A stretch of 64,000 bases of DNA from NCBI RefSeq assembly GCF_024296685.1, contig NZ_CP100763.1:248001-312000 (forward strand), given 5' to 3'. Source of the stretch: Natrinema marinum (GTDB lineage Archaea > Halobacteriota > Halobacteria > Halobacteriales > Natrialbaceae). The translations under genes and the position numbers were made by a program. Below the pieces are notes generated by a model that worked only from the letters and a program-made list of their open reading frames with translations, searched no databases and was not told where the DNA came from. How positions within the stretch are numbered: position 1 is the stretch's first letter; every line of letters starts with the position of its first letter. Positions 1 through 64,000 of the stretch are shown here, piece after piece.

Positions 1-378
1 GCGGGTGGTCACAGCCCGACAGGACCGGACCGGATGATCCTGTTCAAGGTCACCGACGCGCCGGCGACCCACGAGGGACTCGTCGAGGCCGGCTACGAGG
101 TGACCTACGGCCGCCGACTGTTCATGGAGCAAGGCGAGACGATCGTCACCGACGACCCCGCGGAGATCGACGAGCGCGATTACTATACGCTCGCCTACGC
201 CGAGAAGGCCGATCTCGAGGTCGACCAGACGACGGCGGCCTTCGAGACCGACGGTAGCGAATCGGAGGTTCGCTCCGACGGCGGTCGCGAACTGAGCGCC
301 GACGAACTGGCCGCACTCGAGCGAAGCGAGGGCTGCGAGGGCGGCGACTGCGGCGAGCACCGCGGAGGGAAGCGATGA
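1..378 (+). CDS. cbiL: Cobalt-factor II C20-methyltransferase, C-terminal part (CbiL)
   Basis: The reading frame is open to the left edge of the window, so this is the 3' part of a longer gene; the ATG at 34 is internal. The visible segment matches the end of the CbiL/CobI family: a strand reading ILFKV, then a GYEVTYGRRLFMEQGETI block, then DYYTLAYAEK, which corresponds to the last strands of the SAM-dependent tetrapyrrole methylase fold. A hydrophilic tail with two cysteines (EGCEGGDCGEH) follows. CbiL adds the C20 methyl group to cobalt-factor II in the cobalt-early B12 pathway. The stop overlaps the cbiF start by 4 nt (ATGA), so the two genes are translationally coupled. The N-terminal half cannot be checked here. 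Confidence 0.85.
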   Translation, partial: AGGHSPTGPDRMILFKVTDAPATHEGLVEAGYEVTYGRRLFMEQGETIVTDDPAEIDERDYYTLAYAEKADLEVDQTTAAFETDGSESEVRSDGGRELSADELAALERSEGCEGGDCGEHRGGKR

Positions 379-1271
379 CAGACGAGACGGGCGACGATCC
401 GCAGGACGCGATCGACTCCCAAGGCGAAGCCCGCCGCGAGAAACTGGACGACCGGATCTTCGAACACAGCGCCGGCGACGAGCAGGCGGGGATCCCCTTC
501 GTCGGCGCCGGCCCCGGCAACCCGCGCCTGCTGACCGTCGCCGGGAAGGAAGTGCTCGAGGCGGCAGACCTCGTCGTTCACGCGGGTTCGCTGGTCAACA
601 GCGAACTGCTCGACGAGTACTGCGGCCACGCCGAACTCGTCAATTCGGTCGGGAAAGACCTCGAGGAACTGATCCCGCTGATGCGGGACGCCTACGAGGA
701 CGGCGACAACGTCGTCCGGCTCCACAGCGGCGACCCAGCGATCTACGGGGCCGCGCTCGAGCAGATGGACGCGCTGGAACACGAAGGCGTCCCGACGTAC
801 TTCGTGCCCGGCGTCACCTCAGCCTTCGCGGCCAGCGCGACGCTGCGGACCCAGTTGACGTTGAACGAGGTCTCGAACCACGTCGCGTTCACCCGGCCGC
901 AGGGGAAGACCCTGACGCCGGAGGAAGACCACATCTCCGAGTTCGTCGAGATGGGCGATGTAACGACCTGCATCTACCTCGGCACCCACGCGGTTCGGGA
1001 GACGATGGATCGGCTGCTCGAGGATGACCACGACCCCGAGACGCCGGTCGCGGTCATTTACCACGCCTCGTGGCCGGACGAGGATGTGATCGTCGGCTCG
1101 GTCGGCGACATCGCCGACAAAGTGGAGGAAGCGGGGTATCGGGCCTCGGCGCTGGTCGTCATCGGCGACGCGGTGACCGGCGCGGGCTACGAGCGATCCT
1201 TCCTCTACGGCGACTGGGCGAATCGAGGGTCCGCTGAAAACTCGGGTGGAACGGAGGCTGGTAATGACTGA
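375..1271 (+). CDS. cbiF: Cobalt-precorrin-4 C11-methyltransferase (CbiF)
   Basis: This 298-residue protein is a class III SAM-dependent tetrapyrrole methylase that methylates C11 of cobalt-precorrin-4. The glycine-rich loop GAGPGNP is at residues 44-50 and the second SAM motif SGDP at 118-121. The segment FVPGVTSAFAASA and the TRPQGKTL sequence are typical of CbiF/CobM and separate it from CbiH. The first 38 residues are an acidic extension that the family does not need. A purine-rich GGAGGG lies about 6 nt before the ATG. It overlaps cbiL by 4 nt and is followed by an unusually long 207-bp gap before cbiG. Confidence 0.93.
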   Translation: MTDETGDDPQDAIDSQGEARREKLDDRIFEHSAGDEQAGIPFVGAGPGNPRLLTVAGKEVLEAADLVVHAGSLVNSELLDEYCGHAELVNSVGKDLEELIPLMRDAYEDGDNVVRLHSGDPAIYGAALEQMDALEHEGVPTYFVPGVTSAFAASATLRTQLTLNEVSNHVAFTRPQGKTLTPEEDHISEFVEMGDVTTCIYLGTHAVRETMDRLLEDDHDPETPVAVIYHASWPDEDVIVGSVGDIADKVEEAGYRASALVVIGDAVTGAGYERSFLYGDWANRGSAENSGGTEAGND

Positions 1272-1302
1272 GATTCGCTGGAGTTGCTACCGCGAACACG
1301 AT

Positions 1303-1402
1303 GAAAGCCCCTGCCGCGCTCGACCGGTTGCGCCTCGCTGCGGTCCTCACTGCGTTGCGGTCCTTGCGTCGGCTCACCGGACCGAGCGCGGCAGCCCCTT
1401 TC
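1303..1402. repeat. Imperfect inverted repeat in the cbiF-cbiG gap
   Basis: The 207 bp between cbiF and cbiG holds two outward arms that pair around a perfect 12-bp core: CTGCCGCGCTCG at 1311-1322 and its complement at 1383-1394. Pairing continues on both sides with mismatches (GAAAG at 1303 against CTTTC ending at 1402). I see no credible gene here; a 78-codon frame across it lacks family features. The block could be a short non-autonomous repeat, an RNA hairpin that tunes expression within the operon, or a terminator-like structure. Confidence 0.6.
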
Positions 1403-1478
1403 AGTCCCACCCCCGCAGTGGTCTGGACGGGTCGATAGCACGTGGACAGGACGATTTCGGCACGAGAGAGGTTTCACA

Positions 1479-2471
1479 ATGAGTTCAGGAACTGAGAACA
1501 CGGATACGACGGACGAATCGGACTCCGGCGGCGGCCACTGCTCGACGCCGGATTCGGACGGCGAGGTCGCCGAGGAGATCGCGATCGTCTCCTTCGGTCG
1601 GAAGATGGACACCGCCGAGGAGATCAAAGCCGAACTCGAGGATCGCTACGAGGCGATCGAGATCCTCGAGTACCACGGCGACGTCTTCGAGGAACACTGG
1701 GGCGAGTACGACTGCTTCGTCGGGCTGATGGCCTCGGGGATCGCCATGCGGAAGACGGCCCACCTGCTCGACGACAAGTGGGAGGACCCCGCGATCTGCG
1801 TCGTCGACGAGGAACTCACGTGGGCGATCCCGATCACGGGCGGGCACCACGGCGCGAATCAGGTCGCGCAAGATCTGGCGACGATGGGTGCGGTTCCGGC
1901 GATGACGACCGCCTCCGAAGCGGCCGGCAAGCAGGGTGTCGAGTCCCGCGCGAAGGCGATGGACGCCCACGTCGTCAACGGCGACTCGACGGTGAAGACG
2001 AACCTCGCCGTGCTGGACGACGATCTCGGTCCCGTCGCCCGACTCGAGGGGCCCAGAGCCGTCCTCGTCGGCGACGACGTGACGGTGCTCAAGCGCAACG
2101 AAGACGACGGCGTCGTGCTCGGTACCGGCAGCGTCTCCGGCGCGAGCAAAGCGGCCTTCCTCGCCGCCTGGGAGGACGCCCTCGAGCGGACCGACTACGA
2201 CGTCGCGGACGTCGAGTTCGTCGGCACTGCGACGCGAAAGGAAGACGAGGAGGGGCTGCTTGAGGCCGCACGGGAACTCGATCTGGGCGTCGTTGCCTTC
2301 GACAAGGAGACGCTGCTCGCACACGAGGGGCCGACGCCCTCCAAATCGAAGGAGCTGATCGGCTGGCCGGGCGTCTCCGAGGCGAGCGCGATCGCCGGCG
2401 GGGCCGAGCAGGAACTGGTCCTCGAGAAGGTGAGCTACGAGAACGAGGTCACGGTGGCGATCGGTCGATGA
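1479..2471 (+). CDS. cbiG: Cobalt-precorrin-5A hydrolase (CbiG)
   Basis: The 330-residue protein fits CbiG, which opens the delta-lactone of cobalt-precorrin-5A and releases acetaldehyde. The first 33 residues are an acidic leader. The central domain has the family sequence [16 protein letters not shown] followed by an ITGGHHGAN block at 119-127. The C-terminal domain, from about residue 225, has the usual [14 protein letters not shown] and [19 protein letters not shown] stretches. A GAGAGGT ribosome-binding sequence precedes the ATG. The stop overlaps the next start by 4 nt (ATGA). Confidence 0.92.
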
Positions 2472-3376
2472 ACGTCGAGGATGCAGCTACCAGCGGCGAC
2501 GGCACGCCCGACGACCACGGCACGCTTTATGTCGTCGGGATCGGCCCCGGTCTGCCCGACCACATGACCGCGCGAGCGAAGGAGGTCATCGAGTCCGCAG
2601 ACGTGGTCATCGCCTCGAGCCTCTATCAGGAGTTCCTGCGGGCCGACGGCACCCTCCTGCCCGAGGAGGAGACGGACGAGGACGGTGTCGCCGTCCGCGA
2701 GGGCGACACCGCAGCGCGAGCCCAAGGCGACCGCGAGGACGGCTTCGAGCAGGAGATCGTCCGCTCGACGATGGGTCGGCAGATCGAACTCGCCCGCGCG
2801 GCGTTCGACTACGTGCGCGAGGGAAAGGACGTGGCCCACGTCTCGGGCGGTGACCCCTCCGTGTACGGCAAGTCCGACCTCGTCTTCACGATGGCCGAAG
2901 CGGAGGACGCCACGGACGTTCCCATCGAGATCGTCCCCGGCATCACCGCGGCGCTGGGCGGTGCGGCCAACGTCGGCGCGCCGCTGTGTAACGACTTCTG
3001 TACCGTCTCGCTGTCGGACAAGTGGCGCGGCTGGGACGAGATCGAGGAGAAGCTGCGCGCGGCCGCAATCAGCGACTTCGTGATCGTCCTCTACAACTGC
3101 TGGCGAAACTACGAGAAGGCCGTCGAGATCGTCCGCGAGGAGCGGACCGACGACGCCTACGTGGCCATCGTCAACGACGCCGGCCGAGAGGACGCCGGCC
3201 GCAACGGCGAGAGCCAGTTCATCACGACGCTCGGCGAGGCCGTCGACCACGACGACAAGGTGTCGGGGATGGGCACCTCGCTGCTCATCGGCACCCACGA
3301 GACCGAGACCTGGCGCAACGACGACCGAACGTACCTCGTCACCCCGCGCGGCGGGCGTGACGTCGACGATTTCTGA
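2468..3376 (+). CDS. cbiH: Precorrin-3B C17-methyltransferase family protein (CbiH, copy 1)
   Basis: This 302-residue tetrapyrrole methylase is CbiH-like; CbiH methylates C17 and contracts the ring of cobalt-factor III. It has the SAM loop GIGPG at 24-28, the SGGDPSVYG motif from 126, and the VPGITAALGGAANVGAPLCNDF block characteristic of CbiH/CobJ. The C-terminal half keeps LYNCWRNYEKAVEIV, close to the usual YNP-type helix. Residues about 59-100 are a charged insertion. It overlaps cbiG by 4 nt and is followed 8 nt later by a second CbiH-type gene. Which copy performs the classical ring contraction cannot be told from sequence alone. Confidence 0.88.
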   Translation: MNVEDAATSGDGTPDDHGTLYVVGIGPGLPDHMTARAKEVIESADVVIASSLYQEFLRADGTLLPEEETDEDGVAVREGDTAARAQGDREDGFEQEIVRSTMGRQIELARAAFDYVREGKDVAHVSGGDPSVYGKSDLVFTMAEAEDATDVPIEIVPGITAALGGAANVGAPLCNDFCTVSLSDKWRGWDEIEEKLRAAAISDFVIVLYNCWRNYEKAVEIVREERTDDAYVAIVNDAGREDAGRNGESQFITTLGEAVDHDDKVSGMGTSLLIGTHETETWRNDDRTYLVTPRGGRDVDDF

Positions 3377-3384
3377 ACCCAACC

Positions 3385-4419
3385 ATGAGTACGGACACAA
3401 ATGCGGACGCTGACGACGAATCGACTTCTAAGTGCGGTGCCTCCTCGAACGGCGAGGCCAGCACCGAGCCCTCGAGGTCCAAATGCGGAGCTTCGAGCAC
3501 CAGCGACACCGACGACTCGAGTACCTCGACGTGCGGCGCATCCTCGAGTGCGAGTTCCTCGGCCTCGAGTTGCGGCGCCTCGAGTTCGGACGATGGTGGC
3601 TCGAACGAGCAGGAGGTCGGCGCGACGGTCGACGACTTCGATGCCGAGCCCGGGCAGCTGATCGCCGTCGGTCTCGGCCCCGGCCACCCGGAAGGGATGA
3701 CCGACCGCGCGAAGGCGGCGCTGCTCGAGGCCGACCACATCGTCGGCTACACGACTTACATCGAGCTCATCCCGGACGAGATCACCGAGGAAGCCGACGA
3801 TATCTACGACACGCCGATGTGCGGCGAGGTCTCCCGCACCGAGGAATCGATCGATCGCGCGCTCGCGGGCAACGACGTGGCGATCGTCGGCAGCGGCGAC
3901 CCCAACGTCTACGCGCTGTCCGGACTCGCACTCGAGATCTTGGAGTCCAAGGGCGCGACGGCCTCGATGGTTGACTTCGAGGTCGTTCCCGGCGTGCCGG
4001 CGGCCCAGTCCTGTGCGGCCCGGCTGGGCGCGCCGCTGGTCAACGACACCGTCTCGGTCTCGCTGTCGGACCACCTCGTCCCGATGCCGGAGATCGAATC
4101 GCGGCTGCACTCCGTCGCAAGCGAGAACTTCACGATCACGATCTACAACCCGTGGAGCCGCAAGCGCCGAGAGAACTTCCAGAAGTGCTGTGAGATCCTC
4201 CTGACCCACCGCGACCCCGACACGCCGGTCGGCATCGTCCACGGTGCCGGCCGCGAGGACGAGCAGGTGATGATCACCGAACTCGCCGAACTCGAGGACC
4301 TCGGTGAGAGCGAGCTCATCGACATGACGACGACGATCGTCGTCGGCACCGAGGACACCTACGTCTGGGACGACCGGATGGTCACGCCGCGGGGCTACGA
4401 GACGAAGTACGATTACTAA
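3385..4419 (+). CDS. cbiH: CbiH-type methyltransferase, copy 2, with Cys-rich N-terminal repeats
   Basis: From about residue 90 this 344-residue protein is a clear CbiH: SAM loop GLGPG at 96-100, SGDPNVYAL, VVPGVPAAQSCAARLGAPL, and the YNPWSRKR sequence near residue 253, which is closer to classical CbiH than copy 1. The first 85 residues are a Ser-rich tract with four copies of a Cys-Gly-Ala-Ser-Ser unit (cysteines at 17, 34, 50 and 63). That tract is not part of the methylase fold and could bind metal or an iron-sulphur cluster. The gene lies between copy 1 and a small ferredoxin, 2 nt before the latter. In some bacteria CbiH carries a fused 4Fe-4S domain, so a link to the ferredoxin is plausible. 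Confidence 0.88.
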   Translation: MSTDTNADADDESTSKCGASSNGEASTEPSRSKCGASSTSDTDDSSTSTCGASSSASSSASSCGASSSDDGGSNEQEVGATVDDFDAEPGQLIAVGLGPGHPEGMTDRAKAALLEADHIVGYTTYIELIPDEITEEADDIYDTPMCGEVSRTEESIDRALAGNDVAIVGSGDPNVYALSGLALEILESKGATASMVDFEVVPGVPAAQSCAARLGAPLVNDTVSVSLSDHLVPMPEIESRLHSVASENFTITIYNPWSRKRRENFQKCCEILLTHRDPDTPVGIVHGAGREDEQVMITELAELEDLGESELIDMTTTIVVGTEDTYVWDDRMVTPRGYETKYDY

Positions 4420-4421
4420 CG

Positions 4422-4688
4422 ATGGCACGATACGAAGTCACCATCGAGAAAGACGCCTGCGACGGCATCTTCGCCTGTCTGACCCGCGACCCACGGTTCG
4501 TCGAGGGCGCGGACGGCCTCGCGACGATCGACCCGAACGCGGATCCGGTCTACGACTGCGAGGGCGAGGTCACGGACACTGCCGAGCGCGTCGTCGCGAC
4601 GTTCGACGACGACCGCATCGACGAAGCGCAGCAGGCCGCGGCGGCCTGCCCGACGGACGCCATCGTCGTCCGGGAGGTGGGCGAATGA
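4422..4688 (+). CDS. Small single-cluster ferredoxin of the cobalamin operon
   Basis: This 88-residue acidic protein has the sparse cysteine pattern of single-cluster [3Fe-4S]/[4Fe-4S] ferredoxins: C13-x5-C19 near the N-terminus and C76-Pro near the C-terminus (AACPTDAI), plus C46. The order (first cysteines in DACDGIFAC, last in CPTDAIVV) is that of 3Fe-4S-type ferredoxins. It lies 2 nt after the second cbiH and overlaps the next gene by 4 nt. An electron-transfer role with CbiH, CbiG or CbiX is inferred from position only. Confidence 0.8.
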   Translation: MARYEVTIEKDACDGIFACLTRDPRFVEGADGLATIDPNADPVYDCEGEVTDTAERVVATFDDDRIDEAQQAAAACPTDAIVVREVGE

Positions 4689-5422
4689 GCGACGCGGGGC
4701 CGACGACCGACGACGGCGCCCTCGAGGTCGCCGTCCCGTCTGACCCCCTCGCCGGCCACCCCGCGACGGCGTACTTCTGGGGGCACGTCGCCGGCAGCGG
4801 CGACGTCGCCGACAGTGTGATCGAGGTCGCCACCAACGACGAGGCGTCCGCGCAGGTGCTTGCGGCCGTCGCCGGCGGCGATCTCGAGCACGAGATGACG
4901 ACTCGAGACTACGCTCACGACACCTCGATTACGCGTACGGAGGACGAGTACACGCTGTCGATCGGCGGCGATGGCAGCGAGGACGACGAAACGGACGAGT
5001 CGGGACTGCTCGGCCGCAGCGGCGCGCTGGGCCTTCCCGTCGACGGCCGCGGCAACTACCGCTTCGGCGCGTTCGTGAACCACGATCGGGAACTCCTGCC
5101 GGGGCTGCTCGAGGGCTGTGGCACCATCTGCTTCAAGTCCTCGACGGGCACCGTGGGAATCTCGTTCGTTCACGACGACCGGGAGCTGCTCGAGTTCGCA
5201 CAGGACGTGATTTCGGAGTCTCCCGTGGACGCGCCCGTCGACGACCTCTCCGAGACGTCCTCGGGCGGCTACTGGTTCGGCGTCGACGACGACGCCGCGC
5301 CCGCCTTCGGCACGTGGCTCTACGAGAACTGTGAGGAAACCGGACTGTTCGCCCCGAGTCGCCGGCGCAAACTCGAGCGGAGCCTCGAGCAAGCGTCGGC
5401 GTACGACGGCGAGGCGGCCTGA
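4685..5422 (+). CDS. LAGLIDADG-fold protein lacking catalytic acids, in cobalamin operon
   Basis: This 245-residue protein has no enzyme family that I can name in B12 synthesis. Its layout matches a two-repeat LAGLIDADG protein. Residues 31-40 (FWGHVAGSGD) and 138-148 (LPGLLEGCGTI) align with the two LAGLIDADG helices. Each is followed by a strand and a DDRELLEFAQDV-like helix. The C-terminus ends WLYENCEETGLF...RRRKLE, like the last helices of homing endonucleases. The acidic residue that binds the metal is Ser38 in the first motif and Cys145 in the second, so nuclease activity is unlikely. A hydrophilic linker fills about 95-115. The gene overlaps the ferredoxin by 4 nt and lies 12 nt before cbiX, so it belongs to the operon. 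Its function is unknown. Confidence 0.6.
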   Translation: MSDAGPTTDDGALEVAVPSDPLAGHPATAYFWGHVAGSGDVADSVIEVATNDEASAQVLAAVAGGDLEHEMTTRDYAHDTSITRTEDEYTLSIGGDGSEDDETDESGLLGRSGALGLPVDGRGNYRFGAFVNHDRELLPGLLEGCGTICFKSSTGTVGISFVHDDRELLEFAQDVISESPVDAPVDDLSETSSGGYWFGVDDDAAPAFGTWLYENCEETGLFAPSRRRKLERSLEQASAYDGEAA

Positions 5423-5434
5423 GACCGACGATCG

Positions 5435-6667
5435 ATGAGCACACCCGACGAGACCATGTCCGCGGCGGTCGCTGGCTTCGACGACGAAGCCGTCCTGCTG
5501 GTCGGCCACGGCTCCAGACGCGAGAAATCCAACGAACAGGTGCGCGAACTGGCCGCCGACCTCGAGTCGCGACTCGGGATTCCGGTCGACGCCGCCTTCC
5601 TCGAACTCGCGGAGCCGGCGATCGACGAGGCGTTCGCGGGGCTCGCGCCCGTCGCCGAGCGCGTGACCGTCGTCCACTGTTCGCTGTTCGCCGCGAGCCA
5701 CGTCAAAAACGACGTGCCGCTGGCGATCGAGCAGGCTCGCGCCGAACACGACCTCGAGATCCGAAACGGCGCGCATCTCGGCGTCCACCCCGCAATCTTG
5801 GACCTGCTGGACGACCGCGCTGCCGCCGTCGAGCGCGACCTCGGCGTCGACCGCGAGGACGACGACGTGGCCGTCGTCGTCTGTGGCCGGGGCTCGAGCG
5901 ACCCGGACGCCAACGGCGACGTACACAAACTCGCTCGGCTGCTGTTCGAGGGCCGCGCGTTCGACCGCGTCGAGGCGTCCTTTATCGGCGTCACCGAGCC
6001 GACGCTCGAGGAGAGCCTCCACGGACTCTCGAAGCACCGACCAGACGCGGTCGTCGTCCTGCCCTATATGCTCGGCGACGGCGTCCTCACCCAGCGGGTG
6101 CGCGATTGGACCGCCGACTTCGACGCGGACTACCCCTACGTCGACGCGCTCGCCGGCGACCCGCTCGGCACGGATTCGCGGCTGCTCGATGTCTTCGCCG
6201 ACCGCTGGCAGGAGGCGCGATCGGGGAGCGTCGAGATGTCCTGTGACACGTGCAAGTACAAGGTCGACCTCGAGGGCTACGAGGAGGACGTCGGCGGCGC
6301 GCGGGCGATGCTCCGCGCGCTCGCCCACCAGGAGGCCCACGCCGACCGCGAGGACGTCGACGACGAGCCCCACAGCCACGACGCGCCCGAAAAACACGTC
6401 GCGGTCTGTCTGAACCAGACCTGCGCCGAACAGGGGTCGCCGGCGGTCCTCGAGCGCTTACGCCAGGAAGCCCGCGACTCCGAGCACTGTGACGCCCGCA
6501 TCACGCGGTCGTCCTGTCTGGGGCGCTGTGGCGACGGGCCGATGGTCGCGGTCTACCCGGACGGGATCTGGTACGGCGACGTGGCGGGCGCGGACGCCGA
6601 ACGGATCGTGGCCGACCACCTCGATCGGGACCGCATCGTCAGCGACCTCGTCGATCAGACGCTGTAG
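5435..6667 (+). CDS. cbiX: Sirohydrochlorin cobaltochelatase CbiX with C-terminal [2Fe-2S] domain
   Basis: CbiX inserts cobalt into sirohydrochlorin, the entry step of the cobalt-early pathway. The first 265 residues hold two chelatase half-domains: LLVGHGSR around His25 plus VHCSLFAASHVKNDVP, then VVCGRGSSDPDANGD and LPYMLGDGVL. A CDTCKYKVDLEGYEED segment follows, then a charged His-rich linker and a thioredoxin-like [2Fe-2S] domain with the Cx4C (CLNQTC) and Cx3C (CLGRC) pairs and the closing YPDGIWYGDV sequence. The total of 410 residues suits the long CbiX form with a ferredoxin extension. A downstream ATG at 5456 is an alternative start that would leave the chelatase domain intact. Confidence 0.9.
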   Translation: MSTPDETMSAAVAGFDDEAVLLVGHGSRREKSNEQVRELAADLESRLGIPVDAAFLELAEPAIDEAFAGLAPVAERVTVVHCSLFAASHVKNDVPLAIEQARAEHDLEIRNGAHLGVHPAILDLLDDRAAAVERDLGVDREDDDVAVVVCGRGSSDPDANGDVHKLARLLFEGRAFDRVEASFIGVTEPTLEESLHGLSKHRPDAVVVLPYMLGDGVLTQRVRDWTADFDADYPYVDALAGDPLGTDSRLLDVFADRWQEARSGSVEMSCDTCKYKVDLEGYEEDVGGARAMLRALAHQEAHADREDVDDEPHSHDAPEKHVAVCLNQTCAEQGSPAVLERLRQEARDSEHCDARITRSSCLGRCGDGPMVAVYPDGIWYGDVAGADAERIVADHLDRDRIVSDLVDQTL

Positions 6668-6746
6668 CCGCGCAAATTATCGCAGTATCCTCATCGAATA
6701 GCACGCCAACTGACTGCAGATACGAACTCGATTCAACACATAACCC

Positions 6747-7118
6747 ATGAGCTGCCACGAAATCGAAGCACTGCGACTCGGACTGATGAGCGTCCTCGGC
6801 GTCGGGGACGACAGCGCTCGCGAACACGCGGAAAAGGAACTCGAGGGTCACCTCGAGGGCCCTATCCAGGGGCTCGCGGAGGCCGACAGCCTCGCGGAAG
6901 TAACGCGCCACCTCGATGCGGCGCTGGTCGATCTAGAAGAGGAGGTCGCCGCGATGGAGAGCGACGACCCCGAATACGATTACACGCGGGGGCGGTTGCT
7001 CGCCGTTCGCGACGCCGAGCGGGCGGTCCAGCGGCTGTCCGCACAGGGCGAGCACATCGTCGACGGACTCGGCGACGCTCACGACACCCTCCACGAGACG
7101 TTCCCGGTCGAGGAGTGA
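6747..7118 (+). CDS. DUF3209-like cobalamin-cluster protein
   Basis: This 123-residue acidic, mostly helical protein begins MSCHEIEALRLGLMSVLG, which I recognise as the signature of the DUF3209 family of archaeal proteins found near cobalamin and cobaltochelatase genes. No catalytic motif is visible. The N-terminal Cys-His pair (residues 3-4) could bind a metal. An AT-rich gap of 79 bp separates it from cbiX, so it may have its own promoter. Its stop overlaps the sequence just before the propeller gene, so those two are coupled. The family assignment is from memory of the N-terminal sequence; the function is unknown. Confidence 0.7.
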   Translation: MSCHEIEALRLGLMSVLGVGDDSAREHAEKELEGHLEGPIQGLAEADSLAEVTRHLDAALVDLEEEVAAMESDDPEYDYTRGRLLAVRDAERAVQRLSAQGEHIVDGLGDAHDTLHETFPVEE

Positions 7119-7120
7119 CG

Positions 7121-8425
7121 ATGAGCGAAACTGCAACCGATACCGATCGCGAGCCCAGGTTCCGATCGGTCCCGCTCGGCGAGATCGAACCCGCCCGCAG
7201 CCGGCATATGTGGACCCGTTCTGCGGTCTGCATCGCCGCGTCCGGCTACCTCGTCGTCACCGGCGAGTGGGACGGCACCGTCACCGCCCGCGACGCCGAC
7301 TCCCTCGAGGCGCGCTGGACGGCCGATCATCCGGACCACGCAGTCGGGATCGCGTCGCTCGAGGACAGGGGCGACGCGAACGCCGACGGAGACGAGGCCG
7401 AGACGATCGTCGTCGCCGGCCGCGGCGAAACGGGGACGATCGCGGCCTACGACGCGGAGACGGGCGACCGGCGCTGGCGCTACGACACCGTCGCCGACGT
7501 GGGCGAGGCGGTCGAAGACACCGTCTTCTATCTACCCTACGTCGTCGCGCTCGAGGCCGGCACCGACGCCGACGGAAACGCCGTGCTCTACGCGGCCGCG
7601 CGCCGCTACGAGCGCGACGGGGAGACCCGGCAGTGGCACAGCACCGTCTACGCGTTCGACGCCGACGGATCGATCCGGTGGACTCACGAGACCGACGCCT
7701 CGCCGATCGCGCTCGATCTCGACGGCGACGGCGACCGCCTCGCGGTGGGCTACAACCGCTGTCTGGGCGACCACGACACCGGACTCGTCGTTCTCGAGAC
7801 GGCGTCGGGCGAGCTCGCGTGGACGTGGGACCCCGGCACCGAGGGCGACCGCCGCATCGGCGACGTTTCCGTCGACGGGGAATCGATCGCCGTCTCGAGC
7901 CACGGCGACAAGCGCGGCTACCTGCTCGGTCCGGGCGGGGCCGAGCGCTGGAGCGTTGACCTCGCCGTCGAGACCGAAATCGACGGCGAGACGCTGTACG
8001 CGTACCCGAACCACGCCTACGCGAACGACGCCCGGGTGGCGTTCGTCACCGGCAACACCTACGCCGTCGAGAGCCGCGAGACCGAGAACCGGCACCCGAA
8101 CGAACACCGGGTCGCCGCGTTCGACGCCGACGGCGACCCGCTGTGGGACGACGCGGTCCGCGGCTTCGTCCACGGGCTCGCGGCCGACGGAAATCGGCTC
8201 GTCGCCCCCTGCGCGCAGAACTTCCGCGTGCGCGATCCCGACACGCACGCCATCAGTTGCTTCGACCTCGAGTCCGGCGCGGGCGGTCGCGAGCGGTTCG
8301 ACGGCATCGCCACGGCGGCCGCCGTCGCCGACGGCACCGTCGCCGCCATCGAGGAACCGGTGCGGTACCACGACGAGGGGGAGACCCGCGGCGAATACGC
8401 GCTTCGGGTCGCCTCGCTCGAGTAG
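7121..8425 (+). CDS. PQQ-type beta-propeller repeat protein
   Basis: The 434-residue protein has repeated blade units such as VVTGEWDGTVTARDADSLEARW, IAAYDAETGDRRWRYD, VYAFDADGSIRWTHE and LVVLETASGELAWTWD, which are the quinoprotein-type (PQQ_2) blades with a Trp at each end. No signal peptide or membrane segment is visible, so it probably acts in the cytoplasm as a binding scaffold. The ATG at 7121 has a GAGGAG ribosome-binding site 5 nt before it (7110-7115) and is preferred over the GTG at 7115. It follows the DUF3209-like gene directly and converges on the transporter operon. A link to cobalamin synthesis is inferred from the operon only. Confidence 0.75.
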   Translation: MSETATDTDREPRFRSVPLGEIEPARSRHMWTRSAVCIAASGYLVVTGEWDGTVTARDADSLEARWTADHPDHAVGIASLEDRGDANADGDEAETIVVAGRGETGTIAAYDAETGDRRWRYDTVADVGEAVEDTVFYLPYVVALEAGTDADGNAVLYAAARRYERDGETRQWHSTVYAFDADGSIRWTHETDASPIALDLDGDGDRLAVGYNRCLGDHDTGLVVLETASGELAWTWDPGTEGDRRIGDVSVDGESIAVSSHGDKRGYLLGPGGAERWSVDLAVETEIDGETLYAYPNHAYANDARVAFVTGNTYAVESRETENRHPNEHRVAAFDADGDPLWDDAVRGFVHGLAADGNRLVAPCAQNFRVRDPDTHAISCFDLESGAGGRERFDGIATAAAVADGTVAAIEEPVRYHDEGETRGEYALRVASLE

Positions 8426-8460
8426 CGTCGATCGGTGCCCCTCGAGGGCCCACAGACAAT

Positions 8461-9426
8461 TCAACAGTAATGGAGGTCGGGTCGCGGAAACGTCAGCCGG
8501 ACCGTTGCTCCGACGGTCGGAGGGTCGTCGGCGAACGCCTCGACGGCGGTTTCGTCGAACGAGATCGTCACCCTGTTGGTCGCGTCTTCGCGGACGACCC
8601 GTTCGACGACTCCCGAAACGTCACCGTCAGTCTCGTCGATTGCAACTGCTTCCGGCCGGATCGCCGCGTATTCGTCAGACGGCCCCTCGCGTCCGAGTGC
8701 GTCCGCGAGCGACGGCGCAGCCGACAGCGCGATCGCGTTCGATCCCGTGAAATCGGCGACCATCGGCGATGCAGGGCGTTGAAAAACGTCTTCCGGCGTT
8801 CCGATCTGGACCACGTGGCCATCCCGCATTACGGCAATTCGATCCGCAATCGCACGTGCTGTCGTCCGGTTGTGCGTCACGTATACACTGGTGACATCCG
8901 CGAGGATGTCTGCTAGGTCGGCCCGCAGCGTCTGTCGAGTCGGCACGTCGAGCGCGGCCAGCGGCTCGTCGAGCAACATGACGTCGGGCCGAACGGCGAG
9001 TGCGCGGGCGAGCGCAACTCGCTGTTTTTCGCCGCCGGAGAGCGTCGGCGGGTAGCGGTCGGCGAGAGCCGCGACGCCGAGTTCGGCCAGCAACTCGTCG
9101 GGATCGCGCGTCTCGTCGCGGTAGCGGACGCCGTATTCGACGTTCTCCCGGACCGAGAGGTGCGGGAACAGCGCGTAGTCCTGAAAGACGAACCCGAAGC
9201 CGCGCCGCTCCGGCGGCCGGTCGTCGAGCCGTCGCTCGTCGAGCGTCACGGTGCCGTCGTGGTCGTGAAAGCCGGCGACGGCCTCGAGCAGCAGCGTCTT
9301 GCCGCTGCCGCTCGGGCCGAGGACGACGAGGCTCTCGCCGCGCTCGACGGCGAACGCGGCGTCGACGGTGAACGTCTCGGCCCCTTGCGCGGTGAACGTC
9401 GCCCTGAGATCGGCGCGCAGGCTCAT
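8461..9426 (-). CDS. wtpC: Tungstate/molybdate-type ABC transporter ATP-binding protein
   Basis: A 321-residue ABC ATPase with Walker A GPSGSGKT, Q-loop FVFQDYALFPHLSV, signature LSGGEKQRVALARAL, Walker B VMLLDEP, and H-loop VYVTHNRTTA. After about residue 230 a TOBE-type extension ends in TVRLTFPRPDLHYC, as in oxyanion importers of the ModC/WtpC kind. The ATG at 9426 overlaps the permease stop by 4 nt. A much longer in-frame extension upstream lies over the permease gene and is an artefact. It energises uptake with the permease and binding protein encoded upstream in the same operon. Confidence 0.85.
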   Translation of the reverse strand: MSLRADLRATFTAQGAETFTVDAAFAVERGESLVVLGPSGSGKTLLLEAVAGFHDHDGTVTLDERRLDDRPPERRGFGFVFQDYALFPHLSVRENVEYGVRYRDETRDPDELLAELGVAALADRYPPTLSGGEKQRVALARALAVRPDVMLLDEPLAALDVPTRQTLRADLADILADVTSVYVTHNRTTARAIADRIAVMRDGHVVQIGTPEDVFQRPASPMVADFTGSNAIALSAAPSLADALGREGPSDEYAAIRPEAVAIDETDGDVSGVVERVVREDATNRVTISFDETAVEAFADDPPTVGATVRLTFPRPDLHYC

Positions 9427-10412
9427 CGGGATATCCCTCCGCCGGTCGCGTTGCTGTCGGTGAGATATCTGACGACGAGGAAGACCAGCGCGGACACCCC
9501 GAGTAGCAGGAACGCGACCGCGCCGCTCTCGTCGAGTCCGCCCTGGAGGTACGAGTTGTAGACGAAGACGGGGGCGTGTTGTGCGGTCACCTGTCCGCCC
9601 GCGGGCGGGTAGAAGAACGAGACGCTGTAGGCGACGACGGCGACGGCTCCGAACTCCGAGACGGCCCGCGCCCACGCGAGGACGCCGCCGGTAATCATGC
9701 CTCGGACCGCGAGCGGACCGGTCACCCGGCGAAACGTCTGCCAGCGGTTCGCGCCGTGAATGCGGGAGGCGTACTCCAGACGCACGTCGATCGTCTCGAA
9801 CGCCTCTCGAGTCGTGTTCACGGCGTAGGGTGCAGCGACGAACGTCATCGCGAGCACCATGCCGACCATCGTCCCGAGCACCGACAGCCGGGGAAATGCG
9901 CCGTTCTGGCCGAAGCCGAACAGGATGATGATGCCCGCGACGGAGTGGGGAACGACCAGCGGGAGGTCGACGAGACTTTCGACGAACTGCTGGCCGGCGA
10001 ATCCCTGCGCGAGCAGGTGCGCGAGCGGGACGCCCAGCAGGAGGCTGAGAACCGCCGCCAACAGCGGGCCGTAGACGCCGAGATAGAGCACGCGTTGCAC
10101 GTCCGGGTCGAGTGCCTTCTCCAGAACGAGCGACGGGGACTGTCGCGCGACGAAGAGGAACAGCGGCAGCCCCAGTGCGACCATGAGGAGACTCCCGGCG
10201 GTCGCGGTCGCGATGGTGAACGGCGACCCGTCGAGCGCGTAGGCGGTGACGGCCGCACTGCCCACCATGAAGAACGCGTACCAGGTCGGCCTCTCGAGCA
10301 GGAAGGCTGCGACGAACGCGAGTAGCTGCACGGCTATGAACGCCGCCACGAGCGGCGCTCGTCCGATGTTCCTGTCCCCGAATCCCGTCTCAGTTTCAGT
10401 ACCCGTTGCCAT
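9423..10412 (-). CDS. wtpB: Tungstate/molybdate-type ABC transporter permease
   Basis: A 329-residue membrane protein with about eight hydrophobic segments and the permease EAA-type cytoplasmic loop (EYASRIHGANRWQTFRRV) near residue 225. The N-terminal two segments (residues about 20-70) are an addition to the usual six-helix ModB/WtpB core. It lies between the binding-protein and ATPase genes, overlapping the ATPase by 4 nt. The 50-bp gap from wtpA fits one transcript. Substrate is inferred from the binding protein. Confidence 0.85.
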   Translation of the reverse strand: MATGTETETGFGDRNIGRAPLVAAFIAVQLLAFVAAFLLERPTWYAFFMVGSAAVTAYALDGSPFTIATATAGSLLMVALGLPLFLFVARQSPSLVLEKALDPDVQRVLYLGVYGPLLAAVLSLLLGVPLAHLLAQGFAGQQFVESLVDLPLVVPHSVAGIIILFGFGQNGAFPRLSVLGTMVGMVLAMTFVAAPYAVNTTREAFETIDVRLEYASRIHGANRWQTFRRVTGPLAVRGMITGGVLAWARAVSEFGAVAVVAYSVSFFYPPAGGQVTAQHAPVFVYNSYLQGGLDESGAVAFLLLGVSALVFLVVRYLTDSNATGGGISR

Positions 10413-10462
10413 CCTTTGTGAGTGTCATTTGGTGTCGATTTCGGTTCGCAAAGCGAGGCTGT

Positions 10463-11470
10463 CTACGATCCGCTGAGCTCGAGCGGACCGAGGTTCGACT
10501 TCGCGCCGGCGACCTCCATCACGCGGTCCGGGACCGCGTCCTCGCCGCTCTTCGGCACGACGATGGGGTCGACGGGGGTGAGCCCCTGATTTTTCAGGAT
10601 CTCCCGCCCCGGTTCGGTGCCGAAGTACTCGACCCACTTCGCGCCGAGTTCGGGTGACCGTGCAACACTCGGTACGGTGAGGCCGTAGGCGATGGGTGCA
10701 CCGGTGTACGTCCCCGAATCGGTCTCGACCTCCGCCTTGGCGTAGTGGTCCGCGTACGTACTGGTCGCCTTCGAGAGGTCGACCTCCGGCTGCAGGTCGA
10801 TGAACGGTTTCCCCGACGTACTGGAGATCGACTGGTAGTAGAACACGTAATCGAGTTCGCCCGACTCGAGTTGTCCCTCGAGATGCGTCTCCGTCCCGGT
10901 CGGGACCGTCGAGTTCTCGCGGAGCTTCCGGTAGGTGGCCTCGTCGTACAGTCGCTCGCCCTCGAACTCCTCCTTGCCGAGTTGCTGGGTCATCACCGCG
11001 CGGTAGCCGCCGGGGTCGACCGCCGGATCGGAGTGACCGATCGTGATTCCGTCGCGGCTGAGCACCTCCCACCAGTTGTCCTTCGAGATGTCGTCCGCGC
11101 CCGGCGAGTCCTCCCGGTACTGGATCGACATCGAGTTCGTCGTGAAGACGGCGTACCAGTCCCCGTAATCGGGAACGATGTCGTCGCGAATGAGCCGGAA
11201 GTCGGAGACACCGAGCACGTCCGCTTTCCGATTTTGCTGGGTAATCTTGTTCTTCGAGTCGACCGACCCTTTGGCTTCGCGCGTGACGTCGACGCCGTGT
11301 TCTTCCTCGAAGTGCGGTTCTGCCTCGCCGAACGGCGGGGCGAGCGACCCGGCGTGGAAGATCATCATCGAGTCGCTACTGCCACTCTCTCCGATGCAGC
11401 CGGCTACGGCGAGCGCCACCGCGCTCCCGCCCCCCGCCAGAAACGCCCGTCGACTCCGATATTCCGACAT
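10463..11470 (-). CDS. wtpA: Tungstate/molybdate-binding lipoprotein
   Basis: This 335-residue solute-binding protein starts with a Tat lipoprotein signal: Arg7-Arg8 (SRRAFLAGG) and a lipobox AVAGC with Cys25, so it is probably exported folded and lipid-anchored. The mature protein begins with FHAGSLAPPFGEAEPHFEEEHG, and then TREAKGSVDSKNKI and ADVLGVSDFRLI, the conserved sequence of the WtpA/ModA-type archaeal oxyanion receptors. A divergent ModE-like regulator with a TOBE domain supports molybdate/tungstate over sulphate. A 24-bp palindrome spans the start codon. Confidence 0.85.
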   Translation of the reverse strand: MSEYRSRRAFLAGGGSAVALAVAGCIGESGSSDSMMIFHAGSLAPPFGEAEPHFEEEHGVDVTREAKGSVDSKNKITQQNRKADVLGVSDFRLIRDDIVPDYGDWYAVFTTNSMSIQYREDSPGADDISKDNWWEVLSRDGITIGHSDPAVDPGGYRAVMTQQLGKEEFEGERLYDEATYRKLRENSTVPTGTETHLEGQLESGELDYVFYYQSISSTSGKPFIDLQPEVDLSKATSTYADHYAKAEVETDSGTYTGAPIAYGLTVPSVARSPELGAKWVEYFGTEPGREILKNQGLTPVDPIVVPKSGEDAVPDRVMEVAGAKSNLGPLELSGS

Positions 11471-11480
11471 AGATATATCG
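11457..11480. promoter_or_regulatory. Candidate ModE-type operator over wtpA start
   Basis: A 24-bp inverted repeat has 6-bp perfect outer arms (CGATAT at 11457-11462 and ATATCG at 11475-11480) and includes the wtpA start codon. The length and the CGnTAT...ATAnCG arm form resemble the known ModE operator of enteric bacteria. Part of the site is coding, so the pairing could be chance. Confidence 0.4.
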
Positions 11481-11496
11481 CCCTTCCGTTGGCACG

Positions 11497-11505
11497 AGTA
11501 TAATC
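11497..11505 (-). promoter_or_regulatory. TATA box of the wtpABC operon
   Basis: On the minus strand this reads GATTATAC, centred about 31 nt before the wtpA ATG. That places the transcription start at or a few nt before the start codon, inside the candidate operator. Confidence 0.5.
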
Positions 11506-11561
11506 GTTTCCCTCACGATCTGCACGGAGCACCCCTCTATTCCTCGATCGAATGCGCTTGC

Positions 11562-11580
11562 CGAGCGGGCAGCCCGCTCG
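11562..11580. repeat. Perfect hairpin upstream of ModE-like gene
   Basis: CGAGCGGG (11562-11569) and its exact complement (11573-11580) are separated by CAG. It lies between the divergent wtpA and ModE-like genes. It could be a terminator-like hairpin or a protein-binding site. Confidence 0.5.
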
Positions 11581-11702
11581 ACACTAAACCGCGGGGCGGT
11601 AGCCAACGCCGCTCGGTCGATGAAAACGAACTTCTCGTCCGAGCGCGAACGGAGACGCAAACGGCCGCCCGAACGGCCGATTCGTGTCACCGACTATTGC
11701 CC

Positions 11703-12413
11703 ATGGAAAAGGAGTTCGACCCGTACCTGCGGATCGACGACGTGGCCGTCGATCGCAGCGACGTCGCGATGTTGCGCGCGATCGACGACCGCGGCTCGCT
11801 GTCCGGCGCGGCCGACGCCCTCGAGCGATCCTACCCCCGCCTCCAGCAGCGGGTAGTGGAACTCGAGGCGGCGATCGGTCCGCTGGTCGAGCGCACCCGC
11901 GGCGGGGCCGACGGCGGCGGGAGTTCCCTGACGGGGGCGGCCAGGGACCTGCTGGCGCGATTCGATCGGCTGGTCGCGGCCTACGAGGGGGTCGCCCGCG
12001 TCGACGAGACGGTGCTGTCGGGGCCGGTCGTGGCTCGCGACGGCGAACTCGCGACCGTCGAGACGGCGGTCGGCGAGGTGCTGGCGGTCGTCCCGGCCGA
12101 CGCGTCGACCGCGTCCGTGACGATCCGGTCCGACGCCGTGAGCCTACACGCGCCCGCGGACGCGCCGCGGGCCGAGGGGACCAGCGTCCGGAACCAGTTC
12201 TCGGGGACCGTCTCGTGGCTCGAGGCCGGCGACGCGGTCGCACGGGTCGGCGTCACCCTCGAGAGCGCCTCGAACGGCGACGAGCGCGCCGAACTCGTGG
12301 CGCTGGTCACTCGCCGCAGCGTCGACGCGCTCGGCCTCGATCCCGGCCGATCGATCGTCGCGTCGGTGAAGGCGACCGCGGCGCGTGGGGTCGCGCTCGA
12401 GGACGGCTGCTAG
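11703..12413 (+). CDS. ModE-like transcriptional regulator (HTH plus TOBE)
   Basis: The 236-residue protein has a LysR/ModE-type winged helix at about residues 18-75 (SDVAMLRAIDDRGSLSGAAD then RLQQRVVELEAAIGPLVERT) with a Gly/Ser wing. A Mop/TOBE oxyanion-binding region fills about 140-230 (TSVRNQFSGTVSWLEAGDAVARV and RRSVDALGLDPGRSIVASVKATA). It is divergent from wtpABC, so repression or activation of the transporter in response to molybdate or tungstate is the obvious role. The ATG at 11703 is the first Met in frame before the HTH; the longer open frame upstream has no domain content. Confidence 0.82.
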   Translation: MEKEFDPYLRIDDVAVDRSDVAMLRAIDDRGSLSGAADALERSYPRLQQRVVELEAAIGPLVERTRGGADGGGSSLTGAARDLLARFDRLVAAYEGVARVDETVLSGPVVARDGELATVETAVGEVLAVVPADASTASVTIRSDAVSLHAPADAPRAEGTSVRNQFSGTVSWLEAGDAVARVGVTLESASNGDERAELVALVTRRSVDALGLDPGRSIVASVKATAARGVALEDGC

Positions 12414-12526
12414 TCCGTCCAAACCCGCGTTTCGGCGCTGTATGTGTCGGCCGTATGCGGGGCCTACCAACGAGACGCTGCGCCGAGAGCCACAGGTCTT
12501 TTTCGTGGGGATCCGTATCAACTCGC

Positions 12527-12958
12527 ATGTACGACTCCATTCTGGTCGCGACCGACGGCAGCGAGGCCGCGGCAACCGCGGTCGATCACGCTGTCGCGCT
12601 CGCGGAGCGATTCGACGCGCCGCTGTATGCCATCGCCGTCGTCGACGATCGCACCGAGTACGACACCGGCATCGTCGATCCCGAGGAAGCCCGCCAGCAC
12701 CTCCGCGAGCGTGCCGTGGGGTGGCTCGCAGACCTCGAGGAAACGGCGAGCGAGTCCGACGTGGCAGTCGAGACGACGGTTCGAACCGGCGTGCCCCACG
12801 AGGAGATCCTCGGGTACGCGGCCGAGACCGAGAGCGACGTGATCGTCGTCGGCGCCCGCGGCCGCTCGTCGTTCAAGGGCGCGCTGCTGGGCAGCACCGT
12901 CGACAGGGTCGTCCGGGTGGCGGACCGGACGGTGCTCGTCGTCGGAACCGACGAGTGA
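12527..12958 (+). CDS. Universal stress protein (UspA family)
   Basis: A 143-residue protein with the Usp fold: MYDSILVATDGSEAA at the start, and the ATP-binding GARGRSSFKGALLGSTVDRV motif (G-x2-G-x9-G-S/T) near the C-terminus. A T-rich TATA-like stretch around 12496-12503 is about 28 nt before the ATG. It lies after the ModE-like gene with a 113-bp gap, so it is probably transcribed alone. The role in stress is inferred from the family. Confidence 0.88.
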   Translation: MYDSILVATDGSEAAATAVDHAVALAERFDAPLYAIAVVDDRTEYDTGIVDPEEARQHLRERAVGWLADLEETASESDVAVETTVRTGVPHEEILGYAAETESDVIVVGARGRSSFKGALLGSTVDRVVRVADRTVLVVGTDE

Positions 12959-13097
12959 CGGGCCGGCGGATTCGGCGCCGAACCGCCCCGCCGGCGGCGG
13001 CGAGCCGTCGTCCGAGGCCGGTGTCAACGGCCGGTGAGAACGCTGGCCGGATGGGGGAGGGAGAACACTTACCTATACTGTCGTGTGACCTACCAGT

Positions 13098-13598
13098 ATG
13101 TCACTGCTTGTTCCCTTCGACGGATCGGTGTTGGCGACGAACGCACTCGAGCGAGCCTCGACGTTCGGCGACTTACTCGACGAGGAGGTCGTCGTACTGA
13201 CGGTCATCCCCGACGACGCGGACTACGCGCGGGCTCGAGGCTGGATCACGGAAGGCGAGCCGTTCGACGCGGAGGCGATCGCTGCGGGAATGCAGCGTCG
13301 CGCCGACGAGGTCGCGCCGGAGGCGACGTTCCGGACCGAGCGAGTGAGTTCGGACGAGCCGACCGCCACGTCGACGACGAACGTCGTCCGAGAGATCCGG
13401 CGGGTCGCCGGTGAGGTCGAAGCTTCCGTGGTCTTCATCGGCTCGGAGAACGCGGGCTCGGTCATCGCGCCCCAGTCCAGCGTCGGCAGTCCGGTCGCCA
13501 ACGATCAGCGCTACGATGTCTACGTCGTCCGCGAACCCGGCGAGGAGATCGATCCCGAGGAACTGGCCGATATCGACTCGACACAGGACGACCTCTGA
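13098..13598 (+). CDS. Divergent universal stress family protein
   Basis: The 166-residue protein starts MSLLVPFDGSVLATNALERA, a Usp-like N-terminus. The C-terminal part keeps VVFIGSENAGSV...QSSVGSPV but not the full ATP-binding G-x2-G-x9-G pattern, so nucleotide binding is doubtful. An acidic tail ends the protein. A CTTACCTATAC box at 13067-13077 suggests a leaderless transcript. It ends 87 bp before the acs start, whose own TATA box falls in between. Confidence 0.75.
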   Translation: MSLLVPFDGSVLATNALERASTFGDLLDEEVVVLTVIPDDADYARARGWITEGEPFDAEAIAAGMQRRADEVAPEATFRTERVSSDEPTATSTTNVVREIRRVAGEVEASVVFIGSENAGSVIAPQSSVGSPVANDQRYDVYVVREPGEEIDPEELADIDSTQDDL

Positions 13599-13651
13599 TT
13601 GGCAGCAGGGCCGCCCGTCGACCCGCCCACCGCACGGCGATTCGGAGGAAC

Positions 13652-13659
13652 GTTTATTC
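13652..13659 (+). promoter_or_regulatory. TATA box of acs copy 1
   Basis: GTTTATTC is centred about 30 nt before the ATG at 13686. This supports that start and a leaderless or near-leaderless transcript. Confidence 0.5.
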
Positions 13660-13685
13660 CGCTGACCGACCACGGTTCGGACGAA

Positions 13686-15680
<1,995 letters not shown>

Positions 15681-15772
15681 TTTCGCCGTTTCAATTTTCA
15701 CGAAACGCTCGCAGGTACTACGGCCGCAGTTCTACCAGCGGATTACGTATCGATCGGCGCGCTCGGCGACAC

Positions 15773-15780
15773 AGTTATGT
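15773..15780 (+). promoter_or_regulatory. TATA-like box of the Bat-type regulator
   Basis: AGTTATGT lies about 28 nt before the ATG at 15805, consistent with a leaderless start. Confidence 0.4.
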
Positions 15781-15804
15781 TCGCGTCGCCAGAACGAGCG
15801 AACC

Positions 15805-18021
15805 ATGAGCCTCGAGGGAGCCGAGGAGTCGGTGCTGCGGCGCCGGGAGTACGAGTCGCTTCTCGACGCCGCCGAGACCTACCGCGAGGCGCTGGTCGTC
15901 CGTCTCTGCGGGGATGTGGGGCTTCGGCCGGCCGAACTGACGCGGCTGACGGTCGACGACATCGAGCAGGTGCGGATCGACCCGCCGCGGTATCTGGTTC
16001 GGGTGCCGGGCGGCGACGAAGGACGCGACCGAACCGCGTACCTGCCCACCCGCGTCGAACGCGAACTCCGGCGGTACGCCCGCAGCAACGATCTCTCGCC
16101 CGAGGATCGAGTCTTCTCGGTCACGGCCCGCCGACTCCAGATGCTCGTCGCTGGCGTCGCCGACCGGGCGAGCGACCTGTTCGACGACCCGTCTCTAGCG
16201 GACGCCTCGACGAGCGATCTCCGGCGATATTTCGCTCACACGGCCCTGGTCGATCACGACATCAATCCCCGCGTCGTCAAGGCCGCGGGCGGCTGGCGCA
16301 GCTTCGAAGCGCTCGAGGCCTACCTGCCCGAGCCGACCGACACCGAGCTCGTCGATGCCTTCGACGCCGTCGAGCGGCCGTCGGGCGCCCACCCCGGGGA
16401 GTCCCGGTCCGGTCCCGCGGTGAGCGACGACAGCGTCGTTCGACTCCTGTTGGCTGCCAGCGACCGATACGCGCTCGTGCGCCTCGACGCGGACGGCTAC
16501 GTCGAGCGCTGGAACCGCAGCGCAGCCGCACTGTTTGGCTACCGGGCCAGCCAGATCGTCGGCACGCACGTCTCGACGTTCTACACCGACGACGCCATCG
16601 AGGTTGGGGAGCCCGAACGGACGCTCTCGGCGGCCATAGAGGAGTCCGGCGCCGAAACCGAGGGCTGGCGCGTCCACGAGGACGGCTCGCGGTTTCGCGC
16701 GACGGAGGTCGTCTCGCCGCTGCGCGACGACCAGGGCCGCCACCGCGGCTTTGCCGTCTTCGTCCGCGACGCGACGGCCGCCTACGAGGACCTCGAGGCC
16801 GCCCGCGAGCGTCGGGACGAACTCGAGGGGTTGTACACCGTCGCCAATCGACACCGGGCCGTCACCCACGCGTTGCTCGACTCGACCGATCACGAGGAGG
16901 TCGAAACGGCGACCTGTACGACGCTGACGGACGGAACCGCCTACGACGCCGCCTGGATCGACCGGGCGACGGTCGGGGATCGCCGCCGGGAGCAGCGCGC
17001 GGCCAGCGGCATCGAATCTGGGGAAGTCGGCCGGCTCCTCCCAGAAGAGTGGCGCGAGGACGAGCCGACCGCAGACCGGCCGGCGTTGGACGCCGAGACC
17101 GACCTGCGCGAGCGGACGGTGACCGTCGCGGACGACGTCTCGGGGGCGGTCGACGGCGACGCGTTCGCGGGCGCTGTCGGGAGGGTGCCCCTCGCTTACG
17201 GGGACACCGTCTACGGGACGCTCTCGGTCGCGACCGAGCGGCCGGGCGCGTTCGCCGAGGACGAACGCGAGTGGCTGGCGACGATCGGCCGTCAGGTCGG
17301 CTACGCCATCGCCGCTGTCCGCCGGCGGAACCTCCTGCTGTCGGACCGGGTGACCGAACTCGAGGTCACCTGTCGCGACGCCGGGTCGTTCTTCGTCGAC
17401 GCCTCGCGGCGGCTGGACTGCCGGTTCGAACTCGACTCGTTGGTGCCGCTCGGAGAGGGGACCCAGCTGTACTACGTCCGCCTCGAGGGGGCGTCGCCGG
17501 CCGACGTCTTCGACCTCGCCGAGGACGATCCCGGAATCGACGACTGCCGGCTGGTCGAGACCGGCGAAGAGGGCTGGCGCGTGGAGTTCGTCATCGAGGG
17601 CTCTTGCCCGGTCGTCACGCTCACCGAGTACGGCGTCACCGTCCGCGAGGCGGCCTTCGAGGTCGGGACGGCGACGATCACCGGCGACTGCGCGGCCGAC
17701 GCCGACCTCCGGACGATCGTCGACGGCCTGCGCACCGCGTTCCCCGACTCCGAACTGGTGGGCAAACGCGAGGCCGAACGGGCCGTCCAGACGGCCCGCG
17801 AGTTCCGGGAGGGGCTCGAGGATCGACTTACCGATCGCCAGGAGGCGGCGCTTCGGGCGGCCTACTTCGGCGGTTACTACGACTGGCCTCGAGAGAGCAC
17901 GGCCGAGGAGGTCGCCGACGCGATGGGGGTCTCGTCGCCGACGCTGCACAACCACCTGCGGAAGGGCCAACACGAGTTGCTCCGGACGTTCTTCGACGAA
18001 CCGGACGGGAGCTCGCAGTGA
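15805..18021 (+). CDS. Bat-type regulator: recombinase-like domain, PAS, GAF, Bat sensor, HTH_10
   Basis: A 738-residue cytoplasmic sensor-regulator. Residues 10-175 resemble the catalytic domain of tyrosine recombinases: GLRPAEL with Arg41, SDLRRYFAHT with Arg140, GGW at 162-164 and Tyr173; the usual box-II His is Ser137 and no beta-hairpin Lys is seen. Residues about 215-335 are a PAS domain (DADGYVERWNRSAAALFGY), 340-510 a GAF-like region, and 515-670 the bacterio-opsin-activator sensor region. Residues about 680-738 are an HTH_10 domain (LTDRQEAALRAAYFGGYYDWPR). Its place between two acs genes suggests control of acetate metabolism, by redox, light or metabolite sensing through PAS/GAF. 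The ATG at 15805 fits the TATA box. Confidence 0.82.
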   Translation: MSLEGAEESVLRRREYESLLDAAETYREALVVRLCGDVGLRPAELTRLTVDDIEQVRIDPPRYLVRVPGGDEGRDRTAYLPTRVERELRRYARSNDLSPEDRVFSVTARRLQMLVAGVADRASDLFDDPSLADASTSDLRRYFAHTALVDHDINPRVVKAAGGWRSFEALEAYLPEPTDTELVDAFDAVERPSGAHPGESRSGPAVSDDSVVRLLLAASDRYALVRLDADGYVERWNRSAAALFGYRASQIVGTHVSTFYTDDAIEVGEPERTLSAAIEESGAETEGWRVHEDGSRFRATEVVSPLRDDQGRHRGFAVFVRDATAAYEDLEAARERRDELEGLYTVANRHRAVTHALLDSTDHEEVETATCTTLTDGTAYDAAWIDRATVGDRRREQRAASGIESGEVGRLLPEEWREDEPTADRPALDAETDLRERTVTVADDVSGAVDGDAFAGAVGRVPLAYGDTVYGTLSVATERPGAFAEDEREWLATIGRQVGYAIAAVRRRNLLLSDRVTELEVTCRDAGSFFVDASRRLDCRFELDSLVPLGEGTQLYYVRLEGASPADVFDLAEDDPGIDDCRLVETGEEGWRVEFVIEGSCPVVTLTEYGVTVREAAFEVGTATITGDCAADADLRTIVDGLRTAFPDSELVGKREAERAVQTAREFREGLEDRLTDRQEAALRAAYFGGYYDWPRESTAEEVADAMGVSSPTLHNHLRKGQHELLRTFFDEPDGSSQ

Positions 18022-18329
18022 ACCAGTCTCGTCGCGCGCGGGCGAATGCACTGTATCTGGCGGGCACCCCATCTCTCGGTCGGCGACCTGTTCGGTACTA
18101 AGCTTCTAGATGTCCGTGCCGAATATGTGGGCCGATACACACATTCCTCCGTCGGTCTTCGAGCAGCGATTCGTCGCGCCGCCGATTTTCCCCGCGAGTG
18201 ACGGTCGCCGCCCGTCTATCAGGACCTAATATGGTCAATATTCCCTATGTTTTCCTCCGAGAATGGGGTCGATTTTGTACAGCTAGAGGCCGGCTTTACT
18301 ATGATAGTTGATGACTGGGTGAGTGTACC
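18022..18329. other. Intergenic region upstream of acs copy 2, with two palindromes
   Basis: No gene is seen here. Two inverted repeats stand out: GAATATGTG (18121-18129) with CACACATTC (18138-18146), one mismatch and an 8-nt spacer; and AATAT (18228-18232) with ATATT (18238-18242), a 5-nt spacer. They lie upstream of the acs promoter and are candidate regulator sites. Confidence 0.45.
18294..18303 (+). promoter_or_regulatory. TATA-like box of acs copy 2
   Basis: CTTTACTATG is centred about 32 nt before the ATG at 18330, which suits a very short leader. Confidence 0.45.
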
Positions 18330-20309
<1,980 letters not shown>

Positions 20310-20363
20310 CTACCGTTCGATTTTCGAACACGAACGCGACGAAAACACACGATTCACGAACAT

Positions 20364-20807
20364 ATGGCAGACAATCACAGCCACGATTCGACCGACGAAC
20401 AGGTCGCAACGGACGGTGGGGTGGCCGGACAGCCCGGTCAGGCTCACCGAAACACTGACTACCTCAGCTCGGAGGTAAACCTGCTGAACCCGAGTACGAC
20501 GTTCATGCGCGATCATCTGCGCATCGTTTGGACCGGGTTCGCCATCTGGTTCGTCATCGTCTTCGGGCCAGTGACGCTGACGCGGCTCGCGCCCGGCGTA
20601 ATGACGACGGAGCTACCGGTGATCGGCTTCCCGCTGCACTACTTCCTGGTGGCCTTCGTCGCCCCGACCGGCGCGCTGATCCTCTCGTTCTGGTACGCTC
20701 GCAAGCGCGACGCGTTAGACGACAAGTACGGCATCGAACATCGGACGGTCGAGGAGGCCGGTCGCGGCGGGGACGCCGCGGCGACTGACGGAGGGGTCGA
20801 CGAATGA
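20364..20807 (+). CDS. DUF4212-type small subunit of a solute:sodium symporter
   Basis: This 147-residue protein has two membrane helices, at about residues 52-75 (IVWTGFAIWFVIVFGPV) and 90-112, followed by FWYARKRDALDDKYG, the conserved end of the DUF4212 family. Members of this family are encoded directly before a solute:sodium symporter and act as its small subunit. The N-terminal 45 residues are hydrophilic. It overlaps the symporter gene by 4 nt. Confidence 0.88.
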   Translation: MADNHSHDSTDEQVATDGGVAGQPGQAHRNTDYLSSEVNLLNPSTTFMRDHLRIVWTGFAIWFVIVFGPVTLTRLAPGVMTTELPVIGFPLHYFLVAFVAPTGALILSFWYARKRDALDDKYGIEHRTVEEAGRGGDAAATDGGVDE

Positions 20808-22486
20808 CGGGCGCTGCCGGAGTCGTCCTCCAGAGCGGGCTCCTCCCCGAGGGGCTGAACGTCTCGTTCAAGCTCGGCCCGGCCATTCTGGTCCTCTCGA
20901 TGCTGCTGTTGTTCCTCGCGATCGGATTCGTCTTCCGCGTGGCCGATACCGAGGACATGTGGGTCGCCGGCCGATCCATCGGGAACGTCGAGAACGGGAT
21001 GGCGATCGGTGCCAACTGGATGTCGGCGGCGTCCTATCTCGGAATGGCTGCGCTGATCGCGCTGTCGGGCTTCTACGGCCTGGCGTTCGTCGTCGGCTGG
21101 ACGACGGGCTATTTCATCCTCCTGATCTTCATGGCCGCACAGCTGCGCCGGTTCGGCAAGTACACCGCGCCGGACTTCGTCGGCGATCGATTCAACTCCG
21201 ACGCCGCACGCGCGATCGCGGCGATCACGACGTTCCTCATCGGGTTCGTCTACTCGATCGGTCAGGCCCGCGGGATGGGCCTGGTCGGGCTCTACATCTT
21301 CGGTGACATCGGCCTGCCGGGCCTGACCGGCTACCAGTCGATGGTCGTCTTCATGATGGCCATCACGGTCGGCTATCTGACCATCTCGGGGATGCTGGGT
21401 GCGACCAAGAACATGGCCGTCCAGTACGTCATCCTCATCGCTGCGTTCATCCTCGGCCTCTACGTCGTCGGCTTCACGCAGGGGTACTCGACGGTGCTTC
21501 CCCAGCTCGAGTACGGGGCGCTGATCAACCAGCTCGGTGCTGAGTTCAGCGAGCCCTTCTCGAGCGGCAGCTACTACTTATGGATCGCGACGTGTTTCTC
21601 ACTGATCGTCGGAACTTGCGGGCTCCCGCACGTGTTAGTTCGGTTCTACACCGTCGAGAGCGAGCGGACGGCCCGCTGGTCGACGGTGTGGGGCCTGTTC
21701 TTCATCTGCCTGCTGTACTGGAGCGCGCCCGCGTTCGCCGCGTTCGGGACCGACCTCTTCGCGGAGAACGTCGGACCGGTCTACGGCGACCCCGGAATGA
21801 GCAGCGCTGCAGGTGACGTTATCGTCGTGCTGGCCGCACAGCTCGCGGAACTGCCCCAGTGGTTCGTCGGCCTCGTCGCGGCGGGCGGGATCGCCGCGGC
21901 GATCGCGACGGTCGCCGGCCTGTTCATCGCGGGCTCGTCGGCCATCTCCCACGACATCTACACGAACATCATCAACCCCGACGCGACCCAGCGCCAGCAG
22001 GTGCTGGTCGGTCGCCTGAGCATCGTCGCGCTCGGCGTCCTGACGACGGCCGCCGCGCTCAACCCCGCGGCACCGATCGCGGCGCTCGTCTCGTACGCGT
22101 TCTCGCTCGCGGGTGCCGTGTTGTTCCCGATGTTCTTCCTCGGCATGTGGTGGGAGAACACGAACCGCGAGGGCGCACTCGCCGGCATGCTCACCGGGCT
22201 GACCATCTGGACGATTCCGATGATCAACGAGGTGCTGCCGACGTACACGGGCGGCGGAGAACCGTACGTGCCGGTGCTGGCACAGTGGGTGCCCGCGATC
22301 GGCTCCGCGCTGATCGCGGTCCCGGTCGTGTTCGCCGTCACCATCGTCGTCTCGATGGTGACCGACGAACCCGATATGGAGACCAAGCGGATCGTCCGCC
22401 AGTGTCACAGCCCCGAACCGATGAGTCGCCAGCAGACCGCCGAAGACGTCGCCACCGACGGGGGCCAGACCCCCGCGGACGACTAA
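20804..22486 (+). CDS. Sodium:solute symporter (acetate/ActP-like)
   Basis: The 560-residue protein has about 13 membrane segments and the SSS-family pattern AGRSIGNVENGMAIGANWMSAASYLG in the first core helix, GYFILLIFMAAQLRRFGKYTAPDFVGDRF, and GLPHVLVRFYTV. These are closest to the ActP/VC_2705 acetate permease branch. The DUF4212 partner and the neighbouring acs genes support a short monocarboxylate such as acetate as substrate, although lactate or propionate is possible. It ends 3 nt before a Usp gene. Confidence 0.87.
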   Translation: MTGAAGVVLQSGLLPEGLNVSFKLGPAILVLSMLLLFLAIGFVFRVADTEDMWVAGRSIGNVENGMAIGANWMSAASYLGMAALIALSGFYGLAFVVGWTTGYFILLIFMAAQLRRFGKYTAPDFVGDRFNSDAARAIAAITTFLIGFVYSIGQARGMGLVGLYIFGDIGLPGLTGYQSMVVFMMAITVGYLTISGMLGATKNMAVQYVILIAAFILGLYVVGFTQGYSTVLPQLEYGALINQLGAEFSEPFSSGSYYLWIATCFSLIVGTCGLPHVLVRFYTVESERTARWSTVWGLFFICLLYWSAPAFAAFGTDLFAENVGPVYGDPGMSSAAGDVIVVLAAQLAELPQWFVGLVAAGGIAAAIATVAGLFIAGSSAISHDIYTNIINPDATQRQQVLVGRLSIVALGVLTTAAALNPAAPIAALVSYAFSLAGAVLFPMFFLGMWWENTNREGALAGMLTGLTIWTIPMINEVLPTYTGGGEPYVPVLAQWVPAIGSALIAVPVVFAVTIVVSMVTDEPDMETKRIVRQCHSPEPMSRQQTAEDVATDGGQTPADD

Positions 22487-22489
22487 CCC

Positions 22490-22951
22490 ATGTACGAACG
22501 CATCCTCGTTCCCACGGACGGTAGCGGTACGGCCGAATCAGCCGTCGATCACGCGCTCGACCTCGCCGAGAAGTACGAGGCCGAGGTCCACGCGCTGTAC
22601 GTGATCGACACCGACTCGATGAGTCTCAGCCTCGGTGCTGAACAACTCGATCGCATCGAGCAGGGCCAGTACGGCGAGATGGAGGAGGTCCGAGAGCGCG
22701 CCGACCGCGCGACCGGCCACGTCGCCGACCGCGCTCGAGACCGCGGCCTCGAGACCGTCGAGCACGTCTCGGCCGGCAGGCCCCACTCGCTGATCGCGGA
22801 CTACATCGAGGACAACGATATCGACCTCGTCGTGATGGGGTCGCACGGCCGCTCGGGCATCCGCCGAGCGCTGCTCGGCAGCGTCACCGAGCGGACGCTC
22901 CGGTCGACCCACGTACCCGTGTTGGTTGTCGACATCGACAAAAGCGAGTAG
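22490..22951 (+). CDS. Universal stress protein (UspA family)
   Basis: The 153-residue protein has MYERILVPTDGSGTAES at the start and the complete ATP-binding motif GSHGRSGIRRALLGSVTERTLR near the end. It begins 3 nt after the symporter stop, so it belongs to the acetate uptake transcript. Usp proteins often follow symporter genes in haloarchaea; the link is functional inference. Confidence 0.92.
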   Translation: MYERILVPTDGSGTAESAVDHALDLAEKYEAEVHALYVIDTDSMSLSLGAEQLDRIEQGQYGEMEEVRERADRATGHVADRARDRGLETVEHVSAGRPHSLIADYIEDNDIDLVVMGSHGRSGIRRALLGSVTERTLRSTHVPVLVVDIDKSE

Positions 22952-23047
22952 CGATCGTAGACTACGGTGATTTTTTGCGACGATGCGCCCGTTTCGGGTA
23001 GCGAAAGCGCCGTCCGCCGAGCGCGAGCGGAACGCCGATCGGCCCGA

Positions 23048-23266
23048 CTACTTCTGCTGGGCGGTCGCGAGCTTGAAACTCCAGATAAGGCCGAAGTAGG
23101 CGGCGATCCCCGCGAGCATGAACATGTAGTACGCCCACGTCGGGCCGTCCAGAACGCGGAAGACCAGATCGACCCCGGTCACCCAGACGACCGCGAACGC
23201 CAGATCCGTCAGTATCCCCCACCGCTCTTCGCGCGCCGTCTGCAGCCACTCGCGAATCCCGGTCAT
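23048..23266 (-). CDS. Small membrane protein, two helices
   Basis: A 72-residue protein with two hydrophobic segments (about residues 19-38 and 45-65) and a short basic N-terminus (REWLQTAREERWG). It is probably an integral membrane protein of a conserved haloarchaeal type. I recognise no family or function. It is convergent with the Usp gene and lies 111 bp from the cupin gene on the same strand. Confidence 0.65.
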   Translation of the reverse strand: MTGIREWLQTAREERWGILTDLAFAVVWVTGVDLVFRVLDGPTWAYYMFMLAGIAAYFGLIWSFKLATAQQK

Positions 23267-23377
23267 CGCCCCGTCACCCGGCTCCTGTGATCGACCATAG
23301 TGTGACCGTTTCGCAGGGTCCCGAAAAAGCCTATCGGAGGGGCGGCGCAGACGGCTCCTCGAGGGTTCGATACCCCG

Positions 23378-23854
23378 TCACTCGTCCCAGTAGCTCGTCT
23401 CGTCGTCGATGTTGTAGTAGCCGTGGAACGAGCGCTCGTCGCGGCCGCCCGGCGGCGAGCCGACGAAGACGCCGAATTTCTCCATTTCGGGGTAAATCGT
23501 CACGTCCGGCTCGTTCATCGTCGAGATCGCGAGATATCTGAGCGTCTCCTCGCCGTCGTTGACGAGTCGGTGACCGCCGCTTTCGTCGGCCGGCAGGGTG
23601 ACGAAATCGCCCGCAGTCAGGGGCTCGAGGCCCTCCTCAGTCCGGAGTTGGCCGTCGCCGGCCAGCACGTAAATCGCCTCCTCGTTGGCCGTGTGGTAGT
23701 GGTAGGGCCACGAGCGCCGCCCCGGCGGGAGTTCGTAGAGGCTACAGCCGAGGTCATCGGCGTCGACGGCGCTCGAGAGCTCTTTCCGGCGGAACATCGT
23801 CTCCTCGCGTTCGTACGCTTTCCAGTCGATCGCGGACTCGTTTACTTTCTTCAT
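23378..23854 (-). CDS. Cupin-domain protein
   Basis: The 158-residue protein has both cupin motifs: HYHTANEEAIYVLAGDG (motif 1, two His and a Glu) and GDFVTLPADESGGHRLVN (motif 2, His). It is a single-domain metal-binding beta-barrel; members bind or modify small sugars or other ligands, and no substrate is evident. The ATG at 23854 is chosen over a GTG at 23866 because a TATA-like AATACTAAATC lies about 28 nt upstream of it. The last 30 residues (DERSFHGYYN...) are an acidic and aromatic tail. Confidence 0.82.
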   Translation of the reverse strand: MKKVNESAIDWKAYEREETMFRRKELSSAVDADDLGCSLYELPPGRRSWPYHYHTANEEAIYVLAGDGQLRTEEGLEPLTAGDFVTLPADESGGHRLVNDGEETLRYLAISTMNEPDVTIYPEMEKFGVFVGSPPGGRDERSFHGYYNIDDETSYWDE

Positions 23855-23876
23855 ACACCCGTTCACTCTCGTCAGG

Positions 23877-23887
23877 GATTTAGTATT
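23877..23887 (-). promoter_or_regulatory. TATA box of the cupin gene
   Basis: On the minus strand AATACTAAATC is centred about 28 nt before the ATG at 23854. It decides that start over the GTG at 23866. Confidence 0.5.
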
Positions 23888-23975
23888 CCGCGGCAGTTTC
23901 GATAGATCCGGCGTCGATCGGACGCGGCGTCCGAAGTACGCAGAACAGATCGAATGTACACTGACACGTTAGAAC

Positions 23976-23984
23976 TATTTTATT
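23976..23984 (+). promoter_or_regulatory. TATA box of the lipoprotein gene
   Basis: TATTTTATT lies about 24 nt before the ATG at 24004. It is one of the strongest AT-rich boxes in the window. Confidence 0.5.
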
Positions 23985-24003
23985 CGCGGCCGGAACCATC
24001 CTT

Positions 24004-24690
24004 ATGAACCGCCGATCGATTCTTACCACTGCTGGAATCACGTTCGGTTCCGCTACTGCCGGTTGTCTCGAGTCGTCCGAATCGGACCGTCGAGACGCAG
24101 CGTGTTCGCATATGCCGGCTACTGGCGACCAACTGCAATACGAGACGGCGATTCTCCGTCACGACTACGTCCCCCTCGTCGTCGGTGGCGAGTTCGTCGA
24201 TGGTGCGAAAACCGAGGAGACGACACCGTTTGTGCTCGTTTCGACGGAAGCAGACATCGAGACACGCCTCCGATTGGATGCGCTTGACGAGACTGATGCC
24301 GACCACGCGACGGTTCGGTCGTTCATCGCGGAGACGGACTTCGAAACGGAGACGCTTCTCGTCTGGCAAACGAGTACCGCGAGCACCGGCTATCAAATCG
24401 AAATCGTCGGCGTCACACGACCAGCGAGCAGATCGGTCCACGCGTACACGTGTCGCTATCACAACGGTGGGGCGAACGGAACGGTCATGACACCGTACAA
24501 TATCGCGATCCGAGTAGCCGTTCCACGGCAACCGAACAGAGCGGAACTGACCGTTCGAAGCGGAGGAGCCGCTGGAACCGACCACGACACCGCGACGTTT
24601 GTCGATTATCGTGACAGAGACGAGAACGGGGGTAGACTACACAGGAGCGGCGAATCCCGAACTGATCAAGTCGAAAACGAAACCCCCTAA
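24004..24690 (+). CDS. Tat-type lipoprotein of unknown function
   Basis: This 228-residue protein has a Tat lipoprotein signal: RRSILTTAGITFG and a lipobox TAGC (Cys21). The mature part is a predicted beta-rich domain with no family I recognise. It contains pairs of cysteines (CSHMP, YTCRYHNGG). The last 40 residues are charged. GC content is lower than in the neighbours, which suggests a younger or transferred gene. It is followed 24 bp later by the tRNA methyltransferase gene. Confidence 0.7.
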   Translation: MNRRSILTTAGITFGSATAGCLESSESDRRDAACSHMPATGDQLQYETAILRHDYVPLVVGGEFVDGAKTEETTPFVLVSTEADIETRLRLDALDETDADHATVRSFIAETDFETETLLVWQTSTASTGYQIEIVGVTRPASRSVHAYTCRYHNGGANGTVMTPYNIAIRVAVPRQPNRAELTVRSGGAAGTDHDTATFVDYRDRDENGGRLHRSGESRTDQVENETP

Positions 24691-24714
24691 CCCCGTCCGA
24701 GAGTGACTTCAGGC

Positions 24715-25269
24715 ATGCACGACGACAGCGAGGTCGCCGTCCTCCGGCTCGGTCACCGCCCCGGCCGGGACGACCGGATGACGACCCACGTCGGCCTGAC
24801 CGCGCGGGCACTGGGTGCCGACCGCGTCCTCTTTCCCGACAACGCCGGCCAATCGCTCGAGACGGTCGCGGACATCACCGACCGCTTCGGCGGCCCGTTC
24901 GAGGCCGAACTCACCGACTCGCCCCACGGAATCATCCGTAACTGGGAGGGACGGGTCGTCCACCTCACGATGTACGGCGAACGCGTTCAGGACGTAGAAG
25001 CTGAGATTCGGGGTGCGCATCTCGAGGACGGCGACCCCCTCTTGCTCGTCGTCGGCTCCGAGAAGGTCTCCTTCGACGTCTACGAGGAAGCCGACTGGAA
25101 CGTCGGCGTCACCAACCAGCCCCATTCCGAGGTCGCGGGGCTCGCGGTCTTTCTCGACCGCCTGTTCGAAGGGCGCGAACTCGAGCGGGAGTGGGCCGAC
25201 GCTGACCGGCGCGTAATTCCGATGGAGACGGGCAAGCGCGTCGAGTCGGCGGGCGACGGCGAGGAGTAA
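24715..25269 (+). CDS. tRNA (cytidine(56)-2'-O)-methyltransferase (aTrm56)
   Basis: The 184-residue protein fits the archaeal aTrm56 SPOUT methyltransferase: VAVLRLGHRPGRDDRMTTHVGLTARALGA at the start, HLTMYGERV in the middle and the knotted SAM-site strand LLLVVGSEKVSFDVYEEADWNVGVTNQPHSEVAGLAVFLD-type region. It places a 2'-O-methyl on C56 in the T-loop of tRNA. The ATG at 24715 is preferred over a GTG at 24703. Confidence 0.9.
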   Translation: MHDDSEVAVLRLGHRPGRDDRMTTHVGLTARALGADRVLFPDNAGQSLETVADITDRFGGPFEAELTDSPHGIIRNWEGRVVHLTMYGERVQDVEAEIRGAHLEDGDPLLLVVGSEKVSFDVYEEADWNVGVTNQPHSEVAGLAVFLDRLFEGRELEREWADADRRVIPMETGKRVESAGDGEE

Positions 25270-25297
25270 CGGCTCGAACGATTTCGGCGCGGCAGTC

Positions 25298-25954
25298 TTA
25301 GCCGGCCGGTCGAAACAGGCGAATCGGTCGGTACAGTCGGCGGCCGACCGCTCGAGCGATCCCGCCGGTCCCCATCTCGCGCTCGTCGATCGCGTAGCCG
25401 GTGCCGACCCGCTCGATCGGCCCCGACTCGCCGTGGAGCTCGAGCAGCCGTTCGAAATCGTCTTCCAGTAGTCCGGTCCGGTCGCAGAGTTCCGCTTTCG
25501 TGAGCGGCCGGTCGGCCTCGCGGAGTTCTGTGAGCAGCCACCGGTTGTGGAGTCCGGCGAGGTAGACCTCCCCTTCCGTCACGTCGTCCTCGCGGGCGGT
25601 CGTCGGGTCGTCACCCGCTGCCCGCCGCGCGTAGACGCCGTCGAGACAGAGCCAGCCGCCGACCGCAACGAACACCCACCCGAGCCAGCTACTCGCGCTT
25701 CGAAGGTGGACGACGCCGGCGACGACACAGAGCACGCCGAAGGCGAGTTCGGCGAGTCCCGGAGCCGAGTCGATATCGGACGCGCCGGACGCTGCGTCGG
25801 CGATCATCGGACCGACGACCACCGCGGAGACGACCGTGGCGATTTCGACCGGCTCGAGTCCGAACGCCGAGAGGACGACGCCGAGGAACGCGACGGCGGC
25901 GATGTCGCTCGCGTCGATCGATTTCCGGAGCCGCCCAGCGATCCGCTGAACCAT
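25298..25954 (-). CDS. Membrane protein with C-terminal winged-helix-like domain
   Basis: This 218-residue protein has about four hydrophobic segments in the first 110 residues. A cytoplasmic region follows, from about 120-190 (VYLAGLHNRWLLTELREADRPLTKAELCDRTGLLEDDFERLLELH), that looks like a winged helix. The C-terminus is basic. A membrane-anchored regulator is possible but unproven. A TATA-like ACGTTTAGTG lies about 29 nt before its ATG. It is divergent from the acyl-CoA ligase gene. Confidence 0.65.
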   Translation of the reverse strand: MVQRIAGRLRKSIDASDIAAVAFLGVVLSAFGLEPVEIATVVSAVVVGPMIADAASGASDIDSAPGLAELAFGVLCVVAGVVHLRSASSWLGWVFVAVGGWLCLDGVYARRAAGDDPTTAREDDVTEGEVYLAGLHNRWLLTELREADRPLTKAELCDRTGLLEDDFERLLELHGESGPIERVGTGYAIDEREMGTGGIARAVGRRLYRPIRLFRPAG

Positions 25955-26046
25955 TTCCTGGTCCTTTCACACGGACGACACTAAACGTACCGGTTCCCCG
26001 TCTCGAGCGAGTCGCGGCAAGCTATCCCGCCGCCGTCGGACGGAAG

Positions 26047-26054
26047 TTTTTACA
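26047..26054 (+). promoter_or_regulatory. TATA box of the acyl-CoA ligase
   Basis: TTTTTACA is centred about 28 nt before the ATG at 26078 and decides that start over the upstream ATG at 26054. Confidence 0.55.
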
Positions 26055-26077
26055 TGTGGCCTTCGGTATCACGATCC

Positions 26078-27652
26078 ATGGATTTAGACGCGGTCGACGA
26101 ATCCGCACTGGAGGGGAACGTCGCGAAGCTCTTCGATCAGACGGCGGCCCAGCACGGGGAGGCACAGGCGATGGAACACCACGGCCGCCGCTGGACGCAC
26201 GCGGAACTGCGCGAGTGGACGGCCGAACTCGCCGGCGGTCTCCACGATCTCGGGCTCGAGCCCGGTGACCGAATGTTGCTCTTCCTGCCGAATTGCCCAC
26301 AGTATCTAGTCGCCTCGATCGGCGCGTTCAAAGCCGGCGTCGAGATCTCGCCGGTCAACCCGCAGTACAAGCGCCGCGAGGTGGCCTACCAGCTCGAGGA
26401 CACGAACGCGAAGGCGATCGTCACCCACCCGGCGCTTCGGGAGGTCGTCGACGAGGGGACCGAGGACGCCGGGATGGACCCCGAGGTGATCACGATTCAA
26501 AGCGAGGACTGGCCGCGAGACGACGCGGACCACGCCTTCGAGGAACTGCGCGGCGAGCCGACGTTGGTCGACCGCGACGGCGACGACGTGGCGCTGTTGC
26601 CCTACACCTCCGGGACGACGGGCGATCCGAAGGGCGTCCAGCTCACCCACAACAACACGCGAGCGCAGCTCATGTGGCCGCTGGTCGCCTCGAACGTCGA
26701 TGTGGAACCCGAGGAGGTGCGCAGCCTCACCTGGCTGCCGCTGTACCACATCACCGGCTTTACTCACACCGCGCTTCAGCCGCTGGTCGGCGGCGGCCGG
26801 CTCTACTTCCGCAGCGCGCTCGAGTGGGACGCCAAGGAGTGCATGCAGCTCATCGAGGCGGAGGGGATCACCCACTTCGTCGGCGTGACGACGATGTACG
26901 CCGACATGGTCGACTCCGACGAGTTCGGGGAGTACGACCTGACCAGCCTCGAGGCGGCCTCCGAGGGCGGCGCGAAGCTCTCGACGGCGGTCCAAGAGCG
27001 GTTCGAGGAGACCGCCGGCGTCGACATCTCGGAGGGGTACGGCCTCACCGAGACCCACGGCGCAACCCACACCCAGAGCGGCTCGACGTTCGGCCTGAAA
27101 CACGGTACGATCGGCCAGCCCCTGCGAATGACCGACTGCAAGATCGTCGACGAGTCCGGCGACGAGGTCGCGCCCGGCGAGGAGGGCGAACTCGTCGTCC
27201 GAGGCCCGCAGGTGATGAAAGGCTACCACAATCTGCCCAGGGCCACGGAGGAGTCCTTCACCGAACACGGCTACTTCCGGACCGGCGACATCGCCCGCCG
27301 CGACGGAAACAACTACTACGAGATCGTCGACCGCAAAAAGCACATGATCAACACCGCCGGCTACAACGTCTATCCGAGCGAACTCGAGAACCTCCTGCTC
27401 GAGCACGAAGCCGTCGCGGACGTGGCCATCGTCGGCGTGCCGGACGAGCGGCGCAACGAGGTTCCCAAGGCGTTCATCGTCACGGCCAAGGACGTCGAAC
27501 CCGGCAGCGACGTGACCGCCGAGGAGCTCAAGGAGTTCTGTCTCGAGGAGGTGGCCAGCTACAAACACCCCCGCGAGATCGAGTTCATCGACGAACTCCC
27601 GCGGACGACCAGCGGGAAGATTCAGAAGTTCAAACTCGAGGACGAGGAGTAG
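26078..27652 (+). CDS. Acyl-CoA ligase (long/medium-chain fatty acid, AMP-binding)
   Basis: This 524-residue adenylate-forming enzyme has P-loop LLPYTSGTTGDPKGVQLTH, the YGLTETHGA block, the A7 motif YFRTGDIARRDGNNYYEIVDRKKHMINTAGYN-type hinge and the C-terminal lysine motif TTSGKIQKFKLE. Its length and motifs fit FadD-type fatty acyl-CoA synthetases, which activate fatty acids as AMP esters and transfer them to CoA. The chain length is not known. It starts at 26078, where the TATA spacing fits a leaderless transcript. Confidence 0.88.
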   Translation: MDLDAVDESALEGNVAKLFDQTAAQHGEAQAMEHHGRRWTHAELREWTAELAGGLHDLGLEPGDRMLLFLPNCPQYLVASIGAFKAGVEISPVNPQYKRREVAYQLEDTNAKAIVTHPALREVVDEGTEDAGMDPEVITIQSEDWPRDDADHAFEELRGEPTLVDRDGDDVALLPYTSGTTGDPKGVQLTHNNTRAQLMWPLVASNVDVEPEEVRSLTWLPLYHITGFTHTALQPLVGGGRLYFRSALEWDAKECMQLIEAEGITHFVGVTTMYADMVDSDEFGEYDLTSLEAASEGGAKLSTAVQERFEETAGVDISEGYGLTETHGATHTQSGSTFGLKHGTIGQPLRMTDCKIVDESGDEVAPGEEGELVVRGPQVMKGYHNLPRATEESFTEHGYFRTGDIARRDGNNYYEIVDRKKHMINTAGYNVYPSELENLLLEHEAVADVAIVGVPDERRNEVPKAFIVTAKDVEPGSDVTAEELKEFCLEEVASYKHPREIEFIDELPRTTSGKIQKFKLEDEE

Positions 27653-27780
27653 CGACGATTTCGGCCGACGGCGGTTCTCGGAACGGTGTGCGGGTCAGCG
27701 GTTTTATCGAACAGTTCCACGCTACTGCAGTCCTGCTCGACGATTGGATCATGGGCCGCAGCGTCCCTCTCGGGACGGCG

Positions 27781-27990
27781 TTATCGCTCTCGTAGTCCGT
27801 CGACGAACAGATACCCGATCCAGCAGCCTGCAACACCAACGACGGCAGCACCGAAAACGACGGCCGACAGGCTATCGCCCTGCGTCACCAGTCCCAGCCC
27901 AGCGAGGCCAATCAGCGTAAGCAGGTAGCCAAGGAATGTTCGGTGGAGTGAAGAAAAGAACTTCTCAGTCCCCGTACTAGTCTCTTTCAT
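27781..27990 (-). CDS. Small membrane protein, two helices
   Basis: A 69-residue protein with two membrane segments (about 20-38 and 43-63, GLVTQGDSLSAVVFGAAVVG region) after a hydrophilic 15-residue start. No family is recognised. A TATA box at 28016-28024 is about 29 nt before the ATG, which supports it as a real leaderless gene. Its 3' end meets the ligase gene convergently with 128 bp between. Confidence 0.6.
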   Translation of the reverse strand: MKETSTGTEKFFSSLHRTFLGYLLTLIGLAGLGLVTQGDSLSAVVFGAAVVGVAGCWIGYLFVDGLRER

Positions 27991-28015
27991 GTTTCGTTAC
28001 TGCAATCAGTCGGTG

Positions 28016-28024
28016 ATAAATATT
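28016..28024 (-). promoter_or_regulatory. TATA box of the 69-residue membrane protein
   Basis: AATATTTAT on the minus strand lies about 29 nt before the ATG at 27990. Confidence 0.5.
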
Positions 28025-28124
28025 TTGTTCGTACCCGATTCCGGCTATTTCGGCGTCTCGATTCCAGCATACTATCGACTCGAGTCACTGATTCTGCCGC
28101 GTACTGAGGCCCGCTGAGCAGCGC

Positions 28125-29120
28125 TTAGGTCGTCTCGTAGTACCGAACGCCGTCGTTGGTTTCATACGTGACTTCGTCCCGCCGCTTGAGCGTGCCCAGC
28201 GCTCCGAGCGTGTCGAGTACCGGTGCCATATGTCGGACGGTCCCGGCGCGCTCCTTCGCGATCGACAGCGGCGTGGCGGGTTCGATCGCCGCGGTCGCCG
28301 CCTGCGTCTTGGCCAGCAGCTCGTCGAGTCGGTCGCGAGTGGTCTCGATGACCCGTTGTGGGTCCTCGAACGACGGCCCGTGGCCGGGGAAGACGTGCGT
28401 CGCGTCGGTCTCGGTTAGCCGGTCCATCGCCGTGTAGTAGTCGTCGACAGCCTCGTAGGCTCCGTCGTCGATGCCGACCTGAAAGGCCCCGGCGCGGAAC
28501 GGCTCGATGAGCGCGTCGCCGGCGAACAGCACCGTCGTCCCCTCGATCGTCGTCTCGTAACAGAGGTGGTTGATCTCGTGGCCAGGGGTCTCGAAGGCGC
28601 GGAACTCGCGGCCGCCGACGGTGAACGGCCCGGTTGGGTCGACGGAGCGCGCCGTCTCGAAGCCGATCAGCTGCCGATGCCGACCGATCTCGCTGCTCTC
28701 CTCGTCGACGATCTCCTCGCGATCGTCGCCGCGGTAGCCGGCCGCCGTCGCCGCCGCCCACATCTCCTCGCGGGCCGTCTCGCGGTCGCGCTCGAGTCGC
28801 GCCAGTGCAGCCTTCGGAACGTGGACCGTCGCGCCGGCTTCTCTGAGCGCGGGAAGCTGGCCGATGTGGTCGCTGTGGACGTGGGTCACGAGCACGTGAT
28901 CGACATCGGCCGGTTCGCGGTCGATCTCGGCGAGTCCCTCGAGCAGTTCCGACCGGCCGACTTCGCCCGGCGCGCCTGCATCGACGAGGATCGATTCCGG
29001 CCCCTCGAGTAAGTAGGCCGCGACGTGTTTCGGAGGCCAGGGCACCTCGAACTCGAGGCGATGGATCCGCGAGCGGGCGCGGTCGGCCCGGATGGTTCTG
29101 CAGGAGGAATCGGTAGTCAT
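28125..29120 (-). CDS. MBL-fold metallo-hydrolase
   Basis: The 331-residue protein has the metallo-beta-lactamase metal motif VTHVHSDHIG (H-x-H-x-D-H) near residue 80, later metal ligands in ETPGHEINHLCYE and FAGDALIE, and FPGHGPSF near residue 235. A winged-helix-like C-terminal extension (TPLSIAKERAGTVRHM...LGTLKRRDEVTYE) is typical of LACTB2/MBLAC-type hydrolases that act on thioesters or RNA. The substrate is unknown. The ATG at 29120 is chosen because a TTTAT box lies 29 nt upstream; an ATG at 29138 is the alternative. Confidence 0.82.
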   Translation of the reverse strand: MTTDSSCRTIRADRARSRIHRLEFEVPWPPKHVAAYLLEGPESILVDAGAPGEVGRSELLEGLAEIDREPADVDHVLVTHVHSDHIGQLPALREAGATVHVPKAALARLERDRETAREEMWAAATAAGYRGDDREEIVDEESSEIGRHRQLIGFETARSVDPTGPFTVGGREFRAFETPGHEINHLCYETTIEGTTVLFAGDALIEPFRAGAFQVGIDDGAYEAVDDYYTAMDRLTETDATHVFPGHGPSFEDPQRVIETTRDRLDELLAKTQAATAAIEPATPLSIAKERAGTVRHMAPVLDTLGALGTLKRRDEVTYETNDGVRYYETT

Positions 29121-29145
29121 TGTCTCGAGAAGTGCCATCCATCCA

Positions 29146-29153
29146 CATAAACG
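29146..29153 (-). promoter_or_regulatory. TATA-like box of the MBL hydrolase
   Basis: CGTTTATG on the minus strand is about 29 nt before the ATG at 29120. Confidence 0.45.
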
Positions 29154-29475
29154 TCGCGCCCGGCCACTCTCCGGCAACGGTCGGATTTACGGCGCTCGTG
29201 GTGGAATTTGCCTCGATCTAGCTAGCGAACGTCTCCATCGAGCGATGGCTTCGAAAGAGGAGAACCGAAAACGAAGGCTCCTGCTATCGTGGGCACGAGG
29301 GATTTCCACACCCTCCCCAGCCGATTCACTCACTGCTCACGGCTCCCGCTGGTCGCCGTTCGCTCTCGAGGGCTCTCTCCGTTCGGCCTCGCGCCGCTCG
29401 CTCATCCACTGTCAGCGCACGCTCTGACAAGCCTTCGCTCGTGAAACTCGCGAAGACCTCGCACGGCGTCGAGCG

Positions 29476-29500
29476 GACGGTTCGCCGATGGCGAACCGTC
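29476..29500. repeat. Perfect 11-bp inverted repeat with 3-nt loop
   Basis: GACGGTTCGCC (29476-29486) and its exact complement (29490-29500) flank GAT. It is the strongest palindrome in the repeat-rich gap before tfe. Confidence 0.7.
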
Positions 29501-29591
29501 GCACAGCGCGCGCCACCGCACGGCGATTTCACGGTCCGGTGTGATATCGCCCTCCCGAATCCAGACTCACCGGGGCACGACAGTTGATAAG

Positions 29592-29599
29592 ACTTAATG
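29592..29599 (+). promoter_or_regulatory. TATA box of tfe
   Basis: ACTTAATG is centred about 28 nt before the tfe ATG, fitting a leaderless transcript. Confidence 0.5.
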
Positions 29600-29623
29600 G
29601 CGTCATGCCGTTATACGTAGGTA

Positions 29624-30148
29624 ATGGCTTTTGAGGACCTGCTCGAGGACCCGGTGATCCAGAAATATTTGCACGAGCTGGTCGGTCCCAAGGGGATGCC
29701 CGTTGCGGCGGCGCCCCCGGACGGGGAGGTGACCGACGAGGAGCTTGCGGAGGAACTCGACCTCGAGTTGAACGACGTGCGGCGCGCGCTGTTTATACTC
29801 TACGAGAACGACCTCGCCAGCTACCGGCGGCTGCGCGACGAGGACTCGGGGTGGCTGACCTACCTCTGGACGTTCGAGTACGACAACATCCCGGAGAATC
29901 TCGAGGAGGAGATGTACCGGCTCCACGAGGCCTTAGCGGACCGGCGCGAGTACGAGCGAAACCACGAGTTTTACCTCTGTGAGATCTGCTCGATCCGCTT
30001 CGAGTTCGGCGAGGCGATGGACTTCGGTTTCGAGTGTCCCGAATGCGGCTCGCCGCTGGAATCGATGGACAACAACCGCCTGGTCACCGCGATGGACGAC
30101 CGCCTCGACGCCCTCGAGGACGAACTCAACATCGACGCGGACGCCTGA
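29624..30148 (+). CDS. tfe: Transcription factor E (TFE alpha)
   Basis: TFE is the archaeal TFIIE-alpha homologue that helps open the promoter with TBP, TFB and RNA polymerase. The 174-residue protein has an extended winged helix at residues 1-90 (VTDEELAEELDLELNDVRRALFILYENDLASYRR) and a C-terminal zinc ribbon with Cys119, 122, 138 and 141 (CEIC and CPECG). Its length suits archaeal TFE. The stop overlaps the DUF2110 gene start (TGATG). Confidence 0.95.
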   Translation: MAFEDLLEDPVIQKYLHELVGPKGMPVAAAPPDGEVTDEELAEELDLELNDVRRALFILYENDLASYRRLRDEDSGWLTYLWTFEYDNIPENLEEEMYRLHEALADRREYERNHEFYLCEICSIRFEFGEAMDFGFECPECGSPLESMDNNRLVTAMDDRLDALEDELNIDADA

Positions 30149-30819
30149 TGGTCGTACTCGCAACCAAACTGTACGTCGAGGGCGACGCCCGCGAGCGCTC
30201 GATAGATTCGCTGCGGTCGCTGGTGGCAAACGAGATCGGCGACTTGGACGTCGCGTTCGACATCGGCGTGCGCCACGACGACTTCCCCTCAGTGACGATC
30301 GAGGGTGAGGACGCCGTCGTCGCGCGCAACGTCCTCCGCGAGGCGTTCGGTGAGATCGTCCCCGATCTCGAGGCCGGCGAGACCTACGTCGGCACGCTCG
30401 AGTCCTGGGACGAGGACGGGCTTGTGCTCGATGCCGGACAGGGCGAGGGCGTCCGAATTCCGACCGACGAACTCGGGCTCGGCCCGGGATCGGCAACGCA
30501 GATCCGCGATCGCTACGGGCTGGTCCAGCACATGCCGTTGCAGTTCGTCTACGGCGAGCCCGCCCGCCTCGCCGACGCCGAGCGCGATCGGCTCTACGAG
30601 TGGACTCGCGGTGCCGGCCGACTCAACGTCAACAGCGCCACCCGGGCGGAAGTGCGAGCGACGCTCAACCGCGCGGGCCACGCCCAGGACTACGTCACCG
30701 TCGAACGGCTGGGGCTCTTGGAGCAGAGCGTGATCTGTACCGAAGACACCGATCCGCCGGGACTGCTCGCGAGCGTCGGCGAGTACCTGTCGGCGGAACT
30801 CCGCTGTGTCGTTCCTTAG
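30148..30819 (+). CDS. DUF2110 family protein
   Basis: A 223-residue protein starting MVVLATKLYVEGDARERSIDSL, typical of the archaeal DUF2110 family, usually found with tfe. It contains a beta-rich middle part (TYVGTLESWDEDGLVLDAG) and a C-terminal segment with a helix-hairpin-helix-like NSATRAEVRATLNRAG sequence at about 168-183. A nucleic-acid role is possible. The ATG at 30148 shares bases with the tfe stop, which indicates translational coupling; the frame extends upstream inside tfe without homology. Confidence 0.8.
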   Translation: MVVLATKLYVEGDARERSIDSLRSLVANEIGDLDVAFDIGVRHDDFPSVTIEGEDAVVARNVLREAFGEIVPDLEAGETYVGTLESWDEDGLVLDAGQGEGVRIPTDELGLGPGSATQIRDRYGLVQHMPLQFVYGEPARLADAERDRLYEWTRGAGRLNVNSATRAEVRATLNRAGHAQDYVTVERLGLLEQSVICTEDTDPPGLLASVGEYLSAELRCVVP

Positions 30820-30820
30820 C

Positions 30821-31600
30821 ATGAACCGACGACTCGTTCTCGGGATGGTCGCGGTCGCGCTCCTCACGATGGGAGCGGGCTGTACCGGGTTCTTCGGCGG
30901 CATCTCCGACGAGCAACTCGATCGGGAGCAAAACTACAGCGATCTGCGTGACAGCGACGCCGACGTGGCAATGGAACTCTCGAGTGGCAACGTCATCAAC
31001 AGCGGCGAGTTCCGGGCGGTGTACGACCTGAACGGGACCGAGGAGTTGTCCCTCCACCGGTCGACGATCTACCGCGACGAGCCGCTCCAGATCCACAGCG
31101 TCCGCTACTGGTATCCCAACGGCACCGAGGTGACCGGCTCGGAACTCGAGGTCAGCCAGGGGCGCTCTGCGACGACGGTCGCGGTTCCCGATGAGAACGG
31201 GACCCTCGCGTTCTCGGGCGAGGCCGGCCGCAAGACGTTCCGTCTCCCGGCCTATGTCGACGGCTCTTACGAGGTCACGCTGCCCGAGAATCATCGAACG
31301 ACGAACTTCCTGTTCGGTGATGTCTCGCCCAACGGCGCCGAGCGAGAGATCGTCGACGGGCAAGAACGACTCTACTGGGAGGAGATCGAGGCCGACCGCA
31401 CGATCTCGCTGCGGTACTACCTCGCTCGAGACATCCCGGTGTTCCTCGGACTCATCGGGATCGCCGTTCTGCTCGGCGGGATCGGGATCGGCTACTACTA
31501 CCGGCAAGTCAAACGGCTGCAAGAACAACGCGAGCAGTTCGGTATCGACGTCGACGCCGACGACGACTCGGACGGTGGCGGCCCGCCGGGGCTCCTCTAG
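30821..31600 (+). CDS. DUF5803-like lipoprotein with C-terminal membrane segment
   Basis: The 259-residue protein has a lipoprotein signal (MNRRLVLGMVAVALLTMGAGC, Cys21). A beta-rich extracytoplasmic domain follows, and a single membrane helix at about 207-228 (VFLGLIGIAVLLGGIGIGYY) precedes a charged coiled-coil tail (KRLQEQREQF). I associate this type with haloarchaeal DUF5803. It begins 2 nt after DUF2110 and is the third gene of the tfe operon. Its function is unknown. Confidence 0.75.
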   Translation: MNRRLVLGMVAVALLTMGAGCTGFFGGISDEQLDREQNYSDLRDSDADVAMELSSGNVINSGEFRAVYDLNGTEELSLHRSTIYRDEPLQIHSVRYWYPNGTEVTGSELEVSQGRSATTVAVPDENGTLAFSGEAGRKTFRLPAYVDGSYEVTLPENHRTTNFLFGDVSPNGAEREIVDGQERLYWEEIEADRTISLRYYLARDIPVFLGLIGIAVLLGGIGIGYYYRQVKRLQEQREQFGIDVDADDDSDGGGPPGLL

Positions 31601-31628
31601 CCGCCGTCACGTTCGACCGAAACAGCGC

Positions 31629-32102
31629 TCAGCCGTGTATCGTTCGTTCGTTGAGCCAGATTACGTCCGCGTCGCCGATCTCGAGCCGTCCCTTGACGTG
31701 GGTCGTCTCGACGTGTGGTGGCTCGAGCGAGGACGGCCGGACCGTTCTTGTCGTCGCGACGTCGTCCACGAGCCAGCCGTAGTACCGCTCGTCCGCATCG
31801 GTGATATCGAGGACGAGCAGTCGCGGGTCGTCGATCCGCGCCGGTGTCCGAAACGTCGATCCGAACACGCGCGGCAAGTCGACGACTCTGATCCGCTCGC
31901 CGGCGACCGTGATCGTTCCCGCGTTCCGCGGGTCGGCGGCCTCTCAGAGCGGTGTTTCGTCTGCGACGCCGAGGACGGAGGCCACCGACTCGGCCCTGAC
32001 GCAGTAGCCTCGCTCCTCGAGGTCGAACGTGACACGGTAACGCGGTCGTCGGTACTGGATTCGGGGTTCGACGCCGCTCCCATTCTGTCTGAAGGTTTGA
32101 AT
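31629..32102 (-). pseudogene. Decayed CheW-like gene (in-frame stop)
   Basis: On the minus strand one frame reads as a CheW-like domain: YRVTFDLEERGYCVRAESVASVLGV, then a TGA stop at 31944-31946, then TITVAGERIRVVDLPRVFG, LLVLDITDADERYYGWLVDDV and VIWLNERTIHG at the end. The second part alone could be read as 82 residues from an ATG-like codon at 31877, but the CheW fold needs both halves. No ATG is seen at the upstream end, where a shifted frame has the only nearby ATG, so a start or frame lesion is also possible. It is 1.5 kb before the intact cheW. Stop readthrough or sequencing error remain possible. Confidence 0.6.
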
Positions 32103-32222
32103 GCCATAAAATAAGTGCCGGTAGGGGAGGAATATTGGGCCGAGTATGAGATCGGGCGAAGCGGAATCCCCGTGATCCAGACGTGGGCCTCGCAGGAGCG
32201 GCGGTCGGTAGTTGCGTTCGTG

Positions 32223-33050
32223 TTATCGCGGCCGTATGCTGTTAGCGAACCGACCACCGTTCCAGCCGCGAAATCGAGACCTGAGGAGGTGTTCGACGAT
32301 CCAAACGACCGTACAGAGAACCGCGAGCAAGCCGGGGACGGCGAGTGCGGCGATACCAGTCGGAGAGCCGAAGACGAGCGCGCGGAGGACGAGCACGATC
32401 CAGAATGCGAACAACGCGAACGGAGCGACGATACCGGACGATAGCAACGCTGTGAGCGGGATCGCAGTTGCCGCTGCCACTAAACACCCGATTATCACGC
32501 TCTCGATCGGCCCGAGACCGAGAGAAACGCCGGTGAGGAGGGCCGTCGCAGCACCGAGGACGCTCCCGAGGCCGACGGCGACTCCGACGGACGCGGCCTG
32601 CGATAGCGGCAGGGTTGGTACTCGGCGAAGCCGCTGGTCTCCGAGGCCGTACCCGCGTCGAATCGCGAACTCGCCGACGCCAGCGACCAGTAGCAACGCG
32701 AGCCAGACGTACCACGAATCCGCGTATTCGTAAACGTAGAACGGGCCCTCGACGATATGGGAACTCCCGAGCCGTCCTACTCGCTCAGGGGCTGGCGTAG
32801 TAATCTCGACGAGCACGACGCCGATCAGTAGTGTGAGGAAACCGATCGTAGGCGTGAGCAATCCCGTTCTAACCGAGATCAGTACCGGGAGGAATCCGAA
32901 GACGAATGCAGTGACCACCACTGAGGCGAACCCGATAGTCGTCTCGACTAGTGGATACTCGAAATAGCGCAGAAGGCCGACGACGATGACCGCATTCGCG
33001 AGGCCACCGAGGCTGGCGAGTGCGGTCGAAGTCCCATTTGGGCGATTCAT
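32223..33050 (-). CDS. Polytopic membrane protein of unknown function
   Basis: A 275-residue protein with about seven hydrophobic segments and no family I recognise. It has an extracellular-looking loop around residues 95-110 (GSSHIVEGPFYVYEYADSW) and a basic C-terminus (LRSRFRGWNGGRF). The ATG at 33050 is chosen over a TTG at 33059. An A/T-rich AGAAAAATCG about 33 nt before the start may be its TATA box. It is convergent with nothing and sits just beyond the decayed CheW gene on the same strand. Confidence 0.65.
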   Translation of the reverse strand: MNRPNGTSTALASLGGLANAVIVVGLLRYFEYPLVETTIGFASVVVTAFVFGFLPVLISVRTGLLTPTIGFLTLLIGVVLVEITTPAPERVGRLGSSHIVEGPFYVYEYADSWYVWLALLLVAGVGEFAIRRGYGLGDQRLRRVPTLPLSQAASVGVAVGLGSVLGAATALLTGVSLGLGPIESVIIGCLVAAATAIPLTALLSSGIVAPFALFAFWIVLVLRALVFGSPTGIAALAVPGLLAVLCTVVWIVEHLLRSRFRGWNGGRFANSIRPR

Positions 33051-33625
33051 GCCAGGCAAATCACCTGACTACTGGGAAGGCGATTTTTCTCGAGTCAGTC
33101 ACGTGCGATGTAATGAGCGATGATCGGCGTTGTCCTGAACGAGAGAAGTCGAAGTTCAACGGATCAATAGCGACCATTATTTGTTACCATCCCGACATAC
33201 GATTAATTAGGTTACGCTGTTGGAGAATAGCTGTCGGCCGTTAACACTGTTGTTCCGGTAACGGCATGGCTGGGAACTAGAGGACGGGTCGGTTCCATCC
33301 AAGCACACGAAGACGGAAGTTGAGATCCATTATCTCTCACTTATGACGTAGTCTCGTATGAGAACACAAAGTCAGAGTTGACAGACATCTTTACGAACAA
33401 CTGGCCGTGTCTGCAGGTCGCTGACCGCGTTGATTCCGGCCCGGATGGCCGGGGTAACGACGGAGGGAGTGAGAATCACGACGGGAAAGCAGTCGTTCAC
33501 AAACCGAGTTCCATCACTCCGGGCCGAGTCGACGAACGGTGTTAGCGGACACAACACTCTCTGACAAGCGGTTGTCAAAGCAGAGTCAACGTTTTATTGA
33601 TGGAACCTGATACACGAACAGGACT
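33051..33625. other. Intergenic region, AT-richer, upstream of the che operon
   Basis: About 575 bp without a convincing gene. GC content in about 33090-33400 is clearly below the window average, which may mark foreign or decayed DNA. A 68-codon minus frame at 33372-33578 has no recognisable features. The promoter of cheW (33591-33599) is at the right end. Confidence 0.5.
33591..33599 (+). promoter_or_regulatory. TATA box of the chemotaxis operon (cheW)
   Basis: GTTTTATTG is centred about 31 nt before the cheW ATG. Confidence 0.5.
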
Positions 33626-34441
33626 ATGGCCCCGGATCTCTCGGAAACGCTTCTCGGAACGGACAACGACGCTGCCGACCGGACTCGCGAGGCGGGCGGC
33701 GACGACGGCGAGGAGGAGGAACTCGTTCAGTTCGTGTTCGTCGGCGTCGGCGAACACCGGCTCGCGCTGCCGGTCGATGCGGTCAGGACGATCACGGAAC
33801 CGCCGACCGAACTGACTCGCGTCCCGCGGTCGCCGCCCGCGGTCGAGGGACTGATGGACTTGCGCGGGGAGATCACCGCGGTGATCGATGCGCACGTCCA
33901 CTTCCCGACGACGGAGTCCCGATCTGGACGCGAGCGTCTGCTCGTTCTCGACCGACCCAGCGATCAGCAGTCGGCCGCGATCCGGGTCGACGACGTGATC
34001 GGCGTCGAAACGGTTCCGGAAAGCGACGTCCTCGACGGCGACGCGATCGAGGCGAGCGAGTTCGACGGCGACGCACTCGACCATCCGCTGGTCGTCGCCC
34101 TCGTTAGACAGGAACAGACGCCGCGGGCCGACGTCGGTCGCGCGGTCACGGAACAGCCGGGCGACACGGGTGTCGCGACGACGCCGAGCCTCGACGTTGG
34201 CGGTGCGGCCAGCGCGGGTGGTTCCGCGACGCTGTCGTCGGCTCGAGGCGTCGGCGGCGGACTCGGCGAATCGGTCGGCGAAACGTTCGAGCTCGAGGGC
34301 GAGGACGCCGACGCCGAACCCGACGCCGAGACGGGGGGAGCGGACGAGGACTCGATCGAAGAGATCTCCGTCGAGGCAACGCCGCTCGTCGATGTCGACC
34401 GACTGCTGTTGGCGTCGGGTCAGGCAGAAGACGGGCGCTGA
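33626..34441 (+). CDS. cheW: Chemotaxis coupling protein CheW
   Basis: CheW links receptors to the CheA kinase. The 271-residue protein has the CheW fold starting at about residue 34 (QFVFVGVGEHRLALPVDAVRTI), then VPRSPPAVEGLMDLRGEITAVIDAHVHF and RLLVLDRPSDQQSAAIRVDDVIGV. It is longer than the usual 150-170 residues: an acidic Gly/Ser tract of about 90 residues precedes the last strand, TPLVDVDRLLLASG. The upstream 30 residues are acidic. It is 126 bp before cheY and may share its transcript. Confidence 0.88.
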   Translation: MAPDLSETLLGTDNDAADRTREAGGDDGEEEELVQFVFVGVGEHRLALPVDAVRTITEPPTELTRVPRSPPAVEGLMDLRGEITAVIDAHVHFPTTESRSGRERLLVLDRPSDQQSAAIRVDDVIGVETVPESDVLDGDAIEASEFDGDALDHPLVVALVRQEQTPRADVGRAVTEQPGDTGVATTPSLDVGGAASAGGSATLSSARGVGGGLGESVGETFELEGEDADAEPDAETGGADEDSIEEISVEATPLVDVDRLLLASGQAEDGR

Positions 34442-34567
34442 CGGGCGGTTCACGAGATCGCGGCTTGAGAGGCTTCTCCGGGGCGTATTCGACGCTTATC
34501 ACGACTGATAATCGAGAGACAGCATTTATGGTAGTTGTATCTCTACCAGAGTTTGGTGTACTACTGA

Positions 34568-34930
34568 ATGTCGACAGGGGTGCTCATCGTGGACGACTCT
34601 CATTTTATGCGGAATTTACTGCGTCAGATCTTGGAGCAGGATTACCGCATCCTCGGAGAGGCGTCCAACGGAGCAGAAGCCGTCAAACTGTACAAAGAAC
34701 ACGATCCCGATATCGTGATGATGGACATCGTGATGCCCAAGTGCAACGGCATCAAGGCGACCGCGGCGATTAAGAAGATCGATCCGGACGCCCGCGTCAT
34801 CATGTGTACGAGCGTCGGACAGCGTGAGAAGATGAAACTCGCCGTGAAGGCTGGCGCGGACGGCTATGTCACGAAACCGTTCGAAGAACCCAGCGTCAGA
34901 AAGGCCCTCTCAGACGTCGTTGCGGCATGA
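34568..34930 (+). CDS. cheY: Chemotaxis response regulator CheY
   Basis: A 120-residue single receiver domain with phospho-acceptor Asp53 (MMDIVMP), acidic pair Asp9-Asp10 (LIVDDS), the conserved TS pair in CTSVGQ and Lys in VTKPFEEP. CheY-P signals from CheA to the motility motor. A TTTATG box near 34525 gives a possible own promoter with a short leader. It overlaps cheB by 4 nt. Confidence 0.97.
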   Translation: MSTGVLIVDDSHFMRNLLRQILEQDYRILGEASNGAEAVKLYKEHDPDIVMMDIVMPKCNGIKATAAIKKIDPDARVIMCTSVGQREKMKLAVKAGADGYVTKPFEEPSVRKALSDVVAA

Positions 34931-36138
34931 CGCGAGTACTCGTTGTCGACGACTCGAGGTTTATGCGGACAGTCATCGGCAACGCGCTCTCTGGGGCCGG
35001 ATACGACGTGGAAACAGCTGCGAACGGATCGGAAGGCGTCGAACTCGCGGGTACGTTCGATCCGGACGTCGTTACGATGGACGTCGAGATGCCCGAAATG
35101 GACGGCATCGACGCCGTCGAACGAATTATGGCCACGAATCCGACCGCGATTCTCATGCTCAGCGTCCATACCGAACGCGGTGCGGAGGCGACGCTCGACG
35201 CCTTAGAGCGTGGAGCAGTGGACTTTCTCCACAAACCCGACGGCTCCGGCTCGCGGAACATCGCTCACTTGACCGACGAGGTTATCGAGACGGTCGACGA
35301 CCTCGCGGAAGCCGATGTCTCGTCGGTCGCGCTCGCCCGCACTGCGGCGACGGCCTACGCGACCAGCGCGGGCCGCGCCGAAAACCCCGGCCACACGACA
35401 GCGACCGGGAACGCTGTCGCGGGCGGTTCGGACGTCCAGTCGAACGTCGACAGCGGAACGATCAGTCCGGGCGTCACGCCCGGTTTCGGCTCCGATTCCG
35501 CCGGCGACGAGACCACACCGATCGCCGTCGACGATGATCGCGCGGACGCCCCGACGGTCGTCATCGGCGCGTCGACCGGCGGCCCGAAGATCGTCGAGCG
35601 GTTGTTCGACCGGCTTCCCGCCGCTCTCGAGGCGAAGGTGCTGGTCGTCCAGCACATGCCCGCCGGCTTCACGGCGCGGCTGGCAGAACGGCTCGACGAG
35701 CGCAGCGCCTACGACGTGACCGAGGCGACGGACCGACAGCGACTCGAGTCCGGCGAGGTCGCTGTCGCGCCGGGCGGCCACCACCTCGAGGTGGTGAGCA
35801 ACGTCGGCGATGGGTTGCGCCTGCGACTCGACGACGGCGAGCGCGTCCACGGCGTGCGCCCGGCGATCGACGTGACGATGGAAAGCGCCGCTAAACGGGT
35901 TTCTGACGCCCTCTGTGGCGTCGTGCTGACCGGAATGGGCCGCGACGGAGCAGCCGGAATCGAGGCGATCAAAGCCGCCGGCGGCCACACGATCGCACAG
36001 GACGAGGCGACGAGTCCGGTCTTTGGCATCCCCTGTCAAGCAATCGAAACGGGCTGTGTGGACACGATCGTGCCCGCGGACGGCGTCGCCGACGCGATCG
36101 TCGACGCGTTCACGACGGACGGTGAGAACGATGACTGA
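34927..36138 (+). CDS. cheB: Chemotaxis protein-glutamate methylesterase CheB
   Basis: A 403-residue two-domain protein: an N-terminal receiver with Asp52 (TMDVEMPEMDG) and a C-terminal methylesterase domain with the catalytic residues Ser in GASTGGP, His in VQHMPAGFT and Asp in TGMGRDGAAG. It removes methyl groups from, or deamidates, receptors. A linker of about 70 residues (about 130-205, Gly/Ala/Thr-rich) is longer than usual. It overlaps cheA by 8 nt. Confidence 0.96.
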   Translation: MTRVLVVDDSRFMRTVIGNALSGAGYDVETAANGSEGVELAGTFDPDVVTMDVEMPEMDGIDAVERIMATNPTAILMLSVHTERGAEATLDALERGAVDFLHKPDGSGSRNIAHLTDEVIETVDDLAEADVSSVALARTAATAYATSAGRAENPGHTTATGNAVAGGSDVQSNVDSGTISPGVTPGFGSDSAGDETTPIAVDDDRADAPTVVIGASTGGPKIVERLFDRLPAALEAKVLVVQHMPAGFTARLAERLDERSAYDVTEATDRQRLESGEVAVAPGGHHLEVVSNVGDGLRLRLDDGERVHGVRPAIDVTMESAAKRVSDALCGVVLTGMGRDGAAGIEAIKAAGGHTIAQDEATSPVFGIPCQAIETGCVDTIVPADGVADAIVDAFTTDGENDD

Positions 36139-39100
36139 TTATCTCACAGACTTCGTTCAGGAGAGCGAAGAACGAATCACGGAACTGAACAACGCCTTGC
36201 TCACCCTCGAGCGCGAGCCCGACGATGAGGAGGCGATGGAGAACATCTTCCGGATCGCACACACCCTCAAGGGTAACTGTGGGGCGATGGGGCTGGACTC
36301 GGCCAGCGATCTCGCCCACGCGATCGAGGACTTGCTCGACGCCGTTCGTCGGGACGACCTCGAGGTGACGTCGGAACTGATGGACGCCGTCTTCGACGCC
36401 GTCGACGAACTCGAGACGATGATCGACGAAGTCGCCGCGACCGGCGAGATCGAGACCGATCCGTCGGCGACGATCCGGGCGCTCCGTGCGCAGCTCGATC
36501 GCGCCGACGAGGCGGCCGGATTCGCCGCGCCGACGGCCGACGAGATCGACGATGTCTGTTCGCGGTTCGACCCGCCCGAAGACGACGACCACGACGTCTA
36601 TCTCGTCCGACTCGACATCGCCGAGCGCGAGGGCGTGAACAACGGCAAGCTGGTCGTCGACGCCCTAATAGACGCGTTCGATCTAATCGGGACCGCCCCC
36701 TCACAGGAGCGTCTCGAGGCCGCGGAGTACGACGGCCGATTCGACGCTGTCTTCGGGACTGCGGTCGGCGAAGCCGCGATCACGTCCGGCCTCGAGCCGG
36801 TCGAGGAGGTCGACGAGTTCGAGATCGTCGACGTAAGCGACCGGTTCGAGGAGGCCGACGAGACCGACCAGCCATCCCAGCCTGTCGACGACCCCGAGCC
36901 GGGCGAGGGGATCTCCGCCGAAGAGGCTCAGGACCTCGAGGTCGACGACCTCCTCGACGAGTTCACCGAGTTCGACGACTTAGACGAGATGGTCGAAGAC
37001 GTCGACGACGACGACCTCGCTGCCTTTGAGGACATGGGCGAGGCCGGCTCGTTCGACGACCTGCTCGCGGAGCAAGATGTCGACATCGATGACGAGCCCG
37101 GCGAACCGCCGGCCGAAGCGCTCGACGAGGCCGACACCGACGCGTCCGAGCAGGGGTCGACGGCCGACGCGGGGTCCGACACCGACGATGTCGACGACGC
37201 CAGTGCCGTCTTCAACGAGCTCAAAGACGAGGTGGAGATGGTCGGCTTCGACGAACTCCAAGACGAACTCGCCGAACTCGAGTTCGACGAGTTCGACGAC
37301 GAGGAGGAAGTCGGCATGGACGAACTCCTCGGCGAGGACGCCGACGACGACTCGTTCCTCGAGGGCGATGCGCCGTCCGAGAGCGAGGTCGACGACATCC
37401 TCGTCGACGATGATGTCGAAGCCGACGATATCGAAGCCGACGAGAGTGCCGAGATCGAATCCACGGTCGAGCCGACGGAATCGGACGCGAGCGACGACGG
37501 AACGGCCGACAACGGCGACCACGTGGTAGACGCCACCGACGACGCCGCGGACTCGACGGCGACGCAAGCGCCGGAGACGGAGCGAGTCGACGACGATTCG
37601 GACGCATCCGAGGCGGACGTGGACTCCGACGACTCGGCCGATGCGACCGACGACTCCGATCTCGAGCAGGTCGATACCGGCGATGAGACCGATGACTCCG
37701 ATCTCGAGGAGCCAGCAGTCGACGCAGATACCGAAGGCGACGACGCAGAGGAACCGTCTGACGGCGGCGTCGATGATGAACCGGCGGCCGACGACGAAAC
37801 CGGTGGTGACGACGATCGGTCGACGGCGACCGATGATGTGGCTCCCACCGACGCCGATCCGGGCGAAGAGACGGAGGCCATCGAGTCTCCGGCCGAGGAC
37901 GGAGCCGAGACCGACTCGGCCGCGGAACCGGTCGAATCGGACGCTCCGGAGACGGACGACGCGTCGGTGCAAGCAGCGGACCCGGCTGCACCGAGCGACG
38001 ACGCGGCCGACGACGTCGACCTCGAGACCGAGGCGGTCGAGACAGCCGAGGACGACGAGTCAGGGACCGTCGACTCGTTCGGAGACGACGCCGACGATGT
38101 CGAGCCCACGGCGGCGTTCGGCGACTTCGGCTCCGCGGACGCCGAGACAGAGGCGTTCGACGACGGGTTTGAATCGGCAGACGACGGTTTCGACGACGAC
38201 CTCGATGACGAGTTTGATGACGACCTCGATGATGAGTTTGACGACGGTTTCGACGACGACTTCGACGAGGAACTCGACGACGAGGTCTTCGCTGGAACCG
38301 ACGAATTCGACGTCGGCGCGGCGGGATTCGATTCGCCGACGCCGGACTCGGATGCGACCGACGCGACCGCCGAGTCGGCCGCCTTCGGCGACGATCCGAC
38401 CGACGACGGTACCGATGCCGACGACGACATCGAACGGACTATCGAGGAGCCGACTCTCGAGATTCCGGAGCTCACCGTCCCCGAGACGGACGAACAGGCG
38501 GACGACGACGAGAGCCAGCCCGGCGAGGTCCAGTCCGTCCGGGTCGACGTCGAACAGATCGACTCGCTGCTGACCCTCGTCGAGGGGCTGGTCACGAGCC
38601 GCGTCCGCCTTCGCCACGCGGCCGAAGCAGAGGCCGAGGGCAACGACGCGCTCGAGACGGAACTCGATGCGCTGTCGGAACTGACGACGGACCTCCAGGA
38701 GACGGTCATGGACATCCGACTCGTGCCGCTCCAGACCGTGACGAACCGCTTGCCGCGGGTCGTCCGCGACATCGCTCGCGATCAGGACAAAGAGGTCGCC
38801 TTCGAGATGCACGGTGAGACCGTCGAACTCGACCGGAGTATTCTCGACCGGATCGGCGACCCGCTGATCCACCTCGTCCGCAACGCCGTCGACCACGGGA
38901 TCGAATCGCCCGAGGCGCGCGAACAAGCGGACAAATCTCCCGAAGGGACCGTCGAGGTCCACGCAGACCGCGCCCGGGATCGCGTGACGATCTCGGTCGA
39001 GGACGACGGCAGCGGGCTCGACCCCGATCGACTCCGGGCGGAGGCCGTCGATGCCGAAGTCATAACGGAATCCGAAGCGGCCGAGTTGTCCGACGAGGAT

Positions 39101-39664
39101 GCCTACGAACTCATCTTCCATCCCGGCCTCTCGACGGTCGACGAAGTGACCGACATCAGCGGCCGGGGCGTCGGCATGGACGTGGTCAAGCGGACGATCG
39201 AGGACTTGGATGGGACGGTCTCGATCGACAGCGAGCCCAGCGAGGGCACGACCGTGACGATGGAACTCCCCGTGACGGTCGCGATCGACGAGATCCTGTT
39301 CGTCGAGAGCGGCGGCGAGGAGTTCGGCGTCCCGACCAAGGCCGTCCGCGACATCGAGTCGGCCAGCGCCCTCGAGTCGACCGGCGAGCACTCCGTCCTC
39401 CCCAGCGAGGACGGCGACTACCCCGTTATCCCGCTCGCCGACGTGCTCGAGACGCCGGCGCCGGGCGCGAACGGCGACGGAATGGTCGTCCGAATCCGCG
39501 GCGAGGTCCGCGAGGTGGCCCTGCACTGCGACCGCGTCCATGGCCAGCAGGAGGTCGTCGTCAAGCCCTTCGAGGGCTTCATGAGCGGGGTTCCGGGGCT
39601 CAGCGGTGCGACGGTGCGAGGGCGGGGAGAGGTAGTCAACATCTTGGATGTGACGACATTATGA
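36131..39664 (+). CDS. cheA: Chemotaxis histidine kinase CheA with very long acidic linker
   Basis: This 1177-residue CheA is much longer than the usual 600-700. The HPt domain is at residues 1-105 with phospho-His44 (AHTLKGN). A P2-like domain lies at about 150-245. Residues about 245-795 are an Asp/Glu-rich low-complexity linker with tandem FDDDLDDE units. The dimerisation helix starts about 798, and the ATPase has N-box HLVRNAVDHGI (about 914), G1 DDGSGLD and G2 GRGVGMDVVK (about 1011). A CheW-like domain closes the protein. The start at 36131 is the first ATG in the HPt frame and overlaps cheB; a longer open frame upstream has no homology. Confidence 0.95.
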   Translation: MTDYLTDFVQESEERITELNNALLTLEREPDDEEAMENIFRIAHTLKGNCGAMGLDSASDLAHAIEDLLDAVRRDDLEVTSELMDAVFDAVDELETMIDEVAATGEIETDPSATIRALRAQLDRADEAAGFAAPTADEIDDVCSRFDPPEDDDHDVYLVRLDIAEREGVNNGKLVVDALIDAFDLIGTAPSQERLEAAEYDGRFDAVFGTAVGEAAITSGLEPVEEVDEFEIVDVSDRFEEADETDQPSQPVDDPEPGEGISAEEAQDLEVDDLLDEFTEFDDLDEMVEDVDDDDLAAFEDMGEAGSFDDLLAEQDVDIDDEPGEPPAEALDEADTDASEQGSTADAGSDTDDVDDASAVFNELKDEVEMVGFDELQDELAELEFDEFDDEEEVGMDELLGEDADDDSFLEGDAPSESEVDDILVDDDVEADDIEADESAEIESTVEPTESDASDDGTADNGDHVVDATDDAADSTATQAPETERVDDDSDASEADVDSDDSADATDDSDLEQVDTGDETDDSDLEEPAVDADTEGDDAEEPSDGGVDDEPAADDETGGDDDRSTATDDVAPTDADPGEETEAIESPAEDGAETDSAAEPVESDAPETDDASVQAADPAAPSDDAADDVDLETEAVETAEDDESGTVDSFGDDADDVEPTAAFGDFGSADAETEAFDDGFESADDGFDDDLDDEFDDDLDDEFDDGFDDDFDEELDDEVFAGTDEFDVGAAGFDSPTPDSDATDATAESAAFGDDPTDDGTDADDDIERTIEEPTLEIPELTVPETDEQADDDESQPGEVQSVRVDVEQIDSLLTLVEGLVTSRVRLRHAAEAEAEGNDALETELDALSELTTDLQETVMDIRLVPLQTVTNRLPRVVRDIARDQDKEVAFEMHGETVELDRSILDRIGDPLIHLVRNAVDHGIESPEAREQADKSPEGTVEVHADRARDRVTISVEDDGSGLDPDRLRAEAVDAEVITESEAAELSDEDAYELIFHPGLSTVDEVTDISGRGVGMDVVKRTIEDLDGTVSIDSEPSEGTTVTMELPVTVAIDEILFVESGGEEFGVPTKAVRDIESASALESTGEHSVLPSEDGDYPVIPLADVLETPAPGANGDGMVVRIRGEVREVALHCDRVHGQQEVVVKPFEGFMSGVPGLSGATVRGRGEVVNILDVTTL
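38195..38242 (+). repeat. Tandem 24-bp repeat in the cheA linker
   Basis: Two adjacent 24-bp units (38195-38218, 38219-38242) differ at two positions and encode FDDDLDDE-type acidic octads. They lie within the disordered linker and probably expanded by replication slippage. Confidence 0.7.
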
Positions 39665-39698
39665 ACGAACGCAAACACCCAACCCTACGGAGGAAACC

Positions 39699-40304
39699 AT
39701 GACGATGATGGTCGACATACGCAAGCTGAGCTTCATAAACGAAATGGCGAAAGTCGGGACGAACGGCGTCGCCGACAACATGAGCAAACTCACGGGCGAG
39801 GACGCCCAGATGGAGGTGACCAAAACCAACTTCATCGACGTCGAGGACATCGAGTCCCAACTCGACGGCGGCAAGCGGGTCGGCGTCCGGGTCCGACTGC
39901 TCGATCCGCCCCACGGACACATCCTCATCCTCTTCCCCGAGGCGAGCGCGAAGAAGATCACCGCGATCATGCTGCGCGACGTCGTCGACGACATGGGCGA
40001 TGTCTCGGGCAAGATGGCCAGAAGCGCTGTCGAAGAGATGGGCAACATGATGGCCAGCGGGTTCATCGACGGCTGGGCCGACGTGCTCGGGCGCGCGATC
40101 GACATCGCCGCGCCCCAACTCGTCTACGCGCCCGCCGGCGACATCGTCACCCGGACGGCCAGTCTGGGCGGCGACGATCTCGCCCTGTTCTTCGACTCGG
40201 ATCTCTCCGTGCCCAGCTATCAGATCGAAGCCGAAATATACGCCTTCCCCGACCTGGCTGAGTTCGTCGAAATGGTCAACGGCATCGAAGTCCAGCCCGC
40301 ATGA
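39699..40304 (+). CDS. cheC: CheC-family phosphatase (single domain)
   Basis: The 201-residue protein has the CheC signature SAVEEMGNMMASGFIDGWADVL (Glu and Asn of the dephosphorylation site) once, near residue 110, and a Ser/Asp-rich N-terminus with the ILFPEASAKK block. CheC removes phosphate from CheY and partners CheD. A GGAGG ribosome-binding site lies 5 nt before the ATG at 39699; two further ATG codons follow at 39705 and 39708. It overlaps the next gene by 4 nt. Confidence 0.9.
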   Translation: MTMMVDIRKLSFINEMAKVGTNGVADNMSKLTGEDAQMEVTKTNFIDVEDIESQLDGGKRVGVRVRLLDPPHGHILILFPEASAKKITAIMLRDVVDDMGDVSGKMARSAVEEMGNMMASGFIDGWADVLGRAIDIAAPQLVYAPAGDIVTRTASLGGDDLALFFDSDLSVPSYQIEAEIYAFPDLAEFVEMVNGIEVQPA

Positions 40305-41569
40305 AACTCGACGTCAACGCGCTCGGCACGTTCTACCGGATGGCTCGAGAAGGGGCCGGACTGGCGGCGGGCCGACTCACCCACATGTTAGGCGTCGAAA
40401 CGCAGGTCGGTGTGACGAAACTCAACTTCATGCGCGGTCAGGAGATCCGGCGTGACTTCGAGGACTCGACCGAGAAGGTCGGCGTTCGGGTCAAGCTGAC
40501 CGGCGCGATCGAGGGCTACTCGGTCGTCGTCTTCGAGCGCGAGAACGCGTTGCGGATCGTCCAGACGCTGCTCGCCGAGGCCGGTCCCGAGGCCGACGTC
40601 GACGCCGATGTCGACGATCTCGAGGGCTTCGACGAAATGACCGAGAGCGCCACGACCGAGGTCGGCCACATCATGAACAGCGGGTTCATCGACGGCTGGG
40701 CCGACGTGCTCGAGGCCGTCATCGACGTCTCGACGCCGGAGTTCGTCGAGGGCCAGACCGCGGAACCGTTCTTCGGCGACATCGACGAGGCGCCGGCCGA
40801 CGACGACCTCGCCTTGCTCTTCCAGAGTCGGATCGAGACCGTCGGCACCGAGGTCGGCTTCAGCCACTACCTCTTCCCCAAACGCGAGTCGCTCTCGAAG
40901 CTCCTCGAGCGACTGCGCAGCAGCGACGGCATCGAGTACGACAAGCTGGACGGTTTCGACCGGATGGCCGAACGCGGGGCCGAAGAGGTCGCCAAGACCG
41001 CGACCACGCTGACCGGAATCGATACGAGCGTCGAGATCCGCCGGCTCAACTTCGTTTCGCTCGAGGCGATCCCCGAGCAGGTCGCAAACGAGACGCTCGT
41101 CGGGGTCGCCTTCGAGTTCGACGGGATGCCGAGTGGCTATCTCCTCTTCCTGTTCGACGAGGAGTCGGCCCACGAGATCGTCGACGCGATGGTGCCGATG
41201 GAGATCGAGGAGGAGGGCTTCGGCGAGATGGGGACCAGCGCGATCAAAGAACTGGGCAACATCATGGCCAGTGGCTTTCTGGATGGCTGGGCGAACGTCC
41301 TCGATACGACGATCGATCACTCGACGCCGGAGTTCATCCACGACATCGGCGCTGCCGCCGTCGACCCCGTGATCATCCAACTCGGCGAGAATCAGGACTT
41401 CGCGTTCGTCTTCGATACGGTCGTCGTCGCCGACGGCCGCGAGTTCGACTGTGAAGTGTACGCGATCCCGGACGAGTCGGATCTCGAACGAGCGCTGAAC
41501 AACTTAGACGTCGATCGGATCGAGGACACCCCGACGACGGCGGAGTTCCAGGAAGTCGATAACGCATGA
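40301..41569 (+). CDS. cheC: Double-domain CheC protein
   Basis: This 422-residue protein contains two CheC modules. The first has SATTEVGHIMNSGFIDGWADVL near residue 117, where the phosphatase Glu and a varied His/Asn replace parts of the motif. The second has SAIKELGNIMASGFLDGWANVLD near residue 310, with the complete Glu-Asn pattern. It could bring two phosphatase sites together or use one for CheD binding. It overlaps both neighbours by 4 nt. Confidence 0.88.
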   Translation: MKLDVNALGTFYRMAREGAGLAAGRLTHMLGVETQVGVTKLNFMRGQEIRRDFEDSTEKVGVRVKLTGAIEGYSVVVFERENALRIVQTLLAEAGPEADVDADVDDLEGFDEMTESATTEVGHIMNSGFIDGWADVLEAVIDVSTPEFVEGQTAEPFFGDIDEAPADDDLALLFQSRIETVGTEVGFSHYLFPKRESLSKLLERLRSSDGIEYDKLDGFDRMAERGAEEVAKTATTLTGIDTSVEIRRLNFVSLEAIPEQVANETLVGVAFEFDGMPSGYLLFLFDEESAHEIVDAMVPMEIEEEGFGEMGTSAIKELGNIMASGFLDGWANVLDTTIDHSTPEFIHDIGAAAVDPVIIQLGENQDFAFVFDTVVVADGREFDCEVYAIPDESDLERALNNLDVDRIEDTPTTAEFQEVDNA

Positions 41570-42081
41570 AAACCTACGGAACCGAACCAGGTGCACCGAC
41601 GCCGGTCCAGGTGGGTATCTCCGAGCTGGTCGTCAGCGACGGCGACGACACGCTCAAGTCCTACGGACTCGGCTCGTGTCTGGCGATCGCCCTGTACGAT
41701 CCGGACTCCGGGATCGGCGGGCTCGCACACGTCATGCTCCCCGACGGCGACGCCGCGGACAACAGCGAGCGCAAACCCGGCAAGTACGCCGACACCGCGA
41801 TTCGCGCACTGCTGCGGCGGATGGTCGAGCAGGGAGCCAACTACACCACCGTCGAAGCGAAGATCGCCGGCGGCAGCGACATGTTCGAGTTCGAGAGCTT
41901 CGGCGACGGCGTCGGCCAGCGAAACATCGCCGCCGCGAAAGAGGAACTCGAGAAGTTAGGCGTTCCCCTCGAGGCCGAAGACGTCGGCGGGGAGTACGGC
42001 CGGACCGTCGAGTTCACGCCCGGATCGGGCACGCTTACGGTGAAGTCCTCGAACAGTGACAACGGAGTGACGGAGCTGTGA
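41566..42081 (+). CDS. cheD: Chemoreceptor glutamine deamidase CheD
   Basis: A 171-residue CheD with catalytic Cys38 (YGLGSCLAI), His55 (GLAHVMLP) and Thr77 (KYADTAI), plus the conserved KIAGGSDMF and RNIAAAKEEL segments. It deamidates receptor glutamines and binds CheC. It overlaps cheC2 by 4 nt and cheR by 4 nt. Confidence 0.96.
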   Translation: MKTYGTEPGAPTPVQVGISELVVSDGDDTLKSYGLGSCLAIALYDPDSGIGGLAHVMLPDGDAADNSERKPGKYADTAIRALLRRMVEQGANYTTVEAKIAGGSDMFEFESFGDGVGQRNIAAAKEELEKLGVPLEAEDVGGEYGRTVEFTPGSGTLTVKSSNSDNGVTEL

Positions 42082-42980
42082 TCGGCGACGGCGCTGGCGA
42101 CGCCGATACCCCCCCGGACCGAACGGACGACGACACCTTCGCCGACCTCCTCGCGTTCGTCGAGGACGAACTGGCTTTCGCGACGAGTCACTACAACGAC
42201 AGCTACCTCGACCGGCGCGTCTCCTCGCGGATGCGCCGCACGCAAAGCGAGAGCTACGAGGCCTATTTCGACGTCCTGCGCGAGGACCCCGATGAACAGG
42301 AGGAACTACTCGAGGCGCTGAGCATCAACGTCACGGGCTTCTTTCGCAACCCCGATGTCTGGTCGGGGATCCGAACGGTCCTCCGGGGGCTCACCGCGAC
42401 CACCGAGACCGTCCGCGTCTGGAGCGCCGCGTGTGCGGACGGCCGTGAACCCTACTCGCTGGCGATGCTCGCCCGCGACGACCCCGATATCGACGCGTCC
42501 TCCGTCTACGTTCTCGGCACCGACATCAGCGAACCGGCACTGGAGACGGCTCGAGCCGGCGTCTACGAGGAGTCTCGAACGGTCGACTTGGACGACCAGC
42601 TCTCCTATCTCGACGACTACCATCAGTACGTCGACGTCGACGGGCGGACCTACCGGATCCGCGACGACGTGAGACGTAACGTGCGCTTTCAGCGCCACGA
42701 CCTGATCAACGACGAGCCCAAGTCCGGCTTCGACCTCGTCGTCTGTCGGAACCTGTTTATCTACATCGACAACGCGTACAAGCAGTCGATGCTCGAGACC
42801 ATCGCGCGGTCGCTGCGACCGGCCGGCTACCTCGTCATCGGTAAGGCGGAGACGATCCCGCCGAACCTCAAGTCCGCCTTCACCGTTCGCGAGGCTCGCT
42901 TGCGCATCTATCAGCGAGAGATGGCGAGGACGAGCGCCGAACAGTCGGATCGGCGCGCGAACTCGAGCCCCGAATCCTGA
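42078..42980 (+). CDS. cheR: Chemotaxis protein methyltransferase CheR
   Basis: The 300-residue protein has an N-terminal helical domain (YLDRRVSSRMRRTQSESYEAY), FFRNPDVW, the SAM-binding ACADGREPYSLAM loop, and the catalytic-domain VCRNLFIYIDN segment. CheR methylates receptor glutamates, opposite to CheB. It starts with GTG at 42078, whose last two bases begin the cheD stop. It is the last gene of the che operon; no CheF or receptor follows. Confidence 0.96.
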   Translation: MIGDGAGDADTPPDRTDDDTFADLLAFVEDELAFATSHYNDSYLDRRVSSRMRRTQSESYEAYFDVLREDPDEQEELLEALSINVTGFFRNPDVWSGIRTVLRGLTATTETVRVWSAACADGREPYSLAMLARDDPDIDASSVYVLGTDISEPALETARAGVYEESRTVDLDDQLSYLDDYHQYVDVDGRTYRIRDDVRRNVRFQRHDLINDEPKSGFDLVVCRNLFIYIDNAYKQSMLETIARSLRPAGYLVIGKAETIPPNLKSAFTVREARLRIYQREMARTSAEQSDRRANSSPES

Positions 42981-43046
42981 TCCTCCGCGGTTCGTCGGCG
43001 AAACCGACCGGGTGTTACATGACCGTCCGCCGACTACTCCCGACGA

Positions 43047-44336
43047 ATGCCTTCGCTCGACCTCCGCTCGTTCGTCGCCCGCGCCGTGGCGCTTGCCGAC
43101 GCATCGCCGCCGGCAGATCTGGGTGAGACCCGCAGCTGGCTCGTCGAACCCTTCCTCGAGACGCTGGGCTGGGAGCTTGCCGACGCCTGTGTGACGGACC
43201 GCGCCGTTGGCGGAATGCACGTCGAGTACGTCCCGAAGATCGAGTCGGTCCCGGCGCTGTTCGTCGCCGTCGAACGCTACGACGACTCGCTGGAGGAACC
43301 CCGGGTGAACGCCCTCCGATCGGCCATGGTGTGGACCGGCGTCGATCGTGCGATCTACACGAACGGACGGCAGTACCTCTTTCTCTCGGGCACGACTGAC
43401 ATCGAGTATCACGCGCTCACCGTCACCGAACTCGTCGACGCGGACGCGGCCGTCGCCGACTACTCGCGAGCGGCTTGCGAACGCCGTCTCGAGCACCACG
43501 CTCGCGACCACGTCGCCCGCCAGCTCGCCGTCGAACGGCCGGCGCTGGTCGAATCGATCGTCGATCGCCTCGCGGACGTGACCGTACAGGGCGAGGTCTA
43601 CGCCGGCGAACTCGAGTCCGCGACGGACCGCTTTCTCGACCGACTCGTCGTCGCGTTCGCCGACGATGACGAACACGAGACGGTGCCTGCCGAGGAGACG
43701 GACGACGTCTCGATCCGGTTCGACGAGTCGACGATCGGCGACGACGAATCGACGGTCGCCGAACGCGAGTGGCGGACTCGATCGGAACACGGCGACGCGG
43801 ACCGGCCCCACGGCAGCGACGGCACCGATCCGGAGCCGGCATCGACGGAGCGAGCGGATGTCTCGGACGCGAGCGGTGACGGCAAAGCCGACAGACCGGC
43901 CGCGTCCGACGAGCCTGGCGTCGACGGCTCCGGACCGACGGCCGACGCTCGAGGCGACGGCTCGGACCACGTGCCCTCGATCGCCGACGACGAGGACGGC
44001 GACGGGGAGTACGTCGTTCGGTTCTTCAACGAGCGGGGTTCGATCGGCGCGGTCGGCCACTCGACGTCCGCGGGCGCGCTCGTCCAGACCGCCGACTATC
44101 TCCTCGAGCGAGGACTCGCCGGGGTCGATGTCCCCTGGAGCCCCGACGACGCCGACGAGACCGTGCTGAACGCCGAACCGGCACACGCCGACGGGTCACC
44201 GATGGCGAGGCCGCGGCAGCTCTCGAACGGCCTCGTTCTCGAAACTGCCGGCGACACCGACGAGCGGGCTGCACGCGTCGAGGCGCTGGCCGCTCAAGCT
44301 GGGCTGCGAGCGATGCTGACCGGTGACTGGGGATAA
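43047..44336 (+). CDS. HsdR-N-like fold protein, probably not a nuclease
   Basis: The first 130 residues of this 429-residue protein resemble the N-terminal domain of type I restriction HsdR: WLVEPFLETLGW at 31-42, VEYVPK at 59-64, PALFVAVERYDD around 69-80, and the RAIYTNGRQYLFLSG block at 101-115. In active relatives the strand ends in E-x-K; here the lysine position is not Lys (Glu76, Arg77, Tyr78), so catalysis is doubtful. Residues about 140-215 are helical, 220-320 an acidic disordered linker, and 320-429 a second domain I do not recognise. It lies 66 bp after cheR and converges with the pilin-like genes. Function unknown. Confidence 0.6.
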   Translation: MPSLDLRSFVARAVALADASPPADLGETRSWLVEPFLETLGWELADACVTDRAVGGMHVEYVPKIESVPALFVAVERYDDSLEEPRVNALRSAMVWTGVDRAIYTNGRQYLFLSGTTDIEYHALTVTELVDADAAVADYSRAACERRLEHHARDHVARQLAVERPALVESIVDRLADVTVQGEVYAGELESATDRFLDRLVVAFADDDEHETVPAEETDDVSIRFDESTIGDDESTVAEREWRTRSEHGDADRPHGSDGTDPEPASTERADVSDASGDGKADRPAASDEPGVDGSGPTADARGDGSDHVPSIADDEDGDGEYVVRFFNERGSIGAVGHSTSAGALVQTADYLLERGLAGVDVPWSPDDADETVLNAEPAHADGSPMARPRQLSNGLVLETAGDTDERAARVEALAAQAGLRAMLTGDWG

Positions 44337-44370
44337 CGCGTTTCCGTGCCGACGAGAGTGGACGGCGTAA

Positions 44371-45138
44371 TCAGTAGTTGACGTCCGCCCGGACGACCGT
44401 GATGACGACTCGGTCTGTTGGGTTGTTACAGGTCGCGAGGATATCCCCGCTGGCCGACCCCGATGTCTGCCAACCCGACCGCTCGAGGGTGGCGTTCCAC
44501 GCCCGTTCGTAGGACGTGTTGAGCCGCACCGAGACATCGCCGTCTTCGATATACGTCTCGCGCTGGCGTTCGGTCATCGAGACCCCGAGCCCGCCGCTGC
44601 TCAGGATCGACTGGTCGCTCGCGTTGATCGCGACCACCGAGATGACGACGGTGTCGCTCTCGGGTCGACACGTCAACTGCGGTCGCTTGACGACGGCGCT
44701 GCCGGTTTCGCCGGCGCGAACGACCCCGCCGCCCTCGTAGGCGATGGTGGTCTCACCGGTTTCGTACGTGAACTCGCCGAGGTCGATGGGATTCGCAGAG
44801 ACGTTGCCCGCGTTGCCATCGATCAGTATCGTGAGGTTCGTCCCGCTGGGGCCCGTCGAAATCGTTCCCTCACGCAGCGAGAGTTCTCCGTATCGTTTCT
44901 CGACGCCATCGTGTCGCAGGACGGAATCGAAGTTCACCGCGAGCGCCTCCATCGCCCGTTCGGCGTTGCGCAGCTGTTCGCCCTCCTGATAGTCGCGCAT
45001 CGACTGGAAGCCGACCGTCGCCAGCAAGGCGACGGAGCTGAGGATGATCCCGAAGACGAGGACGAACGCGAGCACGTCGGAGACGCCACGGTCGTCGTCG
45101 CGACTCGGTCCCACCGTCTGCGGTCGTGTTCGTCTCAT
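44371..45138 (-). CDS. Pilin-like protein (DUF7289 type)
   Basis: The 255-residue protein has a hydrophobic N-terminal segment beginning after a charged leader and RGVSDVLAFVL, which resembles a prepilin cleavage site, then a TM helix (LVFGIILSSVALLATVGF). The rest is extracytoplasmic and beta-rich with two cysteine-containing segments (LTCRPES, ATCNNPTD). The last gene of the pil operon, it overlaps its neighbour by 4 nt. I associate it with haloarchaeal DUF7289; a minor pilin or assembly role is inferred. Confidence 0.65.
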   Translation of the reverse strand: MRRTRPQTVGPSRDDDRGVSDVLAFVLVFGIILSSVALLATVGFQSMRDYQEGEQLRNAERAMEALAVNFDSVLRHDGVEKRYGELSLREGTISTGPSGTNLTILIDGNAGNVSANPIDLGEFTYETGETTIAYEGGGVVRAGETGSAVVKRPQLTCRPESDTVVISVVAINASDQSILSSGGLGVSMTERQRETYIEDGDVSVRLNTSYERAWNATLERSGWQTSGSASGDILATCNNPTDRVVITVVRADVNY

Positions 45139-45641
45139 TGGGTCCCGTCCTCGATCGATATCTCGTTCGCACCGCTCTCGTAGACGATGGTAATCGTCCC
45201 GCCGGATACCGAACTTCCGCCGTCAACGCCGGCGTCGGTCTTGATTGGCACGTACACCTCGGCGTTCGCGTCTTCGGCCGTCAGCTTCACACAGGGCGTG
45301 CTCCCATCGAGCAGCGATGCCGTGGCACAGTTGCCGCTCTCCAGTAACTCGACAGTGTACCGCGAACCCGCGACCCGCTGCGGGTGGTCGCTCCTGATGG
45401 TCGCGTTGTGCGCCGACCCCGAGCCGATCTGGTCGACGTTTCCGATCTCGTCTGCCAGTCGCTCGCCGATCGTCTCGAGCGATGATTCGGCGCTCCGATC
45501 CGTTTCCGTCTCGAGCATCGTCCCGGCGCTGGTCACGAGCATCGCGATCAGGACCGTCGTGATGCCGAGCGTCAGGACGTGGGTGATCGAAATAGATACC
45601 GCACGGTCTTGTCCAGTGCTCCGGTGAATCCTGGCTCTCAT
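45135..45641 (-). CDS. Pilin-like protein (DUF7266 type)
   Basis: A 168-residue protein with a basic start (MRARIHRSTGQDRAVS) followed by a single membrane helix (ITHVLTLGITTVLIAMLVTSAG) and a mainly beta extracellular domain with two Cys. The RAVSISITH segment resembles a prepilin-like site. It overlaps both neighbours by 4 nt. I associate this type with DUF7266; the role in pilus assembly is inferred. Confidence 0.65.
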   Translation of the reverse strand: MRARIHRSTGQDRAVSISITHVLTLGITTVLIAMLVTSAGTMLETETDRSAESSLETIGERLADEIGNVDQIGSGSAHNATIRSDHPQRVAGSRYTVELLESGNCATASLLDGSTPCVKLTAEDANAEVYVPIKTDAGVDGGSSVSGGTITIVYESGANEISIEDGTQ

Positions 45642-46087
45642 GTTGGGCAGTCACCTGGTCCCACGGTCAATTCCCGCCTGAAGTGTAGCTCGTTCGTGTC
45701 GTATGTGACTATTATGTCAACATCAGTTATGGAACCAGATAGTATATTTATACCGTCGTAACTGACAGTCACTACTGCTGGCGTTGAGTGAACCGTCGAA
45801 TCTCGGTATGCGTTACTGAACATCGTGATATTATCCTCAGCGTGATCATCGAGGAGAGCGGTCGTACCGGTATCATCATTGACCTCCTCGAGCAGACAGC
45901 CGACGCCCTGTTGGACCTCGAGTTCGACCGTGTCGGCGGTGCTCGCGCTCTGGCTCGTTCCGCCTGAGGAGAGCGTCTCGGTGTAGAGGACGCCGTTGAA
46001 GACGACGACGATGCCGAGGAGGATGAACGCGAGGGTGATCGCGCCGATCAGGATCAACTGCGCGCGGTCGTCACGTTCGCTTACCAT
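45638..46087 (-). CDS. Pilin-like protein (DUF7261 type)
   Basis: A 149-residue protein with MVSERDDRAQLILIGAITLAF, a charged leader and class-III prepilin-like RAQ site before one membrane helix (about residues 10-32), then a secreted domain with two cysteines. It overlaps the next gene by 4 nt and the previous one by 7 nt. GC is below the window average in 45640-45850. I associate this type with DUF7261. Confidence 0.65.
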   Translation of the reverse strand: MVSERDDRAQLILIGAITLAFILLGIVVVFNGVLYTETLSSGGTSQSASTADTVELEVQQGVGCLLEEVNDDTGTTALLDDHAEDNITMFSNAYRDSTVHSTPAVVTVSYDGINILSGSITDVDIIVTYDTNELHFRRELTVGPGDCPT

Positions 46088-46716
46088 ATGATCACCCGGA
46101 CCTCGACGACGTTGTACAGCGGCGTGTCGTCGCCGTACCTTCGCGGAATCATTCGTTCGCTACCGTTCGTTTCGTACAGGTTATCGTTCGACGTGTCCGA
46201 TGTCACGGTCTGATTGTCGTACAGCGTAACGGTGTAACTCGCCGTCAGCGCGCTTGCGGGCGGACTACCCTGATAGACGAGCGTCCGCTCTTCGCCGCCT
46301 TCGGCGTGCAGTTCGACGTTGTACGTCCAGCCGTTTTCGCTGAACCGCTCTTTCAGTATGTGGCCGAGATCGGATTCGTTCGCGAACCGATCGACCGAGT
46401 ACGTCTCGTTGCTCTCGCCGGGCGCTGGGGGCTGACTCGTGTCTTCGAACCCGCCGCCGCCCGCCCAATTTCGCACGATCTCGGAGAGATTCCCGTTCTG
46501 GCTCGAGACGACGAGCGAGTCCTGTATCTCCTGTTGGATCTGCAGTTGGGCCGTCCGATCGGCTAGCCCTCCGGTCGTCGGCGTGATGACGACCGCCTGT
46601 AGCGCGAACAGCACGGCCATCAGGACTACCATCGCGCCGATGAATCCCTCGAGGGTGTAGGCCTGTCCGCGGTCAGTCTCAGTCTCGTCTTCCGGTGAGT
46701 CGTGTGGCCGATACAT
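46081..46716 (-). CDS. Pilin-like protein (DUF7288 type)
   Basis: A 211-residue protein: an acidic leader, the class-III-like cleavage site RGQAYTLEGF, one membrane helix (about 27-48, IGAMVVLMAVLFALQAVV) and an extracytoplasmic domain. The Q-x-x-x-LE-F arrangement is close to the archaeal prepilin consensus cut by PibD. I associate this with DUF7288. It begins 4 nt after the preceding gene. Confidence 0.68.
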   Translation of the reverse strand: MYRPHDSPEDETETDRGQAYTLEGFIGAMVVLMAVLFALQAVVITPTTGGLADRTAQLQIQQEIQDSLVVSSQNGNLSEIVRNWAGGGGFEDTSQPPAPGESNETYSVDRFANESDLGHILKERFSENGWTYNVELHAEGGEERTLVYQGSPPASALTASYTVTLYDNQTVTSDTSNDNLYETNGSERMIPRRYGDDTPLYNVVEVRVIIW

Positions 46717-46720
46717 ACGA

Positions 46721-47257
46721 TCACCAGACCCTCACGACGAGTCGACACGCCGGTTTGCAACGCGGGTCGTCCGTCGTGATAATTCGTGCCGCGCTGGCCG
46801 CGGACTGACTATCGTATTCGTCTCCGCCGGTCCAGTCGGACGGGGGTCCGATCGTGCTGCTGTTGCCGAGATATTCGACGCTCACGTTCACCTGATCGAT
46901 AGTGTTGCCATTCGCTTTCCGAAGTCCCAACTCTGCGGTCAGATCCGATTTCGTATACCTGGTGTCGAACTCGCTCTTGCTGATATTGTTCCCGCCGGTC
47001 GACGTGTTGTGAACGATCAGATCGGCGATCCGATCGGCCTGTGCGGTCTCCGCTCCCCCGACCGAGGAATCGAACGGCGTGATGACCGACGGTAGAAAAG
47101 CGAACACGAAGGCGATCGCCAGCAGGAAGATGCCGATTCCAACGGCGAAGTCCTGCGTCGTCTGGCCGCGTTCTTCGAGCGAGACCGAAACCGTCCGCGA
47201 CCGTCGAGTCCGCGTTCCCCGAGGCTGCGTTCGGTCGTGGGTCTGTGCTCGAGTCAT
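46721..47257 (-). CDS. Pilin-like protein (DUF7287 type)
   Basis: A 178-residue protein with a long basic leader, the class-III-like site RGQTTQDFAVG, one helix (about 50-70, IGIFLLAIAFVFAFLPSV) and a secreted domain ending with two Cys (DDPRCKPACRLVV). The ATG at 47257 lies next to the pilC stop. I associate this with DUF7287. It is the first of five such genes after pilC, so the five may form one assembly unit. Confidence 0.7.
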   Translation of the reverse strand: MTRAQTHDRTQPRGTRTRRSRTVSVSLEERGQTTQDFAVGIGIFLLAIAFVFAFLPSVITPFDSSVGGAETAQADRIADLIVHNTSTGGNNISKSEFDTRYTKSDLTAELGLRKANGNTIDQVNVSVEYLGNSSTIGPPSDWTGGDEYDSQSAASAARIITTDDPRCKPACRLVVRVW

Positions 47258-47258
47258 G

Positions 47259-49343
47259 TTAGGCCACCAGCGTCCAGCCGATGAGCGCGACCGCCGACAG
47301 TCCGATCGCATACTTCAGTCCACTCAGCAGGTCGGCGTCGCGGATGTAGCCGCAGATGAATCCGGAGATGATCGCCTGCAGCGTCACCGCGTGGAAGAAC
47401 AGCACCGACAGCATCTCGACGTCGATGTTCTCGCTCAGGTTCCCGCCTTGCATCGCACCGCCGCCGGCACCGCTGGCACTACTGCTAGCACTGGAACTGG
47501 CACCGGAACCGCCGCCGGCGTTGAGGTTGGCCATCGTATCGATGAACTGGGTCTTGAGGATCGCGATCACCGCGAGCACCGTCATGAACGTCATGATGAT
47601 GATCACGATCTGCATCCGGGTCCGGGACTTGCGTTCGCGCTCGATGTCGTCGTGGTTCTCGCTCGCCCGCGCGGCCGTTCGAAGGACGGCCGAAATCTGA
47701 TTCGACGCCTCCTGAGCTTCGGTGATCAGGCGCGTCGTCCGGGCGAGTCGCGGAATGTGGTACTTGTTGTTGAACTCGATGAGCGCCTCCTTCAGGCTCG
47801 TTCCGTAGTTGACCTTCGTGTGCATCATCTCGAACTCGCGGGCCAGCTTCCCGCTCGTCGTGTCGGAGACCGCCTTGAGCGATTCGAGCAACGTCAGCCC
47901 AGTGTCGTTCGAACTCGAGAGCTTCCGGAGGTCTTCGGAGAGCTTGTTGACGACGGCGTTGCGGTGGCGGACGTTCCATTCGCGGAAGATCGAGAGGGGA
48001 ACCGCGGTGATGTACAGCGGCAGGTAGACGTAGATGAACGTCCCCCAGATCGGCCGCTCGAGCATCCCCTGCCACGACGTGGGAGCGGAGCCGCTGACCA
48101 TCGCCGTCACGATGATCACCAGCGCCAGGGGGCCGGTCAGTGCCAGCGTCACCAGCGGATGGTCGCGGAAGAACAGGTGGGGGTTTCGCAGGACCTCCAT
48201 CGTCTCGTAGGTCCCCTCGCGGTTCTTGATCCGATCGAAGACGCTGTGGTCGCCGGTGAACTGCTCGACGAGGCCCAGACTCAACAGCCCTCCCTGCTGG
48301 CCGGTCTCGGTCCGCTGTTCGGTCGATCCCATCGAGAGGTAGCCGTCACCGGGCTCGTCGTGTTTGACCGTCGAGACGAGGACGAGAAAGCCCACGCCGA
48401 TCATCGGGATGAGGCCGTAGACGGTCATGTAGAGCATGTTGTTCGTCACGCTCGCGTTCGGGATCATCTTCATCACGACCATGATGATGATCAACAGCAG
48501 CGGGAACAGCGACAGCGTCATGTACATCTCGCCGAACAGCTCGAGCGTCTCGAGCGTGAGTTCCTGCTCCTGTTTCGCCGTTCGCATGTGCTTTTCCTTC
48601 TTGTCCTCGAGGAAGCTCTCCATGTCGCCGCCGCTGTTGACGATCGAGAGCATGTCCGTCAGGAACTGCGAGAGGTCGTCGCTCGGCGTCTCGAGGGCCT
48701 GTTTCCGAATCGAGGTCCGGTAGTCGATGTCGAAGTACTCCGTCTCTTTGACGATGCTCTGGAACTCCTTTGCGACCTCGCCGTAGGTGTCGTCGGCCTG
48801 CGCCATCGCCTCGATGATCTCGAGTTGATTGAGCCCACCGACGGACAGCGCGTACATAAAGGAGACCGCGTCGGTCAACAGCATGTTGATCTCGCGCTTG
48901 CGGGCCGAGGCGCGCGAGTAGGGGATCGCGACCATCGATCCGAACCCCATCGCGAAGCCGATCGTGCCGAACAGGAGCCCGGTAAACAGGATCAGCGCCG
49001 GCATGCGAAGCGCGAGGACGAGATTGAGCAACTGCTCGTTGCTGATCGGGATGCCGAGGATCGTTCCGACGTCGATGAGCCCGGTGGCAAAGAGGCCGTA
49101 GCCGAGCATCAATCCGAGCATCCAGAGGCTCAGTCCGCTGATGGTGCCGATTCCGAGGGCTCGAGAGAGGTAGAGCTCGACGGTGTCGGTCATCCGAGCC
49201 TGTGCGAGTTTCGTCTCGACGTCGGCGACGAACTCGCTGTCGTCGCCGAACACGCGTTCGTAGAGGGGGTAGAACCGATCTCCGAGCGCGTCGGAGGAGG
49301 CCGACATCCCCGAGCCACTTCCGCTGTCGGTCTGGAGGCTCAT
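47259..49343 (-). CDS. pilC: Type IV pilus assembly membrane protein PilC (T2SSF family)
   Basis: A 694-residue polytopic protein with about nine membrane segments and two T2SSF-type cytoplasmic regions, for example YALSVGGLNQLEIIEAMAQ and LRKLSSSNDTGLTLLESLKAVSDTTSGKLAREF. It is the platform for the ATPase. A Ser/Gly/Ala-rich loop is near residue 640. It overlaps pilB by 4 nt and the first pilin-like gene starts 2 nt after its stop. Confidence 0.88.
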   Translation of the reverse strand: MSLQTDSGSGSGMSASSDALGDRFYPLYERVFGDDSEFVADVETKLAQARMTDTVELYLSRALGIGTISGLSLWMLGLMLGYGLFATGLIDVGTILGIPISNEQLLNLVLALRMPALILFTGLLFGTIGFAMGFGSMVAIPYSRASARKREINMLLTDAVSFMYALSVGGLNQLEIIEAMAQADDTYGEVAKEFQSIVKETEYFDIDYRTSIRKQALETPSDDLSQFLTDMLSIVNSGGDMESFLEDKKEKHMRTAKQEQELTLETLELFGEMYMTLSLFPLLLIIIMVVMKMIPNASVTNNMLYMTVYGLIPMIGVGFLVLVSTVKHDEPGDGYLSMGSTEQRTETGQQGGLLSLGLVEQFTGDHSVFDRIKNREGTYETMEVLRNPHLFFRDHPLVTLALTGPLALVIIVTAMVSGSAPTSWQGMLERPIWGTFIYVYLPLYITAVPLSIFREWNVRHRNAVVNKLSEDLRKLSSSNDTGLTLLESLKAVSDTTSGKLAREFEMMHTKVNYGTSLKEALIEFNNKYHIPRLARTTRLITEAQEASNQISAVLRTAARASENHDDIERERKSRTRMQIVIIIMTFMTVLAVIAILKTQFIDTMANLNAGGGSGASSSASSSASGAGGGAMQGGNLSENIDVEMLSVLFFHAVTLQAIISGFICGYIRDADLLSGLKYAIGLSAVALIGWTLVA

Positions 49344-52300
49344 GCGTCGCCGTCCTCGTCGCTCTCGTCGGTGCCGAAGATGCTGCCGTCGCTCTCGGAC
49401 GCATCGTCGTCACCGTCGTCTCTGAAAATCGATTCACCGTCGTCCTCGTCGGAGTCGTCGAACAGCGAGCCACCGTCGTCGTCCTCGTCGTCGTCGCTGA
49501 AGACCGAGTTCGACTCGTCGCCGAAGATCGACCCGCTCTCGTCCTCGTCGACATCGTCGTCAGCGGGTGTGGTGGCCGGTTCGGCGTCGGTGTCGGGCTC
49601 CCCGGCCGACTCCGGTGGCGAGCCGGCGATCGGTTCCTCGTCGTCCGACGGTCCCGCATCGCCGTCGTCGGAAGCGTCACCGACGTCGATCGTCGGTGGT
49701 TCAGGGGCAGCCGCCGATTCGTCGTCGGGAGCGTCGCCGACATCGATCGTCGGTGGTTCGGGGGCAGCCGCCGATTCGTCGTCGGGAGCGTCAGTATCGG
49801 CGTCGGCGCCGGGATCGTCGGCCGAGTCCGCCCGATCGTCGCCGTCATCGTCGGTGCCATCACCGAGGTCGATCGTCGGCGGCTCCCGTTCGTCGGTGGC
49901 CTGTCCGGCGTCGGCCAGTTGCTCGCTAAAGTCGGCGTCGGATTCGGTGTCTGAGGAGTCCGGATCGAAGATCGAATCGAGGTCGTCCTCCGGGAACATC
50001 GTATCGAATCCGGAGGTATCCGGCTGCTCGGCGGCCGAACCGCCGCCCGCGGTCGCCTGTCCGGTGTCCGGATCGTCGAGTTCGTCGATCGTCTCTCCCA
50101 TATCGTCGAACAATCCGCCGAAGTCGCCGTCTTCGGCGTCTTCGGACGGTAAGACTGTCGATCCCGAGCTACCGGTGCCGGCAGTTCCGCCCCCGCCGCC
50201 GGCGTCCGCTCCGGAGCTCGAGGCCGGTGACGGATCACCGCTTGGCTCGGCGTCCGTCGCCGCTCCCGACGACTCCGCGGTCGTGACTGCGGTCTCGGGT
50301 TCGGCCGTCGACGCTGTCGCCGGCGCAGCGTCGCCACCCTCACCGGCCGAGGCGTCGGCAGCGCTCGCGTTGTCGTCGCCGATATCGAAGCCGGAGTCCT
50401 CGTTGAGCCACGCCGGCTCGTTGCCGTCCTCGGCCTCGCTCTCGGGAGCGAACGCGGTCGAGCCGTCGCCCAGTTCCCACTCGTCGTCCTCGACGCCGTC
50501 GTCGACTTCGCCGGCGAAGTCGAAGTCGTCGCTGTCGGCGCGGTCGACGTCGATCGTGCTCTCCGATTCGACGTCACCGAGCGCGGTCGCGAGGCCGCTT
50601 GGCACCTTGCCGCGGTACTCCTCGAACAGCGACTCCTCGGCCCGTTCTAAGATGTCCATCGAGAGGTTGTACGTCTCGCTGGTCGCCTCGGGTCGTGGGA
50701 CGAGTTCCTCTTTCTCCTGATCGACGTCGATCAGGACGCTCTCCATCTCCCGGAGGTCCTCGAGGCTGTCCTCGAGTTGGCCGTTCGCGATGAGCGTGAG
50801 GATCGTATCGGGATCGTTGATGAACGCTTGGACCGTCGCCGCGACCTGCGCGTACGTGTTGAGTTCGTTCTTGATGAGGTACGCGAGGATGATCTCGCGT
50901 TTGAACAACTCCTGTTGGAGCTTCTCGTCGCTCCAGCCGCGATCGAACTGGATCTCCTCTAACGTGTTCGAGTCCCCCATCTTGAGGTACTCGTCGGTCT
51001 CGGCTTGCCACTGGTAGACGTCCTGAACGTTGATCTCGTCGTGTTCGGCGTCGTAGTGGTTGATCTCGGTCAGGGACTTGTTCCGGCGGACCTTCCGACC
51101 CTGCACCCGAGTCTGGGTCTGGATCGAGACCAGGTCCAGCGCGGTGAACATCGTCTTCGAGACGTTGATCGGGTCCGTGGTAAAGCGCTTGAGCACCTCG
51201 TCGACGGAGTCGGCGTGGAAGGTGGTGTAGGTGGTGTGCCCGGTCGACATGACCTGGAACAGCGTCCGACCTTCCTCCCCACGGATCTCACCCATGACGA
51301 TGTAGTCGGGCCGCTGCCGGAGCGCGGCCTCGAGCAGGTCGAACTCGTCGACGTCGCCCTGTTCGTCGTCGGCGAACGAGGGCCGCGTCACGGAGGCGAT
51401 CCAGTTTCGCTGTGGCAACTCGACCTCGCGGGTGTCCTCGATGGAGACGATCTTCGCGCTCGAGGGGATAAACAGCGAGACGGCGTTCAGCGAGGTGGTC
51501 TTCCCGGACGCGGTACCACCGGCGAAGATCAGGCTCTTGTGGTTCTCGATGGCGAGCCAGAGGAAGGCCATCTCGTCTAAACTGAACGTGTTCCAGTTGA
51601 TGAGGTCGATCGGGGTGAACGGAACGTCCTTGAACTGACGGATGGTGTAGTTGGTCCCGTGGTCGGAGACTTCCTTGCCGAGCGTCAGTTGGGCACGCGA
51701 GCCGTCGGGGAGCGTCGCGTCGACCTGTGGGAGCCGCTTGCTGATCCCTTTCCCGGAGCGCTGGGCGAGTTTGACGACGAAGTCGTCGAGCTCGTCCTCG
51801 CCGTGGTAGATGTTCGAGATGATCTGTTCGTACTCGGAGTGGTAGACGAAGACGGGCGAATTGTAGCCGTCGACGGAGATGTCCTCGACGTTGATGTCGT
51901 GTTTGATGCCGTCGATGCGCTCGTAGCCGATGAAGTTGCGCTTGAGCAGGTAGAGGAGCTTCTCGACCTGATACTCGTTTAACGTGTCCGGATCGTCCGC
52001 GAGGATCGCCGGCTCGGGCCGGACCTCGATCCCGTCGAGTTGGCTCGGGCCGGACTCGAGTTCGACATCGTCGTCATCGTCGTCGAGCAGTCCCCGAAGC
52101 GTATCGAGGATCCCTTTCGACGCCTCCTCGGAGGTCGCCTCGAAGAGGTCGTAGCGTTTCAGCAGGCGTCGCGTCTCGTCCTCGATGACCGTCCGACGGC
52201 CGTCCTCGGTCGATTGCTCTTTGATGCCTTCCTCGGAGTACTTGATCGCCGTCCGGAGTTTGCCCGAGAGGAACTCCTGGAGTTCCGTCTCGATCTCGTT

Positions 52301-53143
52301 TTGGTACGGCTCGATCATGTAGTACTTCTTCTCGTTTTCCTTCTCCGAGTGGAAGATGACCACGTACGCGTAGGGTTTGTTCACCCAGTAGCGCTCGACC
52401 TCACGAAAGTGGGTTTTCTTCTCCATCGGAACCGCCTTCTCGAGGTCGTAGCGGTTGGAGACGGTGGTGTTGCCGGCGGCCGTCGAGAAGAATTCGTCTT
52501 CGTCTACGTCCTCTTGGACGTTGACGGTTCGTTCCTCGACGATATCGTCGAGTTCCAGCGCCGCATCGTTGCCGGCCGCGAGCCGCCCCTCGAGCGTCTC
52601 GGGATCGAACCCGAGCGCCTCCTCCTCGTCGTGGCGAACGATCTCACCGCTCGAGTCCCGCGGGCGGCTCCCGTCGTCCTCGTAGTAGTACTCCCACTTG
52701 TAGTGTTCCCAGGACCAGGTGTCCTTGACGACCGGCGTCGTCTCCGGGTCGACGTGCTCGAGGAAGATTTCCCAGAGCGCGTCGGCGTTGTCGCCGGCGG
52801 TCGGCAGGACGCTGTCCACGAGGTCGTCCGGGTGGTGACCGAGGTACGCCGCTGGATCGAACTCGACTCGAGCCCAGTCCTCACCGCTCGGTACTCGTCC
52901 GCCTTCGTTGGTGTCGAGCCCGAGCTGGTCGTCGGCCTCCGGGTCGTCCGGGTAGAGCGTGGACACTTCGTCCCCGTGGCCGTACTCGTCCATGAACTCC
53001 GCCCACGTGTACTCGCCGACCCGAGCACCCGGGTCCGGTGTGGGATCCGACTCTTGAGACCGCTCATCCTCCGACGCGGGGTCGGACACCTCCCCCTCAG
53101 ATAAGTCCCCGGCATCCGACTGGTCGGCCTCGTCAATAGCCAT
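49340..53143 (-). CDS. pilB: Type IV pilus/secretion ATPase PilB with acidic C-terminal tail
   Basis: The 1267-residue protein is a VirB11/GspE-type ATPase. The Walker A GGTASGKTTS is near residue 540, the Asp box SIEDTREVELP follows, and RPDYIVMGEIRGEE is the Walker-B-like segment, then STGHTTYTTFHADS. About 460 residues of conserved N-terminal region precede it. From about residue 880 the last 390 residues are Asp/Glu-rich and disordered, with repeated EPPTIDVGD units. This tail is far longer than that of typical PilB. The ATG at 53143 is chosen over an upstream 53164; an AATTTTTTGA box sits about 31 nt before it. Confidence 0.9.
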   Translation of the reverse strand: MAIDEADQSDAGDLSEGEVSDPASEDERSQESDPTPDPGARVGEYTWAEFMDEYGHGDEVSTLYPDDPEADDQLGLDTNEGGRVPSGEDWARVEFDPAAYLGHHPDDLVDSVLPTAGDNADALWEIFLEHVDPETTPVVKDTWSWEHYKWEYYYEDDGSRPRDSSGEIVRHDEEEALGFDPETLEGRLAAGNDAALELDDIVEERTVNVQEDVDEDEFFSTAAGNTTVSNRYDLEKAVPMEKKTHFREVERYWVNKPYAYVVIFHSEKENEKKYYMIEPYQNEIETELQEFLSGKLRTAIKYSEEGIKEQSTEDGRRTVIEDETRRLLKRYDLFEATSEEASKGILDTLRGLLDDDDDDVELESGPSQLDGIEVRPEPAILADDPDTLNEYQVEKLLYLLKRNFIGYERIDGIKHDINVEDISVDGYNSPVFVYHSEYEQIISNIYHGEDELDDFVVKLAQRSGKGISKRLPQVDATLPDGSRAQLTLGKEVSDHGTNYTIRQFKDVPFTPIDLINWNTFSLDEMAFLWLAIENHKSLIFAGGTASGKTTSLNAVSLFIPSSAKIVSIEDTREVELPQRNWIASVTRPSFADDEQGDVDEFDLLEAALRQRPDYIVMGEIRGEEGRTLFQVMSTGHTTYTTFHADSVDEVLKRFTTDPINVSKTMFTALDLVSIQTQTRVQGRKVRRNKSLTEINHYDAEHDEINVQDVYQWQAETDEYLKMGDSNTLEEIQFDRGWSDEKLQQELFKREIILAYLIKNELNTYAQVAATVQAFINDPDTILTLIANGQLEDSLEDLREMESVLIDVDQEKEELVPRPEATSETYNLSMDILERAEESLFEEYRGKVPSGLATALGDVESESTIDVDRADSDDFDFAGEVDDGVEDDEWELGDGSTAFAPESEAEDGNEPAWLNEDSGFDIGDDNASAADASAGEGGDAAPATASTAEPETAVTTAESSGAATDAEPSGDPSPASSSGADAGGGGGTAGTGSSGSTVLPSEDAEDGDFGGLFDDMGETIDELDDPDTGQATAGGGSAAEQPDTSGFDTMFPEDDLDSIFDPDSSDTESDADFSEQLADAGQATDEREPPTIDLGDGTDDDGDDRADSADDPGADADTDAPDDESAAAPEPPTIDVGDAPDDESAAAPEPPTIDVGDASDDGDAGPSDDEEPIAGSPPESAGEPDTDAEPATTPADDDVDEDESGSIFGDESNSVFSDDDEDDDGGSLFDDSDEDDGESIFRDDGDDDASESDGSIFGTDESDEDGDA
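49684..49798 (-). repeat. Tandem 57-bp repeat in the pilB tail
   Basis: Two near-identical 57-bp units (the shared TCGATCGTCGGTGGTTC begins at 49686 and 49743) encode a 19-residue acidic unit with EPPTIDVGD. A third, divergent copy (EPPTIDLGD) lies further along. The repeat is part of the disordered tail. Confidence 0.75.
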
Positions 53144-53388
53144 TGCATCCACCCTAACTCTCACCCCTCAAAAAATTCATCCGTCCATTACCACTTCTGA
53201 TAATCCTGGCGACGCCGGATTTTGCTCGAGTTCGACGCTGTCACAGCCAAACAGGAGCCAGTAACGATACGCACGCGCGCCTGTCTCCACGCTACACACT
53301 CACGGGTTGTTCGGCAGACAGGACTCGAACGTCGCGAGCGGCCGCCGTGTGGAAACCTTGACGTGTGCGACGGCGGTACGAGAGAGCG

Positions 53389-54156
53389 ATGAGCGACCTG
53401 TTCGACCTCGAGGGGCGAGTCGCAGTGGTGACGGGCGGCGGCCGCGGTATCGGCCGCGCGATCGCCGTCGAACTGGCGAACGCGGGTGCCGCGGTCGTTC
53501 CGAGCGCCCGGTCGGTGGACGAGATCGAGGCCGTCGCCGCGGACATCGAAGCGGACGGCGGCGACGCCGTCGCCGTCCCCGCGGACGTGACCGATTCCGA
53601 CGCCGTGAGCGACGTGATCGACCGAGCGGCCGACGAGTTCGGCGGTGTCGATGTCGTCGTCAACAACGCCGGCTTCAACCCCGATGACGCGCTCGGCCGG
53701 CCGGAGGACGTCGAGACCGAGAGCCTCGACCGCGTCCTCGATGTCAACCTAAACGGCGCATACGAGGTGACGCGAACGGCGGCCGAGTACCTCCTCGAGA
53801 GCGACGGCGGCTCCGTCATCAACGTCGCTAGCGTCGGCGGCCTCGTCGGCCTGCCGCGCCAGCACCCCTACGTCGCCTCCAAGCACGGACTGGTCGGGCT
53901 CACCAAGAGCATGTCCCTGGACTGGGCGCCCGAGGTTCGCGTCAACGCCGTCGCGCCGGGCTACGTCTCGACGGACCTGACCACCGATCTCGAGGCGAAC
54001 GACCGCCTGCGTCAGTCGATCATCGACCGCACGCCGCTGGATCGGTTCGCCGACCCCGAGGAGATCGCCGGCCCGGTCGTCTTTCTCGCGAGCGATGCCG
54101 CCAGCTACGTGACCGGCTCGGTGTTCGCGGCTGACGGCGGCTGGACGGCACGATAA
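53389..54156 (+). CDS. Short-chain dehydrogenase/reductase (FabG-like)
   Basis: The 255-residue protein has the SDR cofactor loop TGGGRGIGRAIA at about 14-25, NNAG near residue 90, and the catalytic Ser...YVASK pair (SVGG... and YVASKHGLV, Tyr about 165, Lys 169). The C-terminal TGSVFAADGGW is typical of FabG/oxoacyl-ACP-reductase-like members. Coenzyme and substrate are not known. A TATA-like AACCTTGAC is about 30 nt before the ATG at 53389; the longer frame upstream is not needed. Confidence 0.88.
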   Translation: MSDLFDLEGRVAVVTGGGRGIGRAIAVELANAGAAVVPSARSVDEIEAVAADIEADGGDAVAVPADVTDSDAVSDVIDRAADEFGGVDVVVNNAGFNPDDALGRPEDVETESLDRVLDVNLNGAYEVTRTAAEYLLESDGGSVINVASVGGLVGLPRQHPYVASKHGLVGLTKSMSLDWAPEVRVNAVAPGYVSTDLTTDLEANDRLRQSIIDRTPLDRFADPEEIAGPVVFLASDAASYVTGSVFAADGGWTAR

Positions 54157-54322
54157 CGCTGCGCCGTCACTTGCAGCGATTCGAACCGCCACGCAACGAC
54201 ACTCAATATCGTTCACCCGATCAGGTTCGGCTCGAACGCGTTCGAATCAAAAAACGTGGGGATGGTTGCTACCGAGTGGTGGTTCTCCTAATCCTTACGC
54301 GCGAAACGGGAGAAGATCTCCT

Positions 54323-55564
54323 ATGCGCTATAATGACAGTGCCCAAGCACGCGAGGTCGCCGAGCGCGCTCACGACCTGATGGAAGAGGTCGTCCTTCCG
54401 ATCGAACGCGAACGAGCCGGCGGGATGGCCGTCTCGAGCGGGACCATCGCGGAGCTCCGCGAGGCGGCTCGCGAGTACGATGTCTACGCACCGCAGATCC
54501 CCGAGGAGTACGGCGGCATGGGGCTTTCCTTCCGCGACTCCCTCCCGGCGTTCGAAGAGGCCGGTCGCAGCATGCTCGGACAGGTCGCGATGCGCGTTGA
54601 CGCGCCCGACGAGGGGAACATGCACCTCCTCGAGCTGGCCGGGGACGACCTCCAGAAGGAGACCTACCTCGAGCCCCTCGTTCAGGGCGAGATCAAGTCC
54701 GGCTTCTCGATGACGGAGCCGATGCAAGGCGCGGGCTCGGATCCGAAGATGATCCAGACCACGGCCGAGAAGGACGGCGACGAGTGGGTCATCGACGGCC
54801 ACAAGTGGTGGACGACACAGGGCGTCGAAGCCGATATCCTGATCGTCCTCGCCCGAACGGACCCGGATGCCCACCCCTACGAGGCCTGTTCGCTGTTCCT
54901 CGTGCCGGCCGACGCCGACGGCGTCGAGGTCATCCGCGACGTGCCCCACATGGGCGGCGGTAACCGCGGCGCCTCCCACGCCGAGATCCGTTACAAGAAC
55001 GTCCGCGTCCCCGAGGAACACCTGCTCGGAGAGCTGAATCAGGGCTTTACCCACGCTCAGGAACGGCTCGGTCCGGCCCGCCTGACCCACTGTATGCGCT
55101 ACTCCGGGATGGCCCAGCGCTCGCTCGACATCGCGAAGGCGTACGTCAGCGAGCGCGAGGGATTCGATTCGACCCTGTCGGACAAGCAGTCGATTCGCTA
55201 CCGGATCGCCGACGCCGAGACGAAACTCCACATGGCCCGCACCGGGATCCGCGACGCCGCCGACCGGATCGCCGCCGGCGACGAGGCCCGTCTCCCCGTC
55301 TCGATGTGCAAGGTGTTCACCGCCAACGCCACGCAGGACGCCATCGACCTCGCGGTCCAGTGTTGCGGCGCGAACGGTATCGGGAAGGACCTTCCCATCT
55401 CGGATTTCTACGAGGCCGTCCGCGCGTTCCGCATCGTCGACGGCGCAGACGAGGTCCACCGCCGGGTCATCGCCCGCGCCGCCTTCGAAGACGTTCCCGA
55501 GGAAGAACTCGAGCCGCTCACCCGCTTCGGCGATCCGAACCGCGACCGAGGCGCGGACCACTGA
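54323..55564 (+). CDS. Acyl-CoA dehydrogenase
   Basis: The 413-residue flavoenzyme has the family blocks GFSMTEPMQGAGSDP with the FAD-contact region, DEWVIDGHKWWTTQG and CCGANGIGKDLPISDFYEAVRAFRIVDGADEVHRR at the C-terminus. It oxidises acyl-CoA to enoyl-CoA; with the acyl-CoA ligase elsewhere in the window it fits fatty-acid or branched-chain degradation. The catalytic base is not obvious from the sequence alone. The ATG at 54323 is supported by a CCTAATCCTTAC box about 28 nt upstream. Confidence 0.88.
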   Translation: MRYNDSAQAREVAERAHDLMEEVVLPIERERAGGMAVSSGTIAELREAAREYDVYAPQIPEEYGGMGLSFRDSLPAFEEAGRSMLGQVAMRVDAPDEGNMHLLELAGDDLQKETYLEPLVQGEIKSGFSMTEPMQGAGSDPKMIQTTAEKDGDEWVIDGHKWWTTQGVEADILIVLARTDPDAHPYEACSLFLVPADADGVEVIRDVPHMGGGNRGASHAEIRYKNVRVPEEHLLGELNQGFTHAQERLGPARLTHCMRYSGMAQRSLDIAKAYVSEREGFDSTLSDKQSIRYRIADAETKLHMARTGIRDAADRIAAGDEARLPVSMCKVFTANATQDAIDLAVQCCGANGIGKDLPISDFYEAVRAFRIVDGADEVHRRVIARAAFEDVPEEELEPLTRFGDPNRDRGADH

Positions 55565-56079
55565 ATCGCCGCGGCGTTCGATCGTAACGCCGACCAATTT
55601 CGCCAGAGATCGCCCGAACTCGTTTTCGATCGTCACGATCTCCCCTCACCCGAGACGGAACCCTCGTGTGGTCTACCCGCGAGCGCTGCCCACGGATGGC
55701 AGCGGCGGTCGGCGATGCGCGTCGGTGGTGTGGCGACTGCCGACACCGTCTCGAGCGCCGAAACGACGGTCGACGGTCGACGCTCCGGTTCCCCTCCGTT
55801 CAGCGGCTAGTCACGACCGACGCCGCATCCGCGACGTATCGACCGGCGCTGTGACCGTCGTTGGCACGATCATCTAGATCCGCACCCCGACAATTCCGGC
55901 CGTTCGATCGGCAATCTGGACGCAGAATCGAGCCACAATCGGCGTGTCTCCGCGCTCGAGACTGGCGCGCGAACGCGACCCGCGATGCGGCCCGGCCTCG
56001 AGTCAGCGTGTGGTGGCTCGAGGGGGGTACGCTGGTGGGTTCTATGGCGGGATTCGAACTACGTGTGCGGATCGCTGTA
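55565..56079. other. Intergenic region before tRNA-Arg
   Basis: About 515 bp without a convincing gene; short frames in 55666-55877 are Arg-rich and look spurious. The right end, 56045-56059, carries a copy of the tRNA T-arm sequence described at the tRNA. Confidence 0.4.
56045..56059. repeat. 15-bp copy of the tRNA T-arm sequence
   Basis: TGGCGGGATTCGAAC at 56045-56059 repeats exactly at 56086-56100, inside the tRNA. It is 20 bp beyond the tRNA 3' end. Such tRNA 3'-end copies can be attachment-site remnants, but may also be a decayed tRNA. Confidence 0.55.
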
Positions 56080-56152
56080 CGGGCGTGGCGGGATTCGAAC
56101 CCACGATCAGAAGGTTAGGAACCTCCTGCCCTCTCCGCTAGGCCACACGCCC
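56080..56152 (-). tRNA. tRNA-Arg (anticodon CCT)
   Basis: The minus strand folds into a complete cloverleaf of 73 nt. The acceptor stem GGGCGTG/CACGCCC is fully paired, the anticodon stem GGAGG/CCTTC holds the loop TTCCTAA with anticodon CCT at 34-36, and the T-arm has GTGGG-TTCGAAT-CCCGC with the GTTCGAATC consensus. No intron and no encoded CCA are seen; the discriminator is G. It reads AGG codons. Confidence 0.95.
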
Positions 56153-56168
56153 CGGCGTGAAAAGAACG

Positions 56169-56483
56169 CTAGTTGGTTTCCGTTTCGGTCTCGGTCTCGG
56201 CCTCGGTCGTCGACTCCTCCTCGGTGGTGACCGGCTCCGTGTCGACGAAATCCTCGTTTTGCTGGCTAGCGCCCTCGGCCTGACTGCCGTCGCGCATTTC
56301 CTCGAGTTCCGATTCGACCTTTTCGCGCCCCTTCTGGAACTCACCCATGGCTTCACCTGTCGACCGAGCCAGTTTCGGGATCTTGTTGGCCCCGAAGAGC
56401 AAGATCGCGATGATGAGGATGATTGCGAGCTCCGGAGGCCCCATGCCGCCCGGGATGAACAGCGGTGCGGTTTCGACTACCAT
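56169..56483 (-). CDS. tatA: Twin-arginine translocase subunit TatA
   Basis: A 104-residue TatA/E protein with an N-terminal membrane helix at about 17-32 (PPELAIILIIAILLFGA), the canonical FGANKIPKLARSTGEAMGEF hinge and amphipathic helix, and an acidic Thr/Glu-rich tail. It forms the pore of the Tat export pathway, which haloarchaea use heavily; the Tat lipoproteins in this window are examples of substrates. The ATG at 56483 is supported by a TTATAA box about 30 nt upstream. Confidence 0.93.
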   Translation of the reverse strand: MVVETAPLFIPGGMGPPELAIILIIAILLFGANKIPKLARSTGEAMGEFQKGREKVESELEEMRDGSQAEGASQQNEDFVDTEPVTTEEESTTEAETETETETN

Positions 56484-56510
56484 CTCTATGCGTGGCTTAC
56501 CCGCTGGCAA

Positions 56511-56517
56511 TTATAAC
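56511..56517 (-). promoter_or_regulatory. TATA box of tatA
   Basis: GTTATAA on the minus strand lies about 30 nt before the tatA ATG at 56483. Confidence 0.55.
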
Positions 56518-56688
56518 CTTTTTGGACCGATAAGGCAAGCAAGCGGCCGCGACAGTCGTCCTGAGCGCGAGATTCGCCGAGAACTAGGTTCGGCTCTCTA
56601 GGCCCGGCGGGTCCGTGGCGATCGTCCGGCCCCCTCCTCCGTTCCGCGAGCGAAACTGTCTTTCCGAGGTGGACACAATACGCGGACG

Positions 56689-57168
56689 ATGGTAACGACC
56701 GGAGACGACGCACCCGACTTCACCGCACCGCTCGCAAACGGCGACATCGAGGAGTTCGCGCTCTCGGACCGCCTCGAAGACGAAGCACCGATCGTCCTCG
56801 CGTTCTTCCCCGGCGCGTTCACGAGCGTCTGTACGACCGAAATGTGTGCGTTCCAGGATCGGCTGGCGGACTTCAACGACCTCGACGCCGCGGTCTACGG
56901 GGTCAGCCGCGACTCGCCGTTTACGCTAAACGAGTTCCGCGAACAGAACGGCCTCGAGTTCGGACTCATCAGCGACTACAACAAGGAGATCACCGACGAC
57001 TACGGCATCGCGATGGACTTCGCCGACTTGGGCGTCTACGGCGTCGCCAAGCGAGCCGTCTTCGTAATCGACGGCCACGGCGAGATCACCTACGCGTGGG
57101 TCAGCGACGACCCCGGCGTCGAACCCGACTACGACGAGGTCGAGGCCGCCGTCGAGGACCTCTCCTGA
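56689..57168 (+). CDS. Peroxiredoxin (AhpC/TSA, Bcp type)
   Basis: A 159-residue peroxiredoxin: the PGAFTSVCTTEMCAF motif puts the peroxidatic cysteine at Cys48 with a second cysteine, Cys53, in the position used by atypical Bcp-type enzymes. Downstream segments YGVSRDSPFTLNEF and KRAVFVIDGHGEI complete the thioredoxin fold. It reduces peroxides in the cytoplasm with electrons from a thioredoxin partner. No second gene of the pathway is seen nearby. Confidence 0.92.
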   Translation: MVTTGDDAPDFTAPLANGDIEEFALSDRLEDEAPIVLAFFPGAFTSVCTTEMCAFQDRLADFNDLDAAVYGVSRDSPFTLNEFREQNGLEFGLISDYNKEITDDYGIAMDFADLGVYGVAKRAVFVIDGHGEITYAWVSDDPGVEPDYDEVEAAVEDLS

Positions 57169-57233
57169 CGGCCGCGACGAACGCCCAGACGCGACGGCGT
57201 AGCGCTTTTGACGCAGGCAGCCGACGTTCGCGT

Positions 57234-58049
57234 ATGAGTGATTCTGCCGCCAACGAGGATCCCCGCCGCGTCTACTCTCCCGACGACGACCACGCCTTCC
57301 CCGACGAGAAACTCAATGCCGTCCTCGAGTACGTCAAAACCGACGAGGAAATCGCGGCCTACCTCGAGGCCCAGAACGTCAACGCGGTCGACCGGATGCG
57401 GTACAACGATCACGGAACGAAACACATCGAGATCGTCCGCAACCGCGCGCTCTGTCTCTACGACCTGCTCAAGCAGGGCGACGTCGACTTCAACGGCGCG
57501 CGCCAGCAGGGCCTCGAGGAGGAAGACGAGTCGGTCATCATCGCGCTCGCGGCTACCCTCCACGACGTGGGCCACGTCGTCCATCGCGACAGCCACGCCT
57601 ACTATTCGATTCCGCTCGCTGCGGACATTCTCGATAGGGTTCTCCCCGAGTTCTACGATGTCGCCGACACGGTCCGAATGAAAGGCGAAGTGCTCCACGC
57701 GATCCTCTGTCACCACCGTTCGGAGACGCCCCTGACGACAGAAGCGGGTGTCATCCGCGTCGCCGACGCCCTGGACATGGAACACGGCCGCTCGCGGATC
57801 CCCTACGAACACGGCGGTCGGGGTATCAACACCCTCTCGAGTCAGGCCATCAGCCGCGTCTCGCTCCAGCAAGGCGACACCACGCCAGTCATGGTCGAAA
57901 TCGAGATGACCAACGCCGCTGGCGTCTACCAGGTCGACAATCTCCTCAAAGCCAAACTCGAGGACTCCGGCCTCGAAGACCGGATCCGAATCGTCGCGCT
58001 CAACACCAACGAGAACCGCGAGCAGCTGGTCGAGCGGATCGAGCTCTAA
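57234..58049 (+). CDS. HD-domain metal-dependent phosphohydrolase
   Basis: The 271-residue protein has a metal motif with His110-Asp111 (TLHDVGH) and an earlier HGTKHIEIV around residue 64, then HHRSET near 160, consistent with the HD fold. Members hydrolyse phosphoesters, often (d)NTPs or cyclic nucleotides, but the substrate here is unknown. It is downstream of the peroxiredoxin by 65 bp. The ATG at 57234 fits a GCTTTTGAC TATA-like box about 27 nt upstream. Confidence 0.85.
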   Translation: MSDSAANEDPRRVYSPDDDHAFPDEKLNAVLEYVKTDEEIAAYLEAQNVNAVDRMRYNDHGTKHIEIVRNRALCLYDLLKQGDVDFNGARQQGLEEEDESVIIALAATLHDVGHVVHRDSHAYYSIPLAADILDRVLPEFYDVADTVRMKGEVLHAILCHHRSETPLTTEAGVIRVADALDMEHGRSRIPYEHGGRGINTLSSQAISRVSLQQGDTTPVMVEIEMTNAAGVYQVDNLLKAKLEDSGLEDRIRIVALNTNENREQLVERIEL

Positions 58050-58340
58050 AATCCACCTTTTGCCCTACGGTTTGCCGCGCTGGTGACTTCGTCACCCAGC
58101 GCGGCGTCTCTCGGCAAAAGCTGGACCAAAAGCACTCCTCCCTCCCCTCCACTCACTTCGTTCCTTCCGGGTCAGTCGTCGGCCCGCTCGCTCCCTGACT
58201 CGCGGCTGTCGGCCGCTCGTCTTACCGCGGCGCTACGCGCCGCGCATTCGTTCGCTCGCGGTTGGTGATCGGGTGACTGCCTGCCTTTCCCCAGATCACG
58301 GGTTCCTCGCAGCGCTCGGAACCCGCTCTCGGCCGTGGTC
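58050..58340. other. Intergenic repeat-rich region after the HD gene
   Basis: About 290 bp without a credible gene. It contains the hairpin at 58058-58119 and further runs of CG-rich words such as CGCGGCGCTACGCGCCGCG around 58227-58245. No known element is recognised. It may be a non-autonomous repeat block. Confidence 0.45.
58058..58119. repeat. Long nested hairpin downstream of the HD gene
   Basis: TTTTGCC (58058-58064) pairs with GGCAAAA (58113-58119). Inside, GCCGCGCTGGTGAC (58074-58087) and GTCACCCAGCGCGGC (58091-58105) form a stem with one bulge and a TTC loop. It starts 9 nt after the HD gene stop, so it may end that transcript or be the end of a repeat. Confidence 0.7.
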
Positions 58341-58565
58341 TCAGGCCAGTTCGAATCGACCGTTTCGCCGCTCGAGATAGCCGCGATCCCGGAGCGTGCC
58401 GGTGATCGAGAGGACGGTTCCCTTGTTGACCGCGAGTTCCTCACAGAGGTCTTCGGCGGTCGCGCTCCCGACGGCGGCGAGATACAGGTACACGAGTTTC
58501 GCTCGCGCGGAATCGAGATCGGTCGGTATCGATGCGTCGAGCCCCGTCGTCGTTGTCGAGGTCAT
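58341..58565 (-). CDS. Small winged-helix DNA-binding protein
   Basis: A 74-residue protein: about 18 hydrophilic residues, then a winged helix (ARAKLVYLYLAAVGSATAEDLCEELAVNKGTVLSITGTLRDRGYLERRNGRFELA). The layout (helix, turn, recognition helix, wing) resembles MarR/TrmB-type domains. Target and ligand are unknown. A TATA box at 58589-58597 lies about 28 nt before the ATG at 58565, so it is probably leaderless. Confidence 0.82.
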   Translation of the reverse strand: MTSTTTTGLDASIPTDLDSARAKLVYLYLAAVGSATAEDLCEELAVNKGTVLSITGTLRDRGYLERRNGRFELA

Positions 58566-58588
58566 ACTTCCATCTCTTTCTTTCGACG

Positions 58589-58597
58589 ATAATAAAG
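58589..58597 (-). promoter_or_regulatory. TATA box of the small HTH protein
   Basis: CTTTATTAT on the minus strand is centred about 28 nt before the ATG at 58565. Confidence 0.55.
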
Positions 58598-58780
58598 TCA
58601 CTCTACAACGATCGTCGAAAACGCGGCGACGGAATGACCGTCGATATGTCGGTCGTCGATCGTCGAACGCCCTCGAGAGCGGACGTGAGCGGCTCGAGCC
58701 GCCGCGTTCGAGTATAGGCGATCGTCGTATCGACGCCCCGTGGTACCGCGCCACGCGATCGATGCAGGCCGGCGGATCGC

Positions 58781-58788
58781 TTTTTGTA
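58781..58788 (+). promoter_or_regulatory. TATA-like box of the XapX gene
   Basis: TTTTTGTA is centred about 30 nt before the ATG at 58815. Confidence 0.45.
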
Positions 58789-58814
58789 GACGCGCCCCCG
58801 AATGACAGGGACGA

Positions 58815-59009
58815 ATGTCGACGCAACTTACAGCCCTCGCGCTTCTGACCGGACTGACAACCGGCGCGCTGTTTCGGTTTCTCAATATTCCGATCCCCGC
58901 ACCGCCGGAGTTGCCCGGACTCATGGGTATCGTCGGGATTTACGTCGGCTACAGAGTGATCGAGTATCTGGATATCGGGGTCGATCTGCTCGAGACGCTG
59001 GGGCTGTAG
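58815..59009 (+). CDS. XapX-domain small membrane protein
   Basis: A 64-residue protein with two hydrophobic segments and the XapX-type sequence FRFLNIPIPAPPELPGLMGIVGIYVGYRVIEYL. XapX proteins are small membrane proteins of unknown function. It is convergent with the small minus-strand gene that follows. Confidence 0.8.
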   Translation: MSTQLTALALLTGLTTGALFRFLNIPIPAPPELPGLMGIVGIYVGYRVIEYLDIGVDLLETLGL

Positions 59010-59041
59010 CGAGCCGGCCGAGCGGCGAGAGTGACCGGAGT

Positions 59042-59203
59042 TCAGGCCGCCGAGTCGGCTGTAAAGAAAAACCGCATGAGGGTCCACAGCACGACCAAGA
59101 GCGCTGCGGGCGCGAACACGACCGCCACGAACAGCAGCGGTCCGGCCAGAATGGAACTGCTGAAGAGAGCCGCGACGACGGCGAACAGTAAGCTGGTGCC
59201 CAT
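59042..59203 (-). CDS. Very small membrane protein, two helices
   Basis: A 53-residue protein with two hydrophobic segments (MGTSLLFAVVAALFSSSILAG and LLFVAVVFAPAALLVVLWTLM) and a short basic C-terminal side. A GATAAACG-type box at 59228-59235 (CGTTTATC on the minus strand) is about 28 nt before the ATG, so the gene is probably real despite its size. It lies 91 bp from sdhA on the same strand, after the sdh operon. Function unknown. Confidence 0.6.
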   Translation of the reverse strand: MGTSLLFAVVAALFSSSILAGPLLFVAVVFAPAALLVVLWTLMRFFFTADSAA

Positions 59204-59227
59204 ATATCCGCCATTAGATGGAGCAGG

Positions 59228-59235
59228 GATAAACG
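59228..59235 (-). promoter_or_regulatory. TATA-like box of the 53-residue membrane protein
   Basis: CGTTTATC on the minus strand lies about 28 nt before the ATG at 59203, supporting the small gene. Confidence 0.45.
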
Positions 59236-59294
59236 ATTCTACTCGAGGTGACGGTCGCCTCACGAACCGTGAACACAGAAACGGAAACTCGCGG

Positions 59295-61133
59295 TCAGTA
59301 ACTGCGCTCTTTCGGCTCGTAGGTCTTGTTCTCGCCCTCGAGGATGACGGGTCGGTAGAAGATCGAGGGCTCGCCGTCGTCCCACGAGATGAGCGTGTGC
59401 TTGAGCCAGTTTTCGTCGTCACGGATCTGGTTTTCTTGACGCCAGTGCGCGCCGCGGAACTCGTTGCGCACGAGTGCGCCGAGCGCGATTGTCTCGGCGA
59501 CGTCGATCAGGTTGCGCGTCTCGATGGTCTGCTGGAGGTCAGTGTTGAACGTCCGCGACGGGTCGTCGACGTAGACGTTTTGGTACTCTTGGCGACACTC
59601 GCGGATGACCTTCAGCGCCTCCCTGATGCCATCGCCGGTGCGGAAGACGTTGACGTAGTCGGTCATCGCCCGCTGGAGCTTCGCGCGGATTTCGGCGTGC
59701 TGGACGCCCTCGTCTTTCTCCATCAAGTAGTCGACGCGCTCGCGGGCCGTCTCGACGGTCCGCTCTAAGACGCCCTCCGCGTCGGCCGTGACACCGCCGT
59801 CGGCGGCGACGCCACCGGTAGTGTCGAGACCTGCTTCGCCGGGTTGGACCGGCAATTCGGTGTCGGTCTCGTCTTCCACGTCGTCGCCGTAGCCGGTTCG
59901 GATCTCGGGTTCGCCGAGGTCGTCGCCGGCGGCGTGGCGGCCGGCGCGCTTGCCGAAGACGATCAGTTCCGGCAGGGCGTTGCCGCCGAGGCGATTGCCG
60001 CCGTGGACGGAGACGCAGGCACACTCGCCGGCGGCGTAGAGACCGCTGACGCAGGTCTGGCCGTTCTCGTCGACCTCGATGCCGCCCATCGCGTAGTGCT
60101 GGCCGGGCTTGACCGGCATCGGTTCGACGAGGCCGTCGACGCCCTCGAAGTCCTCCGCAAGGTGGAGGATGTTCTCGAGGCGGTCCATGATGCGCTCCTC
60201 GCCCAAGTGGCGCATGTCGAGGTGGACGTACTCGTCGTTGACGCCTCGCCCTTCGTCGACCTCGGTGAGTTCGGCGCGAGCGACGACGTCGCGGCTGGCG
60301 AGTTCGCCGGAGTTGTTCGCGTAGCCGTACTCGAACATGAACCGCTCGCCCTCGTTGTTGTAGAGGATGCCGCCTTCCCCGCGGACACCCTCACTGATGA
60401 GGACGCCCGTGGAGGGCAGCGAGGTCGGGTGGAACTGGATGAACTCCATGTCCTCGAGGGGCGCGCCCGCTCGATACGCCATCGCGTGGCCGTCGCCGGT
60501 ACAGGAGACGGCGTTGGTGGTGTGGTCGAAGGCCTGTCCGGGGCCGCCGGTCGCGAGGACGACGCCGTCGTTCGCTTTGAAGCCCTCGATTTTGCCGGAC
60601 TGAACGTCGTAGGCGACGACGCCGTGACACTCCCGATCGTTCGGGTCGGGTTCGTCGGTGACGGCCAGGTCCATCACGTACCACTCGTCGTAGACTTGAA
60701 TGCCGCGCTTGACGACCTGCTCGTACATCGTGTGCAGCAGGTGGTGACCGGTTTCGGCCCCGGCGTAGGTCGTCCGCGGATAGGAGAGGCCGCCGAACGG
60801 CCGCTGGGAGACGCGACCGTCCTCCTCGCGGGAGAACGGCATCCCCCAGTGCTCTAAGTTCATCGTCTCTTCGGGGGCGTTCTTCGCGAGGGTCTCGACC
60901 GCCGGCGCGTCGCCGAGGTAGTCCGACCCTTTCATCGTGTCGTAGGCGTGGAGTTCCCAGTCGTCGCCCTCCTGTAAGGCGGCGTTGATGCCGCCTTCCG
61001 CCGCGCCGGTGTGGCTGCGGACGGGGTGGAGCTTCGAGACCATCGCCACGTCGGCTCCCGCTTCGTGCGCTGCGACCGCGGCTCGGAGGCCGGCACCGCC
61101 TGCGCCGACCACGATAACGTCGTGTTCGTACAT
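59295..61133 (-). CDS. sdhA: Succinate dehydrogenase flavoprotein subunit SdhA
   Basis: This 612-residue subunit has the FAD site VVGAGGAGLRAAVAA at the start, the His41 region (RSHTGAAEGGINAA) where FAD is bound covalently in the family, and the active-site blocks HPTSLPSTGVLISEGVRGEGG and GGNRLGGNALPELIVFG. A Gly/Asp/Val-rich insertion near residue 430-460 is unlike bacterial SdhA. It oxidises succinate to fumarate on the cytoplasmic face. The start is 61133, 2 nt after the sdhB stop in the gene order sdhC-D-B-A. Confidence 0.96.
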   Translation of the reverse strand: MYEHDVIVVGAGGAGLRAAVAAHEAGADVAMVSKLHPVRSHTGAAEGGINAALQEGDDWELHAYDTMKGSDYLGDAPAVETLAKNAPEETMNLEHWGMPFSREEDGRVSQRPFGGLSYPRTTYAGAETGHHLLHTMYEQVVKRGIQVYDEWYVMDLAVTDEPDPNDRECHGVVAYDVQSGKIEGFKANDGVVLATGGPGQAFDHTTNAVSCTGDGHAMAYRAGAPLEDMEFIQFHPTSLPSTGVLISEGVRGEGGILYNNEGERFMFEYGYANNSGELASRDVVARAELTEVDEGRGVNDEYVHLDMRHLGEERIMDRLENILHLAEDFEGVDGLVEPMPVKPGQHYAMGGIEVDENGQTCVSGLYAAGECACVSVHGGNRLGGNALPELIVFGKRAGRHAAGDDLGEPEIRTGYGDDVEDETDTELPVQPGEAGLDTTGGVAADGGVTADAEGVLERTVETARERVDYLMEKDEGVQHAEIRAKLQRAMTDYVNVFRTGDGIREALKVIRECRQEYQNVYVDDPSRTFNTDLQQTIETRNLIDVAETIALGALVRNEFRGAHWRQENQIRDDENWLKHTLISWDDGEPSIFYRPVILEGENKTYEPKERSY

Positions 61134-61135
61134 AG

Positions 61136-62008
61136 TTACCAGAACTTCAGGTTTTTCTTGACCGCTTCCCGCTTGAGCTCCTGAATGTGCTCGGTGAGCG
61201 GAATGTCTTTCGGACACACCTCGGTACAGGAGAACTGGGTCTGGCACCGCCAGACGCCGTGTTCCTGCTCGAGAATGCGGAGTCGGTGCTCTTTGATCTC
61301 CTCGCTCTCGCGGTCGTCCATCGCGAACTTGTAGGCCTTGTTGATCGCTGCGGGGCCCAGATACTCGTTGTCGCCGGCCGCGATGTTACAACTGGACATA
61401 CACGCGCCACACCAGATACACCGCGAGGACATCTTGATCTTCTCGCGGTTCTCCGGGCTCTGGCGCTGCTCCTCGAGGTCGTCCACCGCAGGCGTATCCT
61501 CGTCTTGGAAGTACGGCTCGACCGTGTGCATCTGGTCGTAGAAGTGGTCCATGTCGACGACCAAGTCCTTGACGACCTCCTGGTGGGGCAGCGGTTCGAT
61601 ACGAACCGGCGCCTCGAGGTCGGCGATCTGGGTCTTACAGCCCAGTCGCTGCTTCCCGTTGACGAAGAACGCGTCGGAGCCACAGACGGCCTGCCGACAG
61701 GAGTGTCGGAAGGTAAGCGACGAGTCGTACTCGTCGCGGGCGTACATGACCGCGTCGAGGACGGTCATCCCCTTCTCGAAGGGGACGTGGAAGTCGTCGA
61801 AGCGGGGTTCCTGTTTCCCCTCGACCTCGGGGTCGTAACGGAACACCTTGATGTGGACCGTCTCTCCGTCGAGTTCGGACGCGTCGGTCGACGTCTGATC
61901 GACTGCGCCGTCGCCTTCCTGCGTCTCGGCGGCCGGCGATTCCGCGCCCTGCATCTCCGGGTCTTTCGGTGCTTCCTGACTTTCGGGTTCGGCTTGTTGC
62001 GTACTCAT
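61136..62008 (-). CDS. sdhB: Succinate dehydrogenase iron-sulphur subunit SdhB
   Basis: A 290-residue protein carrying three clusters: [2Fe-2S] CRQAVCGSDAFFVNGKQRLGC, [4Fe-4S] CIWCGACMSSC and the [3Fe-4S]-type CTEVCPKDIP segment. An acidic low-complexity leader of about 50 residues precedes the ferredoxin domain. It passes electrons from SdhA to the membrane subunits. It begins 1 nt before sdhD's stop in operon order and is coupled to both neighbours. Confidence 0.96.
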   Translation of the reverse strand: MSTQQAEPESQEAPKDPEMQGAESPAAETQEGDGAVDQTSTDASELDGETVHIKVFRYDPEVEGKQEPRFDDFHVPFEKGMTVLDAVMYARDEYDSSLTFRHSCRQAVCGSDAFFVNGKQRLGCKTQIADLEAPVRIEPLPHQEVVKDLVVDMDHFYDQMHTVEPYFQDEDTPAVDDLEEQRQSPENREKIKMSSRCIWCGACMSSCNIAAGDNEYLGPAAINKAYKFAMDDRESEEIKEHRLRILEQEHGVWRCQTQFSCTEVCPKDIPLTEHIQELKREAVKKNLKFW

Positions 62009-62009
62009 G

Positions 62010-62375
62010 TTAGATCATCCCGTTCATCGTGAGCGCGACGTAGATGCCCTGTGCGACGAGGCCGACGCCGGCGATGACGAGTACTGCCAGCACGACTTTC
62101 TTCTGCCCTCCCTCGAGGCCCTGATTGACCAGCGCGTTGTAGACGCCGTTGACGCCGTGGAACGCGGCGGTGATCAGGAACAGCACCATCGTGAGGAAGT
62201 AGCCGATGTTCTCCATTCGGACCTGCGTCTGCATGAAGGTTACTTCGTACGCGTGGTTGACGAAGTGCAGGAGGAAGAAGTGAAACGCGAGAACGACGAC
62301 CAGAAACGCCGCCGTGATGCGCTGGAGGAACCAGCGCGTGCCGCCGGGCGTGAAAGAGGAGTAGCGCTCCGCCAT
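62010..62375 (-). CDS. sdhD: Succinate dehydrogenase membrane subunit SdhD
   Basis: A 121-residue protein with three membrane helices and the haloarchaeal SdhD start [38 protein letters not shown], then a helix with HGVNGVYNAL. His residues in the first and second helices are candidate haem ligands. It overlaps the sdhC stop by 1 nt (TGATG) and precedes sdhB by 1 nt. Confidence 0.92.
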   Translation of the reverse strand: MAERYSSFTPGGTRWFLQRITAAFLVVVLAFHFFLLHFVNHAYEVTFMQTQVRMENIGYFLTMVLFLITAAFHGVNGVYNALVNQGLEGGQKKVVLAVLVIAGVGLVAQGIYVALTMNGMI

Positions 62376-62806
62376 CAGATCGACACCCCCGTGAGGAAAG
62401 TCGGGACGCTCGCGACGGTGATCGCGCCCGTCAACACCAGTGACGCGTAGAAACTCTTGTCCTGCGAGTCCAGCCCGATGCCGAGGTCGACCATCAGCAG
62501 GCGGAGCCCGTTCAGGATGTGGAAGACGGCCACCGCGAGCAGGCCGATCTCGAGGAGCCGGATGAGAAACAGGCTCTCGAGGCCCTGTAGCGTCGCGGTG
62601 TACACGTTGACCGCTTCGCCGTCGACCATTGTCGTTTCGCCCTGTGCGCCACCAATAGAGGTACTCAGCACGGCGATGTGGGTAAACAGGTAGCCGATCA
62701 ACACCCATCCGGTGAACTTGTGGAAGATCCACGCCCACATGCCGGCCGAGAACTCCTTCCAGCGGCCGAAGTCCTCAATGAGGCCGCGATTGTAAGACTG
62801 ACTCAT
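62375..62806 (-). CDS. sdhC: Succinate dehydrogenase cytochrome b subunit SdhC
   Basis: A 143-residue protein with three membrane helices and the family pattern [25 protein letters not shown] at about 23-47, [26 protein letters not shown] at about 88-113. The His residues in these helices bind haem or quinone. Its ATG at 62806 is preferred over an upstream in-frame ATG because an intervening ATG in the other frame meets a stop at once. Possible TATA boxes: CTATAC at 62836-62841 or CGATAAAAG at 62848-62856 on the minus strand. Confidence 0.92.
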
Positions 62807-62835
62807 ACGCTCATGTGGTCCGTTAGACCGTGGGG

Positions 62836-62856
62836 GTATAGAAGTTACTTTTATCG
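62836..62856 (-). promoter_or_regulatory. Promoter region of sdhCDBA
   Basis: Two TATA-like words lie on the minus strand, CTATAC (62836-62841) and CGATAAAAG (62848-62856). The first is about 32 nt before the sdhC ATG; the second would leave a leader of about 17 nt. I cannot choose between them. Confidence 0.45.
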
Positions 62857-62977
62857 CTTCCACTGGACTCTCCCCACAGGGTAGAATTCACGGAAACGAA
62901 ACCAAATTCCCGACAAATTCCGACTCTGTTCGGCCGAATCCTTTCGGATGTCCGACTTTTCCGCTGTCGGGCCTCGC

Positions 62978-64000
62978 TCAGAGATCCGATCGCGAACTCT
63001 CGGTCGTCCGCTCGCGCTCTAAGGCGGTGAGCGTGTCCGGCGAGAGGCCGACCAGATGGCACAGCGGGTTCCCGGGATAGACGACGGGGTTCTCGAGGAC
63101 GCCGACGATGAGGCCCGTAAAGGGTGCCTCGACGGTGACGATGTCCTCCTCCTCTTTGAACGGGTTGGTGATGGTACAGATGACCTCCCCTTCTTCGACG
63201 AGCGCGCCACGACCGCGTTTCATGTCGACGATGCCGCCCGCGTCGGCGCGGAGCCAAGTCTTCTCGTCGTCGCTGTCGATGACGGTCCGCCAGCCGGGCC
63301 AGTGGACCGACGACTCCCGGTGGAGGCCGAACTCGGCGAGGACGCTCGCGACGCCGGTGAGCGCGCGGTCGATCAGTCGCCGCTGGAATCGGTGGGCCTC
63401 GCCCATCTCGACGGTGATCGTGGGGATGCCGGCGTCGGTCGCTTCCCGCCGTAGCGTGCCCGACGGACCTTCGCCGGCGATGATGACGTTCGAACTGAAC
63501 GCTCTGGCGAGTCTGCTCACGCTCGAGCGGTCCATGTTCGCCCGGACGTGGAGCATGTTCGTTCGCCCGCGCGTAGACGTGTGGAAGTCGATGCCGAGGT
63601 CGCAGGGTTCGATGAAGTTCGTGTAGATCTGGTGGGCCATGCGCATGGCGCTGGTCGACCCCTCGCGGCCGGGAAACGACCGGTTCAGGTCCCGGTCGTA
63701 GATCGGGAGATACCGCTCCTGGGCGAGAAAGCCGGGGACGTTCATCACGGGCAGACAGATCAGCGTCCCGTGGAGTATGGAGTGATCCCAGTCGTGGGCC
63801 ACTTCGCGGACGACCTCGATGCCGTTCAACTCGTCGCCGTGGGCCGCCGCCGAGAGGAAGACCGTCGGTCCGGGTTGCTCGCCGTTGATCACCGTGACGG
63901 GAATCCGAACGGGGTCACCGAGGTACGTCTCGCTGATGCCGTAGCGGATGTTCGCCGATTCGCCGGGGTCAACCCGGCCGCCGTTGTACGTAAACACATC
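62978..64000 (-). CDS. Succinylglutamate desuccinylase/aspartoacylase-family protein (5' end cut)
   Basis: This protein has the AstE/AspA zinc carboxypeptidase pattern: AAAHGDELNGIEVV (His and Glu ligands) near residue 50, LGIDFHTST with a His ligand and VEMGE (Glu) around residue 197. A C-terminal lipoyl/biotinyl-like domain follows (GALVEEGEVICTI, GLIVGVLENPVVYPG). It deacylates a small amino-acid-like substrate that is not identified. A GTG at 63997 could start it, but the frame is open to the right edge, so the true start may lie outside the window. Confidence 0.78.
   Translation of the reverse strand, partial: DVFTYNGGRVDPGESANIRYGISETYLGDPVRIPVTVINGEQPGPTVFLSAAAHGDELNGIEVVREVAHDWDHSILHGTLICLPVMNVPGFLAQERYLPIYDRDLNRSFPGREGSTSAMRMAHQIYTNFIEPCDLGIDFHTSTRGRTNMLHVRANMDRSSVSRLARAFSSNVIIAGEGPSGTLRREATDAGIPTITVEMGEAHRFQRRLIDRALTGVASVLAEFGLHRESSVHWPGWRTVIDSDDEKTWLRADAGGIVDMKRGRGALVEEGEVICTITNPFKEEEDIVTVEAPFTGLIVGVLENPVVYPGNPLCHLVGLSPDTLTALERERTTESSRSDL

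Follow-up and report, generated by a model that had tools for sequence, protein, structure and literature searches.

A LAGLIDADG-fold protein, almost certainly nuclease dead, encoded in the cobalamin operon of haloarchaea

LAGLIDADG endonucleases cut DNA with one Asp per motif. To our knowledge, selfish DNA-cutting proteins have rarely been traced into host metabolism, and the main bacterial example is WhiA. In the N-terminal LAGLIDADG domain of WhiA (DUF199; PDB 3HYJ, 3HYI, and 8DY9), catalysis has been lost and DNA recognition resides in a separate helix-turn-helix (HTH) domain (PMC4850268, PMC3781837). The 245-aa haloarchaeal protein described here, for which we use the short name LAG, resembles the WhiA domain in its two-repeat fold, its lost catalytic acids, its domestication, and, by analogy, a functional link to an Fe-S protein. 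Unlike WhiA, it is encoded in a haloarchaeal B12 operon and carries an invariant Cys145/Cys149 pair, and the two share 11 to 15% identity. LAG is thus a domesticated LAGLIDADG protein like WhiA, with the same kind of degenerate domain, yet it is no WhiA, since the C-terminal HTH (HTH_WhiA) is missing.

The LAG family shares its fold and two motif helices with PF14528 (LAGLIDADG_3) and with archaeal endonucleases such as I-DmoI (PDB 2VS7), and the motif 2 sequence of PF14528 is matched in family members. In contrast to both, LAG has no motif 2 acid, nearly always pairs a motif 1 Asp, where present, with Arg34, and occupies a stable locus rather than an intron, intein, or mobile element. The nearest described gene by position is HVO_B0055 of Haloferax volcanii, which likewise lies between ferredoxin and cbiX in the cobalamin cluster and is orthologous to LAG by synteny. 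HVO_B0055 was published as “function unassigned,” without a fold or mechanism, and is one of four orphan cluster genes proposed for EC 2.1.1.195 (CbiD) and EC 1.3.1.106 (CbiJ) (PMC8305020). We found no paper tying a LAGLIDADG protein to cobalamin synthesis in the literature searched; within that scope, the original prediction was right that no function of this type had been described for the pathway.

The gene and its operon

The window, i.e., the whole 64,000-nucleotide stretch of Natrinema marinum DNA analyzed, contains the block cbiL(end)-cbiF-cbiG-cbiH1-cbiH2-fer-LAG-cbiX-DUF3209-PQQ, all on the + strand. By the nearest named loci, the organism belongs to Natrialbaceae, close to Natrinema and Haloterrigena. 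Family matches identified cbiF (cobalt-precorrin-4 C11-methyltransferase, positions 375-1271), cbiG (cobalt-precorrin-5A hydrolase, 1479-2471), cbiH1 (2468-3376), and cbiH2 (precorrin-3B C17-methyltransferase family, 3385-4419). These are followed by a single-cluster ferredoxin (Fer4_15, 4422-4688) and LAG, a member of the HVO_B0055 family (4685-5422). The two are translationally coupled by a 4-nt overlap (ATGA, 4685-4688) that contains both the LAG start codon and the ferredoxin stop codon; this in-frame stop/start overlap recurs in 90/99 loci. Only 12 nt downstream of LAG begins the gene for the cobaltochelatase CbiX (5435-6667), which combines an MxCxxC motif with a thioredoxin-like [2Fe-2S] domain at its C terminus. 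The block closes with a helical DUF3209 protein (6747-7118), modeled with the same fold as TTHB059 (PDB 2EHW), and a PQQ-type beta-propeller protein (7115-8425). The DUF3209 model gave no direct clue to LAG.

Of 20 diverse loci, nearly all conserve this order; at one (L039), LAG lies outside the cluster. Distant loci share a median identity of 56% in LAG versus 69 to 79% in CbiF, CbiG, CbiH1, CbiH2, and CbiX, the faster divergence expected for an accessory protein. An apparent fusion of LAG with the upstream protein in L014 was rejected, because the long ORF reflects alternative-frame readthrough in GC-rich DNA.

Several features of the neighbors were also recorded. The ferredoxin has three invariant Cys residues (CDGIFAC...ACP) and may hold a [3Fe-4S] or site-differentiated [4Fe-4S] cluster, and DUF3209 has invariant Cys and His residues. 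The pair formed by DUF3209 and the [2Fe-2S]-type CbiX occurs in Leptospira too (L139), where DUF3209 lies between cbiX and a gene for an FAD-dependent oxidoreductase, followed by cbiD.

Fold and active-site residues

The AlphaFold2 model of LAG, computed with 39 sequences of its own family as input, reached a pLDDT of 82.1 and a pTM of 0.80. Repeat 1 runs helix-strand-strand-helix-strand-strand, and repeat 2 starts with the matching helix-strand-strand-helix, in agreement with the superfamily arrangement of two alpha-beta-beta-alpha-beta-beta-alpha repeats packed via their LAGLIDADG helices. Fifty PDB chains matched the model (Foldseek, E ≤ 0.001), and all 50 were WhiA, LAGLIDADG endonucleases or maturases, or intein endonucleases. 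The top match was the WhiA LAGLIDADG domain (3HYJ, E = 7.8e-7), with maturases, I-DmoI, inteins, and further LAGLIDADG endonucleases ranking below it. VIA-align also ranked WhiA best (8DY9; Z = 15.0 over 187 residues at 3.4 Å), with I-DmoI at Z = 14.6. We gave no weight to the absence of other folds from these lists. The original prediction had read a two-repeat LAGLIDADG layout from the sequence, to be checked by structure search against LAGLIDADG and WhiA structures; both were recovered, WhiA first, bearing out the layout. By prediction and comparison, a two-repeat LAGLIDADG fold for LAG is virtually certain.

Family profiles reached the fold through relatives of the window protein, which itself matched no Pfam or NCBIfam family. 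PF14528 was matched by 9/21 diverse homologues at a loose threshold (E ≤ 5), the best score being 24.8 bits (L036; E = 2.7e-5) and the other members falling below the curated cut-off of 22.5. A PHROGs search returned nothing decisive, with a single “endonuclease” match at 1.6e-5. Direct PDB sequence search with LAG found a C-type lectin, which we rejected as a chance match.

Motif 1 (FWGHVAGSGD, aa 31 to 40; 4775-4804) falls on model helix 26-38, and motif 2 (LPGLLEGCGTI, aa 138 to 148; 5096-5128) falls on helix 127-145. In place of the metal-binding acids they carry Ser38 and Cys145, respectively; these residues, the motif positions, and the C-terminal WLYENCEETGLF...RRRKLE all match the ORF translation exactly as first described. 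Of 114 distinct LAG homologues, 113 carry Cys at position 145 and the remaining one carries Ser; a motif 2 acid occurs in none of them. Cys149, in the strand after motif 2 (codon 5129-5131), is invariant (114/114), as are Glu143, Gly140, Gly146, His78, Arg126, Tyr213, Arg226, and Lys229. The Cys145/Cys149 pair sits at or beside the old metal site. Pro139 in the motif 2 helix (5099-5101) is private to this genome, and 113/114 homologues have Arg there (LLRGLLEGCGT).

Position 38 is more variable: Ser in 69 homologues, Asp in 34, Asn in 6, Gly in 4, and Ala in 1. One helical turn earlier, position 34 is Arg in 31 of the 34 homologues with Asp38 and His in 67 of the 69 with Ser38, a pattern from which we infer that the residual Asp38 is salt bridged and is not a metal ligand. 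Active nucleases have an Asp or Glu ending both motif helices, an arrangement that the LAG family lacks, and LAG is almost certainly not a nuclease. The idea of a domesticated, non-cutting relative that has lost its catalytic acids is thereby supported, as Asp occurs at both positions in no homologue; the proposed loss is general at position 145 and fails at position 38 in ∼30% of homologues.

The linker between the repeats (residues 95 to 125) is poorly predicted in the model. Within it, Gly116-Leu117-Pro118 is near-invariant in cluster-borne copies and absent from a copy encoded elsewhere (genome G070), a pattern that would fit partner binding.

Distribution and exceptional loci

We compared 391 genomes of the class, matching the LAG and CbiG lists by hand. 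LAG was found in 204/391 and CbiG in 210/391; 202 genomes have both, 8 have CbiG only (G040, G069, G071, G096, G303, G348, G349, and G388), and 2 have LAG only (G347 and G369). A profile search found no LAG in the eight CbiG-only genomes. The status of G369 is a contig-edge artifact, its contig beginning inside LAG and continuing with cbiX, DUF3209, and PQQ, and G347 is a genuine exception, with an intact, divergent LAG (L150:9494-10267), no cbi gene near it, and no detectable CbiG. Outside Halobacteria we found no relatives, all 24 matches in 295 phylum-wide genomes coming from the same order, and viral and phage collections contained none. We therefore rejected LAG as a mobile element, given its fixed operon position, its presence in 202/210 CbiG genomes, and the lack of viral or phage matches. 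LAG very likely works in B12 synthesis. Its membership in the pathway, suggested from the start by gene context, is upheld by its fixed cluster position and co-occurrence with CbiG and is qualified by the few copies outside the cluster (G070 and G347).

Haloarchaeal CbiX occurs in two forms, one with the C-terminal [2Fe-2S] domain and an adjoining DUF3209 and the other with a His-rich tail and no DUF3209 (observed at 5435-6667 of the window and at L131, L132, L133, L144, L145, and L130). In LAG clusters, CbiX has MxCxxC plus the [2Fe-2S] domain in 95/96 loci with a readable CbiX; three further LAG loci were left out of this count because the gene was truncated or misread. In the LAG-less genomes G096, G071, G069, G303, and G349, CbiX is His tailed and lacks the [2Fe-2S] domain, and neither ferredoxin nor DUF3209 adjoins it; for G303 and G349 the His-tailed form was expected before the loci were looked at. 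In LAG-less G388, cbiX is absent beside the cluster.

The LAG-less clusters of G040, G069, G071, and G096 run cbiL-F-G-H1-H2-cbiX with no other insert, except that G040 keeps fer, DUF3209, and PQQ. In G040, the exact LAG slot is filled by an extra 313-aa His-tailed CbiX (L134:12203-13144), present besides the usual CbiX and overlapping fer in the same way as LAG does. The His-tailed CbiX(L) cobaltochelatase, the prevailing type in LAG-less clusters, is therefore a possible functional counterpart of LAG, although it is a chelatase of unrelated fold and the two do not strictly exclude one another. L130 has LAG alongside a His-tailed CbiX, with DUF3209 missing, and in G104 no ferredoxin separates cbiH2 from LAG. 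We thus rejected as strict rules both that His-tailed CbiX replaces LAG and that LAG always needs ferredoxin; these exceptions indicate a gene set that is co-inherited yet separable.

In G070, LAG lies outside the B12 cluster in a tight same-strand block, CDF-LAG-rhodanese-CDF (L039:3545-6554), and cbiX is paired with DUF3209 elsewhere. The same genome encodes a 2,214-aa ribonucleotide-reductase-like ORF (L142:9354-15998) that appears to contain several inteins.

Candidate roles of LAG

We favor, at a probability of roughly 0.4, a role for LAG in cobalt or thiol-redox handling, as opposed to regulation or catalysis. Haloarchaea would have domesticated LAG from a homing-endonuclease lineage and fixed it in the cobalt-early B12 operon, where, without catalysis of its own, it would assist cobalt insertion and redox chemistry, the part of the pathway served by the ferredoxin and CbiX. 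Through the thiol pair Cys145/Cys149, which took the place of the nuclease metal site, LAG may bind Co(II) itself or a partner that is metallated or carries Fe-S, and it could in this way retain, pass on, or gate cobalt or electrons destined for CbiX and later steps. Metal binding is putative; what speaks to it is the invariance of the two Cys residues and the genomic setting. The more specific proposal, that the scaffold was rebuilt from a nuclease metal site into a Cys145/Cys149 thiolate site with which ferredoxin-coupled LAG delivers or gates cobalt for B12, is tentative and somewhat doubtful. We know of no LAGLIDADG protein with such a delivery or gating role.

Several contexts hint at a cobalt or redox function. 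These are the extra His-tailed CbiX in the LAG slot of G040 and the placement of LAG between two cation-efflux (CDF) genes in G070, each seen in one genome, and the His-tailed CbiX of five LAG-less clusters as opposed to the [2Fe-2S] CbiX beside LAG. Also consistent is the Bacillus CbiX(L), whose MXCXXC is cited as the site of a 4Fe-4S centre (PMC7242693, its ref. 109). Counting against the same function are the non-strict association seen in L130 and G104, the intact LAG of G347, which has no detectable CbiG and no metal genes next to LAG, and the confounding of CbiX type with ancestry, though the LAG-less cases span several families.

A WhiA-like regulator, which would use the saddle of its dead LAGLIDADG fold to bind DNA or contact a transcription factor and so control the B12 operon, perhaps with the ferredoxin as an Fe-S sensor, is rather unlikely. 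The WhiA LAGLIDADG domains are the closest structural neighbors, and the coupling of LAG to a ferredoxin recalls that WhiA acts with the Fe-S protein WhiB (PMC4850268), but in WhiA the LAGLIDADG part is reportedly not what reads the DNA (PMC4850268, PMC3781837). LAG itself ends with repeat 2, and Pfam and NCBIfam scans found no HTH family in it. Invariant or near-invariant basic residues (R74, R84, R126, R139, K151, R226, and K229) would suit nucleic acid binding, one of the roles that the original prediction proposed. Against this stands the net charge of −26 over the 197 residues of the structured part, though haloarchaeal proteins are acidic in general.

Also in favor of regulation, the operon is preceded by an operator-like repeat that is strongly conserved. 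Its form CAAnCAAAATTGTTTT lies upstream of cbiT, the first operon gene, and is common to haloarchaeal loci, with AAAACAATT in 66/67. The window's genome has one copy at ≤1 mismatch (G000:C1:246916-246931; L143:5917), about 1.1 kb (1.07 kb) upstream of the window start. However, 7/7 LAG-less genomes examined (G096, G071, G069, G040, G303, G349, and G388) keep a related element that differs by one or two changes, and the region ahead of the CDF-LAG block in G070 offers no clear copy, its best match having 3 mismatches. Retention of the repeat without LAG suggests that the element probably belongs to another regulator and that LAG is not its sole reader, which lowers the case for regulation; together with the missing HTH domain, it tells against the nucleic-acid-binding role first envisaged. 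As an inverted repeat, CAAACAAAATTGTTTT, the highly conserved element lies just before cbiT and usually occurs once per cluster-bearing haloarchaeal genome, LAG-less ones included.

It is improbable that LAG fills an open step of haloarchaeal B12 synthesis, either the CbiJ reduction, with ferredoxin as the donor, or the CbiD methylation. CbiD (PF01888) and CbiJ (PF02571) are absent from 100/100 haloarchaeal genomes tested, Pfeiffer and colleagues called the four unassigned cluster genes obvious candidates (PMC8305020), and the Cys pair of the ferredoxin-coupled LAG could be redox active. The LAG-less B12 clusters of G040, G069, G071, and G096, however, also lack CbiD and CbiJ, so the missing steps are done there without LAG. 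LAG moreover matches neither PF01888 nor PF02571, contains no enzyme family or cofactor motif that we could find, evolves faster than the pathway enzymes, and has a fold known for binding, not for tetrapyrrole chemistry.

That LAG binds RNA or works like a maturase, with the long cbi transcript or the translation of that transcript as its target, is very unlikely: LAGLIDADG maturases (bI3 and I-AniI) are among the structural matches and the cluster genes are tightly packed, but nothing noted at the locus suggests an intron or structured RNA target, and the G070 copy lies in a different gene block. That LAG is a selfish homing endonuclease, still active or in decay, that the operon happened to capture agrees with its fold and lineage and is nonetheless hardly credible, being refuted by the conservation pattern, in which both catalytic positions are lost and 114 homologues, nearly all at the same locus, have common invariant noncatalytic residues, and searches of phage and viral collections gave no match.

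Should LAG prove to assist B12 synthesis in metal or redox handling, it would represent a second kind of domestication, with new chemistry at an old active site, and one of the four published haloarchaeal B12-cluster orphan genes would gain a testable function. The LAG-less B12 clusters, in turn, narrow down where the missing CbiD and CbiJ activities of haloarchaea are to be sought.
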